From Clostridiales bacterium (GTDB lineage Bacteria > Bacillota > Clostridia > Christensenellales > Aristaeellaceae): DNA of 64,000 bases. Below are positions 1 to 64,000 of this stretch, piece by piece (within the stretch, counting starts at the first letter, position 1; every line of letters begins with the position of its first letter). The position numbers and the translations under genes were made by a program. The DNA is taken from the NCBI GenBank assembly GCA_015056415.1, contig SVGJ01000008.1, positions 1 through 64,000 of the forward strand. The letters are read 5' to 3'. The notes beneath the pieces are model-generated. The model was given only the letters and a program-made list of their open reading frames with translations, was not told the origin of the DNA and searched no databases.

Positions 1-287
1 CCAAGGTCATCGCCGAGCCCAGCGGCATGCTGCTAGGCCCCATGGGCAAGGAGCGCGTGGGCGACGTGAGCAACGTGGTCTTCGCCAATGGCGCCATCGC
101 CGATGAGGACGGCAAGATCTACATCTACTACGCCTCCTCCGACACCCGTATGCACGTGGCCGAGACCGACGTTGACCGCCTGTGCGACTACCTGCTGAAC
201 ACCCCCGCCGATCCCCTGCGCAGCCCCGATTGCGTCAAGCAGCGCTGCGAGCTGATCGAAAAGAATCTGAAATTCCTGGGGAGGTAA
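1..287 (+). CDS. GH130 mannosylglucose phosphorylase-type enzyme, C-terminal part
   Basis: The 5' end lies outside the window; the frame is open from base 3. The last about 95 residues carry the GH130 hallmark [20 protein letters not shown], preceded by [17 protein letters not shown]. These match the C-terminal blade of 4-O-beta-D-mannosyl-D-glucose phosphorylases and related mannoside phosphorylases, which split beta-mannosides with phosphate into mannose 1-phosphate in the cytoplasm. The stop lies four bases before the next gene, whose ribosome binding site (GGGGAGG) overlaps this gene's last codons, so the two are co-transcribed. The exact substrate (mannosylglucose or mannobiose and longer) cannot be settled from the tail alone. 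The family call is firm; the specificity is inference. Confidence 0.85.
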
Positions 288-291
288 GCCT

Positions 292-1779
292 ATGCTGAAG
301 CTCGCGCCCCTTTTCGGCAACGGCGCTGTGCTGTGCCGGGGCAAGGAGATCCGCATCTTTGGCGAAGCCGATGAAGGCCGCACCGTCACCGTGACGCTGG
401 ATGGCGATACCGCCTCCTGCGTCGCCCGGGGCGGCCGCTTCCTGGCCCGTCTCGCTCCCCGCAGGGCCGCCACCGGCTGCACCCTCACCGTGACCGACGG
501 CGCCCAGACCATCACCTCCACCGACGTCGCCATTGGCGAGGTCTATCTGGCCGGCGGCCAGAGCAACATGGAGCTGGAGCTGCAGAACGCCGATGAGGGC
601 CAGCAGCTCATCCAGACCCACAACGATCCTGACCTGCGGTACTTCAACGTGCCCAAGAAGTCCGTCTGGAACGAGGACGCCCTCCGGGCCAACGCCTGGA
701 GCCACTGGGAGAAGGTCAGCCCCGGCAATGCGAAGGATATGTCCGCCGTGGCCTACTTCTTCGCCCGCAGGCTCCGCGAGAAACTGAACGTGCCCGTAGG
801 CGTCATCGATTGCTACTGGGGCGGCACCTCCATCACCTGCTGGATGGACGAGGAAGCCCTCGCCGCCACCGCCGAAGGCCGGCGCTACATGGAGGACTAT
901 GCCGCCCGGTCCGCCGGCAAAACCATGGCGCAGTGGCAGCAGGAAGAGGACGCCTTCCAGGCCGAGATGACTGTGTGGAACAACAAGGTCGCCGAGCTCA
1001 AGCGGGAAAACCCCGCCATCGAATGGCCGGAGATCAACGAAAAGGCCGGCCTGTGCCCGTGGCATCCGCCCGTGGGGCCCGGCTCGCCCTACCGCCCCGC
1101 CGGCCTCGCCCGCACCATGATGGAGCGGATCGTTCCCGCCACGCTCACCGGCGTGATCTTCTACCAGGGCGAGGAGGATTCCGGCCGCACCACCCGCTAC
1201 GACGTGCTGATGGATTCCCTCATCCGCACCTGGCGCGCCTGGTTCCGGGATGAGGAGCTGCCCTTCCTGTTTGTGCAGCTGCCCGTGTGGATCGCCGCCG
1301 GCGAGACCGATCCCCGTTCCTGGCCTGTGCTGCGTCACGCCCAGGAGCTGGCCTGGCGGCGCACCCGCCATACCGGCATGGCCTGCGTCATCGACTGCGG
1401 CGAGTTCGACAACATCCACCCCACCGACAAGCGCACCGTGGGCGAGCGTCTCTTTGAGCAGGCCCGCACGGTGGTCTACGGCGAGGTTGGTGAATGCTCC
1501 CCCCGGGCCGTGTGCAAGCATACCCAGGGCAACACTCTGGTGGTAAGTCTCACCGCGCCGGTGTCCGTCCGCGGCGAAGGGCCCGCCCGGTTCCTGGAGA
1601 TCGCCGGCGAGGATGGCGTGTACCACGAGGCAGACGCCTCCATTGAGGGCAATACCCTGCGCCTGACCTGCGACGCTGTGGCGAACCCCGTTGCCGTCCG
1701 CTACGCCCACTGGAACTGGTGCGTGGTGAACCTCTTTGGCGGAAACGGGCTCCCCCTGGCGCCCTTCATCCTGGAATAA
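292..1779 (+). CDS. SGNH carbohydrate acetylesterase (sialate O-acetylesterase family)
   Basis: The 495-residue protein has the block I motif AGGQSNMELE, with the catalytic Ser91 in GQSNM. A block III-like FYQGEED lies near residue 288, and the C-terminal catalytic pair Asp373/His376 is in DNIHPTDKR. This layout is typical of the sialate O-acetylesterase (SASA/DUF303) family, which removes O-acetyl groups from sugars. There is no signal peptide, so it should act in the cytoplasm. It is translationally close to a GH130 mannoside phosphorylase (4-base gap), so deacetylation of imported acetylated manno-oligosaccharides is the most likely job, not sialic acid. That substrate assignment rests on context only. 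A Rho-independent terminator follows directly. Confidence 0.8.
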   Translation: MLKLAPLFGNGAVLCRGKEIRIFGEADEGRTVTVTLDGDTASCVARGGRFLARLAPRRAATGCTLTVTDGAQTITSTDVAIGEVYLAGGQSNMELELQNADEGQQLIQTHNDPDLRYFNVPKKSVWNEDALRANAWSHWEKVSPGNAKDMSAVAYFFARRLREKLNVPVGVIDCYWGGTSITCWMDEEALAATAEGRRYMEDYAARSAGKTMAQWQQEEDAFQAEMTVWNNKVAELKRENPAIEWPEINEKAGLCPWHPPVGPGSPYRPAGLARTMMERIVPATLTGVIFYQGEEDSGRTTRYDVLMDSLIRTWRAWFRDEELPFLFVQLPVWIAAGETDPRSWPVLRHAQELAWRRTRHTGMACVIDCGEFDNIHPTDKRTVGERLFEQARTVVYGEVGECSPRAVCKHTQGNTLVVSLTAPVSVRGEGPARFLEIAGEDGVYHEADASIEGNTLRLTCDAVANPVAVRYAHWNWCVVNLFGGNGLPLAPFILE

Positions 1780-1785
1780 CGCATA

Positions 1786-1814
1786 AAAGACAAGGCTGTT
1801 CGCCTTGTCTTTTT
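1786..1814 (+). terminator. Rho-independent terminator after the GH130/esterase pair
   Basis: The inverted repeat AAGACAAGG / CCTTGTCTT with a CTGTTCG loop is followed by a T run, just after the esterase stop codon. Confidence 0.8.
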
Positions 1815-1862
1815 GCTTGCGCTGTGTTATCCTTTATCAGAACGAATGTTTCGTTTGGAGTG

Positions 1863-2282
1863 ATGCGCTTGCTGCTTTCAAAAATCTTTCCGTTGAATAC
1901 CTTCCCCGCCCACAAGTATGTGGTGACCTTTGCGCGCTACCGCGGCCAATGGCTGTTTTCCCGCCACCGCAGCCGCACCACCTGGGAAACCCAAGGCGGC
2001 CACATCGAGGAAGGCGAAACACCGCTGGACGCCGCCCGCCGGGAGCTCTATGAAGAAAGCGGCGCAACAGAATTCACCATCACCCCATTGTTCGATTATT
2101 GGGCCGGAAGCCGCACCGGCTGCGGCGTAGGCGTGGTCTTTCTGGCAGATATCACCGCCCTGGGGCCCATCCCGGAAGGCGAGATGGCCGAAGTTCACAC
2201 CTTTGATGATCTGCCGGAGGATCTCACCTATCCGGATATCACACCCTTTTTGTTTGCGGCCATTGCAAAAGGCTGTCCATAA
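1863..2282 (+). CDS. Nudix hydrolase
   Basis: The 139-residue protein has a complete Nudix box, G-x5-E-x7-REL-x-EE-x-G-A, covering GHIEEGE through RRELYEESGA at about residues 45-67. This binds Mg2+ and hydrolyses nucleoside diphosphates linked to another moiety. The start at 1863 is chosen because GGAG lies just upstream and the fold begins there; upstream in-frame ATGs run into the preceding gene and terminator. The C-terminal pattern fits small NUDIX proteins of Firmicutes such as 8-oxo-dGTPase-like enzymes, but substrate cannot be read from sequence. It stands alone between two terminators and is convergent with the MATE gene downstream. Confidence 0.85.
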   Translation: MRLLLSKIFPLNTFPAHKYVVTFARYRGQWLFSRHRSRTTWETQGGHIEEGETPLDAARRELYEESGATEFTITPLFDYWAGSRTGCGVGVVFLADITALGPIPEGEMAEVHTFDDLPEDLTYPDITPFLFAAIAKGCP

Positions 2283-2297
2283 CGGACAGCCTTTTTG
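2267..2297. terminator. Bidirectional terminator between Nudix and MATE genes
   Basis: The perfect stem AAAAGGCTGTCC / GGACAGCCTTTT with an ATAAC loop has A and T runs on both sides, so it can serve the convergent genes on both strands. Confidence 0.8.
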
Positions 2298-2298
2298 C

Positions 2299-3690
2299 TT
2301 ACGCCTTGTCCGGCATGGTTTTCAATCTCTTCAACACGCCGCGAACCACCAGCCACGCCAGCACAAAGGCAAAGGAGTCCGCCACGGGCTGGGCGCACTG
2401 GATGCCCAACAGGCCCAGCACATGGGGCAGGATCAGCAGCGCGGGGATCAGGAACAGACCCTGCCGGGCAACGGAGATCACCGTCGCGCTGAAGCCGTAC
2501 CCGATGGACTGGGTGAACATATTGCTCATCACGATGAAGCCCCACAGCGGCACGGTGATCAGCTGCAGCCGCAGCGCCAGGGTGCCGATGTTGATCACGT
2601 CACTATCGTTGCGGCGGAATACGGTAACGACGGGCTCGGCAAAGATCAGCGCCAGCACGCCCAGCACCACCAGGATGCAGGTGGTCACCTTCACGCAGTA
2701 CCAGAAGGCCTCCCGAACACGGGTATACCGCCCCGCGCCGTAAGAAAACGCGCACACCGGCTGGAAGCCCTGGCCGAAGCCGATCACCGAAGAATTGATA
2801 AACATCACGCAGCGTCCCACGATGGACATAGCCGCGATAGCCGCATCGCCATGCACGCCGGCGGTGATGTTCAGCAGAATGTTCGAAACGCTGGCAATGC
2901 CCTGCCGTCCCAGGGAGGGCAGGCCAGTGTAGAGGATCCTGCCGTACATCCGCAGCGTGGGCCTGAAGTTCTTCAGCCTGATGGAGATAGCGTCAGACCG
3001 GTGGTTGGTCATGTACAGCAGGATGCAGAAGCTGACCACCTGGCTGATGGCCGTGGCAACAGCCGCGCCGGCCGTCCCCATGCCGCAGCCGAAGATCAGG
3101 ATGGGATCCAGGATCATGTTCAGCACGCCGCCCACCACCATGCCGATCATGCCGTAGGTCGCCATGCCCTCAAAGCGCAGGAAGTTGTTCAACACAAAGG
3201 AGCACATCTGGAAGGGCGTGGCGTAGAAGATGTAGGTGGCGTAGTCCCTGGCATAGGGGGCGATGGTATCGGTAGCGCCAAGGAAGCGCACCAGCGGATC
3301 GATGCAGCTCAGGCCCAGCACGGCGATCACAATACCCACACCAAAGGCCGTGAAGAAGCCCACCGATACATACCTGCGGCCTTCTTCCTCCTGCCCGGCG
3401 CCCAGGCAGCGGCTCAGGTTGGCGCCGCTGCCCATGCCGATGGTGAAGGCAATCGCCTGGATGATCGACATGGCCGAAAAAATAACGCCCACCGCACCGG
3501 AGGCCGACGTGCCGATCTGGCTGACGAAGAAGGTATCCGCCATATTATAGATGGTGGTGATCAGCATGGTGAAGATGGTGGGGATGGCCAGGCGGGGGAT
3601 GGCCTTGTTCACAGGCTGATTGAGCAGCATATCATTGCGCTGCTCGCGGGAAACAGTTTTCACGATCAAGGACCTCGGTTCTTTTTTCAT
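2299..3690 (-). CDS. MATE family multidrug efflux transporter
   Basis: The protein of about 463 residues has twelve hydrophobic segments in two MatE halves. It begins with the family-typical stretch LAIPTIFTMLITTIYNMADT after a short basic lead. MATE proteins export cationic drugs or metabolites using Na+ or H+ gradients. The start at 3690 (MKKEPRSL) is the first plausible ATG; the alternative MLLNQPVNKA at 3630 matches the usual family N-terminus and cannot be excluded. The gene is monocistronic, ending at a bidirectional terminator. Substrate is unknown. A second, only distantly similar MATE gene lies at 7404-8741. Confidence 0.88.
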   Translation of the reverse strand: MKKEPRSLIVKTVSREQRNDMLLNQPVNKAIPRLAIPTIFTMLITTIYNMADTFFVSQIGTSASGAVGVIFSAMSIIQAIAFTIGMGSGANLSRCLGAGQEEEGRRYVSVGFFTAFGVGIVIAVLGLSCIDPLVRFLGATDTIAPYARDYATYIFYATPFQMCSFVLNNFLRFEGMATYGMIGMVVGGVLNMILDPILIFGCGMGTAGAAVATAISQVVSFCILLYMTNHRSDAISIRLKNFRPTLRMYGRILYTGLPSLGRQGIASVSNILLNITAGVHGDAAIAAMSIVGRCVMFINSSVIGFGQGFQPVCAFSYGAGRYTRVREAFWYCVKVTTCILVVLGVLALIFAEPVVTVFRRNDSDVINIGTLALRLQLITVPLWGFIVMSNMFTQSIGYGFSATVISVARQGLFLIPALLILPHVLGLLGIQCAQPVADSFAFVLAWLVVRGVLKRLKTMPDKA

Positions 3691-3731
3691 CCATAAGGGA
3701 TTCGACAGGCGGGAAGGTTTTCCCTGCATGC

Positions 3732-3757
3732 AAAAGGCCGGAGCTTTCGCCCCGGCC
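3732..3757 (-). terminator. Rho-independent terminator of the 3765-4250 gene
   Basis: On the minus strand GGCCGGGGC-GAAA-GCTCCGGCC is followed by TTTTG. The GAAA tetraloop and T run lie just downstream of the stop codon. Confidence 0.75.
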
Positions 3758-3764
3758 CAGCAGG

Positions 3765-4250
3765 TCATTCAATGTGAGCTACCGTTGTTCCCTTCAGCTG
3801 GTCGTCCAATTCATTCAGGCGGATCATATCGTCGTACATCTTCTCGTACAGGCGCAGGATCTGCTGGTTGGTGGTCTCGCGGCTCTGCACAATGCCGACA
3901 AGGGCATTTGCCTTGGCCTCTCCCATCACATTGCCGGGAGAATTCATCTCACCGCTGTCGCCATCGCCCATGGCTGCCAGGGATTCGCAAGCCGCGGTAA
4001 TATACCCCGTCTGGTTGATGATGTTGTTGATGCGCTGCAGGATATCCGCCACAGTAATATCGCCGAAGATTTTCATCGTATTGCTCATGTGTTTGTCCTC
4101 CATTTCATGTTCTGGCGGACACGCTAAGCAAATTCTGTTTTCGTTGACGAAGCGCGCCCGGCCATGTTTCACAAGACCTTTCGCCCGCTTAGGCCAGGTC
4201 GGTTCATACACGTTACCCGCTTCATCGACAACTTCAATGTTTTTTTCCAT
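3765..4250 (-). CDS. Conserved hypothetical protein with PKRAKGLVKHGRARFV N-terminus
   Basis: The protein is 161 residues and soluble. Residues 1-45 form a basic segment (EPTWPKRAKGLVKHGRARFV, then ICLACPPEH). I have seen such segments in uncharacterised clostridial proteins, where they begin with 'VVD..GNVYE'. The rest is helical and includes NNIINQTGYITAACE and a C-terminal helix rich in Met, Tyr and Leu. No catalytic motif is recognisable. The start at 4250 is preferred over 4259 because the GGGGG sequence is then nine bases upstream. It has its own promoter (4320-4348) and terminator, so it is a single-gene unit divergent from the lipoprotein gene. Function unknown. Confidence 0.7.
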   Translation of the reverse strand: MEKNIEVVDEAGNVYEPTWPKRAKGLVKHGRARFVNENRICLACPPEHEMEDKHMSNTMKIFGDITVADILQRINNIINQTGYITAACESLAAMGDGDSGEMNSPGNVMGEAKANALVGIVQSRETTNQQILRLYEKMYDDMIRLNELDDQLKGTTVAHIE

Positions 4251-4319
4251 GGGTGTCATCCCCCGTTGTCTTGCTGAACGCTGTTTTTTGCAATGGGTGC
4301 CGTCCCCCTGTTCCTGCTT

Positions 4320-4348
4320 ATCATAGCACAGGTGCGGGAAAATCGCAA
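4320..4348 (-). promoter_or_regulatory. Sigma-A type promoter of the 3765-4250 gene
   Basis: Minus-strand TTGCGA (-35), 17-bp spacer, TATGAT (-10), about 70 bases upstream of the start codon. Confidence 0.6.
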
Positions 4349-4413
4349 TCTTTTCCCACGCGATGCAATTTATTCCATGCCTGATTCGTCTGATATGGCA
4401 GGAGGAGATGCTG

Positions 4414-4914
4414 ATGAAGAGAATCATTTTGCTTGCAGCGCTCTCGCTGCTTGTCCTGACGCTGGCAGGCTGCGCCGCCCCGGAGGATCAGACTGGCGCA
4501 GCGGATCAGGCCGCCGCCACCGCCACCCGGGCCGCTATTCAGGAATACGATTTTGATCCGGCACAGGTAGGCACGCTGCAATCCGCCACGCTGACCTGGA
4601 CGCATGCATCCGACCGCAGCGTCATCCACACCGCCGCGCTGACCGACCCCAACAAGCTGCGCACGCTGGAGGGTATCCTCGCCGGGGCGAAGCAGGTGGA
4701 GAACGTCCCCATGTGCTTTGACGGGCCCGCAAAGCACGAGCTGACCCTGGTGCGGGCAGATGGTTCCGTCATGACGGTGCTGGTATCCCTGGACGAATGC
4801 GCCTACCTGCGGGAGGGCGATGTGTGCTTCAACTATGAGCGCGCCGCCACTCAGCTCACCGGCAAGGATAACAACACCGCCATTTATGATCTGTTTGACG
4901 CGGCAATACGATAA
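4414..4914 (+). CDS. Small secreted lipoprotein, unknown function
   Basis: The product is about 166 residues. It starts MKRIILLAALSLLVLTLAGC, a classical lipoprotein signal with lipobox LAGC and the lipidated Cys at residue 20, so it is anchored to the outer face of the cytoplasmic membrane. The mature part is Ala/Thr-rich at first and then a compact domain with DGSVMTVLVSLDE. I recognise no family. The start at 4414 is chosen because GGAGGA lies seven bases upstream; an in-frame ATG at 4408 would be too close. A strong terminator follows. It is divergent from the hypothetical gene at 3765-4250. Confidence 0.75.
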   Translation: MKRIILLAALSLLVLTLAGCAAPEDQTGAADQAAATATRAAIQEYDFDPAQVGTLQSATLTWTHASDRSVIHTAALTDPNKLRTLEGILAGAKQVENVPMCFDGPAKHELTLVRADGSVMTVLVSLDECAYLREGDVCFNYERAATQLTGKDNNTAIYDLFDAAIR

Positions 4915-4935
4915 CCGCAGTCCTCATTCACGCAA

Positions 4936-4975
4936 AAGCCCCGCAGTCGCATCGGACTGCGGGGCATTGCTTTTA
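4936..4975. terminator. Terminator between the lipoprotein and foldase genes
   Basis: The perfect 10-bp stem CCCCGCAGTC / GACTGCGGGG has an A run before and a T-rich stretch after. It serves the plus-strand lipoprotein gene and possibly the convergent foldase gene. Confidence 0.75.
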
Positions 4976-4988
4976 CATTGGATAAGGT

Positions 4989-6488
4989 TTACTCAACGGT
5001 AACGCCAACGGCTTCCAGAGCGGCCTTGGCATCATCGGAATAGGTCACCTCGGCCTCGGCGATCCAGGCATCCATGGTGGAGGTGAACAGCTCGCCTTCC
5101 TTCTCGCTCAGGGCAGCCTCGTGCAGGGCCAGCTGCACGTCGGCGGTGTATTCCACGGGGCCGGCGGGCACGTCGCGGGTGTACTGCACGATGTGCACGC
5201 CATAGCTGCCCACCACGGGCTCGGCGATGTCGCCCACGTTGTCCACAGAGAAAGCGGCCTGCACAAAGGCGGGATCCCAGATGATGGAATCCATATGCAC
5301 GCTGTAGCCCTCAGTCTTGGCGGGCTCCTGCTCCATGCCCGGGTCGGTGCCGTATTCCACGATCAGATCGGCGAAGGGCACGCCCTCGGCCAGCTTCCTG
5401 TTGATCTCGTCAATGGTGGGCTGCACAGAGGCGATCACAGCCTGATAAGCAGCGTCCACGTCGGCCTGGGTCGCGGGCAGCTCGGTGGCGGTGGCCACGT
5501 CAGTAGCGGTGGCGACGTCGGTAACGGTAGCCACGTCGGTAGCGGTAGCGGCATCGCCGGTCTCGGCAGCCTGCTCCTGCTCCTCCACTTCGGCAGCCAG
5601 GGCCTGATATTCGCCCAGCAGCGTCTCATCCACCTCCAGCAGGATGTGGGTCACGCCGCGGTATCCTTCGGGCACATAATAGACCTGCTGGCCGTAGTAC
5701 TGGGTCATGAACTCATACTGAGCCACATCTTCCTTGTAGGTAGCCTCGTCCTGCTTGACATACTCGTCAAAGGTAGCCTTGATCTCCTCGTCGGTCACTT
5801 CGGCGCCCTCGATCATGTAGGCCTCCACACGGTCCAGCTTGGCGGTGTTCAAGGCGTCCTCCAGCATGATGGCCTCGGTATAGCCCATGGCTTCCAGCAG
5901 GGCCAGCACGTTCACGCGGGCAGCGGCGGCTTCCTCCTCGGTAGACTCTTCAGTCAGGCCGCCGTAGTAGCTCACGTACATATCGACGATCTCGCTCCAG
6001 GAGGCAGCGTTCTCCTCCTCGATGGCCTTCTTCTCCTCCTCGGTGAACTGATCGAAGCCCAGCTCAACAGCCTTCTGCTCCATCAGCTCCAGCTGCACGG
6101 CGTATTCCACCGCGTAGGCGTTCACAGCAGTCGCAAAGGATTCATCGGTGGTGTCGTAGCCATACTGAGCATAGGTAGCCATCAGGTTGGTGGCGATCAG
6201 CTCCACCTCGTCACGGTTTACCTCCACGCCGTTGACGGTCAGCATCACCTCGGCAGCGGGCTCCTGCACGTCGGCGGTGGGTTCGGCGGTCTCGGCGGTG
6301 GGCTGGGGCACTTCGTCAGTGGTGGCGGGCTCGGCGGTGGGTTCGCTGGCGGGATCCAGCGTGACCACGGCGGGGATATCGCCAGAAACGGCCTGATCCT
6401 TGGCGCCATTGCCAAACAGCACGACTGCGGCAACGATCAGCGCAACAACCAGCACCGCGGCAACGATCCATTTCAGATGCTTGTTCAT
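4989..6488 (-). CDS. Parvulin-type peptidyl-prolyl isomerase / foldase (PrsA/SurA-like)
   Basis: The 499-residue protein has an N-terminal signal anchor (IVAAVLVVALIVAAVVLFG) and then a Pro/Thr/Glu-rich linker. An SurA-N-like helical region follows (about 80-260), then a rotamase core starting at GVTHILLEVDE. The core resumes after an insert as INRKLAEGVPFADLIVEYGTD and ends with VVGSYGVHIVQY. Such proteins help exported proteins fold outside the membrane. No lipobox is present, unlike classical PrsA, so it is probably membrane-tethered by the uncleaved anchor. The rotamase domain is split by about 70 residues including a six-residue TDVAT repeat. The start has GGAGGTACC upstream and a clear promoter. 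Confidence 0.8.
   Translation of the reverse strand: MNKHLKWIVAAVLVVALIVAAVVLFGNGAKDQAVSGDIPAVVTLDPASEPTAEPATTDEVPQPTAETAEPTADVQEPAAEVMLTVNGVEVNRDEVELIATNLMATYAQYGYDTTDESFATAVNAYAVEYAVQLELMEQKAVELGFDQFTEEEKKAIEEENAASWSEIVDMYVSYYGGLTEESTEEEAAAARVNVLALLEAMGYTEAIMLEDALNTAKLDRVEAYMIEGAEVTDEEIKATFDEYVKQDEATYKEDVAQYEFMTQYYGQQVYYVPEGYRGVTHILLEVDETLLGEYQALAAEVEEQEQAAETGDAATATDVATVTDVATATDVATATELPATQADVDAAYQAVIASVQPTIDEINRKLAEGVPFADLIVEYGTDPGMEQEPAKTEGYSVHMDSIIWDPAFVQAAFSVDNVGDIAEPVVGSYGVHIVQYTRDVPAGPVEYTADVQLALHEAALSEKEGELFTSTMDAWIAEAEVTYSDDAKAALEAVGVTVE
5488..5559 (-). repeat. 18-bp tandem repeats inside the foldase gene
   Basis: Four imperfect 18-bp units encode a repeated six-residue TDVAT(A/V) motif. 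The repeats lie in an insertion within the parvulin domain and are likely length-variable. Confidence 0.75.
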
Positions 6489-6536
6489 AAGGGTACCTCC
6501 TTCTTTTCAGCCGGCCCGGAGGCGCAGCCTTTGTCT

Positions 6537-6578
6537 ATTATGACACGATTTTGCCCATAACGCAACTGTGAATTCACA
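6537..6578 (-). promoter_or_regulatory. Foldase promoter with adjacent palindrome
   Basis: Minus strand: TTGCGT (6560-6565), 17-bp spacer, CATAAT (6537-6542). A perfect 12-bp palindrome TGTGAATTCACA (6567-6578) abuts the -35 on its upstream side and could be a regulator site. The promoter is seen directly; the operator role is inferred. Confidence 0.55.
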
Positions 6579-6615
6579 AAAGTTACACTCTGTTCATGTA
6601 GGCTTCACCCGCTCA

Positions 6616-7257
6616 TCACACAAGGCGGCGTCCGGCCAGAGTCAGCCTTTCCTGCAAGCGGAAGAGAAACTCCTTGTTGGTGGGTTTTCCCTTTTCAGGA
6701 TCCACCGAATGTCCGAAGAACCGCTCCAGCGCCGCCAGTTCTCCCCTGCTCCAGGTGGATTCCACCAGGGTGCGCAGGCTGCGCTCCACCGCCGCGGGCG
6801 TCATGCCGTGCCGCCGCGCCACCAGCGGATACAGCCTGCCCCGCAGATCCTCCAGCAGCGGCGGATGCACCACCGTCAGGGCCGCCATATCCGCCAGGAA
6901 GCCCCACGCCCGCAGCCGGGGCTCCACCGTCAGCGCCCGCAGCAACGCGCGGCTCAGGCAGGTGACCTGCTCCAGCCGCAGCAGCGCTCCCACGGGGAGC
7001 CCCTGCGGCAGTTCCTCCCCCGCCCGGGCCACCCAGGGCGCGGCCAGCGGCGGACGCTCCAGCAGCCGCTGCGCCAGCGACTCCGCCTCGGGGCAGGGGC
7101 AAAGCAGGCACACCTCGTGGTATGTCTCGCACAGAGCGCGATAGGCGTCCTCCGCCCGCAGGAACACCTGTCCCTGCCACTCCTCGCCCCGGTTTTCCAT
7201 TTCCGCCAGCCAGCGCCGCCCCTGCGCAGGGGTTAAGGCCAGGATCACACACCGCAT
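6616..7257 (-). CDS. Spo0A effector-domain protein without a recognisable receiver
   Basis: The product is 213 residues. The C-terminal about 100 residues match the Spo0A DNA-binding domain (Spo0A_C): GMTPAAVERSLRTLVESTWS, then RFFGHSV and KGKPTNKEFL, the last being the most conserved Spo0A_C signature. The N-terminal half starts MRCVILALTPAQ and shows none of the acidic pocket or phosphoacceptor Asp of a Spo0A receiver. It therefore does not look phosphorylatable. The start at 7257 has AGAGGAGG eight bases upstream. It lies divergent from a MATE gene. Spo0A itself would be about 260 residues with a receiver, so this is a paralogue and not the master regulator. Target sites are unknown. Confidence 0.8.
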   Translation of the reverse strand: MRCVILALTPAQGRRWLAEMENRGEEWQGQVFLRAEDAYRALCETYHEVCLLCPCPEAESLAQRLLERPPLAAPWVARAGEELPQGLPVGALLRLEQVTCLSRALLRALTVEPRLRAWGFLADMAALTVVHPPLLEDLRGRLYPLVARRHGMTPAAVERSLRTLVESTWSRGELAALERFFGHSVDPEKGKPTNKEFLFRLQERLTLAGRRLV

Positions 7258-7340
7258 ACGCCGCCTCCTCTGTATCAGCAAGGGATTCGCCGCGGCCCGC
7301 CGCCTGCCCTTTGGCGGAATCTGTCTTCCTTTGCCGAGTC

Positions 7341-7369
7341 TTGCCAAGCGGGGGATTATTTGCTACAAT
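7341..7369 (+). promoter_or_regulatory. Sigma-A promoter of the second MATE gene
   Basis: TTGCCA (-35), 17-bp spacer, TACAAT (-10), 34 bases before the start codon. Confidence 0.65.
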
Positions 7370-7403
7370 TTTCCCTGTGCTTTCACTCAACAGGAGGAAT
7401 ACC

Positions 7404-8741
7404 ATGCAGGCCAATGATTTTTCCACCGGCTCGGTACGCCGGCAGATCATCGCGCAGGCCGCGCCGCTGACCATGGCCCAGCTGGTGCAGCTGCTCTATA
7501 ATATCGTAGACCGCATCTATATCGGCCACCTGCCCGAGGTGGGCAGCATTGCCCTGACGGGACTGGGCATCACCTTTCCGGTGATCGTGCTCATCGCCGC
7601 CTTCACCAGCCTGTTCGGGCAGGGCGGCACGCCGCTGTTTTCCATCGCCCGGGGCAGGAGGGACGAGCAGGAGGCAGAGGCCATCCTGGGCAATGTGTTC
7701 ACGCTGCTGGCCGTTTTCTCGGCGATCCTGTTCGTGGTGTGCTATACCCTGCGCCGACCGCTGCTGTTCCTCTTCGGCGCCAGCGAGGCCTCGTATCTCT
7801 ATGCGGATCAATACCTGCAGATCTACCTGCTGGGCACGTTTTTCTCCATGATCACCACCGGCCTGAACGGCTTCATCAACGCCCAGGGCTTCCCCAAATT
7901 CGGCATGATGACCACGGTGCTGGGCGCGGCGATCAACATCGCGCTGGATCCGCTGTTCATCTTCGTCTTCAATATGGGCGTACGGGGCGCGGCGCTGGCC
8001 ACGGTGATCAGTCAGGCCGTCTCCGCGCTGTGGGTGCTGCGGTTCCTCACCGGCAAAAGGGCCATCCTGCGGCTGAAGCGCCGGCACCTGCGGGTCCAGC
8101 CGGCCCGCACCCGGCGGATCGTCTCGCTGGGCACCAGCGGCTTTGTGATGCAGGGCACCAACTGCCTGGTGCAGATCGTGTGCAACAACCAGCTGCAGCT
8201 CCACGGCGGCGACCTGTACGTGGGCATCATGACGGTGCTCAACTCCGTGCGGGAGATCCTCTCGCTGCCGGTGGGCGGCCTGAGCAGCGGTGCGCAGCCG
8301 GTCATGGGCTACAACTACGGCGCCGGCCGCAACGACCGTGTGAAGGAAAGCGTGCGCTTCACCGCCCTGCTGGGCTTTGCCTATACCCTGGCCGCCTGGA
8401 TCCTGGTGATGCTCCTGCCCCGGCAGCTGATGGGCGTCTTCGCCAGCGACGCGGCCACCATCGATCACGGCATGGAGGCCATGTTCATCTACTTCTTCGG
8501 CTTTGTGTTCATGACGTTCCAGTTTGTCGGCCAGAACACCTTCCTGGCGCTGGGACGATCAAAGCAGGCGATCTTCTTTTCGCTTTTGCGCAAGGCCTTC
8601 ATCGTTGTGCCGCTGACGCTGCTGCTGCCCGGCATGGGGCTGGGCGTGAACGGCGTTTTCCTGGCGGAGCCCATCTCCAACGCGGTGGGCGGCCTGGCGG
8701 CGTTCATCACCATGTGGTTCACGGTGTACCGCAAGCTGTAA
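7404..8741 (+). CDS. MATE family efflux transporter
   Basis: The 445-residue, twelve-helix protein begins MQANDFSTGSVRRQIIAQAA, followed by LVQLLYNIVDRIYIGHLPE. These are typical of the MATE subgroup in Firmicutes that starts with a 'TGS...I...A.P' lead. It should export organic cations or metabolites by ion antiport. The start at 7404 has CAGGAGGAAT upstream and a consensus promoter 34 bases away; longer upstream frames run through that promoter. It lies divergent from the Spo0A_C gene, so it may be one of its targets (inference). A perfect terminator follows. Confidence 0.88.
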   Translation: MQANDFSTGSVRRQIIAQAAPLTMAQLVQLLYNIVDRIYIGHLPEVGSIALTGLGITFPVIVLIAAFTSLFGQGGTPLFSIARGRRDEQEAEAILGNVFTLLAVFSAILFVVCYTLRRPLLFLFGASEASYLYADQYLQIYLLGTFFSMITTGLNGFINAQGFPKFGMMTTVLGAAINIALDPLFIFVFNMGVRGAALATVISQAVSALWVLRFLTGKRAILRLKRRHLRVQPARTRRIVSLGTSGFVMQGTNCLVQIVCNNQLQLHGGDLYVGIMTVLNSVREILSLPVGGLSSGAQPVMGYNYGAGRNDRVKESVRFTALLGFAYTLAAWILVMLLPRQLMGVFASDAATIDHGMEAMFIYFFGFVFMTFQFVGQNTFLALGRSKQAIFFSLLRKAFIVVPLTLLLPGMGLGVNGVFLAEPISNAVGGLAAFITMWFTVYRKL

Positions 8742-8744
8742 CGC

Positions 8745-8776
8745 AAAAGCAGCCGGACGAACGTCCGGCTGCTTTT
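8745..8776. terminator. Bidirectional terminator between MATE and YozG-like genes
   Basis: The 15-bp perfect stem AAAAGCAGCCGGACG / CGTCCGGCTGCTTTT serves both convergent genes. Confidence 0.85.
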
Positions 8777-8777
8777 C

Positions 8778-8996
8778 TTATTCGGCTTTTTCCTCCCGCT
8801 TGAATTCCAGGATGTCCCCCGGCTGGCAGTCCAGCACGTCGCATATGGCCTCCAGGGTGGAGAAGCGGATGGCGCTGACGTGGCCGTTCTTCAGCTTGGA
8901 AAGGTTCACGTTGGCCACGCCCACCCGCTCCGAGAGCTCGTTCAGGGACATTTTCCGGTCCGCCATCACACGGTCGAGTCGCAGAATGATCGGCAT
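8778..8996 (-). CDS. YozG-like helix-turn-helix regulator
   Basis: The 72-residue Cro/C1-type HTH protein has helix 2-3 in LSERVGVANVNLSKLKNG and a C-terminal LEAICDVLDCQPGDILEF. This is the standard small XRE form found beside DUF2975 membrane proteins. The start has AAGGAGGT seven bases upstream. It is the second gene of a two-gene operon, 12 bases after the DUF2975 gene. In this pairing the regulator probably controls its own operon, but the signal is unknown. Confidence 0.88.
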   Translation of the reverse strand: MPIILRLDRVMADRKMSLNELSERVGVANVNLSKLKNGHVSAIRFSTLEAICDVLDCQPGDILEFKREEKAE

Positions 8997-9008
8997 ATCG
9001 GCACCTCC

Positions 9009-9620
9009 TTACAGGGTCTCGTCGGAAAGCCGCTGGAGCTGCGCGCCGTAGCGGAAGACATAGGACAGCAGGAAGAACACCACCGGAATGATCAGCACCG
9101 TGAGATCAAAGCTGGGGTTGATCTCCACACGGGTCACCTTCTCGCTGATGAGCAGCGTGGTGATATGCTGGGCGACAGTCATGTTATACAGGACGACGAT
9201 CTCCATGATCTGCACCAGCACGCCCATGCCCAGGCTGAGCCACCCCAGCTTGCGGAAATTGCCGCTGATGCTCTCGTGGAAGGGCTGGCCCTCCTTCATC
9301 GGCGCGAGGATCTTGCGGATGGTCTTCACGCATACAAAGGCCAGAACACACACACCGCCGGCCAGGATAAGGCATGGGATCATCAGGACCAGCACGTCCT
9401 TCAGGGCAGGCACATGTTCCTGCGCAACGTGGAAGGTAAACGATCCGACCGACAGCTGGCCGTCAACACTGCCGATCATCTCCGTGGGCAGCTTGAAGAT
9501 CAGCCCCACGCCAATGATACCCAGGCACACCAGGCAGATCACAAATCCGATCTTGAGCATGATATCGGCCACCTTGAACACGATATCGATCTTTCGGGCA
9601 GTAGAAGTCAGTTTCTCCAT
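9009..9620 (-). CDS. DUF2975 membrane protein (YoaS-like)
   Basis: The 203-residue protein has four hydrophobic segments and matches the DUF2975 pattern: a first helix IGFVICLVCLGIIGVGLIF, a central loop with GQPFHESISGNFRKLGW, and two C-terminal helices. DUF2975 proteins almost always sit beside a YozG-type HTH, as here. Their biochemical role is unknown. The start at 9620 (MEKLTSTARKI) has GGAGG at the proper distance; the upstream in-frame extension has no ribosome binding site. Confidence 0.82.
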   Translation of the reverse strand: MEKLTSTARKIDIVFKVADIMLKIGFVICLVCLGIIGVGLIFKLPTEMIGSVDGQLSVGSFTFHVAQEHVPALKDVLVLMIPCLILAGGVCVLAFVCVKTIRKILAPMKEGQPFHESISGNFRKLGWLSLGMGVLVQIMEIVVLYNMTVAQHITTLLISEKVTRVEINPSFDLTVLIIPVVFFLLSYVFRYGAQLQRLSDETL

Positions 9621-9723
9621 CAGTCGTTCCTCCTTTGATCTGATGGCTGTATCATACCACCGCATAAATACGTTTGTCAATACTTTTTTAACGAAAAACA
9701 TTAAATATTTTATTTGAGAATAA

Positions 9724-9757
9724 AAATCGCTCCTGCATCTCGTACAGGAGCGATTTC
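9724..9757 (-). terminator. Terminator of the alpha-amylase gene
   Basis: The 12-bp perfect stem AAATCGCTCCTG / CAGGAGCGATTT is followed on the minus strand by a T-rich run. Confidence 0.8.
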
Positions 9758-9768
9758 ATCTGTTACGT

Positions 9769-11397
9769 TTACCGCAGCACCACGCTGGTCTGGCCGCCGA
9801 TGGTCAGCACCGTGCCCTCCAGAAAGGCCTGACCTCCGCCCGCCACAGCTGCCAGGGTATCAAAGCCGATATCCGTGGCCTGGCTCAGATCGACTGTCTT
9901 ATCGCTCCCGGTGGTGTTGTGCAGCACCGCCACGGTACTGCCGTTCCATGTGCAGGTAAAGCCGCCCACCTTGGTGTTCGTGAAGGCCAGGGCCTTATAT
10001 TCGCCCCGGGCGATCTCCGGGTTGGCCTTGCGGATCATGATCAGCTGCTTGTAGTGATTCAGCAGGCTGTCGCTCATGCGGGAAAGATCCTTCACCGTAT
10101 AGGTGGACTGCTTGGTGTAGGTGGAGCCCTCCGGATCCCGCACGGTATCGCCGTCGCCCCAGAGCATGGCCAGGCGGCGGTTGGCGTCGGTATTGGCGCC
10201 GCCCCGGGAGCCGCGCAGGCCGATCTCCTCGCCATAATAGATGAAGGGCGAGCCGGGAGAGAGCAGATACAGGCTGGCAGCCACCTTCATGCGGCCGCTG
10301 GCCATGGTCAGATAGCCGGCGGCTCTGTCCATATCATGATTGGAGATGAACAGCGTGCCAAGCGCGTTGTCGCTGATGGCGTCCACGCCGCTGAGATAGG
10401 ACTCAACATACTTCGTAAAGCGGTTCACATCGCCCCCGCCGGCGGTCTCGGCGATGATGCCCGCCGTCTGGCTGGCGGTGAAGTTGAAGCAGCTGGTCAC
10501 CGGCAGATAGTTGTCGATCACGCCGTCGCCGTCCCAGACCTCCGCCACGGTGTACACATCGGGCTTCACTTCGCGCAATTTGCCGATGTACCAATCCCAG
10601 AACTCCACGCTGCTCTCATGATTGCCATAATAGATGTACTTAGCCGCGTCAAAGCGGAAGCCGTCCACGCCCAGCTCCAGGTAGAACTTTGCCACGTCCA
10701 GCATGGCATAGCATACGGCCCCATTATCGAAATTCAGCTCGGGCATCGTCTCGGAGAAATTCGCCTCATAGCGCAGATCGCGTCCGGCGACTTTCGCGTA
10801 GGTACGGCCCGCGGGCGCCTGCTCCTCCGGATCCAGCCACTTGTAATAATCGTAATAGATATTGTCGGGGTTTTGTGTCAGATGGGCGCTGCTGAACTGC
10901 CTGAACCAGTTATGACCGGTGCTGGTATGGTTGATCACCAGATCCAGGATGATCTTCACATCCCGCTCATGGCACAATTCGATGAGCTCCTTGAGATCCT
11001 CCATGGTGCCGAACTGGGGATCGATCTGGTAGTAATCCGCCACATCATACTTATGATAGGAAGGCGAAAGGAAGATGGGCGTCAGCCAGATGCCCTCCAC
11101 GCCCAGACTCAGGCCGGAGGTTGGATCGCCGTCGTTGAGGTAATCCATACGGTTGATGATGCCCCGCAGGTCGCCCACGCCGTCGCCGTTGGAATCGGAA
11201 AAGGAGCCCACGAAGATCTCGTAGAAAACGCGGTTATTATCGTCCGCCTGCTGCCAGCCGTCGACAAAGGTCACATCGTTGATGATGGCCTCGCCGCTTT
11301 CGGAGAGGGGATACTGTTTGATATACAGGTCAAACTCCGCCATTGCCGTACCGCATACAAGCAGCATGGCCAGCAGCGCACACACGAAACGCTTCAT
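9769..11397 (-). CDS. Secreted GH13 alpha-amylase
   Basis: The product is 542 residues with signal peptide MKRFVCALLAMLLVCGTAMA, so it is exported. All GH13 regions are present. Region I is DLVINHTS (about 152-159). Region II is GFRFDAAK with nucleophile Asp250. Region III is VAEVWDG with acid/base Glu286. Region IV is ISNHD with transition-state Asp355. The C-terminal beta domain ends in SVVLR. It hydrolyses internal alpha-1,4 bonds in starch or maltodextrins outside the cell. The start at 11397 has AGAGGT upstream. Transcription starts from a promoter whose -35 is shared with the divergent 11509 operon, linking it to the galactanase operon. Confidence 0.92.
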   Translation of the reverse strand: MKRFVCALLAMLLVCGTAMAEFDLYIKQYPLSESGEAIINDVTFVDGWQQADDNNRVFYEIFVGSFSDSNGDGVGDLRGIINRMDYLNDGDPTSGLSLGVEGIWLTPIFLSPSYHKYDVADYYQIDPQFGTMEDLKELIELCHERDVKIILDLVINHTSTGHNWFRQFSSAHLTQNPDNIYYDYYKWLDPEEQAPAGRTYAKVAGRDLRYEANFSETMPELNFDNGAVCYAMLDVAKFYLELGVDGFRFDAAKYIYYGNHESSVEFWDWYIGKLREVKPDVYTVAEVWDGDGVIDNYLPVTSCFNFTASQTAGIIAETAGGGDVNRFTKYVESYLSGVDAISDNALGTLFISNHDMDRAAGYLTMASGRMKVAASLYLLSPGSPFIYYGEEIGLRGSRGGANTDANRRLAMLWGDGDTVRDPEGSTYTKQSTYTVKDLSRMSDSLLNHYKQLIMIRKANPEIARGEYKALAFTNTKVGGFTCTWNGSTVAVLHNTTGSDKTVDLSQATDIGFDTLAAVAGGGQAFLEGTVLTIGGQTSVVLR

Positions 11398-11430
11398 GAA
11401 AACGACCTCTTTCATTTTTGTGGTAGCAAT

Positions 11431-11459
11431 AATATCGCATGAATCCCCTTGCTTGTCAA
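11431..11459 (-). promoter_or_regulatory. Alpha-amylase promoter
   Basis: Minus strand: TTGACA (11454-11459), 17-bp spacer, GATATT (11431-11436). Its -35 overlaps the -35 of the divergent plus-strand promoter by five bases. Confidence 0.65.
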
Positions 11460-11481
11460 GGCCGGAAAAACGTGCTATAAT
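11453..11481 (+). promoter_or_regulatory. Promoter of the 11509-14498 operon
   Basis: TTGTCA (11453-11458), 17-bp spacer, perfect TATAAT (11476-11481), 27 bases before the start codon. It overlaps the alpha-amylase -35 on the other strand. Confidence 0.75.
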
Positions 11482-11508
11482 CCAGGCACAGAAAGGACTG
11501 AACCCTAT

Positions 11509-11991
11509 ATGAAACGCCTTTACACACCCGAGACGGCACGCCATTGGAAACGCCGTTCCACCTTCACCCTGGCTTTTTCCCTGGGGCTGGTGGCGCTGGC
11601 GCTGATCGTGTGTGTCTGCCTGTGCGCGCAGGTCAGCACCGCCAACGCGCAGACGCTGCTTATCACCTGCATCATTCTGTTCACGCTGGCGGGCTGGGCC
11701 TGTATTTTGCTGCTTTATTTTGCCTACGTTCCCGCCAGGGCTCAGGCCACGCACATCGCCGGGATGTTCTCTGCTGAAGTGGAAACCTTCGAGGGTGTGC
11801 TGACCATCCACAAGGAGGGCTTCCACATTCCCAAAAGCGTCACCGTCCGCAAGGCCACCCTGCTGACAGCCGAAGGCCCCCTGTCCCTGAACATCAGCGC
11901 GGGGCTGGCGCATCAGCTGCCGGCCAATGGCTCCAGCGTTCGGGTGTCCACCGTGCGCAGGTACATCACCGGTTATGAGGTGATCGCATGA
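11509..11991 (+). CDS. Two-helix membrane protein, unknown function
   Basis: The product is 160 residues with two membrane segments (FTLAFSLGLVALALIVCVCL and LLITCIILFTLAGWACILLL), then a soluble domain of about 75 residues, probably cytoplasmic. That domain has EVETFEGVLTIHKEGFHIPK and ends RYITGYEVIA. No family is recognised. It is the first gene of a three-gene operon ending with the GH53 galactanase, and it overlaps the next gene by four bases (ATGA), so translation is coupled. AAAGGA lies eleven bases before the start. A role in signalling or in assembly with the next protein is possible but unsupported. Confidence 0.65.
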   Translation: MKRLYTPETARHWKRRSTFTLAFSLGLVALALIVCVCLCAQVSTANAQTLLITCIILFTLAGWACILLLYFAYVPARAQATHIAGMFSAEVETFEGVLTIHKEGFHIPKSVTVRKATLLTAEGPLSLNISAGLAHQLPANGSSVRVSTVRRYITGYEVIA

Positions 11992-12551
11992 GAAAGATAA
12001 AGCGCTTTTTCGACGTCGTGCCCGCCATGCTGATGTGGCTGATGCTGAGCATCTTCCTGTGGGGCTTCGTGTTCAACATCCTCACAGACGTCCCCGCTGC
12101 GGAAAAGGTGGTGCTCTTCATCGATGCGCCCCTGACGCAGGAAACCCATCTGGCCGTGACCCTGGAGGAAGCCGCCGGCGAGACCATCAAAATGGTGCAG
12201 GTGCGCCCCTTCTCCTATGCCATGATGGGCAGCGATGCGATCGAGGCCGCCGACCTGTACATCGTGGGCGAATCCTCGGTGGAGACCTACCGCGATTGGT
12301 TCGCTCCCCTGCCCCGGGAGCTGCAGACCGGCACGCTGCTGGAGCTGGACGGCCGGCCCCTGGGCGTCAGGGTCTACGACGCGGCCACCAGCGAAGGCAT
12401 CGCCGCCGAGTACATCGGCTATACCCATCCCGGCAAGACAGCCGAGGATCACTACCTGTTCATCGGCGTGAATTCCCTGCACGTGAAGGATCATGACAAC
12501 GCCGTGGACAACCAGGCCGTGACCTGCGCGCTCGCGCTACTGAATCAATAA
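11988..12551 (+). CDS. Membrane-anchored protein with extracytoplasmic domain, unknown
   Basis: The product is 187 residues with one N-terminal membrane segment (VPAMLMWLMLSIFLWGFVFNI), then a soluble domain probably outside the membrane. That domain includes VVLFIDAPLTQE, LYIVGESSVETYRDW and YLFIGVNSLHVKDHDN. The pattern of a core beginning with 'EKVVLFIDAP' and ending in 'DNAVDNQAVTCALALL' is not a family I can name. The start overlaps the previous gene by four bases, and the stop lies 12 bases before the galactanase gene. The strict co-translation with its neighbour suggests they form a pair. Confidence 0.65.
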   Translation: MRKIKRFFDVVPAMLMWLMLSIFLWGFVFNILTDVPAAEKVVLFIDAPLTQETHLAVTLEEAAGETIKMVQVRPFSYAMMGSDAIEAADLYIVGESSVETYRDWFAPLPRELQTGTLLELDGRPLGVRVYDAATSEGIAAEYIGYTHPGKTAEDHYLFIGVNSLHVKDHDNAVDNQAVTCALALLNQ

Positions 12552-12563
12552 GGAGGCTTACCC

Positions 12564-14498
12564 ATGAAGACCCTGTGCCTGCTGCTGGCGCTGGCGCTCA
12601 TCGCCGCGCTGCCCATGACCGCCCTGGCGGAGGAAAGCTCCCTCTACGTCAAAAAGGTGGAGAACCTGCCCGAGGATTTCATCTTCGGCATGGACGCCTC
12701 CTGCGTGCCCGCCCTGGAACAGAGCGGCGTGAAGTACTACGATTTCAACGGCGAGGAGACCGATGTCTACAAGGTGCTGGCGGATAACGGCGTCAACTAC
12801 ATCCGCGTTCGCATCTGGAATGACCCCTTCAACAGCGACGGCAAGGGCTATGGCGGCGGCAACTGCGATATCGGCAACGCCGTCGCCATCGGCCGGCGCG
12901 CCACCCAATATGGCATGAAGCTGCTGGTGAACTTCCACTACTCCGATTTCTGGGCCGACCCCGCCAAGCAGATGGTGCCCAAGGCTTGGGTTGGCATGGA
13001 CATCGAGCAGAAGACCGAGGCCGTATACCAGTTCACCCTGGATTGCCTGCAGCAGCTGAAGGACGCAGGCGTGGATGTGGGCATGGTGCAGATCGGCAAC
13101 GAGACCAACAACTATATGTGCGGCGAGAAGACCTGGTTCAACATCCAGTATCTGATGCAGGCCGGCGCCAGGGCAACCCGCGAGATCTTCCCCGAGGCGC
13201 TGGTGGCTCTGCACTTCGCCAACCCCGAGAAGACCGGCAGCTATGATAACTACGCCAAGAAGATGGACTACTATCAGGTGGATTACGACGTGTTCGCCTC
13301 CTCCTACTATCCCTATTGGCACGGCAGCCTGGATAACCTGACCGACACGCTCTCCTCCATCGCCCGAACCTACGGCAAGAAGGTCATGGTCATGGAGACC
13401 TCCTATGCCTATACCGGCGCGGATACCGATTTCAACGGCAACACCATCGGCGATGGCGGCGCCATCATCAAGGATTATCCCTTCACCGTGCAGGGCCAGG
13501 CCAACCACCTGCGCTCCCTGACCGACGCCATCGTCAACAATACGGAGAACGGCATCGGCGTGGTGTACTGGGAAGGCACATGGATCTCCGTGGGCGGCGA
13601 AAGCTGGGAGGAAAACCATGCGCTGTGGGAGCAGTACGGCTCCGGCTGGGCCTCCAGCTATGCCGCCGCCTATGACGCCGCCGACGCAGGACGCTACTAC
13701 GGTGGCTGCGCCGTGGATAACCAGGCCCTGTTCGACGAGCATGGCAAGCCCCTGGAAAGCCTTAAGGTGTTCCGCCTCATGCGGGAGGGCAACGAGATCG
13801 CCCCCGTGGCCGACGCCCTGGAGGACGTGACCATCATCTGCGACCTGAACGCTCCCCTCGCCCTGCCGGAGACCGTCAACGCCGTCATGACCGACGACAG
13901 CAAGCAGGCCATCCCTGTTCAGTGGAACTTCACCGAGGAAATGGACTCGCAGATGCACTCCTCCGGCGTGGCCCAGTACACCATCACCGGTCAGGCCGGA
14001 GGCATGGAGGCCCGGTGCTACGTCTCCATGGTGGAATACAACTACCTGCGGGACTACAGCTTCGAGGAGAATTCCACCGCCTGGCAGATCACCGACCTGT
14101 GCAAGGCCGATGAGCTTTACATCGAGGACAAGAAGACCGATTCCCTCACCGGCACCAGGCATATGCACTTCTGGTCCGCCGCGCAGAACAGCGTGGAGTT
14201 CACCGTTGAGCAGCAGGCGCTGAACCTCCCCGGCGGCAAGTACAGGTTCACCGTGTCCATCATGGGCGGCGACGCCGGGGCCACCGACATCTACGCCTAT
14301 GCGAAGGTGAACGGCGAAACCGTGGCCACCGCTCCCATGGGCATCACCGGATACGGCAACTGGGATACCGCCGTGACCCCGGAATTCACCTGTGCCGATG
14401 GTGATACCGTGGTGGTGGGCGTCTACGTCAAGTGCCAGGGCGCAGGCAACGGCGCCTGGGGCAAGATCGATGACGCGCTGCTCAATTCCGTCAAATAA
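12564..14498 (+). CDS. Secreted GH53 arabinogalactan endo-beta-1,4-galactanase with C-terminal binding domain
   Basis: The product is 644 residues with a signal peptide (LLLALALIAALPMTALA). The GH53 core begins FIFGMDASCVPALEQSGVKY. It has acid/base Glu180 in QIGNE, nucleophile Glu278 in VMETSYAYT, and the late GVVYWEGTWIS motif. It cuts beta-1,4-galactan side chains of pectin outside the cell. After the core come an Ig-like linker domain (about 420-490) and a C-terminal jelly-roll-like domain starting RDYSFEENSTAW. The last resembles galactan-binding CBM61 modules found on other GH53 enzymes (inference). It is the last gene of its operon. The following transporter operon may import its products. 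Confidence 0.92.
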   Translation: MKTLCLLLALALIAALPMTALAEESSLYVKKVENLPEDFIFGMDASCVPALEQSGVKYYDFNGEETDVYKVLADNGVNYIRVRIWNDPFNSDGKGYGGGNCDIGNAVAIGRRATQYGMKLLVNFHYSDFWADPAKQMVPKAWVGMDIEQKTEAVYQFTLDCLQQLKDAGVDVGMVQIGNETNNYMCGEKTWFNIQYLMQAGARATREIFPEALVALHFANPEKTGSYDNYAKKMDYYQVDYDVFASSYYPYWHGSLDNLTDTLSSIARTYGKKVMVMETSYAYTGADTDFNGNTIGDGGAIIKDYPFTVQGQANHLRSLTDAIVNNTENGIGVVYWEGTWISVGGESWEENHALWEQYGSGWASSYAAAYDAADAGRYYGGCAVDNQALFDEHGKPLESLKVFRLMREGNEIAPVADALEDVTIICDLNAPLALPETVNAVMTDDSKQAIPVQWNFTEEMDSQMHSSGVAQYTITGQAGGMEARCYVSMVEYNYLRDYSFEENSTAWQITDLCKADELYIEDKKTDSLTGTRHMHFWSAAQNSVEFTVEQQALNLPGGKYRFTVSIMGGDAGATDIYAYAKVNGETVATAPMGITGYGNWDTAVTPEFTCADGDTVVVGVYVKCQGAGNGAWGKIDDALLNSVK

Positions 14499-14506
14499 TC
14501 CTCTTC

Positions 14507-14549
14507 ACAGGACGATCCGGCAAAGAGCCTGTTGATCGTCCTGTTTTTT
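14507..14549 (+). terminator. Terminator after the galactanase gene
   Basis: The 11-bp stem ACAGGACGATC / GATCGTCCTGT has a 16-base loop and is followed by six T. Confidence 0.8.
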
Positions 14550-14562
14550 CAAAAAATTTTAC

Positions 14563-14613
14563 GGAAACGTTTCCAAAAACCATATTGACAAATTGGTCGG
14601 ATAATTATAGAAT
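14563..14613 (+). promoter_or_regulatory. Promoter and LacI/CcpA-like operator of the MalEFGK-like operon
   Basis: A perfect 12-bp palindrome GGAAACGTTTCC (14563-14574) has the central CG and half-sites of LacI-family operators (cre-like). It lies 10 bp upstream of TTGACA (14585-14590), which is followed after 17 bp by TAGAAT (14608-14613). The leader to the start codon is about 110 bases. The placement upstream of -35 would suit activation or roadblock-free control; this is inference. Confidence 0.6.
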
Positions 14614-14724
14614 AATGACATCAAGAGTGTCAGGAATGATAAAAGCTGGTTCAAGGGCGTTTTTCGCCTGCGGATAGATGCGTTTTTTTCCAACGCTCCA
14701 TTTTAAGAAAGGAAGGATCCCCCC

Positions 14725-16248
14725 ATGAAGAAGTTCCTTGCTCTCATGCTCGCCGCGATCATGGTTTTCTCCATGTTCGCTACCGCCAGCGCTTCCAGCC
14801 TGGCCGGCACCTATGACATCACCGTCTGGGTTGCTGATGCTATCGTGGATCTGACGAAGGCTCAGATCGAGAAGTTCAACCAGACCAACGAGCTGGGTAT
14901 CGTGTTCAACGCTACCGTTGAAGCCGTGGGCGAAGGCGACGCCGCCACCCAGATGGTGACCGACGTTGAAGCCGGCGGCGACCTGTTCTGCTTTGCTCAG
15001 GACCAGTTCGCCCGTCTGGTGCAGGCCGGCGCCCTGGCCAAGCTGGGCGTGAAGGCTGCCGAGACCGTGCAGACCACCAGCGACGCTGGCGCTATCGCCG
15101 CCGCTACCGTTGGCGATACCCTGTATGCCTATCCCCTGTCCGCCGACAACGGCTACTTCATGTATTACGACAAGAGCGTCATTCCCGAGGAGCACATCGA
15201 TTCTCTGGAAGCTCTGATCGCTGACTGCGAAGCCAACCAGAAGTACTTTGCTTTCGAAATGCAGACCTCTGCCTGGTACCTGGCTTCCTTCTTCTTCGGC
15301 ACCGGCTGCGTCTCCGAGTGGACCACCGATGACGAGGGCAACTTCATTTCCGTGCACGACACCTTCAACAGCCCCGAAGGCCTGATCGCCGCCAAGGGCA
15401 TGCAGAAGCTGGTCACCTCTCCCTTCCACCTGAGCGCTGCTGGCGCTGATCAGTTCGCCAATGGCGCCGCCATCCTGGTGAGCGGCACCTGGGACTCCGT
15501 CAAGGCCAAGGAAATCCTGGGCGAAAACCTGGGCGTGGCTGATCTGCCCTCCTTCGAGGTTGATGGCCAGAGCTATCACCTGGGTTCCTTCTTCGGCTTC
15601 AAGCTGATGGGCGTGAAGCCCCAGGTTGATGCCGCCAAGGCTGCTGCCCTGCATCAGCTGGCCCAGTACCTGACCGGCTACGAGTGCTCCATGGAGCGCC
15701 ACGCCCAGAATGGCTGGGGCCCCGCCAATCTGGAAGCCCAGGCTACCGAAGCCGTGCAGAACGACCCCATCCTGGCCGCCGTGCGCACCCAGCGTGAATA
15801 CTCCGTGGTGCAGAGCGCTATCCAGGGTATGTGGTGGGATATCGCCAAGGTTATCGGCGATGACGTGAAGGCTGCTACCGATGACGCCGCCCTGCAGGCC
15901 GCCCTGGACAGCTACAGTGCCAAGATCAACGACGTGTTCGGCATCGACACCTCCATCCTGCTGTTTGTTGGCGCCTGGAATAACTGGAACAACGGCGACG
16001 AGGCTGATACCTATCACCTGAAGGACGGCTCCGTGACCCTGGACGTCCCCGAGAGCGATTACATGGGCGGCCGTATCGTGAACCTCACCACCTGGGACAC
16101 CAACAAGGGCTTTGCTCAGGTTGTTTCCGGCGCTGAGTACATCAAGGATCTGGGCGCTGACAACCCCGACAACAACATCGTCTTCGCCGAGCCTGGCAAC
16201 TACACCGTGACCCTGAATGGTGCGGAGATCACCATCGTGAAGAACTAA
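14725..16248 (+). CDS. Oligosaccharide ABC transporter substrate-binding protein with extra C-terminal domain
   Basis: The 507-residue protein has an export signal (MKKFLALMLAAIMVFSMFA then TASAS) and no lipobox Cys. The family 1 (maltose-binding type) core starts YDITVWVADAIVDLTKAQIE and continues with GDLFCFAQDQFARLV and YPLSADNGYFMYYDKS. The usual core ends near residue 410. About 95 further residues begin LLFVGAWNNWNNGDEA and end GNYTVTLNGAEITIV, which looks like a small beta-sandwich of the starch-binding kind (inference). It is first in an operon with two permeases and an ATPase. Maltodextrins or galacto-oligosaccharides are the candidate ligands. Confidence 0.85.
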   Translation: MKKFLALMLAAIMVFSMFATASASSLAGTYDITVWVADAIVDLTKAQIEKFNQTNELGIVFNATVEAVGEGDAATQMVTDVEAGGDLFCFAQDQFARLVQAGALAKLGVKAAETVQTTSDAGAIAAATVGDTLYAYPLSADNGYFMYYDKSVIPEEHIDSLEALIADCEANQKYFAFEMQTSAWYLASFFFGTGCVSEWTTDDEGNFISVHDTFNSPEGLIAAKGMQKLVTSPFHLSAAGADQFANGAAILVSGTWDSVKAKEILGENLGVADLPSFEVDGQSYHLGSFFGFKLMGVKPQVDAAKAAALHQLAQYLTGYECSMERHAQNGWGPANLEAQATEAVQNDPILAAVRTQREYSVVQSAIQGMWWDIAKVIGDDVKAATDDAALQAALDSYSAKINDVFGIDTSILLFVGAWNNWNNGDEADTYHLKDGSVTLDVPESDYMGGRIVNLTTWDTNKGFAQVVSGAEYIKDLGADNPDNNIVFAEPGNYTVTLNGAEITIVKN

Positions 16249-16259
16249 TCAGTCATTGT

Positions 16260-16340
16260 CACGGGGCTGCCGCAAGGCAGCTCCGTGAAGGAACTGATCC
16301 TTCACTCATTTGGCCGGAGCCAATTTGATTGGTTCCGGCC
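16260..16340 (+). promoter_or_regulatory. Two intercistronic hairpins after the SBP gene
   Basis: Stem 1 is CACGGGGCTGCC / GGCAGCTCCGTG (16260-16287, GCAA loop). Stem 2 is GGCCGGAGCCAA / TTGGTTCCGGCC (16312-16340). Each has one G-U pair. They separate the SBP gene from the permease genes and are likely to stabilise the SBP message or partly terminate transcription. Confidence 0.6.
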
Positions 16341-16367
16341 GTTTCCATAAAGGAGCGAACAGCAGGC

Positions 16368-17909
16368 ATGACGAAATACAGCGATCTTGAATACCTGAAA
16401 CTCTCCAAGGGTGAAAAGCTTCTTTACAAGATCACCCAATTCTTCTGCGCCATTCCGCGGAAGATCCTTGGTCTCTTTGTAGCCCTGTGGAACCTGATCA
16501 AGAAAACCGGGTCCGCCATCGGTCGCGAGGCAAAGGACATCATCTTCACCTTCATCCATGGCGACTGGAAAACCAAGATTTCCTTCTTTGTGATGGGCTT
16601 TGGCAACCTGGCCCGCGGCCAGATCCTGCGCGGCCTTCTCTTCCTTTTCTTCCAGATCATTTTCATTGGCTATATGATCCTTGCCGGCGGCTACTGGCTC
16701 TCCATGCTGCCCAGCCTGGGCAAGGTTGGCCCCGTCGAAGAATATGATTATATCTTCGACGCCTATGTTACTACCTACAACGATAACTCCTTCAAGATCC
16801 TGCTCTACGGTGTGCTGACGATCTTCTTCGTCATCGCCTTCATCTACACCTGGCGCGTGAACGTCCGCCAGAACAAGCTGGCCGAGCAGATCCTGAAGTC
16901 CGGCAAGAAGCTCAAATCCGGCAAGGATGACCTGCGCTCCATGGTGGACGACCATTTCCACACCACGCTGCTGGCCCTGCCTATGACCGGCATCCTGATC
17001 TTCACGGTGCTGCCCATCGTGTTCATGATCCTGGTCGCCTTCACCAACTATGACGGCGCCCACGATGGCTATTACAGCAACCTGTTCACCTGGGTGGGCC
17101 TGGATAACTTCAACACCATGCTGAACTGGAGCGTTTCCACCAGCGGCGGTTCGCAGAGCTATGCGGCCACCTTCGGCGAGATCCTTTCCTGGACGCTGAT
17201 GTGGGCTTTCTTCGCCACCTTTACCAACTACTTCCTGGGCATGTTCGTGGCCATGGCCATCAACAAAAAGGGCATCAGGCTCAAGAAGCTGTGGCGTACC
17301 GTGCTGGTGATGACCATTGCCATCCCCCAGTTCATTTCGCTGCTGTATGTCTCGAAGATGTTCGCCAAGAACGGCATCATCAACGGCTTCCTGATGAACA
17401 TGGGCTGGATCACCGAGGCGCTTCCCTTCTGGGAGGATCCCACCTGGGCGCGTATCACGGTCATCCTCACCAACGTATGGATCGGCATCCCCTACCTGAT
17501 GCTCATCACCACCGGTATTCTGATGAACATCCCCGCCGACCTGTACGAATCCGCCCGCATCGACGGCGCCAACCCCTGGCAGCAGTATACCAAGATCACC
17601 CTGCCCTATATGCTGTTTGTCACCGGCCCCTACCTGCTGACCAGCTTTACCGGCAACATGAACAACTTCAACGTGATCTACCTGCTCACCGGCGGCGCGC
17701 CCACCAACTCAGCCGCCTCCTCGGCAGCGGGCTCCGTAGGCTACACAGACCTGCTGATCACCTGGCTGTTCAAGATCACCCAGGGCGCGGAGAGCCAGTA
17801 TTACCTGGCCTCGGTGGTGGGCATTCTGGTGTTCGTGGTGGTCGCATTGATCTCCCTGGTGGTGTACAATGTATTGCCCTCCATTAAGAACGAGGAGGAT
17901 TTCCAGTAA
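16368..17909 (+). CDS. MalF-like sugar ABC transporter permease
   Basis: The 513-residue membrane protein has a charged cytoplasmic N-terminus. Two extra early membrane segments follow (LLFLFFQIIFIGYMILAGGY and ILLYGVLTIFFVIAFIY), then the six-helix binding-protein-dependent permease domain. The EAA loop ESARIDGANPWQQYTKITLP (about residue 395) contacts the ATPase. The length exceeds most MalF-type permeases of Firmicutes (about 300-440). The start at 16368 is preferred because AAAGGAG and AGCAGG precede it. The stop overlaps the next start by one base, so the two permeases are translationally coupled. It imports oligosaccharides with 17909-18805 and 18853-19983. Confidence 0.88.
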   Translation: MTKYSDLEYLKLSKGEKLLYKITQFFCAIPRKILGLFVALWNLIKKTGSAIGREAKDIIFTFIHGDWKTKISFFVMGFGNLARGQILRGLLFLFFQIIFIGYMILAGGYWLSMLPSLGKVGPVEEYDYIFDAYVTTYNDNSFKILLYGVLTIFFVIAFIYTWRVNVRQNKLAEQILKSGKKLKSGKDDLRSMVDDHFHTTLLALPMTGILIFTVLPIVFMILVAFTNYDGAHDGYYSNLFTWVGLDNFNTMLNWSVSTSGGSQSYAATFGEILSWTLMWAFFATFTNYFLGMFVAMAINKKGIRLKKLWRTVLVMTIAIPQFISLLYVSKMFAKNGIINGFLMNMGWITEALPFWEDPTWARITVILTNVWIGIPYLMLITTGILMNIPADLYESARIDGANPWQQYTKITLPYMLFVTGPYLLTSFTGNMNNFNVIYLLTGGAPTNSAASSAAGSVGYTDLLITWLFKITQGAESQYYLASVVGILVFVVVALISLVVYNVLPSIKNEEDFQ

Positions 17910-18805
17910 TGAGCGAAAAGATATTGTTGGAACAGAATGCCTCCCCCATCCAGAAGCGTCACATGGGTCTGAAGGCCACCCGCGCCCTGAGCAACACCGC
18001 TATCTACGCGCTGCTGATCGCCATCAGCATCATCTGGCTGGTGCCCTTTGTGTGCATCCTGCTGCAGTCCTTCCGCGTGGAAAGCACCTGGCAGGTGGGC
18101 TACGTCATTCCCCAGAAGTGGGGCTTTGACAACTACGTCAACCTTTTCCAGACGGATTTCCCCCGCTGGTATACCAACACCTTCATCGCCGCACTGGTGA
18201 CGGCTGTACTGCAGACGGTCATCGTGCTGTGCATGAGCTATACCCTGTCCCGTTTCCGCTTCAAGATGCGCAAGCCCCTGATGCAGTTCATGCTGATCCT
18301 GGGTATGTTCCCCGGTATGCTGACGATGATCATCCTCTACCGCGTGCTGAAGGATCTGGGCATGACGCAGGCCAACGCCGTACCCGGCCTGATCCTGGTG
18401 TACATCGCCTCCTCCGGCATGGGCTACTATGTGTCCAAGGGCTTTTTTGACACGATCCCGAAGTCCCTGGATGAGGCCGCCCGCGTGGACGGCGCCACCC
18501 GCTTCCAGGTGCTGAAGAAGATCATCCTGCCGCTTTCCAAGCCCATCGTGATCTACACCATCCTGACTGCCTTCATGGGCCCCTGGGGCGATTACGTCTT
18601 CGCCCAGTACATCTCCTTTGGTACCTCCTCGGGCATGAACGTGGCCGTGGGCCTGTACCGCTGGCTGAACAAGGACCAGATCGCGAACTGCTATACCATG
18701 TTCTGCGCAGGCGGCGTGCTGGTGGCCATCCCCGTTACGGTGCTGTTCATGTGCCTGCAGAAGTACTATGTCGAGGGCGTGACCGGCGGCGCCGTGAAGG
18801 GCTAA
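17909..18805 (+). CDS. MalG-like sugar ABC transporter permease
   Basis: The 298-residue, six-helix permease has the EAA loop EAARVDGATRFQVLKKIILP about 90 residues from the C-terminus and the family ending YYVEGVTGGAVKG. That ending is nearly identical to MalG-type proteins, where it reaches the ATPase or binding protein. It begins at the last base of the previous stop codon. It is the partner of the MalF-like protein in an oligosaccharide importer. Substrate must come from the SBP. Confidence 0.92.
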   Translation: MSEKILLEQNASPIQKRHMGLKATRALSNTAIYALLIAISIIWLVPFVCILLQSFRVESTWQVGYVIPQKWGFDNYVNLFQTDFPRWYTNTFIAALVTAVLQTVIVLCMSYTLSRFRFKMRKPLMQFMLILGMFPGMLTMIILYRVLKDLGMTQANAVPGLILVYIASSGMGYYVSKGFFDTIPKSLDEAARVDGATRFQVLKKIILPLSKPIVIYTILTAFMGPWGDYVFAQYISFGTSSGMNVAVGLYRWLNKDQIANCYTMFCAGGVLVAIPVTVLFMCLQKYYVEGVTGGAVKG

Positions 18806-18852
18806 GCCGATGGCTTCACACTGATGGAAATTGAGTAAAGGAGACACAGAGT

Positions 18853-19983
<1,131 letters not shown>

Positions 19984-19996
19984 GGCAAACAACAGC

Positions 19997-20028
19997 AAAG
20001 GAGCAGTCCAGCGATGGACTGCTCCTTT
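19997..20028. terminator. Terminator between the ABC operon and the GH113 gene
   Basis: The 14-bp perfect stem AAAGGAGCAGTCCA / TGGACTGCTCCTTT with a GCGA loop serves both convergent genes. Confidence 0.85.
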
Positions 20029-20040
20029 CATATTGACCGC

Positions 20041-21000
20041 TTACCTTTCCCTGGCGTACCATTCCTTCACGACCCGCTCCGCCTTTTTTCCCACGATGGA
20101 GAAGCCCATCTCCGGCTGGCGCTGGGGCAGGCGGGTATACCAATCCCACCAGAAATACCCGGCGAACCAGGGCTCGTTCCACATGGAGCGGAAGCTGGAC
20201 TCGTAGAAATTGGCCTGTTCCTCCTCGTCATAGGGGAACTCGCGGTGGGTGAAGTCATAGGGCATCATGGCGCAGCCCCGGGCGCTGCGGCAACCGATCT
20301 CCATAAAGATGATCTGCTTACCCCCATTGGCCCGGGAAAGCTCCGCCAGGCGTTCCTTCCGGGCATCCCAGCGGGCGATCATGTTCTCCATGCTTTCGCC
20401 GGGCTCGTCAGCCACGCGGTAGTAGGCGGAGGTGCCAATGTAATCCACCGCGTCCCACCACTTCACGCCGAATTCCTTGCCGTGGTTGGTGTTGTACACC
20501 AGCGGCCCGTGGTACACCCTGCGCACCGCCTCGATGGCCTTGCGCCAGAATTCCTCCTTGTGCTCGGTGCCCAGCATCTCGCAGCCCACGCAGAACATCT
20601 CACAGCCGGTCTCCTCGGCGATCTCCGCGTAGTGGCAGAGGAAGGCGGTGTAGTTATCGAACCATTCCTTCCAGTAGTCCTGATCGCCCCAGTCCTTCTC
20701 CGGGAAGCCGATGTGGGCGCGCCACACACCGTCCGCGCTGTTGACGATGGGCTTCATGCACACCTTCAGCCCCAGGGCATGGAGCTTATTGGCGGCGGTG
20801 GTCACATCCTTATCCGTAACGGTATAGCGGTAGTCGGGGCGGATCTGCGTGGAATAGAAATGATCCTGCCGGATCACAAAGGCCAGGGCCGCCCAGTCGC
20901 CTCCCAGGCCTGCCAGGCGCTCCATGGAGGCCGCTGCCTCCTCTGTCTGATATGCGCCCCGGCGGCCGTCAAAGCCATAGGTAAATCCCTTGATAAACAT
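20041..21000 (-). CDS. GH113-like intracellular beta-mannanase
   Basis: The 319-residue TIM-barrel protein has no signal peptide. It has the GH113 acid/base motif FCVGCEMLGTEH (Glu141) and the nucleophile motif IFMEIGCRS (Glu234). Both have the spacing known from Alicyclobacillus ManA-type enzymes, plus the C-terminal GYFWWDWYTRLP. GH113 enzymes cut beta-1,4-mannan or manno-oligosaccharides; the cytoplasmic location points to imported oligosaccharides. This fits the GH130 phosphorylase at the window's left edge. The start at 21000 (MFIKGFTYGFDGRRG) has AAAGGA eleven bases upstream. It is divergent from the YesN-type regulator gene, which could control it. Confidence 0.82.
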   Translation of the reverse strand: MFIKGFTYGFDGRRGAYQTEEAAASMERLAGLGGDWAALAFVIRQDHFYSTQIRPDYRYTVTDKDVTTAANKLHALGLKVCMKPIVNSADGVWRAHIGFPEKDWGDQDYWKEWFDNYTAFLCHYAEIAEETGCEMFCVGCEMLGTEHKEEFWRKAIEAVRRVYHGPLVYNTNHGKEFGVKWWDAVDYIGTSAYYRVADEPGESMENMIARWDARKERLAELSRANGGKQIIFMEIGCRSARGCAMMPYDFTHREFPYDEEEQANFYESSFRSMWNEPWFAGYFWWDWYTRLPQRQPEMGFSIVGKKAERVVKEWYARER

Positions 21001-21085
21001 GGATATACATCCTTTCCAGCGGCATGCCGCCAGATGATTTGCTGTGTATATTCCATGCATCCAGCGTGAATTCCTACTTGTCCGC

Positions 21086-21113
21086 TTGCTTATTGCCCAA
21101 AAAGCGGTATAAT
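21086..21113 (+). promoter_or_regulatory. Promoter of the response regulator gene
   Basis: TTGCTT, 16-bp spacer, perfect TATAAT (21108-21113), 55 bases upstream of the start codon. Confidence 0.55.
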
Positions 21114-21168
21114 AAATGTAGTATGTTACCGGAAATCTGCGCGCATCTGTCGGGAAGGAGGCAAGCAT

Positions 21169-22761
21169 ATGTATCAGGTATTTGTCGTGGAGGACGAGCT
21201 GCTCATCCGCCAGAGCATCCGCAACGTGATCGAAAGCATGCCCGGCCCCTTCGCCTTCTGCGGCGAGGCCTCCGATGGCGAGATGGCCCTTTCCATGATG
21301 CAGGACCTGATGCCGGACATCGTGATCACCGACATCCGCATGCCCTTCCTGGACGGCTTTGAGCTGATCCGCCACGCCAAGGCCATGATGCCCTGGCTGA
21401 AGATCATCATCCTCAGCGGCTATGGGGATTTTGAATCCGCGCAGAAGGCCATTTCTCTGGGCGTGGACCAGTATCTGCTCAAACCCATCCGTTCAGCGGA
21501 GCTGACCAGGGTCATCCAGGATATGGCCCACCAGATCGACGAAGGTAAAACAAAAAGCACCCTGCCCCGGGGCTACGACCAGGACGAGGTGCAGCACGCC
21601 CTGCGCCAGCACTTCATGCAGCAGCTGCTCTTTGGCGGGCTGAACACCGCCACCCTGCTGGAGCGCGCCCGCGCGCTGGAGCTGGATATCGTCAGGCCCT
21701 ATTATCAGCTGGTGCTGTTCAGCTTCAGCCAGGAGGAATTTGATTATCAGACCTCCCGCTTCGCCATCCAGAACCTCCTGCAGGAGCTGAATATGCCCCT
21801 GTATTACTTCAACGAATCCAACCAGCTCACCGTGCTGTGCGACGGCCAGGATACCGACAGCCTGAGCGAGAAGGTCTATCAGTTCATCAATATTCTCCGG
21901 CATGAACTGAAAGAGCTGTGCCCCACCATCACCACGGTGGTGGCCGGCGTGGTGCAGCGGCTCAGCGGCGTGTGCGGCGCCTATAATACCGCCGCCGACC
22001 TGCTCAAGAAGGTCTACGGCGTCTCGGTGGGACAGGTAGTGGACGTGAACGACACCGCCCAGATCGCCGCCGAAATGATCGAGCTGGACGATCCCTTCGG
22101 CGAGGAATTCCAGCAGCGGCTGCAGTACGCCTCCGCCAAGGACGTACCCGAGCTGGTGGACAGCGTGCTGGCCAGCCCCGAGGGCAGCAGGTTCAACAGT
22201 ATGCTCATGCGCTACTACGCGCTGATCGATATCCTCAGGATCGCCAGCCAGCAGATCGCCCGGGCAACCCCCGGCGTGGACGCCAAGGACATCGCCACCC
22301 GGCTCAGCAGCCAGCACAACATCTTCGCCGCCTCCGGCAGGCTGGACAGCTTCCGCCAGACGGCGGTGGAGCTTTTGCAGCAGGCGACCAGCATGAAGCA
22401 GGAAAATCCCGCCAACATCAAATACAGCCACGTCATCAGCAGGGCTGAAAAATACGTGGCTGAGAATTATTGCGATCCAAATATCTCCCTGATCAGCGTG
22501 GCGAAATACGTGGGGCTCAGCTCGGCGCATTTCAGCACCGTTTTCTCGCAGACGCTGGGGCGCTCCTTCATCAACTACCTCACCGCCATGCGCATCGAGC
22601 GGGCCAAGGAGCTGCTCGCCACCACCAACCTGAAGCTCTCCACCATTGCCATGGAGATCGGCTACAACGAGCCGAATTACTTCAGCCACGTCTTCCGCAA
22701 GCTGGAGGGCATCACCCCCAAGGAATACCGCAACCGCATGTCACTCAATGCCGATCAGTAA
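21169..22761 (+). CDS. YesN-type AraC-family response regulator
   Basis: The product is 530 residues. The N-terminal receiver domain (1-120) has acidic pocket VVEDE, phosphoacceptor Asp55 in ITDIRMP, and the conserved Lys in LLKPI. A middle region of about 290 residues links to a C-terminal AraC double HTH (about 430-525), which ends KLEGITPKEYRNRMS. These regulators pair with YesM-type kinases and activate sugar-use operons. The kinase and its sugar-binding partner are convergent and adjacent; the two 3' ends overlap by seven bases. Likely targets are the YtfQ-like importer at 25409 and the GH51 operon (inference). GGAAGGAGG precedes the start. Confidence 0.92.
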   Translation: MYQVFVVEDELLIRQSIRNVIESMPGPFAFCGEASDGEMALSMMQDLMPDIVITDIRMPFLDGFELIRHAKAMMPWLKIIILSGYGDFESAQKAISLGVDQYLLKPIRSAELTRVIQDMAHQIDEGKTKSTLPRGYDQDEVQHALRQHFMQQLLFGGLNTATLLERARALELDIVRPYYQLVLFSFSQEEFDYQTSRFAIQNLLQELNMPLYYFNESNQLTVLCDGQDTDSLSEKVYQFINILRHELKELCPTITTVVAGVVQRLSGVCGAYNTAADLLKKVYGVSVGQVVDVNDTAQIAAEMIELDDPFGEEFQQRLQYASAKDVPELVDSVLASPEGSRFNSMLMRYYALIDILRIASQQIARATPGVDAKDIATRLSSQHNIFAASGRLDSFRQTAVELLQQATSMKQENPANIKYSHVISRAEKYVAENYCDPNISLISVAKYVGLSSAHFSTVFSQTLGRSFINYLTAMRIERAKELLATTNLKLSTIAMEIGYNEPNYFSHVFRKLEGITPKEYRNRMSLNADQ

Positions 22762-23726
22762 CCCCGGCCGTCCATGATCTCACGGGTGATGGTGGCAGCG
22801 TCGAAGGCGCTTTCCTCCACATAGGTGAGCTTGGGCGGCTTGCCCCCGGCCTCAAGCTTTTCGATGATAGCCTGCACCCGGGGGCCATGGAGGGGATTGC
22901 ACTCCACATCGTAGCTGATTTCCCCCTGCATGACCATCTCCAGCGCGGCACGGCTGGCGTCAAAGGAAATGATCGTCACGTCCCTGCCGGGGACCAGGCC
23001 CGCGTTCTTCAGGGCGTCAATGGCGCCGTAGGCCATGTTGTCGTTTTCGGAATAAATCACATCAAATCCGATTTTCCGGGCCAGGAGAGCTTCCACGAGC
23101 TCCTGGCCTTTTGCCTGCGTAAAATCCCCGGTGTTCCGGTAGACCAGCTTCCACGCGGGATGCTCGTCAAGGCCCGCGTCCAGCCCCTGGGTGCGCCCCA
23201 GCTGGGCAGAGGAACCAATGTTGCCCTGCAGGTGTACGATGCGGATGGGCTCATCGCCAAAGTGCCGGCTCATCCAGCGCACCGCGTTGTCGCCCTCCTT
23301 GCGGAAGTCGGATCCGATCCAGCAGGTGAACAGGCTGTCGTCCTCCACCTCGATCATCCTGTCCACAATGATCACCGGCACGCCCGCGGCCTTGGCTTCC
23401 GCCAGCACGGTATCCCAGCCTTTTTCGGTGGTGGGGGCCAGGACGATGTAGTCCACGCCCTGGTGGATGAAATTGCGGATGGCCGTGATCTGCCGCTCTT
23501 GCTTCTGCTGCGCGTCGTCGATGATAAGACGGTAGCCATTCGCCTCCGAAAGGGCTTGCTGCATGCTGCGGGTGTTGGCATTGCGCCAGTCGCTCTCCGC
23601 GCCCACCTGCGAGAAGCCTACCACGATCATATCTTCATAGGTCTCCACATCCGCCGCCGGCGTAGGCGCACAGCCGGTGAGCAGCAGCGCCGCAAGGATG
23701 CAGAGAAGGATCATCATTCGTTTCAC
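22755..23726 (-). CDS. Sugar-binding lipoprotein, YtfQ-like, partner of the histidine kinase
   Basis: The product is 323 residues with lipobox LLTGC (Cys19). The periplasmic-binding (LacI/RbsB) fold starts VVGFSQVGAESDWRNANTRS, very close to YtfQ (galactofuranose-binding) proteins, and continues with DYIVLAPTTEKGWDTVL and FDVIYSENDNMAYGA. The start is GTG with AAAGGAG upstream. Its first four bases (GTGA) overlap the stop of the sensor kinase gene, so it is translationally coupled to the kinase and not to a transporter. This arrangement suggests a sensory role: ligand-loaded protein touches the kinase, as in XylFII-LytS. It resembles the importer SBP at 25409 but is shorter in leader and lipid-anchored. 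Confidence 0.85.
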   Translation of the reverse strand: MKRMMILLCILAALLLTGCAPTPAADVETYEDMIVVGFSQVGAESDWRNANTRSMQQALSEANGYRLIIDDAQQKQERQITAIRNFIHQGVDYIVLAPTTEKGWDTVLAEAKAAGVPVIIVDRMIEVEDDSLFTCWIGSDFRKEGDNAVRWMSRHFGDEPIRIVHLQGNIGSSAQLGRTQGLDAGLDEHPAWKLVYRNTGDFTQAKGQELVEALLARKIGFDVIYSENDNMAYGAIDALKNAGLVPGRDVTIISFDASRAALEMVMQGEISYDVECNPLHGPRVQAIIEKLEAGGKPPKLTYVEESAFDAATITREIMDGRGY

Positions 23727-25174
23727 GGTGCAGTGTTCTCCTTTCCGGTGGTGCGGGTCTGGGGCAGGCGGATGGACACGGTGGATCCCTTGCCCACGCT
23801 GCTTTCAAAGAACAGGCCATAGGGCTCGCCGCAGTACAGGCGGATGCGCTTGTGCACGTTCACCAGGCCCAGGCCTGTGTGGCGGTCCTCATAGATGCCG
23901 GCCTGCAGGACGCGCACCTGCTCCTCATCCATGCCCGCGCCGTTATCGGTGACCTTTAAGAGCAAATCATTGCCGTCAGCCTCGCCGGTGACGGTGATGG
24001 TGCCCATGCCCCGGCGGTTCTTGATGCCGTGGTAGAGGGCGTTTTCCACCAGGGGCTGAAGGATCAGCTTAGGTACCCTGCAGTCCAGCAGTTCCTCGGG
24101 AATGCGGATCTCATAGCGCAGAATGTCGCTGTAGCGGATCTGCTGGATCTCCAGATAGCTGGCGACCTGGGTACGCTCCGCGTCCAGGGAAATAATGTCC
24201 TCGCCCTTGTTCAACGAATTCCGGAAGAAGGTGGAAAGGCTGGTCACCATGGTCACCACGTCCTCCTCGCGCTGGCTCTCGGCCAGGATGGCGATGGAGT
24301 CCAGCGTATTATAGAGGAAGTGCGGGTTGATCTGCGCCTGCAGAAGCTCCAGCTCCGCCCGGTGCAGCGAGCGCTGATCCTCGATCTGCTTGGCCATGAG
24401 CGCGTCTACCCGGCGGGCCATTTCGTTAAAGCCGCTGTCCAGCGTCTGCAGCTCGGTGATGTGGGTCTCCAGGGGCCGGCTGGTAAAGTCACCCTCGCCA
24501 AACTGCTGCGCCTTGCGGGAAAGCGCGCCGATAGGCCCGGTGATCCGCTTGGTCACGCGAACGGAATACCACGCCATGGCCAGCGTCAGCACGACCACGC
24601 CCGCCGTCACCACGATGATCACCGCCGTCACCTGCGCGCTGATCGACCCCTGCAGCCTGGCCAGCTCACGCACCTCATCATCGATGAAATCGTGCATATA
24701 GGTCTCGATCAGCTTGGTCAGGCCGGTCTCGCCGCGGATATTGCGCTCCAGCAGCTCCATGCGCAGATCGTAGGATTCCTCCAGGGCGATCTCCTTCATA
24801 TAAGTGCGAAGGTTTTCGCACATATCCAGCATACTCTGTACACGCCAGCGGTTATCGCGCAGGGTGGTGGTGTTTTCCAGGCGGCGGAGCACCGCCTCGG
24901 CGTCGTCCAGGACCGCCATGGGCAGATCCTCCACCGAAGCGTCGCCGCGGGGCCGGATCACATGATTGTACATCCCCGAATCCAGCTGCGTTTTGAATTC
25001 CTGGTTGAAGTCCGCAGCGATATTGGCGCTTTGCAGCACGCCGGTATACTGATTATTGATGGAAAGCAGCATGACGATCAGCACCACAATGATGGCGCCC
25101 ATCACCGGCAAAACCGTCAGCAGCAGCCGCTTGATCTGCTGCTCGATGCTGCGACCGGGCTGGATTCTCTTCAT
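23723..25174 (-). CDS. YesM-type sensor histidine kinase
   Basis: The 483-residue membrane kinase has a first membrane segment VLPVMGAIIVVLIVMLLS and an extracytoplasmic helical sensor region (about 55-195). A second segment (VIIVVTAGVVVLTLAMAWY) and a HAMP domain follow. The His_kinase domain has the phospho-His in QINPHFLYNTLDSIA. The HATPase domain has N-box VENALYHGIKNR, G1 VTDNGAGMD and G2 GLGLVNVHKRI. It senses an extracellular cue and phosphorylates the adjacent YesN-like regulator. The start at 25174 has AGAGGT upstream. The stop overlaps the GTG start of a sugar-binding lipoprotein by four bases, which suggests that protein feeds the signal. Confidence 0.92.
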   Translation of the reverse strand: MKRIQPGRSIEQQIKRLLLTVLPVMGAIIVVLIVMLLSINNQYTGVLQSANIAADFNQEFKTQLDSGMYNHVIRPRGDASVEDLPMAVLDDAEAVLRRLENTTTLRDNRWRVQSMLDMCENLRTYMKEIALEESYDLRMELLERNIRGETGLTKLIETYMHDFIDDEVRELARLQGSISAQVTAVIIVVTAGVVVLTLAMAWYSVRVTKRITGPIGALSRKAQQFGEGDFTSRPLETHITELQTLDSGFNEMARRVDALMAKQIEDQRSLHRAELELLQAQINPHFLYNTLDSIAILAESQREEDVVTMVTSLSTFFRNSLNKGEDIISLDAERTQVASYLEIQQIRYSDILRYEIRIPEELLDCRVPKLILQPLVENALYHGIKNRRGMGTITVTGEADGNDLLLKVTDNGAGMDEEQVRVLQAGIYEDRHTGLGLVNVHKRIRLYCGEPYGLFFESSVGKGSTVSIRLPQTRTTGKENTAP

Positions 25175-25408
25175 GGCATACACCTCTGAAAGATATTATA
25201 TCATGGTTTGGCGGCTATGGGCGCAATGCCGAAAAAATGTATCATCAATCGAAAGTATTTTTCATTTTTTGCCTTTGGAAGGAAAAACGTCCAAAAATGT
25301 TTCTAATAACTTTGAAAAAATTTGAATGTAACCGGAAGTGTTTTCATATACAATAACAGTAACAGGTCCATCCGATTGGACAAAGAGAAAAAACAGGAGG
25401 AATGAACC

Positions 25409-26371
25409 ATGAAGAAGTTTGCCGCCCTGCTGCTTGCGATGCTGCTGGTGCTGACCATGACCATTGGCTCCGCCATGGCCGAGATCACCGTTGGTATCGT
25501 GAACAACCCCCCGTCCGAGTCCGGCTACCGTGAAGCCAACGTGAAGGACTTCGAGGCTGTGTTCTCCGCCGAGAACGGCTACACCGCCAAGACCTACTAC
25601 TCCCTGAAGAACGACGAGCAGCTGTCCGCCGCTCAGCAGTTCATCACCGATGGCGTTGACTACCTGCTGATCTCCGCTGCCGAGACCACCGGTTGGGACG
25701 CCGTGCTGGCCTCCGCCCAGGAGAACGGCATCCCCGTGTTCCTGTTCGACCGTATGATCGATTGCGACGAGAGCCTGTATGAGGCCGCCGTCGTTTCCGA
25801 CATGGCGAACCAGGGCAAGCTGGCCGTGGAATGGCTGATCGCCCAGAACCTGGAAGCTTACAACATCATCCACATTCAGGGTGCCATGGGCTCCGACGCT
25901 CAGATCGGCCGCACCGGCGCTCTGGACGAGCAGGTCAAGGGCAACGACAACTGGAAGCTCGTTGTGCAGCAGACCGCTACCTGGGACGAAGCTGAAGCCA
26001 AGAAGATCACCGAGTCCGTGATCAACTCCAAGGAAGCCTTCAACATCATCTACGCCGAGAACGACGGCATGGCCAAGGGCGCTGTGGCTGCCCTGGACGA
26101 CGCTGGCATCTCCCACGGCGTGGGCAAGGACGTCATCGTGATGGGCTTCGACTGCAACCGTTGGGCTCTTCGCGAACTGCTGGCCGGCAACTGGAACTAC
26201 GACGGTCAGTGCTCTCCCTTCCAGGCTCAGGTCATCAGCGATCTGATCCAGAAGCTGGAAGCCGGCGAAGACCTGGCCCTGGAGTCCAAGAAGATCATCT
26301 CTGAGGAGAAGGGCTTCGACGCCACCACCATCACCCAGGAAGACATCGACACCTACGGCCTGGGCGAGTAA
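25409..26371 (+). CDS. YtfQ-like monosaccharide-binding protein of an ABC importer
   Basis: The product is 320 residues: signal sequence MKKFAALLLAMLLVLTMTIG (then SAMA), no lipobox Cys, then an RbsB/LacI-type fold with EITVGIVNNPPSESGYREAN, DYLLISAAETTGWDAVL and NIIYAENDGMAKGAV. These place it with YtfQ (galactofuranose binding). It is followed by an ATPase and two permeases in the same order as ytfQRT-yjfF. The neighbourhood (GH51 arabinofuranosidase, YesMN) suggests a furanose or arabinose-containing ligand; that is inference. GGAGG precedes the start. A long AT-rich leader (25175-25408) without a good -35 fits an activator-dependent promoter. Confidence 0.85.
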   Translation: MKKFAALLLAMLLVLTMTIGSAMAEITVGIVNNPPSESGYREANVKDFEAVFSAENGYTAKTYYSLKNDEQLSAAQQFITDGVDYLLISAAETTGWDAVLASAQENGIPVFLFDRMIDCDESLYEAAVVSDMANQGKLAVEWLIAQNLEAYNIIHIQGAMGSDAQIGRTGALDEQVKGNDNWKLVVQQTATWDEAEAKKITESVINSKEAFNIIYAENDGMAKGAVAALDDAGISHGVGKDVIVMGFDCNRWALRELLAGNWNYDGQCSPFQAQVISDLIQKLEAGEDLALESKKIISEEKGFDATTITQEDIDTYGLGE

Positions 26372-26407
26372 TCATCGCTTAAAGATGTAACCAACAAGTA
26401 AAACCCT

Positions 26408-26451
26408 GCGCGGTGCGGTCTGTGTGGAGTGATCCGCAAGCCGCACCGCGC
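26408..26451 (+). promoter_or_regulatory. Intercistronic hairpin after the YtfQ-like gene
   Basis: The perfect 11-bp stem GCGCGGTGCGG / CCGCACCGCGC has a 22-base loop and no T run. It lies between the SBP and ATPase genes and probably favours high SBP expression by blocking 3' decay. Confidence 0.7.
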
Positions 26452-26496
26452 TTCTCGGCTTATTCCGGAAGGCCCAGCATGGAAGGAGGAACGTGT

Positions 26497-28005
26497 ATGC
26501 AAAACGAGGTCGTTTTGTCTATGCGTGGTATCGGCAAATCATTCCCGGGCGTAAGAGCCCTGCACAACGTGGATTTCACCCTCCGCAAGGGCGAGGTCCA
26601 CGCGCTCATGGGCGAAAACGGCGCGGGTAAATCCACCCTGATCAAGGTGCTCACCGGCGTTTACACCAAGGACGCCGGTACCATCCATCTGGACGGCGTG
26701 GAGGGCGAGGTCTCCATCCGCTCCCCCCAGGACGCCCAGAGAGCCGGCATCAGCACCGTGTATCAGGAGATCACGCTTTGCCCCAACCTGACCGTGGCGG
26801 AGAATATGTTCATCGGCCGCAGCAGGAACCCCTTCGTCAGCCGCCGCAATATGGAGAAGCGCGCCGGCAAGCTCCTTCAAAGCCTGGGCATTCCCGCCCG
26901 GCCCAAGCAGCAGCTGGGCAGCTGCTCTCTGGCCGTGCAGCAGATGGTCGCCATCGCCCGCGCGGTGGACATGCAGTGCAAGGTGCTCATCCTGGACGAG
27001 CCTACCTCCTCCCTGGATGACCAGGAGGTGGAGATGCTCTTCGGCCTCATGCGCGACCTGAAGTCCCGCGGCGTGGGCATCATCTTCGTGACCCACTTCC
27101 TGGAGCAGGTCTATGCCGTCAGCGACCGTATCACCGTGCTGCGCAATGGCGAGCTGGTGGGCGAGTATGAGGTGGAAAACCTGCCCCAGGTGGAGCTGGT
27201 CTCCAAGATGATGGGCAAGGAACTGGAGGGCCTGAGCGATCTGGTGCGGGATGATACGCCCGTGGCAGACGACTCCACCCCCGTGTACGAATCCGCCCGC
27301 CTTTCCAGCGCCGCAGGCGTGAATCCCTTTGATTTTGCCATCCGTAAAGGCGAGGTCAACGGCTTCACGGGCCTGCTTGGCTCCGGCCGCAGCGAAAGCG
27401 TGCGCGCCATCTTTGGCGCCGACCGCGTCACCGGCGGCAAGGTCTGGATCGATGGCAAGAAGGTGAAGATCCACAAGCCCATCAACGCCATGAAGCATGG
27501 CATCGGCTACCTGCCCGAGGACCGCAAGGACGACGGCATCATCGCCGACCTTTCCGTGCGTGATAACATCATCCTGGCGCTGCAGGTGCAGAAGGGCTTC
27601 TTCCATCCCTTCTCCAAGGCGGAGGCAGAGGCCTTTGCCGATGAATACATCAAGGCGCTGGAGATCAAGACCGCTTCCTCCGATACGCCCATCAAATCCC
27701 TTTCCGGCGGCAACCAGCAAAAGGTCATCCTGGCCCGGTGGCTGCTCACCCACCCCAAGTACCTGATCCTGGACGAGCCCACCCGCGGCATCGACGTGGG
27801 CACCAAAACGGAGATCCAGCGTCTGGTGCGCAAGCTGGCCGAAGAGGGCATGAGTGTGACCTTCATTTCCTCGGAGATCGAGGAGATGCTGCGCACCTGC
27901 TCCCGCCTGATCGTCATGCGCGACAGGCACATCGTGGGTGAGCTGCGCGGCACCGGACTGACCCAGGACAACGTGATGCGGACGATCGCAGGAGGTGCAG
28001 ACTGA
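26497..28005 (+). CDS. Sugar ABC transporter ATPase, two-domain (YtfR/RbsA-like)
   Basis: The 502-residue protein has two ABC domains. The first has Walker A GENGAGKST, a signature in SLAVQQMVAIARA and Walker B VLILDEPTSSLDD. The second has a degenerate Walker A (GLLGSGRSE), signature LSGGNQQKVILARW and Walker B LILDEPTRGIDVG. This is the CUT2 (monosaccharide) arrangement, in which only the first site is fully hydrolytic. The start at 26497 (MQNEVVLSMRGIGKSF) follows GGAAGGAGGA. The stop shares a base with the next start. It powers the importer with the permeases at 28005 and 29096. Confidence 0.9.
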   Translation: MQNEVVLSMRGIGKSFPGVRALHNVDFTLRKGEVHALMGENGAGKSTLIKVLTGVYTKDAGTIHLDGVEGEVSIRSPQDAQRAGISTVYQEITLCPNLTVAENMFIGRSRNPFVSRRNMEKRAGKLLQSLGIPARPKQQLGSCSLAVQQMVAIARAVDMQCKVLILDEPTSSLDDQEVEMLFGLMRDLKSRGVGIIFVTHFLEQVYAVSDRITVLRNGELVGEYEVENLPQVELVSKMMGKELEGLSDLVRDDTPVADDSTPVYESARLSSAAGVNPFDFAIRKGEVNGFTGLLGSGRSESVRAIFGADRVTGGKVWIDGKKVKIHKPINAMKHGIGYLPEDRKDDGIIADLSVRDNIILALQVQKGFFHPFSKAEAEAFADEYIKALEIKTASSDTPIKSLSGGNQQKVILARWLLTHPKYLILDEPTRGIDVGTKTEIQRLVRKLAEEGMSVTFISSEIEEMLRTCSRLIVMRDRHIVGELRGTGLTQDNVMRTIAGGAD

Positions 28006-29099
28006 TGGCAGACCAGGTGAAAAAATCCTCCGGGTTCTGGAGTAAATATTCGCAGCTGCTTGTGCCGCTGCTCTCCATTCTGATCATTCTCGCATTCAAC
28101 TTTTTCCGCTGCCTCATCATTGGTGATTTCACCTTCTTCTCCATTACCATCACCAACAATAACATCGGCAACAAGGTGCTCACCGGCAACCTGATCTCCA
28201 TCCTCAACGGCGCCAGCGAGCTGGCCATCCTGGCCATGGGCATGACGCTGGTTACCGCAGCCTGCGGCGGACAGGACATCTCCGTGGGCGCGCTGGCAGC
28301 CATCGCGGGCAGCATGTTCGTGAAGGTACTGCGCTCCGGCGAGATCACCATCCTCACGATCCTGGCCGGCTTTGTCGCCTGCTGCGCCGTAGCGATTCTC
28401 TTCGGCGCCTTCAACGGCACGCTGGTCTCCGTTTTCAAGATTCAGCCCATGATCGCCACACTGGTGCTGTTCACCTGCGGCCGCTCCGTGGCCTACTGGA
28501 TCAACGGCGGCGCCACCCCCACCGTGGAAAGCCCGCTGATCACCGCCATCGGCAGCTTCATTCCGGGCATTCCGGTGCCCACCCCGATCCTGATCGTTGT
28601 CCTTACGGGCGTCATTCTGGCGCTGGTGTTCCGCTTCACCACCCTGGGCCTGTATACCCAGGCGGTTGGCATCAACCAGCGCGCCGCCCGCCTCAACGGC
28701 ATCAACACCACCTGGATCAAGCTGCTCAGCTTCATGATCCTGGGCGTATGCTGCGCCATTTCCGGCGTGATCGCCGTGAGCCGCCTGAGCCTCATCAACC
28801 ATGAAACCCTGCTGTTGGACGTGGAAATGGACGCCATTCTGGCTGTGGCCATCGGCGGCAACGCCCTGGGCGGCGGCAAGTTCAAGATTTCCGGCTCCGT
28901 GCTGGGCGCCTATGCCATCCAGGCCCTGACCATCACCCTCTACGCCATGAAGGTCCCCTCCACGGACGTGAAGGCCTACAAGGCCATCGTGATCATCCTG
29001 ATCGTGATCGCCGGCTCGCCCGTGGTGAAGGCCAAGCTCAGTCAGCTGTGGAAGAAGATCGCCGCGGGCAAGGTACGAAAGGAGGCGGCAGCAGGATGA
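28005..29099 (+). CDS. RbsC-type permease 1 (YtfT-like)
   Basis: The 364-residue membrane protein has about ten hydrophobic segments and CUT2 permease motifs: AILAMGMTLVTAACGGQDIS and GALAAIAGS, and later AVAIGGNALGGGKFKISGS. Together with a second, different permease in the same operon it matches the heterodimeric YtfT/YjfF channel, whereas most CUT2 importers have one permease gene. ATG overlaps the ATPase stop codon by one base, and its own stop overlaps the next ATG (ATGA), so expression is tightly coupled. Substrate is likely a furanose sugar (inference). Confidence 0.88.
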   Translation: MADQVKKSSGFWSKYSQLLVPLLSILIILAFNFFRCLIIGDFTFFSITITNNNIGNKVLTGNLISILNGASELAILAMGMTLVTAACGGQDISVGALAAIAGSMFVKVLRSGEITILTILAGFVACCAVAILFGAFNGTLVSVFKIQPMIATLVLFTCGRSVAYWINGGATPTVESPLITAIGSFIPGIPVPTPILIVVLTGVILALVFRFTTLGLYTQAVGINQRAARLNGINTTWIKLLSFMILGVCCAISGVIAVSRLSLINHETLLLDVEMDAILAVAIGGNALGGGKFKISGSVLGAYAIQALTITLYAMKVPSTDVKAYKAIVIILIVIAGSPVVKAKLSQLWKKIAAGKVRKEAAAG

Positions 29100-30169
29100 C
29101 GCGCAACAATGAACTCAGGCGTCGGGAGCCGCTGACCGATACCCAGCTGCTCCTGACGATCACCATCGGCATTTTCTTCACCATGTATTTTGCCGCCATG
29201 CTGATCTGGGGCGGCGGCTTCCTGCGCTGGCAGCAGGTCTTCGACATGCTGAACAACAACGCAGCCCTGATCATCGTGGCCTGCGGCCTGACCATCGTGA
29301 TGATCGGCGGCGGCATCGATATCTCCGTAGGCGGCGTCACGGCCCTGGTGGTCATGAGCTGCATCGTCCACATGAACAACGGCGGAAGCATCTTCACCGC
29401 AGCGCTGCTGGCGCTGGGCATCGGCCTTTGCTTCGGCCTGGCCCATGGCTTCCTGATCTCCTACCTGGAGATCCAGCCCTTCATCATCACCCTGGCGGGC
29501 ATGTTCTTTGCAAGAGGCATGACCACCATCGTCTCTCTGGAGCCCCAGAAAATCGCCCATGAAGGCTTCAAGCAGCTGATGGACACCAAGATCGAGATCC
29601 CCTGGCTGGGCTATATAGCCAAAAAGGGCAACCTGATCCCCGCCCGTATGGAGATCGGCGTGGTGATTGCCCTGGTCCTCGTGCTGGTGGTATTCCTGGT
29701 ACTGCGGTTCACCCGCCTGGGCCGCAATTTCTACGCCATGGGCGGCAACAGCCAATCTGCCCTGATGCTGGGCGTGAACGTAAAACGCACCCGCTTCTAT
29801 TCCTACCTGATCAGCGGCGTGCTTTCCGGCATCGCGGGCTTCGTGTTCATGATGCACACCGGCGCGGGCAACGCGACCAATGCCGCCGGCGCAGAAATGA
29901 ACGCCATCGCCTCGGCCATCATTGGCGGCACGCTGCTCTCCGGCGGCGTGGGCAACGTGATCGGCACGCTGTTCGGCACCCTCACGCTGACCACCATCAA
30001 GGCCATCGTGACCACCTCCGGCCTGCGCGATCCCTGGTGGCAATCCATCACCACCGGCGCGATGCTGTGCTTCTTCATCCTGCTGCAGAGCCTGGTGCTC
30101 TCCATCCGCAGCAAGCGCCGCGTGAAAAAGACGTCCCCCCAGCCGGCGCCGGCCGAGAATACGCAATGA
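29096..30169 (+). CDS. yjfF: RbsC-type permease 2 (YjfF-like)
   Basis: The 357-residue permease of the CUT2 family begins with a basic lead (MTRNNELRRREPLTDTQLLL). The core motifs are IVMIGGGIDISVGGVTAL, FIITLAGMFFARGMTTI (with the YjfF-like pause around IVSLEPQKIAHEGF) and FYAMGGNSQSALMLGVNV. The start at 29096 has GGAGG 10 bases upstream and overlaps the previous stop by four bases; a longer upstream frame is not needed. It is the last gene of the operon, followed by a weak terminator. It pairs with the 28005 permease. Confidence 0.87.
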   Translation: MTRNNELRRREPLTDTQLLLTITIGIFFTMYFAAMLIWGGGFLRWQQVFDMLNNNAALIIVACGLTIVMIGGGIDISVGGVTALVVMSCIVHMNNGGSIFTAALLALGIGLCFGLAHGFLISYLEIQPFIITLAGMFFARGMTTIVSLEPQKIAHEGFKQLMDTKIEIPWLGYIAKKGNLIPARMEIGVVIALVLVLVVFLVLRFTRLGRNFYAMGGNSQSALMLGVNVKRTRFYSYLISGVLSGIAGFVFMMHTGAGNATNAAGAEMNAIASAIIGGTLLSGGVGNVIGTLFGTLTLTTIKAIVTTSGLRDPWWQSITTGAMLCFFILLQSLVLSIRSKRRVKKTSPQPAPAENTQ

Positions 30170-30185
30170 TCCACTGTATGACCCC

Positions 30186-30219
30186 ACAGGGCTGTCGCAG
30201 AAGAGCGGCGGCCCTGTTT
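30186..30219 (+). terminator. Terminator of the YtfQRT-YjfF-like operon
   Basis: The stem ACAGGGC / GCCCTGT, extended by imperfect pairs, is followed by TTTC. It lies 17 bases after the stop codon. Confidence 0.55.
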
Positions 30220-30294
30220 CATTGCCGGGCGGATCACCTCTATGCTGCAAATCGTCCCAAAAAAGCTATGAAATGACGCTTGTCCGCCCCGCCG

Positions 30295-30329
30295 GCGCGA
30301 TTGACTCCCTTTTCTCCCCAATGTATAAT
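30295..30329 (+). promoter_or_regulatory. Promoter of the GH51 operon with shared upstream element
   Basis: TTGACT (30301-30306), 17-bp spacer, perfect TATAAT (30324-30329). The -35 lies within GCGCGATTGACTCC, which also surrounds the -35 of the GH2 operon promoter at 34977-35010. Confidence 0.75.
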
Positions 30330-30385
30330 AAAGGCATCAGTGGTGTTGACCCGGATCGTTCACAACGCAACAGAAGAGGTGTCTG

Positions 30386-31999
30386 ATGATGAAAAAGGCC
30401 AAGCTTACCCTCCATCCCACCTATCAGATCGGCGATATTTCCAAGCGACTGTTCGGCGCCTTTCTGGAGCCCATCGGCTCCATGGTCAACGGCAGCATGT
30501 ACAACCCCAAGCACCCCACCGCGGACGAACAGGGCTTCCGGCAGGATTTCATCCAGGGGCTGAAGGAGGCCGAGCTGCCCTGCGTGCGTATGCCCGGCGG
30601 CAACTTTGTTTCCGGCTGGAGCTGGAAGGACTCCATCGGCCCCATGGCCCAGCGCAAGGCCCGGCTGGATCCGGCCTGGTTCCAGTACATCCCCAACGAT
30701 GTGGGCCACGATGAGTACCTGCAGTGGGCCGAAAAGTGCGGCGCTGAAGCCCTGTATACCATCAACCTGGGCACTGGTACCATCCAGGACGCCATGGATA
30801 TTGTGGAATACACCAATTTTGAGGGCGGCACCTACTGGTCTGACCTGCGCAAGCAAAACGGCCACGAAAAGCCCTACGGCGTGAAGACCTGGTACCTGGG
30901 CAACGAAATGGACGGCCCCTGGCAGATCGCCTCCTACGAGCGGGATCCCAAGGCCTATGGCGTCCTGGCCCACGAGGTCTCCAAGGTGATGAAGTGGATC
31001 GACCCCACCATCGAGACCGTGGCCTGCGTGTCCTCCTCCCCCTTCCTGAACCACTACCCCGATTGGGATCAGCAGGTGCTGCAGGAGTGCTATGAAACCG
31101 TGGACTACATCTCGCTGCACCACTATCACTCCGCGCCTCCCGGCAATGTGCCGGCGCTGATGGCCGGCTCCCAGGCCTTTGAGGATTACATCAACACCGA
31201 GATCGCCCTGTGCGACCTGATCAAGACCCGCCAGCGCGTCAAGAAAACCATGATGCTCTCGCTGGATGAGTACGCCTGCTCCTACCGGCCCGCCAACGGC
31301 GCGCGCCTGGGCACGGGCGGCCGCCAGCCCGCCATGGGCTTCCTGGGGTTGGATCCCAACCGCAAGTACATCCGCCACGACCCGGACGATTGGTCCACCC
31401 GCCGCGCCTTCCCCAAGGCTGGCGAAATGCCCCGGACGCTGGCCAGCGCCTCGGTGATGCTCACCATGCTGCGCCATGCCGACCGCATCAAGATCGGCTG
31501 CGCCACCAGCGGCCTTGCTCAGCTGTGCGCCACCGACAGGGAACATGCCTGGAAGAGCGCCGCCTACTACCCCTTCACCCAATTGATCCGCTACGCCCGG
31601 GGCGTGTCCCTGCGGCCGGTGGTGGAATGCGAGACCTTCGATGTGGAGGGCTACGCCATCGACGATATGAACCAGTACGGCGGCTTTGAGAACGTGCCCT
31701 ACATCCAGGCCGCCGCCGCCCTGAATGAAGCATCGGGCGAAATGACCGTGTTCGTCATCAACGCCGATGAGCACGACCAGCACGAGCTGGAGCTGGATGT
31801 TCAGGGCTTTGCCGGCTGGCGCTTCGCGGAGCACGTGACCATGTTCACCGAGGATCCCGAGGCCTTTAACGACCATGAGCACCCCGACGCCATCATACCC
31901 GCCAGGGTCGAAGGCACCACCTGCCAGGAGGGCGTCCTTCGCGCCGCGCTGCAGCCGCTTTCCTGGAATATGTTCCGCTTTGTGGCCAACGCCGAATAA
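30386..31999 (+). CDS. GH51 alpha-L-arabinofuranosidase
   Basis: The 537-residue protein has no signal peptide and is cytoplasmic. It has the GH51 N-terminal RLFGAFLEPIGSMVNG and the CVRMPGGNFVSGW loop. Acid/base Glu174 lies in WYLGNEMDGPWQ and nucleophile Glu295 in LSLDEYACSYRP. The C-terminal beta-sandwich ends LQPLSWNMFRFV. It removes arabinofuranose from arabino-oligosaccharides of pectin or arabinoxylan. AGAGGTG precedes the start (ATGATG; the first is taken). It is first in an operon with an esterase (12-base gap), and it lies downstream of a furanose-type importer. The shared promoter element suggests co-regulation with the GH2/GH29 operon. Confidence 0.93.
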   Translation: MMKKAKLTLHPTYQIGDISKRLFGAFLEPIGSMVNGSMYNPKHPTADEQGFRQDFIQGLKEAELPCVRMPGGNFVSGWSWKDSIGPMAQRKARLDPAWFQYIPNDVGHDEYLQWAEKCGAEALYTINLGTGTIQDAMDIVEYTNFEGGTYWSDLRKQNGHEKPYGVKTWYLGNEMDGPWQIASYERDPKAYGVLAHEVSKVMKWIDPTIETVACVSSSPFLNHYPDWDQQVLQECYETVDYISLHHYHSAPPGNVPALMAGSQAFEDYINTEIALCDLIKTRQRVKKTMMLSLDEYACSYRPANGARLGTGGRQPAMGFLGLDPNRKYIRHDPDDWSTRRAFPKAGEMPRTLASASVMLTMLRHADRIKIGCATSGLAQLCATDREHAWKSAAYYPFTQLIRYARGVSLRPVVECETFDVEGYAIDDMNQYGGFENVPYIQAAAALNEASGEMTVFVINADEHDQHELELDVQGFAGWRFAEHVTMFTEDPEAFNDHEHPDAIIPARVEGTTCQEGVLRAALQPLSWNMFRFVANAE

Positions 32000-32011
32000 G
32001 GAGAGATCATC

Positions 32012-33607
32012 ATGGGCATGAAAGAATTCCCCATCATCACAACCATCGGCGGCGTCCGGTGCTGGAGCCACGCCTTTGATTCCTTCCGGGTCAAGGTGAT
32101 CGTCCCCCAGGGCGCGCCGCTGGCGGATATCGTGAATTTCGGCTTCAACGCGCCGTATCTGCTCATCTTTGAGGAGCAGGAGCTGTCCCTGCAGGAGGCC
32201 GCAGCCTACGCCGACGCGAAGGGTTTCACCGGCATCGCGGCAGAATACTCCGGCAGCGTGGTCTTTGTCCATCCCACCTGCCATGGCGGCTGGGACGAGG
32301 CCGACGAGACCCTCTTCACCGACCTGATCGCCGAATCCCGCATCCATCAGTATCACCGGGACGGCGTGGTCACCAGTAAGGATCGCTTTACCGGCCAGTG
32401 GGGCGATTGCTTCATCCGGGGCGCGATCTTCCGCACCCACCTGTTCGGCCGGGGCAAGGCCGCCGATTACATCGCCCGTCATTGCCTGAAGACCCTGAAC
32501 GGACTGTATCTGTGGGGCCCTGGCGAGATCACCCCCACCACCGCCACGCTGGAGAACCTCTCTGTGGCTCCCGATGTGCAGCGCCGGGATATCCCCATCG
32601 TTTCCGTTGGCAACAGCGCCGAGATCAACACTTCCCTGCGCAGCGCCTGCGACCACCTGCTGGTGCAGGAATCGCCGGACGTTCCCGCCGCCTTCCATGG
32701 CTTCCTGCGGGGCTGCAAGCGCTGGTGCGGCGTCCTCTCCATCGAGCCCACCATGGCCGAGCAGGGCATGGTAGAGGAGCCTGCCTGCGCCGTTGTGCCC
32801 GTATCGCCCGATAACCGCGGCGACGACAAGGATGAAACGGAGCACCGCATCGGCTACATCGCCTATTACAAAAAAGGCCTGCTGGACAACGGCCCCGTGC
32901 CGCTGGTGCTGGTCTTCCACGGCGGCGGCGATTCCGCGCTGCACATGGCCCATGTGTCCGGCTGGTATCGTGTGGCCCAGCGCAACGGCTTCCTGCTGGT
33001 GTGCCTGGAGAACCACCTGAACAGCACCGCCACCGAGACCATCGCCCTGATCGAAAGGCTGAAGGAAAAGTACCCCATCGATGAGAAGCGCATCTACGCC
33101 AGCGGCTTCTCCATGGGCGGCATCAAGACCTGGGATATGTATCAGGAATACCCGCAGGTATTCGCTGCCCTGGCTCCCATGGGCGCGACGGTGGAGGTCG
33201 GCTCCAACGTGTATTTCCACCCGGTGGACAAGGAGATCAACCGCGCCACGCCTGTGCCGCTGTTCTACTCCGGCGGCGAGATCACCCCTCTGCCGGAACT
33301 GCCCTTCCAGGCTGAAAAGTGCTGCGACCGCATGCGCTATGTGTTTGAGGTCAACCAGCTCAAAACGCCCTATGACGCGGATTTTGCCAACAAAGACGCC
33401 TGGCCCGAGCCCATCTGGGGCCTCAGCGGCGACCGGGTGGAGCGCCTGAACGATCCCTCCCGGGGCAGCGTGCTGACCATCAACTACTTCACCAGCGCCG
33501 ATGGCGTGGAGCGCACCGCCTTTGCCAGCGTCAGCGGCCAGGGCCACGAGTGCCGCGAACACACCTGCGAGCACGCATGGCGCTTCATGTCCCGCTTCAC
33601 ACGGTAA
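32012..33607 (+). CDS. Alpha/beta-hydrolase esterase, possibly feruloyl-type, with unknown N-terminal half
   Basis: The product is 531 residues. Residues 1-280 form a domain I cannot name, starting MGMKEFPIITTIGGVRCWSH. They contain several internal beta segments and may themselves be a lid or binding part. The C-terminal half is an alpha/beta hydrolase with oxyanion motif LVFHGGGDSA and nucleophile Ser367 in GFSMGG. The likely His is in GQGHECREHT. This resembles PHB-depolymerase-like/CE1 esterases, which include feruloyl and acetyl esterases. There is no signal peptide. Co-transcription with the GH51 gene suggests removal of ester groups from arabinosyl side chains (inference). AAGGAGAG precedes the start. 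A perfect terminator follows. Confidence 0.75.
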   Translation: MGMKEFPIITTIGGVRCWSHAFDSFRVKVIVPQGAPLADIVNFGFNAPYLLIFEEQELSLQEAAAYADAKGFTGIAAEYSGSVVFVHPTCHGGWDEADETLFTDLIAESRIHQYHRDGVVTSKDRFTGQWGDCFIRGAIFRTHLFGRGKAADYIARHCLKTLNGLYLWGPGEITPTTATLENLSVAPDVQRRDIPIVSVGNSAEINTSLRSACDHLLVQESPDVPAAFHGFLRGCKRWCGVLSIEPTMAEQGMVEEPACAVVPVSPDNRGDDKDETEHRIGYIAYYKKGLLDNGPVPLVLVFHGGGDSALHMAHVSGWYRVAQRNGFLLVCLENHLNSTATETIALIERLKEKYPIDEKRIYASGFSMGGIKTWDMYQEYPQVFAALAPMGATVEVGSNVYFHPVDKEINRATPVPLFYSGGEITPLPELPFQAEKCCDRMRYVFEVNQLKTPYDADFANKDAWPEPIWGLSGDRVERLNDPSRGSVLTINYFTSADGVERTAFASVSGQGHECREHTCEHAWRFMSRFTR

Positions 33608-33664
33608 CAGCAAAGAACGGCTTCCCTGATGGGGAGATTCTTAAGGAACAATTTATCCGGTAAC

Positions 33665-33703
33665 AAGCAAACGAGCATCCGAACGCCGGATGCTCGTTTG
33701 CTT
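33665..33703 (+). terminator. Terminator of the GH51/esterase operon
   Basis: The 17-bp stem AAGCAAACGAGCATCCG / CGGATGCTCGTTTGCTT has a five-base loop. Confidence 0.85.
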
Positions 33704-33718
33704 ATGTGCTTATGTGAA

Positions 33719-33767
33719 CGCAATGCACCGGAACGGTGCGTATAATTGCGCCCTCCTGAGAGGGAGG
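33719..33767. repeat. Nested inverted repeats at the left edge of an AT-rich segment
   Basis: CGCAATGCACCG / CGGTGC..ATTGCG (33719-33750) contains TATAAT on the plus strand, and CCCTCC / GGAGGG follows (33751-33768). The rest of the gene-free stretch 33704-33872 is AT-rich and holds no open frame I would call. The stretch may be a remnant of the event that brought in the next gene. Confidence 0.4.
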
Positions 33768-33872
33768 GAATCCGTTTTCGTTTGCTAAATAAATTGGAAT
33801 TTATCACGCCATAAAACTGAAAGTTTTTGTTCCTACCAATCACACTTCATGATAGCGTGTACAGTACTTCTT

Positions 33873-34817
33873 TTAATCCTTTTCCATAATGCTGTCAACC
33901 ATATATTTTTCTTTCCTGCTGTGAGTAAACTCATACGCGACTTTCATATTGGTAATCAGCTGCCGGCACTCTTCAAGACTTTCTCCGTTTGCAAGTTCCT
34001 CTCTGAAAAGCCAAATGACCGTTTCAATATACAAACAGCGCAATAAAATCTCACAAGGAATACCTACACCGTCACCAAGCTTTTGTACGAAATCAATTAT
34101 GGCCTCCTTTGGCTCTGAGGTCAAATCATCTCTGAACTCATCAAGTATAAATCTCGATAAATCAAATACAGGGTCGCCTATTACTCCCTTAGGGTCAGTA
34201 ACCGTATAACCTCCATTTCCGTTCTTAAGTATATTCTCATGGTGTAAATCACCGTGCAGCAGAAGATTGCGAGAATACTTTTTGCATATATCTGTAAGCA
34301 TTCGCTCTGCACTGTCAAGATACCGATACAGTTCTTCACAATCCTCACGATTTTTCGTGCCTTCTTTACCAGCTTCAAACCATTCGGTGTATGTAGGGAA
34401 TGTACCATCGGGCAAGTCAGTCTTGTGCAGTCCTTTGAATATTCCGCCTGCAATCTTAATACGTTCGTTTCGGGGAGCACTTTCATATAAAGTATGGGCA
34501 GGTACAATTCGTTCCATTATGTATGCCTCATCTTCAAATGAATACTCATAAAGTTTGCAGAAATTCTCACCTTGAAACAATTTCAATGCCAGTATTTCAT
34601 TATCAAAACCATTGTCAATACGTATTTTGAGGATAACCTTACCGTATCGTTTTGAAACCGCATAGAAAATCAGGTTGTTATTGGAAAGCTCCGACTTAAA
34701 TTCTATTTCAGACAGTTCCCATTGCTTTTTGTATCTCTCTACAATACTGATTCGTTCGTTATAGCTTTCTGTTCCCAACTTTTTTATAAATCGTTCCGCT
34801 TGAATATCGGTCAACAA
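33873..34817 (-). CDS. Aminoglycoside/streptomycin-type phosphotransferase (APH(6)-like)
   Basis: The 314-residue kinase-fold protein has Brenner motif LLLHGDLHHENIL and Mg-binding TVTDPKGVIGDPVFDLSRF. These are the signature of the streptomycin 6-kinase/hydroxyurea phosphotransferase group. The N-terminal lobe has VSKRYGKVILKIRIDNG. It should phosphorylate a small hydroxyl compound such as an aminoglycoside using ATP; the actual drug is unproven. Its base composition is strikingly AT-rich beside neighbours of high GC, and its codon use is very different, so it was acquired recently. The best start is TTG at 34817 with AGAGG upstream; no in-frame ATG exists nearby. It is a single gene without a mobile element at its edges. 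Confidence 0.82.
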   Translation of the reverse strand: MLTDIQAERFIKKLGTESYNERISIVERYKKQWELSEIEFKSELSNNNLIFYAVSKRYGKVILKIRIDNGFDNEILALKLFQGENFCKLYEYSFEDEAYIMERIVPAHTLYESAPRNERIKIAGGIFKGLHKTDLPDGTFPTYTEWFEAGKEGTKNREDCEELYRYLDSAERMLTDICKKYSRNLLLHGDLHHENILKNGNGGYTVTDPKGVIGDPVFDLSRFILDEFRDDLTSEPKEAIIDFVQKLGDGVGIPCEILLRCLYIETVIWLFREELANGESLEECRQLITNMKVAYEFTHSRKEKYMVDSIMEKD

Positions 34818-34976
34818 TTTGAATCAACCTCTCTATAGTTTGTCAAATTCCAGTTGATCGCTTTCATTCTATCACAGCAGCACAAGAAACAGCAAGCTCT
34901 GGCGGGAAGCCGTTCTTTGCTTTGCAGGCGAAACCATTGCCCGTCCGGAAAAACAGAAGCGCGGGGATCGCCTGTG

Positions 34977-38087
<3,111 letters not shown>

Positions 38088-38089
38088 GC

Positions 38090-39505
38090 ATGACTCAACT
38101 GGATCATCGGCTGATTCAGGTTGTTCCCTCCCCGCGCCAGCTGGCGCTGCAGCAGCTGGAGTTCTATGCCTTTGTTCACTTCACCGTGAATACCTTCACC
38201 GATAAAGAATGGGGCGATGGCACCGAAAGCCCTGCCATCTTCGACCCCGTCAAATTCGACGCCCGTCAGTGGGTGGAAGCCATCAAGGCCGCGGGGATGC
38301 GTGGGCTGATCCTCACCTGCAAGCATCACGACGGCTTCTGCCTGTGGCCCAGCAGGCACACGGCGCACACCGTTGCCGCCAGCCCCTTCCGAGGTGGCAG
38401 GGGCGATATTGTGGGCGAGGTAGCCGCCGCCTGCCGCGAGGGCGGGATCCGCTTCGGCGTGTACCTTTCCCCCTGGGACCGCAACCATCCCCTCTATGGC
38501 ACCGGCAAACCCTATGATGATTACTTCATCGCCCAATTGACGGAGCTGCTGACCACCTATGGCGACGTGTGCTCCGTATGGTTCGACGGCGCCTGCGGCG
38601 AAGGCCCCAACGGCAAGAAGCAGTACTACGACTGGGATCGCTACTACGGAACCATCCGCGCCCTGCAGCCGCAGGCCTGCATCCACGTATGCGGCCCGGA
38701 CGTCCGCTGGTGCGGCAACGAGGCCGGCGATACCCGTCAGGCCGAGTGGAGCGTTGTCCCCCGCCGCACAGCGGACACGGAAAAAGTAGCCTCGGCCAGC
38801 CAGCAGGCTGACGACGGGGAATTCCGCCAGCGCACCATCCGCGCCCAGGATCGTGACCTGGGCAGCCGCGCCATCCTGGCCGGCGAGACAGACCTGATCT
38901 GGTACCCGGCGGAGGTGAACACCTCCATCCGGCCCGGCTGGTTCTGGCATGCCGGCGAAAACGATCAGGTGCGCCCGTTGGAGAAGCTCATCGACATTTA
39001 CGAAAAGTCCGTAGGCGGCAATGCCACGTTCCTGCTGAACATCCCCCCGACCAACGAGGGACTGTTCCACGAAAATGACGTGCAGCGCCTGCGCCAGCTG
39101 GGGGCGTACATCCGGACAAGCTACGCCCGCAACCTGCTGGATACAGCCACGCTGACCGCCTCCACCGCCGCCGCCGGGCATGACATTGCCTGCGTCCGCG
39201 CCGATGACGACGCCTGCTACATCCCCGCAGCGGAAGATGGCACGGCTGTCATCACCATCGCCTGGGGGCAGGCGCAGACCATTCATCGCGTGGTGCTCAA
39301 GGAACAGATCCGGCTCAGCCAGCGCGTGGAGAGCTTCGCCATCGACGTCATGGCAAACGGCGGATGGCGGCAGGCCGCCAGCGGCACGGTGATCGGCCAC
39401 AAGCGCATCGTGGTGCTTGATCCTGTGGAGACCACCGCCCTGCGCCTGCGCATCCTGGACGCCCGGGTAGCGCCCACCATCAAGTTCATTGGCGTGTATG
39501 CCTGA
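38090..39505 (+). CDS. GH29 alpha-L-fucosidase
   Basis: The 471-residue protein has no signal peptide. The GH29 core has FYAFVHFTVNTFTDKEWGDG, LTCKHHDGFCLWPS and the nucleophile motif VWFDGACGEG (Asp166). A C-terminal part (about 380-471) resembles a discoidin/F5-8C-like sandwich, starting HDIACVRADDDA and containing IHRVVLKEQIRLSQRVESF. It removes alpha-L-fucose, here probably from imported plant cell-wall (xyloglucan or pectin) or host glycan fragments. It is co-transcribed with the GH2 enzyme (two-base gap, GAAAGAGGTG as ribosome site), which suggests joint breakdown of a galactose- and fucose-bearing oligosaccharide. Confidence 0.9.
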   Translation: MTQLDHRLIQVVPSPRQLALQQLEFYAFVHFTVNTFTDKEWGDGTESPAIFDPVKFDARQWVEAIKAAGMRGLILTCKHHDGFCLWPSRHTAHTVAASPFRGGRGDIVGEVAAACREGGIRFGVYLSPWDRNHPLYGTGKPYDDYFIAQLTELLTTYGDVCSVWFDGACGEGPNGKKQYYDWDRYYGTIRALQPQACIHVCGPDVRWCGNEAGDTRQAEWSVVPRRTADTEKVASASQQADDGEFRQRTIRAQDRDLGSRAILAGETDLIWYPAEVNTSIRPGWFWHAGENDQVRPLEKLIDIYEKSVGGNATFLLNIPPTNEGLFHENDVQRLRQLGAYIRTSYARNLLDTATLTASTAAAGHDIACVRADDDACYIPAAEDGTAVITIAWGQAQTIHRVVLKEQIRLSQRVESFAIDVMANGGWRQAASGTVIGHKRIVVLDPVETTALRLRILDARVAPTIKFIGVYA

Positions 39506-39538
39506 CGTGGCGCCGCTGCCGAACACAGCTCCAGACAC

Positions 39539-39893
39539 ATGATATGCTGGCTCGGGATCATCGCCAGCGTGACAGGTGCATTCGCAATATTCTCAACCTC
39601 AGTTGCCGGGGGCATTGTTCTCCTTGCCGCCGGTTCGCTGTCTTCCTGGCTGGGGGAGCTTCTTCGCCTACGGTTTGGGAGAGTTGATCGAACGAACGAT
39701 TTCAATTGATCAGAAACTTGGCGGTTCCTTCGAACCAGAAGCACGCCCATCAAAGGCACAAAAAAAGGTTCCTTCTTTTGCACCTCGTGTCAAAATCAAG
39801 GAACCTTCTTCCAACTATGATAAATGGCTTTCAAATTCATTATCCGTAGGCGCCGTCCCGCCTCCAAAGCAGACCAGAAAATCGAGGAACTAA
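39539..39893 (+). pseudogene. Small membrane protein gene, frameshifted
   Basis: One frame from ATG 39539 reads MICWLGIIASVTGAFAIF and then VLLAAGSLSSWLGE, and soon leaves the conserved pattern. The second frame continues with FFAYGLGELIERTISIDQKL and a charged tail. Joined at the run of five G (about 39652-39656), the two would give SSWLGSFFAYGLGELIE. That is a pattern I know from short clostridial membrane proteins of unknown function. One surplus G explains the break. There is no good ribosome site at the first ATG, so the 5' end may also be lost. It is either a decayed gene or a sequencing error in a homopolymer. Confidence 0.45.
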
Positions 39894-39913
39894 ACTGAAC
39901 ATCCGCATCACTG

Positions 39914-39942
39914 AGCAGCGGGGGTATATCCCGCTGCTTTTC
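39914..39942 (+). terminator. Rho-independent terminator
   Basis: Stem AGCAGCGGG / CCCGCTGCT then TTTTCT. It probably ends the GH2/GH29 transcript and its degenerate follower. The rest of 39943-40082 holds nothing I can name. Confidence 0.7.
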
Positions 39943-40082
39943 TGCTGCTTTCACCCGTCCACACACCATACCCCTGCGCGGAGGCTGACACCACCACGCA
40001 GGGGTATCGATGATACCGATTCCCGTTCAGCAGCGGAGGCCGGGATCCCTGTGTACCCATATGACAGAAGCGCCCTTGCCGC

Positions 40083-40997
40083 TCACATGACCGCCGCCAG
40101 CACCGCGAACAGCGCGATACTCACCACCGTCAGCGCGGACAGGGCGGAGGACACGTCCGTCCTCTCCTCCTCCACATCCGCGAAAACAGGCAGCACATAG
40201 GGCGGAGGAAGGATAAAAAGCAGCAGCGCCGCGCCCAGGTGCATCATGCCGCCGAAAACAAAGCGATCCACAAGCAGGGCGACTGCCAGCGCGGCGCCAG
40301 AGACGCCCAGGCGCAGGAGCAGCAGCCGGGAGATCTTCTTCCATTTGATCTGCGCAGGCGCCAGGTCATAGCCAATGGCCAGGAGGATCAGCGCGCTGGT
40401 GGGCGCGGCGATGAAATCCGCCGTTGCGTCGATCACACCGCTGATGCCGCTGGGCTGCAGGGCCCTGTACAAGCCCGTGACGCCAAACAACAGTCCGGCC
40501 ACGATCGCCCACACCGTGGTGGAAGACGCCGCTTCTTTCAGGGCGCCCTTCAGGCCATCCTTGCGGGCCAGCAGCACCTTGTATACCGTGAAGACAAACA
40601 GCACCTGGCCCAGATCCACCATAGCAAAGGAGGCTTCCTCGCCAGGGAAAAGAATGGCGAAAAGGGAATAGCCCAGCATGCCTGCCTCAAAGCCGGCGGA
40701 AAGGAACGGGGACAGCCGCCCGGGGATCTTCATCCACCGGCAAAGCGCCATGCCCGCATATAGTGAAAGAATGCAAAGCAGGAAGATCATCAGCGGCACA
40801 CAGATGCTGCGCGCAGTGTACTCCGCATCCGCGAAGGCGGAAAACATCACCGCGGGCAGGGCAATGTTGACGGCCACATTCTTCAGCGCATTAACGCCCT
40901 CGCGGGTAAGTAACTGCTTTGTGCGGCAAAGCACACCCAGCCCCAGCAGCACAAAAACAGGCAGCACCTTCTCGAGCAGTTGAACAACAGCATTCAT
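40083..40997 (-). CDS. AEC-family (auxin efflux carrier-like) membrane transporter
   Basis: The 304-residue protein has about ten membrane segments. It starts MNAVVQLLEKVLPVFVLLGL, followed by NALKNVAVNIALPAVMFSAF, the typical first pair of AEC helices. The second half has AAPTSALILLAIGYDLA and LPPPYVLPVFAD, with the proline-rich turn of the family. AEC carriers move organic acids such as malate. GGGAGGG is nine bases upstream of the start; the longer upstream frame lacks a ribosome site. It is a single gene; its substrate is unknown. Confidence 0.87.
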   Translation of the reverse strand: MNAVVQLLEKVLPVFVLLGLGVLCRTKQLLTREGVNALKNVAVNIALPAVMFSAFADAEYTARSICVPLMIFLLCILSLYAGMALCRWMKIPGRLSPFLSAGFEAGMLGYSLFAILFPGEEASFAMVDLGQVLFVFTVYKVLLARKDGLKGALKEAASSTTVWAIVAGLLFGVTGLYRALQPSGISGVIDATADFIAAPTSALILLAIGYDLAPAQIKWKKISRLLLLRLGVSGAALAVALLVDRFVFGGMMHLGAALLLFILPPPYVLPVFADVEEERTDVSSALSALTVVSIALFAVLAAVM

Positions 40998-41111
40998 TTG
41001 GAGATCCCTCCCATGGGTTCTTCTGTGAGCATCATAACAGATACACATGCTGTTTGACAAGTGGGAAAGCCCTGTGGTATGCTGAATAAAATCCAAAGGA
41101 GGCACAGATCG

Positions 41112-41357
41112 ATGAAGAACCAGAATACCCACGCCCTTCTGCTGACGCTGGTGGGCGGATATATCCTCTACATTGCATATCAGCTGTTGGACGGCCTGCT
41201 GGCGGGCAAGGATGAAATGCCCCTGGCAGCTGCCATCGCGGCGATCGCTGTTTTTGTCATTGGCGGTATCGGCGTGCTGATCTATGCCTGGAAGCTGTGG
41301 CGGGATGCCGGGAAACAGGATGAAACCGAACCCGAGGATGAAACGACGCTGAAATGA
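41112..41357 (+). CDS. Small two-helix membrane protein
   Basis: The 81-residue protein has segments LLLTLVGGYILYIAYQLLDG and AAAIAAIAVFVIGGIGVLIY and an acidic tail (DETEPEDETTLK). No family can be named. AAAGGAGG lies eight bases upstream. TTGACA (41053-41058) and TATGCT (41078-41083) could form its promoter, but the 19-bp spacer is long. It sits between the divergent AEC gene and the ChvE-like operon. Confidence 0.7.
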   Translation: MKNQNTHALLLTLVGGYILYIAYQLLDGLLAGKDEMPLAAAIAAIAVFVIGGIGVLIYAWKLWRDAGKQDETEPEDETTLK

Positions 41358-41416
41358 CAAGATATTTTTTGCTGTACTTTCTGGAAGGATTGACAGTGTA
41401 TTTTTTACAAAAGGGA

Positions 41417-41445
41417 TTTACAAAACAGGCGCGATTGTGTATAAT
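41417..41445 (+). promoter_or_regulatory. Promoter of the ChvE-MmsAB-like operon
   Basis: TTTACA, 17-bp spacer, perfect TATAAT. The spacer ends in GGCGCGATTGTG, which repeats the nonamer GCGCGATTG found at the GH51 and GH2 promoters. Confidence 0.7.
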
Positions 41446-41494
41446 TAGGTCAGAACTTTTCCAGAAAATAAAAACAGTAAGGAGTTGAATCATC

Positions 41495-42598
41495 ATGAAA
41501 AAGTTCGTATCCCTGCTTTTGGCTCTGGTGATGGTCCTGAGCGTGTTCGCCGTGGCGACTGCCGAGGCCCCCAAGAAGGTCGGTATCTCCATGCCCACCC
41601 AGTCCCTGGAGCGCTGGAATCGTGACGGTTCCTACCTGAAGGCCGAGTTCGAGAAGGCCGGCTACGAAGCTATCCTGACCTATTCCGACAACGACGCTGG
41701 CCGTCAGGTCAACGACATCCAGAACATGCTGGCCGAGAACGTTGACGTGCTGGTTATCTCCGCCATCGACGCCGAAGCCCTGAACACTGTTATGGACGAA
41801 GCCGCCAACGCTGGTGTGGCCGTGATCGCCTATGACCGTCTGATCCTGAACGACGCTGTGACCTACTATGTGTCCTTCGACAACTACACCGTGGGCAAGC
41901 TGCAGGGCCAGTACGTTGAGACCGCCCTGGATCTGGCCAACGCCGGTGACAAGGTCTACAACATCGAGTTCACCGCCGGCGATCCCGCCGACACCAACGC
42001 CACCTACTTCTTCAACGGTGCCTTCGACACCCTGAAGCCCTACATCGACGCCGGCACCCTGAACGTCGTTTCCGGCCAGACTGAGTTCCAGCAGGTCGCT
42101 ACCGCTCAGTGGAACACCGACACCGCCCTGAACCGTGCTCAGACCGTGCTGTCCTCCTTCTATGCCGACGGCACCGTGCTGGACGTGTGGCTCTGCTCCA
42201 ACGACTCCACCGCTCTGGGCGTTGCTCAGGCCATCGAGTCTGACTATGCTGGCACCAACCCCATCATCGTGACCGGCCAGGACGGCGACGTCGCCAACCT
42301 CGCCAACATCGTTGATGGCAAGCAGACCATGACCGTTTACAAGAACGTTATGGACGAAGCCGTTGTTACCCTGTCCCTGGTTCAGGCCATGTTCGCCGGC
42401 GAAGTGGACGGCGCCGCTCTGGTCGATACCTTCGGCGTGGCTTGCGCTTTCGACACCGAGTCCTACGAGAAGACCCCTGGCAACAAGGTTGACTCCTTCC
42501 TGCTGGTGCCCTCCGTTGTGACCAAGGACAACCTGAACTACCTGGTTGACATCGGCCTGTACGAGATGGGCGATGACGGCTACCTGACCGCTAAGTAA
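41495..42598 (+). CDS. chvE: ChvE-like multiple-monosaccharide-binding protein
   Basis: The 367-residue protein has signal sequence MKKFVSLLLALVMVLSVFAVATA and no lipobox Cys. The mature part begins KKVGISMPTQSLERWNRDGS, a hallmark of ChvE/XylF-type binding proteins. It continues with DVLVISAIDAEALN, EFTAGDPADTNATYFFNGAF and VTGQDGDVANLANIVDGKQ. ChvE binds several pyranoses (arabinose, galactose, glucose, galacturonate). The gene order SBP-ATPase-single permease matches chvE-gguA-gguB. GTAAGGAG precedes the start. It is set off from the ATPase gene by a terminator-like hairpin. Confidence 0.9.
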   Translation: MKKFVSLLLALVMVLSVFAVATAEAPKKVGISMPTQSLERWNRDGSYLKAEFEKAGYEAILTYSDNDAGRQVNDIQNMLAENVDVLVISAIDAEALNTVMDEAANAGVAVIAYDRLILNDAVTYYVSFDNYTVGKLQGQYVETALDLANAGDKVYNIEFTAGDPADTNATYFFNGAFDTLKPYIDAGTLNVVSGQTEFQQVATAQWNTDTALNRAQTVLSSFYADGTVLDVWLCSNDSTALGVAQAIESDYAGTNPIIVTGQDGDVANLANIVDGKQTMTVYKNVMDEAVVTLSLVQAMFAGEVDGAALVDTFGVACAFDTESYEKTPGNKVDSFLLVPSVVTKDNLNYLVDIGLYEMGDDGYLTAK

Positions 42599-42655
42599 TC
42601 TAACGACATCACGCAGGTCCGCAAGGGCTGCTGATGAAAACAGTTACGCTGTTTG

Positions 42656-42681
42656 GGCGGGGCATATCGCCCCGCCTTTTT
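42656..42681 (+). terminator. Terminator-like attenuator between SBP and ATPase genes
   Basis: The perfect 8-bp stem GGCGGGGC / GCCCCGCC with an ATATC loop is followed by TTTTTC. It is inside the operon, so it probably lowers transcription of the downstream genes relative to the SBP. Confidence 0.7.
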
Positions 42682-42716
42682 CTTGAAAACAGCGTATGGG
42701 AAAGGGGAAAAGTAAC

Positions 42717-44249
42717 TTGGCAGACATCATTTTGGAGATGAAGTCGATCACCAAGGAATTTCCTGGCGTCAAAGCGCTGGATAACGTCAATCTGGTTGTT
42801 GAGCGTGGCGAGATCCACGCGCTGATTGGCGAAAACGGCGCTGGTAAATCTACACTGATGAATGTGCTGAGTGGTATCTACCCTTACGGCACTTATGAGG
42901 GCGAGATCTACTACAACGGCAAACTCTGCCAGTTCAAAACGCTGAAAGATTCCGAGGCTGAAAATATCGTGATCATCCACCAGGAGCTGGCTTTGATCCC
43001 GCTGCTTACCATCGGCGAGAATATGTTCCTGGGCAATGAATTCAAAAAGAGAGGCGTCATCGACTGGGACAAAACTTATTCCGAGGCTGAAAGGCACATG
43101 GCTCAGGTGGGCCTGAAGGAATCTGCCCATTCACTCATCAAGGACATCGGCACCGGCAAGCAGCAGCTGGTGGAGATCGCCAAGGCATTCTCCAAGAATG
43201 TGAAGCTGCTGATCCTGGACGAGCCTACCTCCTCCCTGAACGACGAGGACGCCAAGATGCTCCTGGACCTGCTGATCGAGTTCAAGAAGCAGGGCCTGAC
43301 GTCCATTATTATCACCCACAAGCTCAACGAGATCATCTACTGCGCCGACAAGGCCACCATCCTGCGCGACGGCGCCACCATCGAGACCCTGGTCAAGGGC
43401 GTGGACGACCTGAGCGAAGATCGCATCATCAAGGGCATGGTGGGCCGCTCCATGGAGGATCGCTATCCGGCCCGCGAACACAACATCCTGCCCGAAGTGA
43501 GCATGGAGGTCACGGATTGGACAGTGCATCACCCCCTGTATCCCGAGAAGGTGGTCGTGGACAACGTTTCCTTCAAGGTTCACAAGGGCGAGGTCATCGG
43601 CTTCTCCGGCCTGCAGGGCGCCGGCCGCACCGAGCTGGCCATGTCCATCTTCGGCCGGAGCTACGGCACGAATATTTCCGGTCATGTGATGATCAACGGC
43701 AAAGAGGTCTCCCTGAGGACCCCCGGTGACGCCATCCATGCCGGATTGTCCTATGTAACGGAGGACCGCAAGACCAACGGCCTGCTGCTCAACGAAAGCA
43801 TCCGCATGAATACCACCCTGGCCCGCCTGGACAAGGTGAGCGCCAAGGGCATCATCGACCGCGAGAAGGAACGCATCGACGCCGAAAAGATGAAGGAGGA
43901 AATGGGTACCAAGACCCCCTCCATCGAACAGAGGGTGGGCAACCTTTCTGGCGGCAACCAGCAGAAGGCGCTGCTGGGCAAGTGGATGTTTACCGAGCCA
44001 GACATCCTGATCCTCGACGAGCCTACCCGCGGCATCGACGTGGGCGCCAAGTACGACATCTACTGCCTGATCAATCAGATGGTGGAGAAGGGCAAATCGG
44101 TCATCATGATCTCTTCGGAGATGCCTGAACTGCTGGGCATGAGCGACCGCATCTACGTCATGAACGAAGGTAAGCTGCTGGCTGAGCTGGAGACGGCGCA
44201 GGCCACGCAGGAGCTTATCATGGGATACATACTGCGGGACAGCAAGTGA
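42717..44249 (+). CDS. mmsA: Multiple-monosaccharide ABC transporter ATPase (GguA/MmsA-like)
   Basis: The 510-residue, two-domain CUT2 ATPase has a first Walker A GENGAGKST, Walker B KLLILDEPTSSLND and switch IITHKLNEI. The second domain has degenerate Walker A GLQGAGRTE, signature LSGGNQQKALLGKW and Walker B DILILDEPTRGIDVG. I prefer the TTG at 42717 (reading ADIILEMKSITKEFPG after the initiator). AAAGGGGA lies about 10 bases upstream, and family members begin at this point. The ATG at 42696 sits just after the attenuator T run with no ribosome site. It powers the ChvE-like importer. Confidence 0.9.
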   Translation: MADIILEMKSITKEFPGVKALDNVNLVVERGEIHALIGENGAGKSTLMNVLSGIYPYGTYEGEIYYNGKLCQFKTLKDSEAENIVIIHQELALIPLLTIGENMFLGNEFKKRGVIDWDKTYSEAERHMAQVGLKESAHSLIKDIGTGKQQLVEIAKAFSKNVKLLILDEPTSSLNDEDAKMLLDLLIEFKKQGLTSIIITHKLNEIIYCADKATILRDGATIETLVKGVDDLSEDRIIKGMVGRSMEDRYPAREHNILPEVSMEVTDWTVHHPLYPEKVVVDNVSFKVHKGEVIGFSGLQGAGRTELAMSIFGRSYGTNISGHVMINGKEVSLRTPGDAIHAGLSYVTEDRKTNGLLLNESIRMNTTLARLDKVSAKGIIDREKERIDAEKMKEEMGTKTPSIEQRVGNLSGGNQQKALLGKWMFTEPDILILDEPTRGIDVGAKYDIYCLINQMVEKGKSVIMISSEMPELLGMSDRIYVMNEGKLLAELETAQATQELIMGYILRDSK

Positions 44250-44274
44250 TAATTTGGAAAAGGAGTGACTCCTT

Positions 44275-45510
44275 ATGAAGTTCCTTAAGTTTCTAACAAA
44301 GAACTCCATGACCATCGCTCTGGTAGTGGTGTTCATCCTGTTCTACTTCCTTACCGATGGCCGTTTGCTGTATGCCCAGAACATGTCCAACCTGCTTCTG
44401 CAAAACGGCTATGTGCTGGTCATGGCCTGCGGCATGCTGATGTGCATCCTCACCGGCGGTAACATCGACCTGTCCGTTGGCTCGGTGATCTGCCTTACCG
44501 GCGGCCTGGCTGCAGTGCTCATCGGCAACTTCGGCTGGAACACCTACATGACCATCGGCCTGTGCCTGCTGATCGGCCTGGGTGTGGGTTTGTGGCAGGG
44601 CTACTTGATCGGCTATGTGCGCATCCCGCCCTTCATCACCACGCTGGCTGGCATGTTCATCTTCCGCGGCATCGGCCGTCTGGTGCTGGACAGCAAGACC
44701 GTGGCCATTCAGGACACTGCGTTCAAGAACCTCTTCACCTCCTACATCACCATTCCAGGGCTGGATGGCTCCCTGGTCACCGAGGTGAACAACAAGGGCG
44801 TGGAAGTCACCAAGTGGGTGTACAACAACGTTGAAACCGCCTTTGGCACCTTCAAGGCGTTCTCTCCGCTGATCATCGGCGCACTGGCTGTGGTTGTTAT
44901 CCTGGTGATGACCATCCGTTCCCGCGCCAACAAGGCGAAGCATGGCTACCGCCAGAACAGCGCCCTGATCGACTTCGGCAAGACCGCCATCATCGGCGTG
45001 ATCATCATGTGGTATTGCACCATGCTGGCCCAGTACAAGGGCATCTCCGTGATGCTGATCTGGGTGCTGGCCATTTGCCTGATCTACCACTTCATCACCT
45101 CCAAGACCGCATTTGGCCGCTATTTCTACGCGGTGGGCGGCAACGAGAAGGCAACCCGCCTCTCCGGCATCAACACCAACAGGGTGTACTTCCTGGCCTA
45201 TGCCAACATGGGCCTGCTGGCTGGCCTGTGCGGCCTGCTGTGCCTTGCCCGCGTAGGCTCTGTTTCCGGCCAGACGGGTACCTCCTTTGAGATGGACGCC
45301 ATCGGCTCCTGCTTCATTGGCGGCGCTTCCGCTTACGGCGGCAGCGGCACCATCGGCGGCGTGGTCATCGGCGCTCTGCTGCTGGGCGTGATCAACATGG
45401 GCATGTCCATCATGGGCATCACCGACTCCTGGCAGTATGTGGTCAAGGGCGGCGTGCTGCTGGTGGCCGTTATTTTCGACGTGGTTTCCAGCCGCAAGTC
45501 CAGCCGGTAA
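44275..45510 (+). CDS. mmsB: Multiple-monosaccharide ABC transporter permease (GguB/MmsB-like)
   Basis: The 411-residue permease has about ten to twelve helices: ACGMLMCILTGGNIDLSVGS, FITTLAGMFIFRGIGRLVL and AVGGNEKATRLSGINTN, ending at IFDVVSSRKSSR. The internal loop after FTSYITIPGLDG and the extra central helix pair are typical of the GguB branch, which is longer than RbsC. AAAAGGAG lies upstream, partly inside the small inverted repeat GGAGTGACTCC next to the start codon. It is the last gene of the importer operon. Confidence 0.9.
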   Translation: MKFLKFLTKNSMTIALVVVFILFYFLTDGRLLYAQNMSNLLLQNGYVLVMACGMLMCILTGGNIDLSVGSVICLTGGLAAVLIGNFGWNTYMTIGLCLLIGLGVGLWQGYLIGYVRIPPFITTLAGMFIFRGIGRLVLDSKTVAIQDTAFKNLFTSYITIPGLDGSLVTEVNNKGVEVTKWVYNNVETAFGTFKAFSPLIIGALAVVVILVMTIRSRANKAKHGYRQNSALIDFGKTAIIGVIIMWYCTMLAQYKGISVMLIWVLAICLIYHFITSKTAFGRYFYAVGGNEKATRLSGINTNRVYFLAYANMGLLAGLCGLLCLARVGSVSGQTGTSFEMDAIGSCFIGGASAYGGSGTIGGVVIGALLLGVINMGMSIMGITDSWQYVVKGGVLLVAVIFDVVSSRKSSR

Positions 45511-45527
45511 TCTGCCACCCAACATAT

Positions 45528-45563
45528 CAAAGAGGCGCAGGGCTCACGCTCCGCGCCTCTTTG
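45528..45563 (+). terminator. Terminator of the ChvE-MmsAB-like operon
   Basis: The 11-bp stem CAAAGAGGCGC / GCGCCTCTTTG has a 14-base loop. Confidence 0.75.
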
Positions 45564-45580
45564 TTCAGGAGGAACCTGTT

Positions 45581-46024
45581 ATGGATCACACCCTCGCCCT
45601 ACGGTCTCTCATTGACGAATATTTGTGCCAGGTGGATCAGCTTCTTCGTGATGCCAAGCCCAGTGATGGCCTGCTGGGCATGGGCAAAGCGCCCCAGCAT
45701 GACCCCTGCCACGAGGCCTTCGATCAACAGGTGGAAGCCTGCCTGTCATCCGCCGCTGCTCAGGAGCTTTCATCCTCCGAAGCCTCTAATCTGGCAGAAA
45801 TCCTTCTTTTCAGCGAAAAGCTGCGCGATGTTCCCCTCTGCGCCGGCTGGATGCTGATCGCCGTTCACAGGCATTGTCTGCTGCTTGTTCCACTTCTTAC
45901 CGCACAAGCAGCTGCCGACCTTTATGAACGTTATCGCAAAGCCTACCCCATCCACCGCCGTTTGCCTGTGCAGAGAGAGCTGCTCAAAGCCCTGCAACAG
46001 CGCATAAAGCTCGCGGGTGACTGA
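45581..46024 (+). CDS. Hypothetical protein
   Basis: The 147-residue, soluble, helix-rich protein starts MDHTLALRSLIDEYLCQVDQ and has the Cys/His-containing patch APQHDPCHEAFDQQVEACL. CAGGAGGAA lies upstream of the start. It follows the importer terminator by 18 bases with no separate promoter seen, so it may be read through. I recognise no family. Its 3' end faces the remnant of spoIVB at 46055 and may be the ancestral convergent neighbour of spoIVB. Confidence 0.65.
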   Translation: MDHTLALRSLIDEYLCQVDQLLRDAKPSDGLLGMGKAPQHDPCHEAFDQQVEACLSSAAAQELSSSEASNLAEILLFSEKLRDVPLCAGWMLIAVHRHCLLLVPLLTAQAAADLYERYRKAYPIHRRLPVQRELLKALQQRIKLAGD

Positions 46025-46054
46025 GAACAGCAAGCATTGCCATGTCGCGTCGGA

Positions 46055-46099
46055 TCAAATCGCGCCTGCCTCCCCCGGCGTCCAATCAATATACAAGTT
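46055..46099 (-). pseudogene. Remnant A of a spoIVB 3' end
   Basis: Read on the minus strand this short stretch gives FNLYIDWTPGEAGAI and a TGA stop. The intact SpoIVB ends GLYIDWMIQEAGQV and a stop, so NLYIDW.xxxEAG.. and the stop position agree. The frame is open for some codons upstream (RYTFN..), where it resembles remnant B (HRHTHVF). It is too short to be a gene. I interpret it as a leftover of an insertion at the 3' end of spoIVB. Confidence 0.5.
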
Positions 46100-46120
46100 G
46101 AATGTGTATCTGCGATATTC

Positions 46121-46160
46121 AAAAAGCGGGACTGTCAATTGCATGACAGTCCCGCAATTA
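46121..46160 (-). terminator. Terminator of the giant surface protein gene
   Basis: The 12-bp perfect stem GCGGGACTGTCA / TGACAGTCCCGC is followed on the minus strand by TTTTT, two bases from the stop codon. Confidence 0.85.
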
Positions 46161-46162
46161 TG

Positions 46163-49100
46163 TTATGCCTTTCTGCGCTTCAGTAGCAGCATCAGCATGG
46201 TAACAGATGCACCCATCAGCGTCATCCACAGAGTCAGCGACGCTTTGTCGCCAGTCTGCGGGATCTTTGCGTTGGTGATGGTACCGCCGTTGTCAGCATA
46301 CTCGGCAGAGGTGCCGTCTGCCAGCTCGTAGCTGGTTTCGTAGCCCTCAACAGGGATCTCCTTCACCGTGTAAACAGCAGGCATTCCGTCCACTTCGCCG
46401 GGCAGATCGTAGTACTTGTACCAGCCGTTGCGGTCAGGCTCCGGAGTCTTGTACTCCGTTGCCACGCCGTTGCAGTACAGCACCAGCTCGATCGTGGGAG
46501 CCGTCTCGTCCTCGGCCAGACCGCTCCATTCCTTCTTCACAGCGAAGTCTGCCTTCACGATGGCTTTGTTGATGATCGTGCCGCCGTCGTAGATCGCATT
46601 TGTTTCGTCCGCGTAAGGAGCCACGTTGCTGTAGATGGTCAGGAAGCCGTCAACGTACCTCTCCTCGGCGGAGTACACGATGATCTGATCCTGTTCATCA
46701 TACATGGGCAGGTCGGCATACACGTACACGTTCTCGTCACGGCTGTACGCGGGCTGAGGCTCGACCTTCTCGCCGTTGGCATACAGCGTCAGCTCAATGG
46801 CGCCGCCACCGCCGCCTTGCCAGCTCTTTTTCACCATGAACATGGTGGTCTTGAACTTATTCACAAAGCTGACTTCATTGGCGTTTTCGGACAGCGTTCC
46901 CTCAATGCTGTTGCCAGCGTTGCCGTTCACCATGGTATCAAAGGCCGCAGCGGCTGCTTCTGTCACAGAGTACTTCATGCCGGGCAGCAGTCCGGTGATG
47001 GTAACGCTCTGGCCGTGGGCAAGCACAATGTCGTCACCGCTCCTGATCTCGCCTTCCGCATCGCCAGTGTAGACATACCCGCCAGCAGCTTCGGTACCGT
47101 CAGCATGGTACAGCTTCACCGTGAAGGGGAAGGTTTCGGCCGTCTCCACGCCTTCCACCGTCTTGCTGATGGTCAGCGGTGCGTACAGGGTGTTGGCAAA
47201 GCTGATCTCCTCGACGATCTCACCGCTCTTGGTAATGACAGGCTTCACATCCAGCGTGCCGTCCTTGTTGTCAGTCACGGTCACATCCACCGTGTAGATG
47301 CTTTGATCTTTGGCCAGCAGTTCGGTAGACGCTGCGGTTTCCTGCACCGTGTAGGTGTAGGTCTTGCCTGCATCCGTCTGATCGTAGAACAGCGTGCCGA
47401 AAGAAATCTTGCCCTTTTCATTCTCGGCCAGTATGACATTGCCGTCCTGATCGGTCAGAGCAAACTCATACACCTGATCCTCGCGAGGTTCAATGCCATT
47501 CACGGTCTTGATCGCCTCTGGCTTCCACTCGCCTTGCGCCTTATACGCATTATCGAAGGTGATAGCTTCTTTGCTTTCTCCATCACTACTGATAGCTTTT
47601 GTCACCTTCAACGTGCCGTCGCCGTTATCGGCCACCCACACCGCCACAGCATACACCGTATTGTCAAGGGTATAGCCGGCCATAGCCTCTTGCTTCTCCT
47701 GCACCTTATACAAGAAGCTCTTGCCAATGTCCGCCTCGGTGTACGCTATCTCATTGAAGGCAATTTCACCCAGAGTGTTCTGCGTTGTTTGCAGCACGTT
47801 ATCCGCGGCATCCAGCAGTTCAAAGGTGAACACCTGATCCTCACGAGGCTCAGCAGCATTCACGGTCTTGGCAGCAGAAAGACTCAACGCGCCGGAAGCC
47901 TTATATGTGTAGGTGTTGCTCAGCGCGATCGTCACAGTCTCGTCCTTCACGATGGTCGCGCTGCCCTCCGTCACGCTTTCAGCAGCCAGCGTGTAGTTGG
48001 CGATCAGCGTATCAGCATTGGTCTCCGTGACGGTGTACTCCGTTCCCACGGGGATATCCCTGATGATGTACGCGCCATCGGTGAAGTCCGCATAGGTCAC
48101 GATCGTATCCTTCGTGCCATCGTTGATCGTGAAGCTCAGTCCGCTCAGATCAGCATCGGCAGGCTGACCGGAGAAGGTCTTCGTGATCCTCAGGCTACCA
48201 ACATCCTGCGTGTAGGTGTTGCTCAGCGCGATCGTCACAGTCTCGTCCTTCACGATGCTCGCGCTGCCCTCCGTCACGCTTTCAGCAGCCAGCGTGTAAT
48301 TGGCGATCAGCGTATCAGCATTGGTCTCCGTGACGGTGTACTCCGTTCCCACGGGGATATCCCTGATGATGTACGCGCCATCGGTGAAGTCCGCATAGGT
48401 CACGATCGTATCCTTCGTGCCATCGTTGATCGTGAAGCTCAGTCCGCTCAGATCAGCATCGGCAGGCTGACCGGAGAAGGTCTTCGTGATCCTCAGGCTA
48501 CCAACATCCTGCGTGTAGGTGTTGCTCAGCGCGATCGTCACAGTCTCGTCCTTCACGATGCTCGCGCTGCCCTCCGTCACGCTTTCAGCAGCCAGCGTGT
48601 AATTGGCGATCAGCGTATCAGCATTGGTCTCCGTGACGGTGTACTCCGTTCCCACGGGGATATCCCTGATGATGTACGCGCCATCGGTGAAGTCCGCATA
48701 GGTCACGATCGTATCCTTCGTGCCATCGTTGATCGTGAAGCTCAGTCCGCTCAGATCAGCATCGGCAGGCTGACCGGAGAAGGTCTTCGTGATCCTCAGG
48801 CTGCCGCTGTCCTGCGTGTTGGTGATCATTCCACCGTCCTCCACAGGATCGGCCGGCGTGGCGGTGTAGCCTGTATGGCCTTCGGTCTCCGCCACGGTAT
48901 ATGTGATCTTGATCCACTCTCCCTCGTCATTGACTTTTCCATAGCTCGGCAACCCGACGAACGAGACCTTCCAGGGTTCGCTCTCATAACCACCGACATA
49001 GTTGTATTCCGCCGGCGCATCATCCGCCTCGCCATCCAGCACAACGTGGTATTCGGTGGCCGTTGCTTCGCCTTCTCCCAGCTGCTGGAACAGCGTCAGC

Positions 49101-52100
49101 GTTACCTTCGCGTTCTCCGGAGGCGTTGTTGTGCCATCGATGTTCAGCCATTCCTTTTCCGCCGTGATGCCAATACGTTTGCGGTTGTTGAATACAATGC
49201 CGCTCGGCTGGGGATCAAGCCGGTTGTCATTTTCATCCGCAAACCACATGTTCAGATCCGGGCGGAAGTCGTTATCACCATCAGGCAACACGTCAACATG
49301 CAGGTAATACTTGGTATCATCCTGCGCATACAGCCAGTGATATCTTTCCCTGTCGCTGTCATCTGTCATGATGTTATACAGCTCCTTGATCTCAAACAGG
49401 AACGATTGTCCAATGGCCTCCTCATAGAAGCTGAAATCCAGTTCGATCTTCTCGCCCTTGTTCATGGTGTGGCCTGTACCACTCGCGTAACCATCCGCCT
49501 GGTTATATCCCTCGGGCATTTTAACCAGACTGGTACCAAAGCCAAAAACTTCGTCCTCGCGGGCGGGAACGCCGTTGATCGTCTTCCTGGCATCAAGCAC
49601 GATATGCAACGTAGTATCAAACTTGTTCGTCAATACTCCGTTTTCCGGATCATATTCCGGCAAGTAGCCAGGATAGCGCTCCGTTTCATCAAAGAAGTAG
49701 TAAATCGGCTCGAAGGTCGTTATGCCTTCTTCCAGGTACACTTCTTTGTATACAGGCAAATTCGGCACCGTCGCGACCCAGGGCGCGCTTTCATAACCGC
49801 CGCTGGCCGGTTTTTCATCAGCAACGCCGTCCAACCGGATCACATACGGCAGCTGCTCGCCATCCGCATACAGAACGAGTTCAACTTCTGCATCCTCGGG
49901 TGGATCTGTTGTTCCATCACCGTTCAGCCATCTCTTTTCAACGGAGATATCCGCCATTTCCGGACGATTGGTAATGGTGCCGCCGTCAGCCACAGGATCG
50001 GTGGGATCGGCAGCGTAACCGACGCAATCAGCCGTTTCCGCGACGGTATAGACAATGTCCTCACCAGTGGCGGAATCGGTCTTGGGCAGGTTCACGAAGG
50101 TCGCCTGCCACGCTTCGCTCTCATAGCCGCCGGCAGTGGGAGCGTTGTCCGCCGTGCCATCCAGGACCACGGTATAGTCGGTGGCAGTTCCATCCGCAAG
50201 CAGCGTAAACACGACCGCCGCGCCTGCAGGGGCGGTGGTGGTACCGTCGGCGTTCTCCCATGCCTTGTTTGCCGTAACGGAAATATTCTCAGGAACAGGC
50301 CTGTTGGCGATCGTCAAATAGGCGCCGTCAGTACTGATGGACAGATCATTATATATCTGTTCTGTTTTGATGTTGCCATTTTCGTCCAGCGTGAACTCCC
50401 AGGGGCTTTCCGCCGATTGCACATAACCGTTGGGAGCCGTATCTTCGCTCAGCGTGTAGCTCCCCGTTGTCAATTGCGTAAACTTCCATTCACCGGGCAC
50501 ATTGTGATGACTGTCCGGATCGATCGTAATGCCATTGGCATTTTTCAGCACCAGGGTGGCGCCATCCAGAAGGTTGCCCGTTTCATCCACCTTGCGCACA
50601 GTAAATGATATGGGATCATTGGTGATGGAATCTTCCACATAGCTGCCCGCGGGGATCGTTGTAACATCACAGCCGACCGCTGCTTTCAGCTCTGCCATTT
50701 CCACATCAGAGAAATCTCCCCCGGCGGGCAGCAGCGCATAGCACCACTTCCAGGGCGCAGTACCCAGCCGATAGCCATCCGGCGCCTTGGTTTCTTCGAT
50801 CACAAGGATCGTTACAGCCTCGATCTTCTTCTTGATCTCAATAACGCCGTTTGCATTGGCCGTCTTTTTCTCAGACTCGCCAGGTTTGTAATCCGATTCC
50901 AGCGTCGTTACAGTAAACTCCGCACCGGAAAGGAAGGTGGGAGAATCGCTATCCGCCCCTTCGCTGCTGATTTTCACCAGACGGATACCCGCTTCATCCG
51001 GACGGACGGAGAAGGAGCCGCTCTGATAGGAGGAGCTGACGTCAAAGGTGATGCTTTCCGCCTGAGGCTTCCGTCCTGCCAGGGAGGCATTATTCACCAG
51101 CGTAACATCCTTGGTGCCCACCGGCTGTGTGGTCTTCACCTGGTAGGTGAGCTTCATGGGCGTGTTATCCGGCACATCCAGCTTGAAGCTCTTGCCGTCT
51201 TCCGCCATCGTAAGCACATAGGTTGTAGCGGAGGCAACGGAGGAAGCGCTCATCTGCGCCCCGGTTTCCAGATTTGTCACCTTGAAAGAGGAAGCAACAT
51301 AGGCAAAAACATCTTTACCATCGCCCATACTATCTTCCAGCAGGATCACATCGCTGTCTTTTGCCAGGTCAAGACCAAGGGGATTCATTTCGATGGTGTA
51401 ATTCACCTTGCTGCCGCTGGACTCGAGGAACTTGCCCGTCTTGTCCATCATGGAGGCGTCGAAGCTCTTGGAGCCCGTGCTGATGGGCAGGGTATAGCTT
51501 TCGCCATTCCAGCCGATGGTGGCGGTATTGCTGTAATCCAGCACAATGGTGGAATCAGCAACGGATGCGGCATCCAGCGCATCCTGAATGGCCTCCGGCT
51601 TCAGAACGGTGTGGTAGGTGATGTATACGTCTTTACTGACATCCTTGTTTCCGCCGGCCCAGCCGCCGCCGGGAACGGTAAAGGTAAGGGTAAAGGTGCT
51701 GCCGTTCAGCACAACGCTGTCCGGAAGAATGATGTAGCCCGGCTTATCCTCTGCCTCGATCAGGAACAGCTCTTTCAGGGATTTCCCCGGATAGGAGGGG
51801 AACATCTGATTATCGGAAAGGGTGTCCGTCACGGTCACGGTGATCGGATCGGGGTCGTTTCCAAATTCCCGCGCGCCGATGAAGATCTTCCACAGAATCT
51901 CCTCGTTGCCATCACCATTGGCAGGGTTATCGTCATAGCCGCCGCTGAAGGCCTGCGCGCTGTTGCCATTAACAGTGCAAACAGTAAAGTTCCTGCCCGC
52001 CGTGGGATCATAATAGTCACCGTAAGCCGGCGCTTCCTTGCGCTTGGTGGCAAAGCCGCGATCGTAGTAGGCATTGATGCCATCCATCAATGCCACGCCC

Positions 52101-54664
52101 TGATTGGTATAGTTCAGCCAGCCATCATTCTTGATTCGATAATTCTGGCCGGGGGCATGGGTTTCATTGTTCAGATAGCACTGCACGTCGATGCTCTGGA
52201 AATAAACGGAATTCTGTTCCGCCAATACCGCGGCGACTGCTTCCATGTTCAGGTCAACAGCGAAACCATATTTGCCGTCTTCACCGAAATCGAAACCCTC
52301 CAGCTGCTTGACGATATTGTAGTGGATACCCTCTGCAAGCTGGATCGTTTTGTTATTTTCGCAAAGCATTTCCACCGTAATGGGCCAGTCATCGCTGTAG
52401 TGGATGGTCACTTCGCCGATGGGGGTCTGCCCGCGGGGAACAAGATCCACAATATCCAGATTATCAAGCCTGGTAAAGGGGATCTTGTTCTGGGTGTTGG
52501 AGCAGGTGATCTTCCACTGGGTCAGACTGTCGGTGCGCTCGATCACATGCTTTTTGCTCACATACAGGCGGCCGTTGCTGGTCAGATTGGGCTCAACCTC
52601 TCCGCGGATAGGGCCCGTGCCGAAGCCATCGCCGCTGGGCGTAGTGTGGGTAATAACATAGTTGTTCTTCAGCCCCGTGTTCACGTAGCCCAGTTCGTTA
52701 TCTGCATCCAGGGGCGTGGAGAAATACACCAGCTTATACAGCTTCACAGGGCTGCCGTCGGCGTTCGTATCAAGGTTTGCGTTGGTGAAGCTGAAGCCTT
52801 CTCCGTCCGCGTTGAAGTCCAGATAAGAAGTATCACTCACAGACGTAAGGGAGGCAAGACGTTCCTTGTGGTGGTTTTGGTCGGTAAAGCTGTGGATCTC
52901 GAAGGGATATTCCGAATTGACAAGCAATTCCATGCCCGCAAGGGTATCCACAAAGGTGGTCTTGTCGTAAAAATCCCAGCCAAACCAAACATCCCAGCGG
53001 ATGACGGGTTTCCCGTTATAGAACAGCAGTTCACCGGTCTGGGTATTCACTTCATAGCCGCCGTCCTTGCGGGGCTCTGTACGGTTGGGAATGGCCTGCT
53101 TGAATTCCTTGCTCTCGCCGGTGGGGCGACCATCAACAGAGGTCAGGTAGGCAGTATTGGAATAGCTTTGCGGATAGCTGTTCTGCAGGGTAGTGTCCAC
53201 AGCGCTGGTCACATCCGCAGGCACACGCAGATGATAAGCGCCCGGCTGCAGCATTTGCCCATCAGGAGCGGTGATGGTAACCACGTTTTCCCCCGAAGCA
53301 TTGATCGCGCTGGTAACGGTAGCGTTGGCCGTGGTCAGCACGGCAGTGCTGATGTCGTTGTTCCAGTAATCGGCGGATGTATCCACGCCTTCCAGCGAAG
53401 GGGCGGCCGGCGCAGTGCGGAAAGAGAGAGAATAATTGGGATGATCGGTAACGGTAAAGGTGGAAACAGGTTCCCGGATGTAGACTACCACACGGAAATC
53501 AATGTAGTAATTGTCGGAATCCTCATCCAAATAAACGCCCTTGAAATCCGGTGCTTTTTCGGTGAAAGCATTCTTATCGATCTTGAACTGGTTCTCGGTC
53601 ACCTCATCCCACGCCATGGTGGCCGTGGCCGTAAGCGGGATCTTCAGGGAGGCACCGTTCTCTTTCAGTTCGACTGTATTGGTCTTCTGGACATCGGTGT
53701 AGCCTGTCAGTTTGGCCGAAGCAGCTTCAGGCTTGACCTTCATTTTATATACAAAAGTATAAGAGCCCTTTTGCAGCATCTGATCCGAACTGGAAATAGT
53801 GAGCGTGTTTTCTGTTCCGCTATTTACCTTTGTAACAGCAACGTTTTCTCCCTCGGGTGAAACAACAGTGATCACGTCCAGGATCTCGCCCTGCAGCGCC
53901 CCGTCTGCTTCCACCGTATCCACAAGGGTAAGGGCTGCACAATACTTATCGCTTTCCGCCGTAGCAGAAAGCTTCATGTTCTGGTCCAGCGTCAGTGTCA
54001 CCGAATAATCCACCAAATAGGAGGAAGCATCCGTGCTGTAGTAAGGAACACTCGCCGATTTGGCAAGCTCATAGCCCGTCTTCATCTGGAGGGGGAAGGC
54101 TTCGCCGGCCGCATTGAACACGACCCTGCCGTCGCTGCCCTTATCCACCACATTCAGCGTGCCATCAAAGCCCAGCGACACATTTTCCATCACGGTATTG
54201 CTGCCGGCCTTGTCGATCCAGTTTTGATCGAACCGAATGCGGATCACATCGTTGGTTTCATCAATCCACCAGCGGAACAGCGGTTCATTATCCACAAGAG
54301 CAACATTATCAAAATCCTCCGGATTGATCTCCGCAGGATAATTGCCGTCTATGTGGCCGGTGAAGTCCAGAGGAATGGTAAAGTCCGCCTCCGGATTGCT
54401 TTTCAGGTATGTCACCAGCTTCTGGCTGTCAAAACCGCTGATTTGCAGGTCAAAGAACAGCTTCTGCCCGTTTTCAACATATTGGGGCAGTTCAGTTCCT
54501 TCCTTATTGACTTTCAGCGTGGCATGAACAGACGCTGCATAGTCTTTCAGCGGCACCTCCGCCTGAGCATAGGCCACCCCGCCCATGCTCAACAGCAATA
54601 AAAGGCACAGCAACCATGCTGCCCCCTTACGCCAAACGGTTTTCAATGCCATCTTCCGTGCCAT
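46163..54664 (-). CDS. Giant LPXTG-type wall-anchored adhesin with Cna-B and pilin-like repeats
   Basis: The product is 2833 residues with a signal peptide (WLLCLLLLLSMGGVAYAQA). A large N-terminal region (about 40-1220) forms beta-rich isopeptide-type domains with repeats of 'FTLTFTVPGGG' style. A SpaA-like domain follows (RLVKISSEGADSD, then FLSGAEFTVTTLES). Next come Cna-B modules ('VEKRWLNGDGTTDPPEDAEV'), three nearly identical 101-residue repeats (about 1950-2253) and FctA/Spy0128-like modules (KTVNAAEPREDQVFTFELL). The C-terminus is IPQTGDKASLTLWMTLMGAS followed by a membrane helix and RRKA, a sortase substrate signal with I in place of L. It is covalently wall-attached and probably adhesive. 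ATG 54664 has GGGAGG nine bases upstream; a GTG precedes it. No sortase lies nearby. Confidence 0.88.
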   Translation of the reverse strand: MARKMALKTVWRKGAAWLLCLLLLLSMGGVAYAQAEVPLKDYAASVHATLKVNKEGTELPQYVENGQKLFFDLQISGFDSQKLVTYLKSNPEADFTIPLDFTGHIDGNYPAEINPEDFDNVALVDNEPLFRWWIDETNDVIRIRFDQNWIDKAGSNTVMENVSLGFDGTLNVVDKGSDGRVVFNAAGEAFPLQMKTGYELAKSASVPYYSTDASSYLVDYSVTLTLDQNMKLSATAESDKYCAALTLVDTVEADGALQGEILDVITVVSPEGENVAVTKVNSGTENTLTISSSDQMLQKGSYTFVYKMKVKPEAASAKLTGYTDVQKTNTVELKENGASLKIPLTATATMAWDEVTENQFKIDKNAFTEKAPDFKGVYLDEDSDNYYIDFRVVVYIREPVSTFTVTDHPNYSLSFRTAPAAPSLEGVDTSADYWNNDISTAVLTTANATVTSAINASGENVVTITAPDGQMLQPGAYHLRVPADVTSAVDTTLQNSYPQSYSNTAYLTSVDGRPTGESKEFKQAIPNRTEPRKDGGYEVNTQTGELLFYNGKPVIRWDVWFGWDFYDKTTFVDTLAGMELLVNSEYPFEIHSFTDQNHHKERLASLTSVSDTSYLDFNADGEGFSFTNANLDTNADGSPVKLYKLVYFSTPLDADNELGYVNTGLKNNYVITHTTPSGDGFGTGPIRGEVEPNLTSNGRLYVSKKHVIERTDSLTQWKITCSNTQNKIPFTRLDNLDIVDLVPRGQTPIGEVTIHYSDDWPITVEMLCENNKTIQLAEGIHYNIVKQLEGFDFGEDGKYGFAVDLNMEAVAAVLAEQNSVYFQSIDVQCYLNNETHAPGQNYRIKNDGWLNYTNQGVALMDGINAYYDRGFATKRKEAPAYGDYYDPTAGRNFTVCTVNGNSAQAFSGGYDDNPANGDGNEEILWKIFIGAREFGNDPDPITVTVTDTLSDNQMFPSYPGKSLKELFLIEAEDKPGYIILPDSVVLNGSTFTLTFTVPGGGWAGGNKDVSKDVYITYHTVLKPEAIQDALDAASVADSTIVLDYSNTATIGWNGESYTLPISTGSKSFDASMMDKTGKFLESSGSKVNYTIEMNPLGLDLAKDSDVILLEDSMGDGKDVFAYVASSFKVTNLETGAQMSASSVASATTYVLTMAEDGKSFKLDVPDNTPMKLTYQVKTTQPVGTKDVTLVNNASLAGRKPQAESITFDVSSSYQSGSFSVRPDEAGIRLVKISSEGADSDSPTFLSGAEFTVTTLESDYKPGESEKKTANANGVIEIKKKIEAVTILVIEETKAPDGYRLGTAPWKWCYALLPAGGDFSDVEMAELKAAVGCDVTTIPAGSYVEDSITNDPISFTVRKVDETGNLLDGATLVLKNANGITIDPDSHHNVPGEWKFTQLTTGSYTLSEDTAPNGYVQSAESPWEFTLDENGNIKTEQIYNDLSISTDGAYLTIANRPVPENISVTANKAWENADGTTTAPAGAAVVFTLLADGTATDYTVVLDGTADNAPTAGGYESEAWQATFVNLPKTDSATGEDIVYTVAETADCVGYAADPTDPVADGGTITNRPEMADISVEKRWLNGDGTTDPPEDAEVELVLYADGEQLPYVIRLDGVADEKPASGGYESAPWVATVPNLPVYKEVYLEEGITTFEPIYYFFDETERYPGYLPEYDPENGVLTNKFDTTLHIVLDARKTINGVPAREDEVFGFGTSLVKMPEGYNQADGYASGTGHTMNKGEKIELDFSFYEEAIGQSFLFEIKELYNIMTDDSDRERYHWLYAQDDTKYYLHVDVLPDGDNDFRPDLNMWFADENDNRLDPQPSGIVFNNRKRIGITAEKEWLNIDGTTTPPENAKVTLTLFQQLGEGEATATEYHVVLDGEADDAPAEYNYVGGYESEPWKVSFVGLPSYGKVNDEGEWIKITYTVAETEGHTGYTATPADPVEDGGMITNTQDSGSLRITKTFSGQPADADLSGLSFTINDGTKDTIVTYADFTDGAYIIRDIPVGTEYTVTETNADTLIANYTLAAESVTEGSASIVKDETVTIALSNTYTQDVGSLRITKTFSGQPADADLSGLSFTINDGTKDTIVTYADFTDGAYIIRDIPVGTEYTVTETNADTLIANYTLAAESVTEGSASIVKDETVTIALSNTYTQDVGSLRITKTFSGQPADADLSGLSFTINDGTKDTIVTYADFTDGAYIIRDIPVGTEYTVTETNADTLIANYTLAAESVTEGSATIVKDETVTIALSNTYTYKASGALSLSAAKTVNAAEPREDQVFTFELLDAADNVLQTTQNTLGEIAFNEIAYTEADIGKSFLYKVQEKQEAMAGYTLDNTVYAVAVWVADNGDGTLKVTKAISSDGESKEAITFDNAYKAQGEWKPEAIKTVNGIEPREDQVYEFALTDQDGNVILAENEKGKISFGTLFYDQTDAGKTYTYTVQETAASTELLAKDQSIYTVDVTVTDNKDGTLDVKPVITKSGEIVEEISFANTLYAPLTISKTVEGVETAETFPFTVKLYHADGTEAAGGYVYTGDAEGEIRSGDDIVLAHGQSVTITGLLPGMKYSVTEAAAAAFDTMVNGNAGNSIEGTLSENANEVSFVNKFKTTMFMVKKSWQGGGGGAIELTLYANGEKVEPQPAYSRDENVYVYADLPMYDEQDQIIVYSAEERYVDGFLTIYSNVAPYADETNAIYDGGTIINKAIVKADFAVKKEWSGLAEDETAPTIELVLYCNGVATEYKTPEPDRNGWYKYYDLPGEVDGMPAVYTVKEIPVEGYETSYELADGTSAEYADNGGTITNAKIPQTGDKASLTLWMTLMGASVTMLMLLLKRRKA
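47905..48813 (-). repeat. Three 303-bp tandem repeats in the adhesin gene
   Basis: Unit boundaries repeat exactly every 303 bases (compare 47911, 48214, 48517), with only a few base changes between units. Each encodes a 101-residue module that begins GSLRITKTFSGQPADADLSG. Near identity at synonymous sites means recent duplication or ongoing conversion. Confidence 0.92.
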
Positions 54665-54741
54665 CACGCAATTCCTCCCGGCATAATCTATCTAAAACAT
54701 TGACAACACAAATAGTGCAAAGGTACAATTTGCCAATTTCT

Positions 54742-54770
54742 ATTATCATACAACATTTTGTGTTTGTCAA
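54742..54770 (-). promoter_or_regulatory. Promoter of the adhesin gene
   Basis: Minus strand: TTGACA (54765-54770), 17-bp spacer, GATAAT (54742-54747). The leader of about 80 bases is AT-rich. Confidence 0.7.
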
Positions 54771-54911
54771 TAGTATTGATACCTTATACCGTGCCTCCGT
54801 GTTGAGGCAATGCAAAAATATGCAGATTCACCATACATTCAAAAGCGCAACGCGCAAATTGATACCATGAGAGGCGATATGCAACACTCTGAAGGGGAAG
54901 CACAACGTTCT

Positions 54912-54998
54912 TTATTCTCTGATTTGTTCACTCTCCCCCAGCACCCAGTCAATATAGACCCCGTATCCCTGATCGGGACTGGAAATGAATACATGGGT
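54912..54998 (-). pseudogene. Remnant B of a spoIVB 3' end
   Basis: Read on the minus strand this gives THVFISSPDQGYGVYIDW and then a short tail (VLGESEQIRE) and stop. The intact SpoIVB has THVFVGDPQQGYGLYIDW, so 13 of 18 residues match while many synonymous bases differ. The copy therefore came from a divergent spoIVB and not from recent duplication of the local one. It has no start, and upstream sequence does not match. The rest of the 344-base gap (54668-55011) holds only the adhesin leader, promoter and AT-rich sequence. Confidence 0.7.
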
Positions 54999-55011
54999 AT
55001 GTCGGTGATAC

Positions 55012-55419
55012 CTATTTATTCTTCATATCTTGCAAGCGACAATAACGTTTGAAGAAAGATTCAGCCAACTCCGCTTTTCCGTGTTCTGTATAATAAGTGA
55101 TCGCCATATCGCAGATATCTTCTGCCAACACGAATTCCCTACGCTTCTCATAGATTATCGCTAATCGTGAAAAAGCAGGGATTCTTCCAATGAACATACT
55201 TGTCAGCCTGTTATTTGCATAAGCTGCATCGAGTTCATGAAGGTGTTCAATATCCTCCAAACAAAAGTGAATGCATCTGTCTACATAGTCTTCGCTTATG
55301 GAACGATACATATAATAAAAATCTTGAAGCTCAATACAAACAAAGTGTCGCTTCGAAGCATCCTTTTCCAGTGTATATTTCTTTAACAATTGTTTTTCCT
55401 GACGCGCATCAAACTGCAA
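55012..55419 (-). CDS. C-terminal part of the frameshifted TerB_N-like gene
   Basis: The 135 residues begin at a TTG (QFDARQEKQLLKKYTLEKDA) and are helix-rich, with FVLAEDICDMAITYYTEHGK near the end. No ribosome site precedes the TTG. The frame overlaps the end of the preceding gene by 37 bases. Read in the -1 frame from the A6 tract, it follows on smoothly from 55383-56390 (EKKTRISKPLQFDARQ). So this is most likely the rest of the same protein and not an independent gene. The base composition is AT-rich, like its other half. Confidence 0.6.
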   Translation of the reverse strand: MQFDARQEKQLLKKYTLEKDASKRHFVCIELQDFYYMYRSISEDYVDRCIHFCLEDIEHLHELDAAYANNRLTSMFIGRIPAFSRLAIIYEKRREFVLAEDICDMAITYYTEHGKAELAESFFKRYCRLQDMKNK

Positions 55420-56390
55420 GGGTTTAGAAATTCGCGTTTTTTCTCAATTTCGACAGCAACGATTTCCCCTGCTTGTCTACGCTTCCTGAGCTCTATCTTT
55501 AGCTCTTCATGCGTTTTTTCAAGTATTTCTCGAATTACGTCTTTTAGTGGCTTATAGCTCAACAAAAAAGGAATATCAATCCATCTTGAATTAAGCGAAA
55601 CATTAGCATAAACTGCTATGCTTTGCTTTTGTAGATCACCCCATTGGTTAGAAGTGAAAAAATCACTTATGAACAGAGAGGTAATTCCGTACAATACTTT
55701 CATTTGGTTCTCAAGGGTTGATATGAATTCTGTTGGGTAGTTCTTTATGTAATTCAATTTTCGGAAATCAACATCTTTTGCCATACGAACCAAATCTGCT
55801 GGCACAAGAGGCAATCCAAGTAGGAACTTACAGATTGCGTAAAGATTACAAGAAAACTGATACTCATAGTCTTTTTCTATTGAGCACATGAATTGCTGAA
55901 GCAAATCAAGTCTTTGATGTGACAGGATGCTAATAACAAGCGCATGTGCGGAATACAGTTGAAATGATGAGTTATCATAGACTTTTCTCAATGTCAAAAT
56001 AACCTTCACAGCTGCCTCGAGGTCTCCTTCTACGAGGTGCCGTTCTAGCCCATAATAAAGCAAGAAAACATAGCCGATCCTTGCATCTCCCTCATAGGGA
56101 TTTTGCAAAAACGCCCAATAGGCTCCCCTTTGTTTTGCAGTCAAATCAGAATACTTAGGATAGTATGGCGGTTCTTTCATATTTGGTTCATCGCTTTCAA
56201 AGGATACTGCATCATTCACAGACATTACACTGGGTTCATCATTCCCAGGCTGTGAAATCCAAGCAACCACCACACCATCTTGACAAATCGCCTCTTGGCG
56301 GCATTTTTTTGAATAGTTTTTCTCTGGGCCATCGTTCCACCATAACAACTTCTTCAAATCTTCATGAGCAACATACTCCAATCTACTCAT
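55383..56390 (-). CDS. TerB_N-domain-like protein, N-terminal part
   Basis: The 335 residues begin MSRLEYVAHEDLKKLLWWND. The segment after about residue 95 (KQRGAYWAFLQNPYEG, RIGYVFLLYYGLERHLV, TLRKVYDNSSFQLYSAHALV) fits the TerB N-terminal domain found with tellurite-resistance-type and uncharacterised proteins; function is unknown. GGAGGAG is eight bases before ATG 56390. The frame ends early at 55383 after an A6 tract (plus-strand 55437-55442), and a -1 shift there restores a longer product. The gene is AT-rich, unlike spoIVB beside it, so it was acquired. Its own promoter lies between it and the spoIVB terminator. Confidence 0.65.
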   Translation of the reverse strand: MSRLEYVAHEDLKKLLWWNDGPEKNYSKKCRQEAICQDGVVVAWISQPGNDEPSVMSVNDAVSFESDEPNMKEPPYYPKYSDLTAKQRGAYWAFLQNPYEGDARIGYVFLLYYGLERHLVEGDLEAAVKVILTLRKVYDNSSFQLYSAHALVISILSHQRLDLLQQFMCSIEKDYEYQFSCNLYAICKFLLGLPLVPADLVRMAKDVDFRKLNYIKNYPTEFISTLENQMKVLYGITSLFISDFFTSNQWGDLQKQSIAVYANVSLNSRWIDIPFLLSYKPLKDVIREILEKTHEELKIELRKRRQAGEIVAVEIEKKREFLNPCSLMRVRKNNC

Positions 56391-56431
56391 TATCATCTCC
56401 TCCAGCGATCTTATGTTTTCTCAGTAGTATG

Positions 56432-56440
56432 ATTATACCA
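56432..56440 (-). promoter_or_regulatory. Extended -10 promoter of the TerB_N-like gene
   Basis: Minus strand TGGTATAAT (an extended -10), with no good -35. It lies about 45 bases upstream of the start and just after the spoIVB terminator. Confidence 0.45.
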
Positions 56441-56450
56441 TATCACGAAC

Positions 56451-56477
56451 AGAAAAAACAGAGGCTAAATAGCCCCT
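56451..56477 (-). terminator. spoIVB terminator
   Basis: Minus strand AGGGGCTA / TAGCCTCT (one G-U pair) then GTTTTTT, right at the end of spoIVB. Confidence 0.75.
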
Positions 56478-56479
56478 GC

Positions 56480-57736
56480 TTACACTTGTCCCGCCTCCTG
56501 AATCATCCAATCAATGTACAATCCATACCCTTGCTGGGGATCCCCCACAAATACGTGCGTCACGGCCCCGATGAGCCGCCCGTCCTGGATGATCGGGCTG
56601 CCGCTCATGCCCTGCACGATGCCGCCGGTGGCCGCCAGAAGGCGCTCATCGGTCACTTTGATGACCATGCTCTTGGGAGCAGGCGCGCTTTGCTGGTTCA
56701 CCCGGGTGATCTCGATGGTGAATTCCTGCACACCCGTGCCGTCTACCGTGGAGAGGATCGTCGCCGGGCCCTCGTGTACGCCGGAGCGCAGGCCGATGGG
56801 CAGGCCTTCGGGATACAGGGCGCAGGCGGGGGCCTGCGTCATCCGGCCGTAGATGCCCAGCGTGTTGTTCTTTTGAATGTCCCCCAGCGTTTGGGGATCC
56901 ATCAGAAAGCTGCCCTTCAATTCCCCCGGGGCGCCCTTCTGGCCGCGCTGCACCGCCACCACGTCCGCCCGGAGGATCTGGCCCTGGCTCACCGTGAGCA
57001 CCTGCCCGGTATCGCCATCGGTGATGGCGTGGCCCAGCGCGGCGTAGCTGCTGGTTTCCGGGTCATAGAAGCTCAGGGTGCCCACGCCGGCGGTGCTGTC
57101 CCGCACCCAGGCGCCGATGCGTACGGTGCCAGTGGTGCTGTCCATTTGGGGCGTCATGGTGGTGGTGAAAACAGCGCCTTCCCGGGCATACTCCACAGGC
57201 AGGGGCTTTTCACCCAGCTGGGCGATCAGCTCCGTCAGCTGCTGGGCGCTGATGATCCTCACGCCGTTCACGCTGCGCAGTACGTCGCCGGGCCGGATGC
57301 CGCACAGCGAGGCAGGACTGGCGCCCTCGGTCAGGTCGCTGGTGCCTACCACCAGCACGCCATCGGTACGCATGGCCACGCCGATGGCCGCGCCGCCGGG
57401 GATCAGCCGTTTTTCCGGGCTGACCTGAACCTCCACCCTCTTCAGCGGCAGAACGCCCATCAGGCTCAGCATCAGTTCGCTGGTTCCGGCGGTCTCGCTG
57501 ACCAGCTCCACCTGCCCCAGGGTCTCATCCTGTGTGGCGGAAACCGCCGTTTCGCCCTTGTGTGCCACCAGCCGCAGCTGCGGGCCAAGGTTCAGCGTCT
57601 GCACCTGTCCCTGGGTGAGGGCAAGGGTATCGGGCAGGGTGCGCAGCGTCTTCTGCAGAGGCGAAAAATACCCCAGCGCAAGAAACATCGCCAGCACCAC
57701 GCCAGTGGCACGCTTTAATCGTGAAGCTCTTTTCAT
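56480..57736 (-). CDS. spoIVB: SpoIVB serine peptidase (S55)
   Basis: The product is 418 residues: N-terminal membrane anchor (VVLAMFLALGYFSPL), PDZ domain (about 130-200, with SLCGIRPGDVLRSVNGVRI), then the S55 peptidase. The catalytic His236 (LGHAITD), Asp363 (VTDERLL) and Ser378 (GMSGSP) coincide with the residue numbers of Bacillus subtilis SpoIVB. It is secreted from the forespore into the intermembrane space, where it cleaves SpoIVFA to start pro-sigma-K processing. The start at 57736 has GAGGG seven bases upstream. It has its own terminator. Its 3' end is the apparent target of the accessory insertions downstream. Confidence 0.95.
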   Translation of the reverse strand: MKRASRLKRATGVVLAMFLALGYFSPLQKTLRTLPDTLALTQGQVQTLNLGPQLRLVAHKGETAVSATQDETLGQVELVSETAGTSELMLSLMGVLPLKRVEVQVSPEKRLIPGGAAIGVAMRTDGVLVVGTSDLTEGASPASLCGIRPGDVLRSVNGVRIISAQQLTELIAQLGEKPLPVEYAREGAVFTTTMTPQMDSTTGTVRIGAWVRDSTAGVGTLSFYDPETSSYAALGHAITDGDTGQVLTVSQGQILRADVVAVQRGQKGAPGELKGSFLMDPQTLGDIQKNNTLGIYGRMTQAPACALYPEGLPIGLRSGVHEGPATILSTVDGTGVQEFTIEITRVNQQSAPAPKSMVIKVTDERLLAATGGIVQGMSGSPIIQDGRLIGAVTHVFVGDPQQGYGLYIDWMIQEAGQV

Positions 57737-57799
57737 GGACAGCCCTCGCTTTCTTTCTCCAGCAGTTTGCCGGGGAAAAACGGGGGCCATACTGGAAGA

Positions 57800-57836
57800 T
57801 AAAAAGCGCCGCACCGGATTTCTCCAGCACGGCGTC
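57800..57836 (-). terminator. Terminator of the BTAD regulator gene
   Basis: Minus strand CGCCGTGCTGGA / TCCGGTGCGGCG (with G-U pairs) then CTTTTT, between the regulator and spoIVB. Confidence 0.6.
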
Positions 57837-57842
57837 GTTGGA

Positions 57843-59048
57843 TCATTCTGTTTTTCTCGCAGACGCGCCCACACGCCTGTCGGCATTGAGCAGCGCAAAC
57901 CGACAGGAAAGACGGCAGTCGGAATTAGGAAAACGCTGATAGAACCCCCGCTTGATGCGCTCCATGATCATCTGACCCTGGGCCTCGCTGGCCATGGGCA
58001 GCAGCATGGCGATCTGGTTCACATTCTGGCGGGTCACGGTATCGCCGCGGCGCAGGTTGGAGCGCATCACGTCGATCAGGCCCGTCATGGTACGGTCCAG
58101 CTGCAGGGGCTGATCCTCCATACCGGATACCATCACCACACCCAGCAGGATATCCGCGCCCAGGCGCTCCAGGCAGCGCTTCTGCAGGTGATACATTTCG
58201 CGGAAAATATGACTGTCGCACACCAGCGCGCCGGCGGTGTCCACATCGCTGACAAGGCCGTTGTAAAGCTCGTCCAGCGTATCGTTGATGGTCTGCTCGC
58301 TGCGCATGAGCTGGGCGTAATACTCGCGCACGTTGGCGTCGTAGCTTTCACGGTTCAAGCCGCTGGTCAGGTTGCTGGCGTGCTGATACTGGCGCAGCGC
58401 CTCCTGATCGCGCCGGGCGGTCATCAGCGCCTCGGTCAGGCGCAGGTGAAGGCCATCGTTGAAGGGCTGTGCATCCAGCGCGGTGCGGCACACGCTGATC
58501 ATCTCCTGCGCGTCGCCCTCCTGCTCCAGCAATCGCAGATAGTCCTCCACCAGGGTCAGATAGGTCAGGCGGACTTTGTCTGCCTTGGGTTTTGCCCATG
58601 CGGGGCATTCCTGATCCTGCAGAAGCTCGCCGACAAACAGCTGCAGCACGCTCCGGTACAGGTGACGCGCCTCGCCGGTAAGCTCCTCCGTGTTCTCCAG
58701 CTGCGCGGCAAGCCGATCAAATTCCTCCAGATCTACGCTGACGCCGGGCCGGCTCTCCCAGCGGTAACCACCGCGGGCAGTAATCAGGCAGCCCGTCAGG
58801 GTGGGATGGATCTGCGTAAGGATCGTGCGCAGGCGGCTGATCAGCGTTTTCAGCGCGCCCTCGGGACTGGCGGAGGACTCGTTGGGCCACATGATCTCCA
58901 TCAGCCGGCGTGCCGGAACGCTCTCGCCCGGGTGCAGCATCAGGTACTGCAAAAGCAAGATGCCCTTGGGAGACTTGCCCAGCATACCGTCTGCCGAGCG
59001 TCCGTCCACATCCACATGGAAACCGCCGAGCATTTTAATGTGGATCAT
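57843..59048 (-). CDS. BTAD/SARP-type transcriptional regulator with degenerate GGDEF-like C-terminus
   Basis: The product is 401 residues. The N-terminal winged helix (about 1-95) has IKMLGGFHVDVDGRSADGML, LLLQYLMLHPGESVPARRLM and LITARGGYRWES. A BTAD helical domain follows (about 100-245) with EEFDRLAAQLENTEEL and LHLRLTEALMTARRDQEALR. The last 130 residues resemble a diguanylate cyclase fold (LGVVMVSGMEDQPLQLDRTM, then LRRGDTVTRQNVNQIAMLLP). The signature GG[DE]EF loop is replaced by QNVNQ, so it should not make cyclic di-GMP. The start at 59048 has GGAGGG eight bases upstream. It is an activator candidate; targets are unknown. Confidence 0.8.
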   Translation of the reverse strand: MIHIKMLGGFHVDVDGRSADGMLGKSPKGILLLQYLMLHPGESVPARRLMEIMWPNESSASPEGALKTLISRLRTILTQIHPTLTGCLITARGGYRWESRPGVSVDLEEFDRLAAQLENTEELTGEARHLYRSVLQLFVGELLQDQECPAWAKPKADKVRLTYLTLVEDYLRLLEQEGDAQEMISVCRTALDAQPFNDGLHLRLTEALMTARRDQEALRQYQHASNLTSGLNRESYDANVREYYAQLMRSEQTINDTLDELYNGLVSDVDTAGALVCDSHIFREMYHLQKRCLERLGADILLGVVMVSGMEDQPLQLDRTMTGLIDVMRSNLRRGDTVTRQNVNQIAMLLPMASEAQGQMIMERIKRGFYQRFPNSDCRLSCRFALLNADRRVGASARKTE

Positions 59049-59129
59049 GCTATTTCCCTCCGCCGTGTAACAAGTTACATCAAGTATACCATATATGGCA
59101 TGAAAATGAAACCTGTTCTTTGCATCTCT

Positions 59130-59170
59130 TCCAAAAAGAAATCCGCTGCCTGGCGGGGGCAAGCAGCGGT
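59130..59170 (-). terminator. Terminator of the LRR/NAGPA/Lgt-like operon
   Basis: Minus strand CCGCTGC / GCAGCGG stem then ATTTCTTTTT. Confidence 0.6.
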
Positions 59171-59186
59171 GTGAAATAACAGATGC

Positions 59187-60071
59187 TTATGTCTTGAGCT
59201 TCCTGAAGAACCGCGTCTCCATAATAGCCATGGCAACAAGGCCCAGCAGCATGGCGGAGTAGATGGCCAGGATGGGCCATTCCGTCTTGTCCAGGGCGAA
59301 CTCCACGCCCACGAACAGCCCGGCGCAGACCACGCAGATCACGATGGGCATCCAGCGCGTCCTGCAGGGGTGCATCCAGCGCATATACAGCAGCATGATC
59401 GCCGCCATGGTGATCATGCTCAGCAGCTGCTCCACGCGGACGAACAGCCAGCTGATGCTGTCGCTGTGCAGGCTTTCGCAGATGATCTGCGGCAGGCACA
59501 GATAGAACACCGTGCGCACAAAGCGCCTTGTCTTGAAGCAGCGCAGCGAAAGCGCCATCACCACCAGCGCGCACAGGCCCTCCAGCATGAAAACGGCCAG
59601 GTAGTGCTCATCCCACTCGTTGACCACCGTCAGGGGGAAGAAGCACAGCGCGGGCTCCTCCATATACTCGCCCAGGCCGATCATATCGCCGCGCAGGAAA
59701 TAACCGCTGAAGCGGGCCAGCGCCACCATCAGCGCGCCGGCGGGAGCAAAGGCGTCCAGGGCAGCGGAGGGCTTTACACGAAGCACCCTGGCCGCCAGGA
59801 AGGCGCCCAGCGCCACGCCGATGGCGCCGCCAAAGAAGCACCACTCCGCCGGGTCGGGATTCACCAGCGACTGCAGCCAGCCGTTAGCGATCATGAAATC
59901 GATCTGCGTCAGGTAATACACCAGCTTGGCAAACACCGTGCCCAGCGCCGCGCCCAGCGCCAGCGTCAGCAGGGCCAGGGCCACGCTGTGTTTGAGCTTC
60001 CGGGCCAGCACGGCATACAGCGCCGTGCACACCAGCGCGCTGAGCAGCATCCAGAGATAATAGCTGTTCAT
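59187..60071 (-). CDS. Lgt-like membrane protein lacking key residues
   Basis: The 294-residue, seven- to eight-helix protein has the prolipoprotein diacylglyceryl transferase layout: EWCFFGGAIGVALGAFLAAR matches the HGG loop region and ALARFSGYFLRGD the GRxGNF region. The essential His of HGG is Phe here, and the Asn of GRxGNF is also missing. So it is unlikely to transfer diacylglycerol and is a divergent paralogue. The start has GGAGGAG upstream and lies three bases after the glycosidase stop. It is third in an operon with two exported proteins. Function unknown; lipid or cell-envelope handling is a guess. Confidence 0.65.
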   Translation of the reverse strand: MNSYYLWMLLSALVCTALYAVLARKLKHSVALALLTLALGAALGTVFAKLVYYLTQIDFMIANGWLQSLVNPDPAEWCFFGGAIGVALGAFLAARVLRVKPSAALDAFAPAGALMVALARFSGYFLRGDMIGLGEYMEEPALCFFPLTVVNEWDEHYLAVFMLEGLCALVVMALSLRCFKTRRFVRTVFYLCLPQIICESLHSDSISWLFVRVEQLLSMITMAAIMLLYMRWMHPCRTRWMPIVICVVCAGLFVGVEFALDKTEWPILAIYSAMLLGLVAMAIMETRFFRKLKT

Positions 60072-60074
60072 CGC

Positions 60075-60962
60075 TTACTCCTCCGGCTGATAGGCGCTGG
60101 CAAAGTAAACGATGTCCGTTACCTCGCGGGCGCTGCGGGTTGGCTTGTTGATCAGCGCGCCCATGAAGACCATCTGAGAGGACTCGCCGCCGTCCAGCAG
60201 GTAGGCGACCTCCACGTTATCGCACAGCTCGTAGACCAGCTCCACCATCTCCTGCGCGGTGCAGCCCACCATGCGCACACAGATGGCCATGTACTCCAGC
60301 GGGCCGGTCTGCACGATGCACATACGCTGGCAGCGGCTTTCGGGGGCGCTCATAACGGGGCTGCTGGATTCCACCAGCACCGTCTGATTATCCACGATCA
60401 GCGCGGGGCCGAAGGAGAAGGCATTGATGACCTTCTTGCCGTTGATGGTGGTCTTGTCGATCTCGGCGGGATTGTCCGCCGCCAGCAGGACGTGGAAATC
60501 GCCGGCCTCGTCGATGAGCAGGATATCCTGGTTGGGGCCCACCTTGTCGCGGTAGACCACACCCTGGCGCAGCACATAGCTTTCGGAGCGGGCGCCGTAG
60601 AAATCGCCGTTGATGGCCAGCACGGCGTTGGTGCGCTTGGCCATGACCTGCGCCTTGGCGCGGTTGCCGCGGTCAAAGCCGTTCACGGCCGCGGTGCGCA
60701 GCTGGGTAGCATTGGCGATCTTGATCCTGGCGTAGTAGTAAATGCAGTTGAAGTGGGTATCGCCATTCTCCACCTTGTTCCATTCCACGCGGATGGAAGG
60801 ATCCTCGTAGACCATCACATCGCTCTTATACTCACCCTGAAAGGGCAGACCGGCGGAGGTATCGATGGGCAGTTCCAGCACCTCGGCCAGGGAGACAGCA
60901 GGCAGCAGGCACAGCGCCATAGCGCAGGCCAGCAGGCAGGTCAGCAGTTTCATCTTGCGCAT
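60075..60962 (-). CDS. Secreted phosphodiester glycosidase domain (NAGPA) protein
   Basis: The product is 295 residues with a signal peptide (LLTCLLACAMALCLLPAVSLA). The NAGPA domain (PF09992 type) shows AVLAINGDFYGARSESYVLR and the C-terminal YLLDGGESSQMVF, the two conserved blocks with the catalytic acidic residues. Relatives split sugar-phosphodiesters, for example in envelope polymers or mannose-phosphate glycans. It is exported, with a ribosome site GGAAGGAA. It is the middle gene of a three-gene operon (LRR protein, this, Lgt-like protein), which suggests work on the cell envelope (inference). Confidence 0.85.
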   Translation of the reverse strand: MRKMKLLTCLLACAMALCLLPAVSLAEVLELPIDTSAGLPFQGEYKSDVMVYEDPSIRVEWNKVENGDTHFNCIYYYARIKIANATQLRTAAVNGFDRGNRAKAQVMAKRTNAVLAINGDFYGARSESYVLRQGVVYRDKVGPNQDILLIDEAGDFHVLLAADNPAEIDKTTINGKKVINAFSFGPALIVDNQTVLVESSSPVMSAPESRCQRMCIVQTGPLEYMAICVRMVGCTAQEMVELVYELCDNVEVAYLLDGGESSQMVFMGALINKPTRSAREVTDIVYFASAYQPEE

Positions 60963-60995
60963 AAATCAGAGTTCCTTCCCTTTATCTCTTGGTGA

Positions 60996-61919
60996 TCATT
61001 TCCGCCAGTCTTCCGGAATGGGGTCATCCCAGCCGATGTATTCACCGCCATTGAAAATATAGAAGATCGTATCATACCGGGGATGGTGACGCCAGCTGGT
61101 ACCGGGGAACTGAACCAGCTCGCCGCCGCGTTTTTCCATCTGGTTGCCGGTAGCGCCGTAGCTGTAGGTCACGATCTCGCAGTCCGGCTGATGCTCCCGC
61201 AGCCTGTCGACCTCCTCCTGCTTAAGATCCGGGTTCTGCATGAGCCACACCCGCTCCAGGTCGGGCAGGTCGTACAGGGGCGAAAGGTCGGTGATCCTGT
61301 TGTAGGCCAGGTTCACATCCTTGAGCCTGGTCATGCCGGCCAGGGGGGAGATATCCGTGATATTGTTGAGGAACAGCTCCAGGTATTCCACATCCGTCTG
61401 GGTCTCCAGGGCGGAAATATCCTTAAGGCCCGTGTCCGCCAGGATCAGTACCTTCAGCTTGGGGCAATCCCGCAGGAAGGAGATGTCCTGTACCAGGCAG
61501 TGGCCTATATCCAACGCCAGCAGGTTGGGGCAGAAGGTGAAATTCACCGTGTGGCCCTTGGTCAGCAGCGGCTGCTTGCCCAGCGTGGAAAAGGAAGTCG
61601 CGTCCGTACGGAGCCGGTGGGCGGAATTCAGATGGATGTCCCAGCCAAAGAACACCCCGGGGTACCTTTCGTGCAGGTCGATCTTTTCCTGCCGGTTCAG
61701 GTTGGCGTCCCACATATAGACGCTCTTCACCTCCGGCAGCTGATCCAGCCCGGCGCACAACTCACTCAGCCTGACCTTCTTCACGCCGCTGAGATCGACC
61801 TCCTGCGCGTCCGCCGGAACAGACACGCCGCAAACATCGACCGTCGCCTCCTCCGCCAGTGCCAGGCCGGCCACCAGCAGCATCAGGGCCAGGAAAAGGC
61901 CCACAAACCCTTTGCGCAC
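60996..61919 (-). CDS. Secreted leucine-rich repeat protein
   Basis: The 307-residue protein has a signal peptide (FVGLFLALMLLVAGLALAEE). At least four leucine-rich repeats of the bacterial 22-residue kind follow (LKVLILADTGLKDISALETQ, VEYLELFLNNITDISPLAGM, LKDVNLAYNRITDLSPLYDL). The C-terminal part ends GWDDPIPEDWRK. The start is GTG at 61919 with GGGGAGG eight bases upstream; the open frame further upstream has no ribosome site. LRR proteins bind proteins; the partner is unknown. It is first in the operon with the NAGPA and Lgt-like genes. Confidence 0.82.
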   Translation of the reverse strand: MRKGFVGLFLALMLLVAGLALAEEATVDVCGVSVPADAQEVDLSGVKKVRLSELCAGLDQLPEVKSVYMWDANLNRQEKIDLHERYPGVFFGWDIHLNSAHRLRTDATSFSTLGKQPLLTKGHTVNFTFCPNLLALDIGHCLVQDISFLRDCPKLKVLILADTGLKDISALETQTDVEYLELFLNNITDISPLAGMTRLKDVNLAYNRITDLSPLYDLPDLERVWLMQNPDLKQEEVDRLREHQPDCEIVTYSYGATGNQMEKRGGELVQFPGTSWRHHPRYDTIFYIFNGGEYIGWDDPIPEDWRK

Positions 61920-61952
61920 GGGACAAACCTCCCCATTTTCTGTAGCATACAG

Positions 61953-61981
61953 ATTATACCGCAGAATCCCGCAAAACACAA
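61953..61981 (-). promoter_or_regulatory. Promoter of the LRR operon
   Basis: Minus strand: TTGTGT (61976-61981), 17-bp spacer, perfect TATAAT (61953-61958), about 34 bases upstream of the GTG start. Confidence 0.65.
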
Positions 61982-62112
61982 GGTGGATTTGCTTTCAGCC
62001 TTCCAGGATCCCATGCAATGTTTTTTTCTGTGATCTGTTACAGGTAAGGGTTTCTTTTTCCGGCAATCGGTACTATAATAGAAAGGTATTTCTTCTCCCG
62101 AAAGGAGCGCCA

Positions 62113-62922
62113 ATGATGAAGAACCTGCTGCGGAGCCTCGCCTTCGCGCTGATCATTTGCCTGATGGCCCCCACGGCGCTGGCCGCCAAGAGCAAGGCCA
62201 CCCCCACCCCCGCCCCGGTGGCGGTCACCCACACCGTGCAGCAGCCCCCGGAGGAGATCCGCCAGGTGCTGGATCTCGCCTACAGCGAGTGGGAGGCCCT
62301 GGCCGGCAAGACCCTTAAAAACGTGAATAAATACACCGAGTGGCGCGGCAAAGGCATCGGCTTCGGCTGGTGCGGCGGCTACATCACCTGGTGCATGCTG
62401 CAGAACGAGATCCTCATGGAGGAGCTGCAGAAGATGGAGGAAGGGCCCGTGGAGGGCGTCGTTCATGTGAAGGAGGCCAGCGTGGGCAAGCTCCTGCGCG
62501 GCTATCAGATGATGAACCGCTCCACCAACATCCCCCAGCCCGGCTTCCTGCTGGTATACGGCTGCTCCTACAACAAAACCATCCACGTGGGCCTGGTGTA
62601 TGATGTGGAGGAGCTGGGCGGCGGCAGGTTCCGCATCACCACGCTGGAGGGCAATATGTCCAAACGGGTGAAGATGTATATCCACGATTACGATATGAAT
62701 GCCCAGGTCAACACCAAGGACAGGAAATCCACCAATCTGACCGAGATCCCCGAGAGCGAGCGCACCCTGGAGGCAAGCGACCACATGGATTATTCCATCC
62801 CCGCCTCCAAGCCCTCCGACAGCGACAGCAAGAAGTACGCCTATTATGTGAATTGCTTCCTGATGCCCTGGATCCCCGAGGATATGGCCACCACTGAAAA
62901 TACGCCGGAGGTGTCTGAATGA
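62113..62922 (+). CDS. Secreted CHAP-domain peptidoglycan hydrolase-like protein
   Basis: The product is 269 residues with a signal peptide (SLAFALIICLMAPTALA). A Thr/Pro linker is followed by a CHAP-like domain. The nucleophile Cys87 is in GIGFGWCGGYITWC and the His158 is in TIHVGLVYD, with the late TLEGN motif of CHAP enzymes. CHAP amidases or endopeptidases cut peptidoglycan cross-bridges. The ribosome site AAAGGAG precedes ATGATG. The stop overlaps the asnA start by four bases, an odd pairing of a wall enzyme with amino acid synthesis. The -10 TATAAT (62074-62079) could be its promoter; no good -35 is visible. Confidence 0.8.
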   Translation: MMKNLLRSLAFALIICLMAPTALAAKSKATPTPAPVAVTHTVQQPPEEIRQVLDLAYSEWEALAGKTLKNVNKYTEWRGKGIGFGWCGGYITWCMLQNEILMEELQKMEEGPVEGVVHVKEASVGKLLRGYQMMNRSTNIPQPGFLLVYGCSYNKTIHVGLVYDVEELGGGRFRITTLEGNMSKRVKMYIHDYDMNAQVNTKDRKSTNLTEIPESERTLEASDHMDYSIPASKPSDSDSKKYAYYVNCFLMPWIPEDMATTENTPEVSE

Positions 62923-63923
62923 AGCTGATCATTCCCAAGGATTATAACCCGGTGCTGGACCTGCGTGATACCGAGATCGCCATCAAGCTGGTCAAGGACT
63001 TCTTCGAAACCGAGCTTTCCCGCCAGCTGAACCTGACCCGTGTATCCGCCCCCATCATGGTCACCCCCGAAAGCGGCCTGAACGATAACCTCAACGGCGT
63101 GGAGCGTCCCGTTTCCTTCGATGTGCTGGAAACCGGCCAGACGGTGGAGATCGTCCACTCCCTGGCCAAGTGGAAGCGCCAGGCTCTCAAAACCTATGGC
63201 TTCAAGCCCGGCGAAGGCCTGTATACCGACATGAACGCCATCCGCCGCGATGAGGAGACCGACAACATCCACTCCATCTTCGTCGACCAGTGGGACTGGG
63301 AGCGCATCATCACCGAGGAGGAACGCAACGAGGCCTTCCTGCGCAAGATCGTGGAGAAGATCTATCTCACCCTCCGCAAGACCGAGGGCTACGTCTGCGC
63401 CCACTATCCCCACATCCGGCCGGAGCTGCCGGATCACATCACCTTCGTCACCAGCCAGGAGCTGGAGGACCGCTATCCCGACAAGACCGGCAAGGAGCGC
63501 GAGTACCTGGCCGCCAAGGAATACGGCGCGGTGTTCCTGATGTGCGTGGGCGGCGCGCTGAAGAGCGGCCAGATCCACGATGGCCGCGCCCCCGACTATG
63601 ACGACTGGTCGCTCAACGGCGACATCCTGCTCTACGACCCCATCCTGGACATCAGCCTGGAGGTCTCCTCCATGGGCATCCGCGTGAATCCGGAGGTGCT
63701 GAAAAAGCAGCTTGCCATCCGCGGCTGCGAGGATCGTGCCGGGCTGCCCTTCCAGAAGGCGCTGCTGAGCGGCGAGCTGCCCCAGACCATCGGCGGCGGC
63801 ATCGGGCAGAGCCGTATGTGCGTATATCTGCTGCGCAAGGCCCACGTGGGCGAGGTACAAGCCAGCCTCTGGCCCGATGATGTGGTGGAAGCCTGCCACA
63901 AGGCCAATATCCAGCTGCTGTAA
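62919..63923 (+). CDS. asnA: Aspartate-ammonia ligase (asparagine synthetase A)
   Basis: The 334-residue protein matches AsnA throughout: KDYNPVLDLRDTEIAIKLVK, LNLTRVSAPIMV, LNGVERPVSFDV, GEGLYTDMNAIRRDE, VDQWDWE, SSMGIRV and TIGGGIGQSRMCVYLL, the class II synthetase-like motif 3. It makes asparagine from aspartate, ammonia and ATP, going through AMP. It overlaps the CHAP gene stop by four bases. At the window edge AAAGAAAGGA (63981-63990) precedes an AT pair, so another gene probably starts right after position 63998. Confidence 0.96.
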   Translation: MKLIIPKDYNPVLDLRDTEIAIKLVKDFFETELSRQLNLTRVSAPIMVTPESGLNDNLNGVERPVSFDVLETGQTVEIVHSLAKWKRQALKTYGFKPGEGLYTDMNAIRRDEETDNIHSIFVDQWDWERIITEEERNEAFLRKIVEKIYLTLRKTEGYVCAHYPHIRPELPDHITFVTSQELEDRYPDKTGKEREYLAAKEYGAVFLMCVGGALKSGQIHDGRAPDYDDWSLNGDILLYDPILDISLEVSSMGIRVNPEVLKKQLAIRGCEDRAGLPFQKALLSGELPQTIGGGIGQSRMCVYLLRKAHVGEVQASLWPDDVVEACHKANIQLL

Positions 63924-64000
63924 CAAACGCCTCCGCACGGGTGCTTCGGAAGCCAACGGCGTCAGCCAATATCCGCAACGAAAGAAAGGACCGGCCATAT

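Follow-up and report, generated by a model that had tools for sequence, protein, structure and literature searches.

The protease gene spoIVB, which acts in forespore-to-mother-cell signalling, is followed in the stretch of Clostridiales DNA analysed here (64,000 nucleotides, below called the window) by two further copies of its own 3' end, each lying beyond an accessory gene. What process has placed them there, and which enzyme is responsible? A sequence-only reading had suggested that genes were inserted one after another behind spoIVB, at its 3' end, the tails being imported as att-type sites.

Organization of the spoIVB locus

The features of the locus, all on the minus strand, are as follows.

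56480-57736, minus: the intact 418-codon spoIVB, in which the attachment site lies (Peptidase_S55, E 2.8e-85, and PDZ_6; full-length domain, single copy in genome G000)
56552-56560, minus: recombination core ACGCACGTA in spoIVB, codons T393-H394-V395; left limit of the remnant tails; both junctions in G266 and both in G253 share it
56480-56551, minus: spoIVB tail A, 3' of the core, likely imported with cassette 1 (43/45 bases as in remnant G010_2418)
54999-56559, minus: cassette 1, about 1.56 kb including its tail, 40% GC
55383-56396, minus: first ORF (337 aa) of the TerB_N-like gene, cargo of cassette 1 (PF13208, E 1.5e-8; weak PADLOC match to SngA, E 1.2e-9)
55012-55419, minus: second ORF (135 aa) of this frameshifted gene, in another frame, without a Pfam match
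54999-55012, minus: half-site B, GGTATCACCGACAT, at the right-hand boundary of cassette 1 (13/14 of the consensus)
54912-54998, minus: displaced spoIVB tail B with its stop codon (junction match, and also a Pfam-independent match)
46106-54998, minus: cassette 2, holding the adhesin-like gene
46163-54667, minus: adhesin-like gene, 2834 codons, 8.5 kb, cargo of cassette 2 (SpaA, Cna_B, DUF5979, FctA and DUF7601 domains)
46106-46119, minus: half-site C, decayed, AATATCGCAGATAC, at the right-hand boundary of cassette 2 (9/14 of the consensus)
46055-46105, minus: displaced spoIVB tail C, which has lost about 10 internal codons (local score of 23.0; the best of 100 shuffles reached 19.6)

The intact SpoIVB (56480-57736) ends in THVFVGDPQQGYGLYIDWMIQEAGQV-stop, tail B (54998-54912) translates to THVFISSPDQGYGVYIDWVLGESEQIRE-stop, and tail C (46105-46055) to TFNLYIDWTPGEAGAI-stop. 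Re-reading of these translations placed all three tails, in the same orientation, where the sequence-only reading had located them. Its description of the cargo was equally accurate, tails B and C separating the TerB_N-like gene, in a cassette of 40% GC, from the 8.5-kb adhesin gene. The TerB_N-like gene is broken into its two ORFs by a frameshift near 55,420.

The half-site in front of displaced tails

In displaced tails of other genomes, a degenerate consensus GGTATCAYCGMCAC stands immediately 5' of codon T393. The intact spoIVB of the window lacks this half-site, and tails B and C both have one. A likeness between the flanks of the window's tails (YHRHT and YRRYT in translation) had been remarked on in the sequence-only reading; it proves to be the key feature of the locus, since GGTATCACCGACAT and AATATCGCAGATAC agree with the consensus in 13 and 9 of 14 positions, respectively. 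Junction B is above chance: aligned locally with the remnant junctions from other genomes, it scores 40.4. Half-site and tail C are weak yet also above chance (23.0 versus a maximum of 19.6 in 100 first-order shuffles of a 762-bp stretch 3' of the adhesin gene). Over 19 remnants from outside the window the half-site match averages 12.9/14, versus 0.3/14 over 19 intact genes. The left limit of the remnant tails is sharp and constant at codon T393 beside unrelated cargo, where the core reads ACNCAYGTG in the spoIVB genes of relatives and ACGCACGTA in the window. The displaced remnants match spoIVB well above chance, which removes the earlier concern that their likeness might be no better than that, and no cargo-free pair of remnants was found among the loci read.

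Proximity of the tail copies on one strand could be taken to mean that the resident spoIVB tail was duplicated locally, or that the likeness is fortuitous. We find this scarcely credible, given that tails A and B are just 60% identical 3' of the core, the half-site is missing from spoIVB, and the same junctions adjoin other cargo in other species.

Recurrence of the junction and origin of the tails

The junction of half-site and tail was detected in 13 of 308 genomes of the family, including 10 of the 18 in the genus, and the reversed-pattern control gave 0; all genomes compared are metagenome bins. Within the genus the junction recurs 3' of spoIVB with other cargo and in other order. The cassettes hold one to few accessory genes and no recombinase, and their cargo across relatives includes surface proteins, transporters and, in a single relative, the two genes of an anti-phage Septu pair. 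Some cassettes are common to different species, and shared cargo stands there in different orders. Cargo identity exceeds SpoIVB identity in each of the six protein pairs with both values printed (78/68, 92/86, 88/74, 95/81, 95/63 and 95/62%). The farthest remnant is decayed in four of the five arrays having at least two remnants; one and the same kinase cassette precedes three of these four tails, so the cases are not independent. Among three native downstream proteins of the window, only the ABC ATPase matched relatives (37% identity, in G009 and G013), and hence no common empty site could be aligned.

Two neighborhoods deserve separate mention. In one genome (G007) an LRR gene like that of G010 lies directly 3' of an intact spoIVB, and no tail was found beyond it. 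Outside the genus, the gene after the tail in G130, G148 and G410 is response-regulator-like and, judging from its sequence, likely spo0A; in G477 a probable spo0A lies 8 kb beyond the tail.

A type-2 half-site pattern with at most 3 mismatches occurred in 16 of 396 genomes and its reversed control in 12; as the control was nearly as frequent, only matches adjoining a spoIVB tail were used. This retained G436:C51 and G477, plus G148 with a decayed tail; the match in G436:C49, which has no adjoining spoIVB tail, was dropped.

Tail A of the window shares 43 of 45 bases with remnant G010_2418 from another species, versus 32-34 of 45 with the four closest kin. This supports import of the tail, the 3' end of the window's spoIVB appearing foreign to its closest kin. 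A rank test of gene body against tail over 16 genes was not discriminating (rho 0.10 versus 0.11-0.56 for control blocks). With recurrent junctions in the genus, varied cargo and a foreign tail A, the proposal of serial insertion with imported att-type tails is supported.

The cassettes might instead have been swapped between strains by RecA, through spoIVB and the flanks or through the repeated tails, each about 80 bp long; the sites would then be relics. The tails are indeed alike over about 75 bases in many genomes, and shared cassettes could travel with flanking DNA; we nevertheless consider this quite unlikely, as the constant T393 limit and the conserved half-site beside unrelated cargo point to a site-specific step, at least at the origin, and tails of some 80 bp are short for efficient RecA exchange.

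Serine-integrase elements splitting spoIVB in relatives

A large serine integrase (E <= 1e-100) was found in 5 of 308 family genomes. In four of them a spoIVB tail lies within about 25 bp of the integrase stop codon; the G215 integrase has no adjoining tail, and a spoIVB tail occurs about 9 kb further on. The G225 and G266 integrases both carry the Resolvase catalytic, Recombinase and zinc ribbon domains (PF00239, PF07508 and PF13408), and the closest solved chain to the latter is YokA (SprA) of SPbeta (E 8.2e-47). In G266 and G253, spoIVB is split at codon 393 by elements of 7.1 and 12.4 kb, with the 5' part of spoIVB, the element, the integrase and the tail on a single contig; the integrase gene lies at the right end of the element and abuts the displaced tail, and the core ACYCACGTG is present at both element junctions. 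Perfect inverted repeats of 10-13 bp, equally long in 0 of 1000 shuffles each, were identified at the ends of five of six elements, as expected for an attP in which inverted arms enclose a short core, some 50 bp in all. The G253 ends are hardly palindromic (a 5-bp repeat, matched in 256 of 1000 shuffles; whole site, 122 of 2000).

Splitting of spoIVB, a feature beyond the window-only view of the sequence-only reading, was observed in seven relatives; the window copy is full-length, and SpoIVA is kept in all 10 genomes searched. G061 combines the left end of an element within spoIVB, on contig C18, with an array of two or more tails on a separate contig, C259, and no complete element was found with a cassette on the same contig. 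In G061:C16 and G410:C6, three serine recombinases sharing one strand lie at one end, adjoining the target.

None of the 18 genomes in the genus had a recombinase close to the G266 integrase (E <= 1e-30), an empty result that is weak by itself. As the window's own genus yielded no integrase of this kind, the enzyme behind the window's array is inferred. The earlier suggestion of a remote recombinase is accordingly borne out in part: a large serine integrase stands beside displaced tails in other genera, and none was found in the window's own. No tyrosine integrase was found in or beside the arrays, though PF00589 matches occur in 18 of 18 genus genomes; within the arrays of these genomes PF00589 and PF07508 gave 0 matches, the nearest on an array contig lying about 10 kb beyond (G012:C22). 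A tyrosine recombinase was dropped as the candidate enzyme once a serine integrase had been found beside tails.

Neither of the two junction motifs had an exact match in IMG/VR, and a pattern search for the spoIVB tail gave 0 of 80 viral-collection loci examined, drawn from 130 relatives of the G266 integrase. One viral record (L181), with an integrase 62% identical to that of G266, ends in GGTATCATC...ACACATG at the record edge.

Proposed accretion at the attachment site

Taken together, the window most plausibly contains a two-cassette array, with a half-site and a displaced tail for each cassette, and it is probable that this array arose by site-specific insertion at a large-serine-integrase attachment site. 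Flanked by att-type sites and lacking an integrase of their own, the cassettes are candidates for cis-mobilizable (accretion) elements, and they were most likely gathered by hitch-hiking with integrase elements. An integrase element would enter spoIVB at the core ACNCAYGTG (codons 393-395). With a cassette downstream, two exits would be open to it, its own right-hand site and the one belonging to the cassette; use of the latter would carry off the cassette as well, preceded by the spoIVB tail of the donor. In a new host, exit through its own right-hand site would leave the cassette behind: spoIVB would be whole with the donor tail, the old tail would be pushed downstream, and the attachment site would be free again. 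The array could thus grow from the spoIVB side without its own recombinase and with the sporulation gene unbroken.

One contrast counts against accretion, namely that both complete elements break spoIVB and the cassettes restore it. Alternatively, a permissive serine recombinase, supplied in trans, might insert free cassette circles one by one by recombining the spoIVB core with their hybrid site of half-site and spoIVB tail, in the manner of staphylococcal cassette chromosomes; no cassette found needs a companion element. The layout is that of the cassette chromosomes described in passages of PMC6222049, with the gene regenerated on the left, a dyad half-site on the right and several attR per locus, and Ccr enzymes are reported in part of PMC5595907 to recombine non-canonical site pairs. 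We hold such direct insertion to be rather doubtful: the integrases found sit on elements with their own symmetric site that break spoIVB, and phage-type serine integrases reportedly do not recombine other site pairings, according to the portion of PMC3783163 covered.

If accretion is correct, the 3' end of spoIVB would be a site, new as such, at which borrowed genes are collected. The half-site and spoIVB tail make a defined, searchable site for accessory genes in spore-forming gut bacteria, among them surface proteins and a defence pair; the enzyme family likely moving the cassettes can be named as large serine integrases; and these integrases with their sites are candidate integration tools. 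Two known phenomena meet at spoIVB, 3'-end cassette arrays and mobile elements that split sporulation genes, and the seven relatives with a split spoIVB make the rebuilding of another sporulation signalling gene by DNA excision testable. As a tentative extension, spoIVB may be split in part of the clade, either at codon 393 or in the motif of the catalytic serine, by elements excised at sporulation to rebuild it, as skin and SPbeta do for sigK and spsM. The window would then represent a second state, in which passengers supplying their own gene end let cargo pile up at a developmental gene without a sporulation cost, an integron-like collection served by a serine integrase.

Comparison with known systems

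Integron arrays are ordered series of small cassettes with one recombination site each, growing from one fixed end. The spoIVB arrays share the ordered small cassettes with sites and the growth from a fixed end; they differ in having no tyrosine-family integrase in or beside them and in a site composed of a coding-gene end and a half-site. We found no report in the open-access literature linking spoIVB with integrative elements or serine recombinases, and none among the matches listed there names both spoIVB and intervening elements.

The gene-intervening elements skin in sigK, SPbeta in spsM and gin in gerE, as described in sections of PMC5595907 and PMC4191935, resemble the spoIVB-splitting elements of relatives in that a sporulation gene is interrupted by an element with a serine integrase. 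The core of gin likewise measures 9 bp, and its three serine recombinases equal the number in type 2 here. In contrast to these systems, spoIVB is intact in the window and split only in relatives, which sets the window itself apart from this class. ICEs treated in parts of PMC4701971 carry serine-integrase triplets at one end by the target, as do G061:C16 and G410:C6, and streptococcal rumA-type ICEs exchange gene 3' ends with a single integrase; their targets, however, are mutT, traG, hsdM and rumA, and the passages covered mention no cassette array.

The staphylococcal and enterococcal cassette chromosomes (SCC and ECC) at the rlmH 3' end share the use of a conserved protein-gene 3' end as the site, large serine recombinases, a regenerated gene end, multiple attR at one locus (several in 16 of 32 ECCs) and a dyad in attR, according to the part of PMC6222049 consulted. 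The target here is spoIVB and not rlmH, which lies outside the definition of SCC; many cassettes here are single genes without a recombinase, and the integrase-bearing relatives break the gene. The Dehalococcoides islands, for their part, differ in targeting the tmRNA gene ssrA, in their larger size and in a multi-gene integration module. They share tandem islands marked by repeats of a gene 3' end and, in some, a CcrB-like serine integrase, and 15 ssrA islands without an integration module have been proposed to move by accretion (PMC3146451, in the sections covered).

Tails and cargo in the window

The three spoIVB tails noted in the sequence-only reading were confirmed on the window sequence, at the same positions and on the same strand. 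From the spoIVB side, the array reads:

intact spoIVB ending in tail A, minus strand
cassette 1, TerB_N-like gene, frameshifted at 55383-55443
54912-54998, minus strand, tail B
cassette 2, adhesin gene
46055-46105, minus strand, tail C

The cassette 1 gene (PF13208, E 1.5e-8 in a Pfam search) consists of a 337-aa ORF followed by 135 aa in another frame, and its first part has a weak PADLOC match to SngA (E 1.2e-9). The adhesin ORF of cassette 2 is 2834 codons long, its product having SpaA, Cna_B and FctA domains, and it includes a 303-bp unit present three times in tandem at 98% identity (47907-48824). Elsewhere in the window (33873-34817), an AT-rich island (41% GC at 34-35 kb) flanked by GC-rich genes contains an ORF with an HGDLHHEN motif, which we take to be phosphotransferase-like. 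The assembly comprises 82 contigs and is 84% complete.

Recurrence of the junction in relatives

SpoIVB was matched in 113 of the 150 relatives searched, and among the matches listed several genomes have extra ones limited to approximately residues 392-417; these follow the intact gene and share its strand. The 17 related loci come from metagenome-assembled Clostridia (one labelled Christensenellaceae), with deer, sheep or goat gut named for nine. In the fetched regions, the remnant tails seen in the genus have the element end GGTATCAYCGMCAC abutting the core ACNCAYGTG (spoIVB codons 393-395), and intact spoIVB reads differently at this place; the element end is degraded at tail C of the window and at the distal copy of G004. 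Comparison of the tail with spoIVB loci of related genomes, as proposed earlier, showed that the same junction recurs: a search with 28 positions and at most three mismatches found it at 19 places in 13 of 308 family genomes, versus none of the 308 for the reversed pattern used as a control. Ten of the positive genomes are from the window's genus, which has 18 genomes in the set, and the other three are from genus g14; one place (G012:C39) is on a contig with no visible intact spoIVB. Among the eight negative genomes of the genus are some that were unable to show the junction: G001 (no spoIVB match), G011 (partial gene) and G002, whose contig stops 155 bp behind spoIVB. The 14-position half-site preceding displaced tails scores on average 12.9/14 at 19 remnants outside the window versus 0.3/14 at 19 intact genes.

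The proposal that these 3' ends are imported is supported by the resident tail of one genome, that of the window, which on sequence comparison is foreign. The 45 bases after its core are identical at 43 positions to a remnant tail of G010, versus 32-34 for the intact tails of the four nearest kin and at most 36 for other intact tails; in the 600 bases upstream, the gene is 83-85% identical to the same four kin. A body-versus-tail rank test gave rho 0.10 across 16 genes, compared with 0.11-0.56 for control blocks, and is not discriminating.

Split spoIVB genes and the serine integrase

Searches for PF05580 and SpoIVA in ten genomes revealed SpoIVA in all ten. In seven of them (G266, G253, G225, G212, G215, G061 and G410), the PF05580 domain breaks off at profile position 195-196 or 175, the remaining tail lies elsewhere, and a full-length copy is lacking. 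The window's genome and G436 have a full copy, as does G009, which carries a second, cut copy on contig C38. This contig (L150), with a spoIVB 53% identical to the window's and a left element end like that of G215:C13, is probably a contaminant, since the bin has an intact gene. The halves lie on separate contigs in G212 and G225 (L170, L175, L176) and in G410 (L153, L179), with chromosomal-looking rseP-, glmM- and dnaK-like genes, read from sequence, near their inner ends; the halves may have been rearranged, separated by a very large insert or misassembled.

On G225:C141, the stop codon of a 512-aa large serine integrase, identified by domain search, is 23 bp before a type-1 junction (one at the above core) and the spoIVB tail. 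Five of 308 family genomes, including G225, encode this integrase type at E <= 1e-100, and in all except G215 the tail begins within about 25 bp of its stop. In two genomes, the spoIVB 5' part, the element and the tail are all on one contig:

G266:C49, element of ~7.1 kb: arabinofuranosidase C-terminal domain, radical SAM, integrase
G253:C71, element of 12.4 kb: 717-aa ORF, 2713-aa ORF, integrase

Left and right junctions of both elements share ACYCACGTG. Joined element ends form perfect inverted repeats of 10-13 bp in five of six elements, the two ends being taken from different contigs for four of the six. On G009:C38, the type-1 left end is followed by ParA/ParB genes (Pfam); by sequence reading, such genes also follow the left ends of G061:C18 and G215:C13. 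An IMG/VR record (L181, G670; 42 kb) carries an integrase 62% identical to that of G266 at its edge, followed by GGTATCATCAAGTCACACACACATG, which is near the genus half-site and core; no spoIVB at the edge confirms the target.

The suggested remote recombinase is supported at the family level, where the integrase adjoins the spoIVB tail in four genomes, but not within the genus. None of the 18 genus genomes gave a hit to the G266 integrase at E <= 1e-30, so the enzyme was lost, never sampled, or is more divergent than expected.

Cassette cargo and the second junction type

Cassettes, the recombinase-less cargo behind intact spoIVB, span 0.5-8.9 kb with GC of 0.37-0.61, and mostly hold a single gene in either orientation.

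Cassette cargo by genome (transporter and kinase named from sequence, without database search)
MFS-type transporter: G009, G012
HTH protein: G005, G012
393-aa protein: G016, G017
PfkB-type kinase: G004, G009, G010
LRR_5 surface protein: G010; in G007 also directly behind spoIVB
TerB_N and adhesin: window

Cargo identity exceeds SpoIVB identity in all six protein pairs having both values. In G016 (L043, locus positions 7202-8098 when numbered in the spoIVB orientation), a gene 84% identical to the kinase cassette gene lies 4.6 kb past the last recognised tail.

In type-2 junctions, the boundary falls at GMSGSP, the catalytic serine motif of spoIVB, and the half-site is TGTTGTCCCTAATGACAATCA-like. 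G084 and G061 share a three-gene type-2 cassette (ChrA 91% identical), presumably ArsR-ChrA-ChrA-like, and that of G018 holds a PtuA/PtuB (Septu) pair (PADLOC E 7.5e-147 and 3.2e-86). Three serine recombinases are found at the type-2 right ends of G061:C16 and G410:C6 (domains tested for G061). Away from spoIVB, there are further groups of two or three serine recombinases on one strand (L157, G005:C66; L160, G016:C41; L156, G061:C70).

Possible mechanism and known systems

Each cassette has a regenerated core at its left and a hybrid site at its right, and such pairs are not joined in phage-type serine integration, as reported in PMC3783163. We prefer accretion, in which an element upstream of a cassette would exit via the cassette's right-hand site and take the cassette along, because the joined ends are symmetric in five of the six integrase-bearing elements and because an array occurs together with an element end in G061. 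Alternatively, a permissive enzyme like that of the staphylococcal cassette chromosome may move the cassettes (PMC6222049 and PMC5595907). Under accretion, the array would grow from the spoIVB side. In agreement with this, the most distal remnant is decayed in four of five arrays with at least two remnants, three of the four being behind the same kinase cassette and not independent; G012 has none decayed.

For Dehalococcoides islands at ssrA that lack an integrase, accretion has been put forward (PMC3146451). The nearest solved chain to the G266 integrase is SPbeta YokA (E 8.2e-47), also called SprA; this enzyme restores spsM during sporulation (PMC4191935). The open-access literature searched gave no description of an island or array at spoIVB; arrays at the 3' end of a gene and elements that split sporulation genes are both already known.
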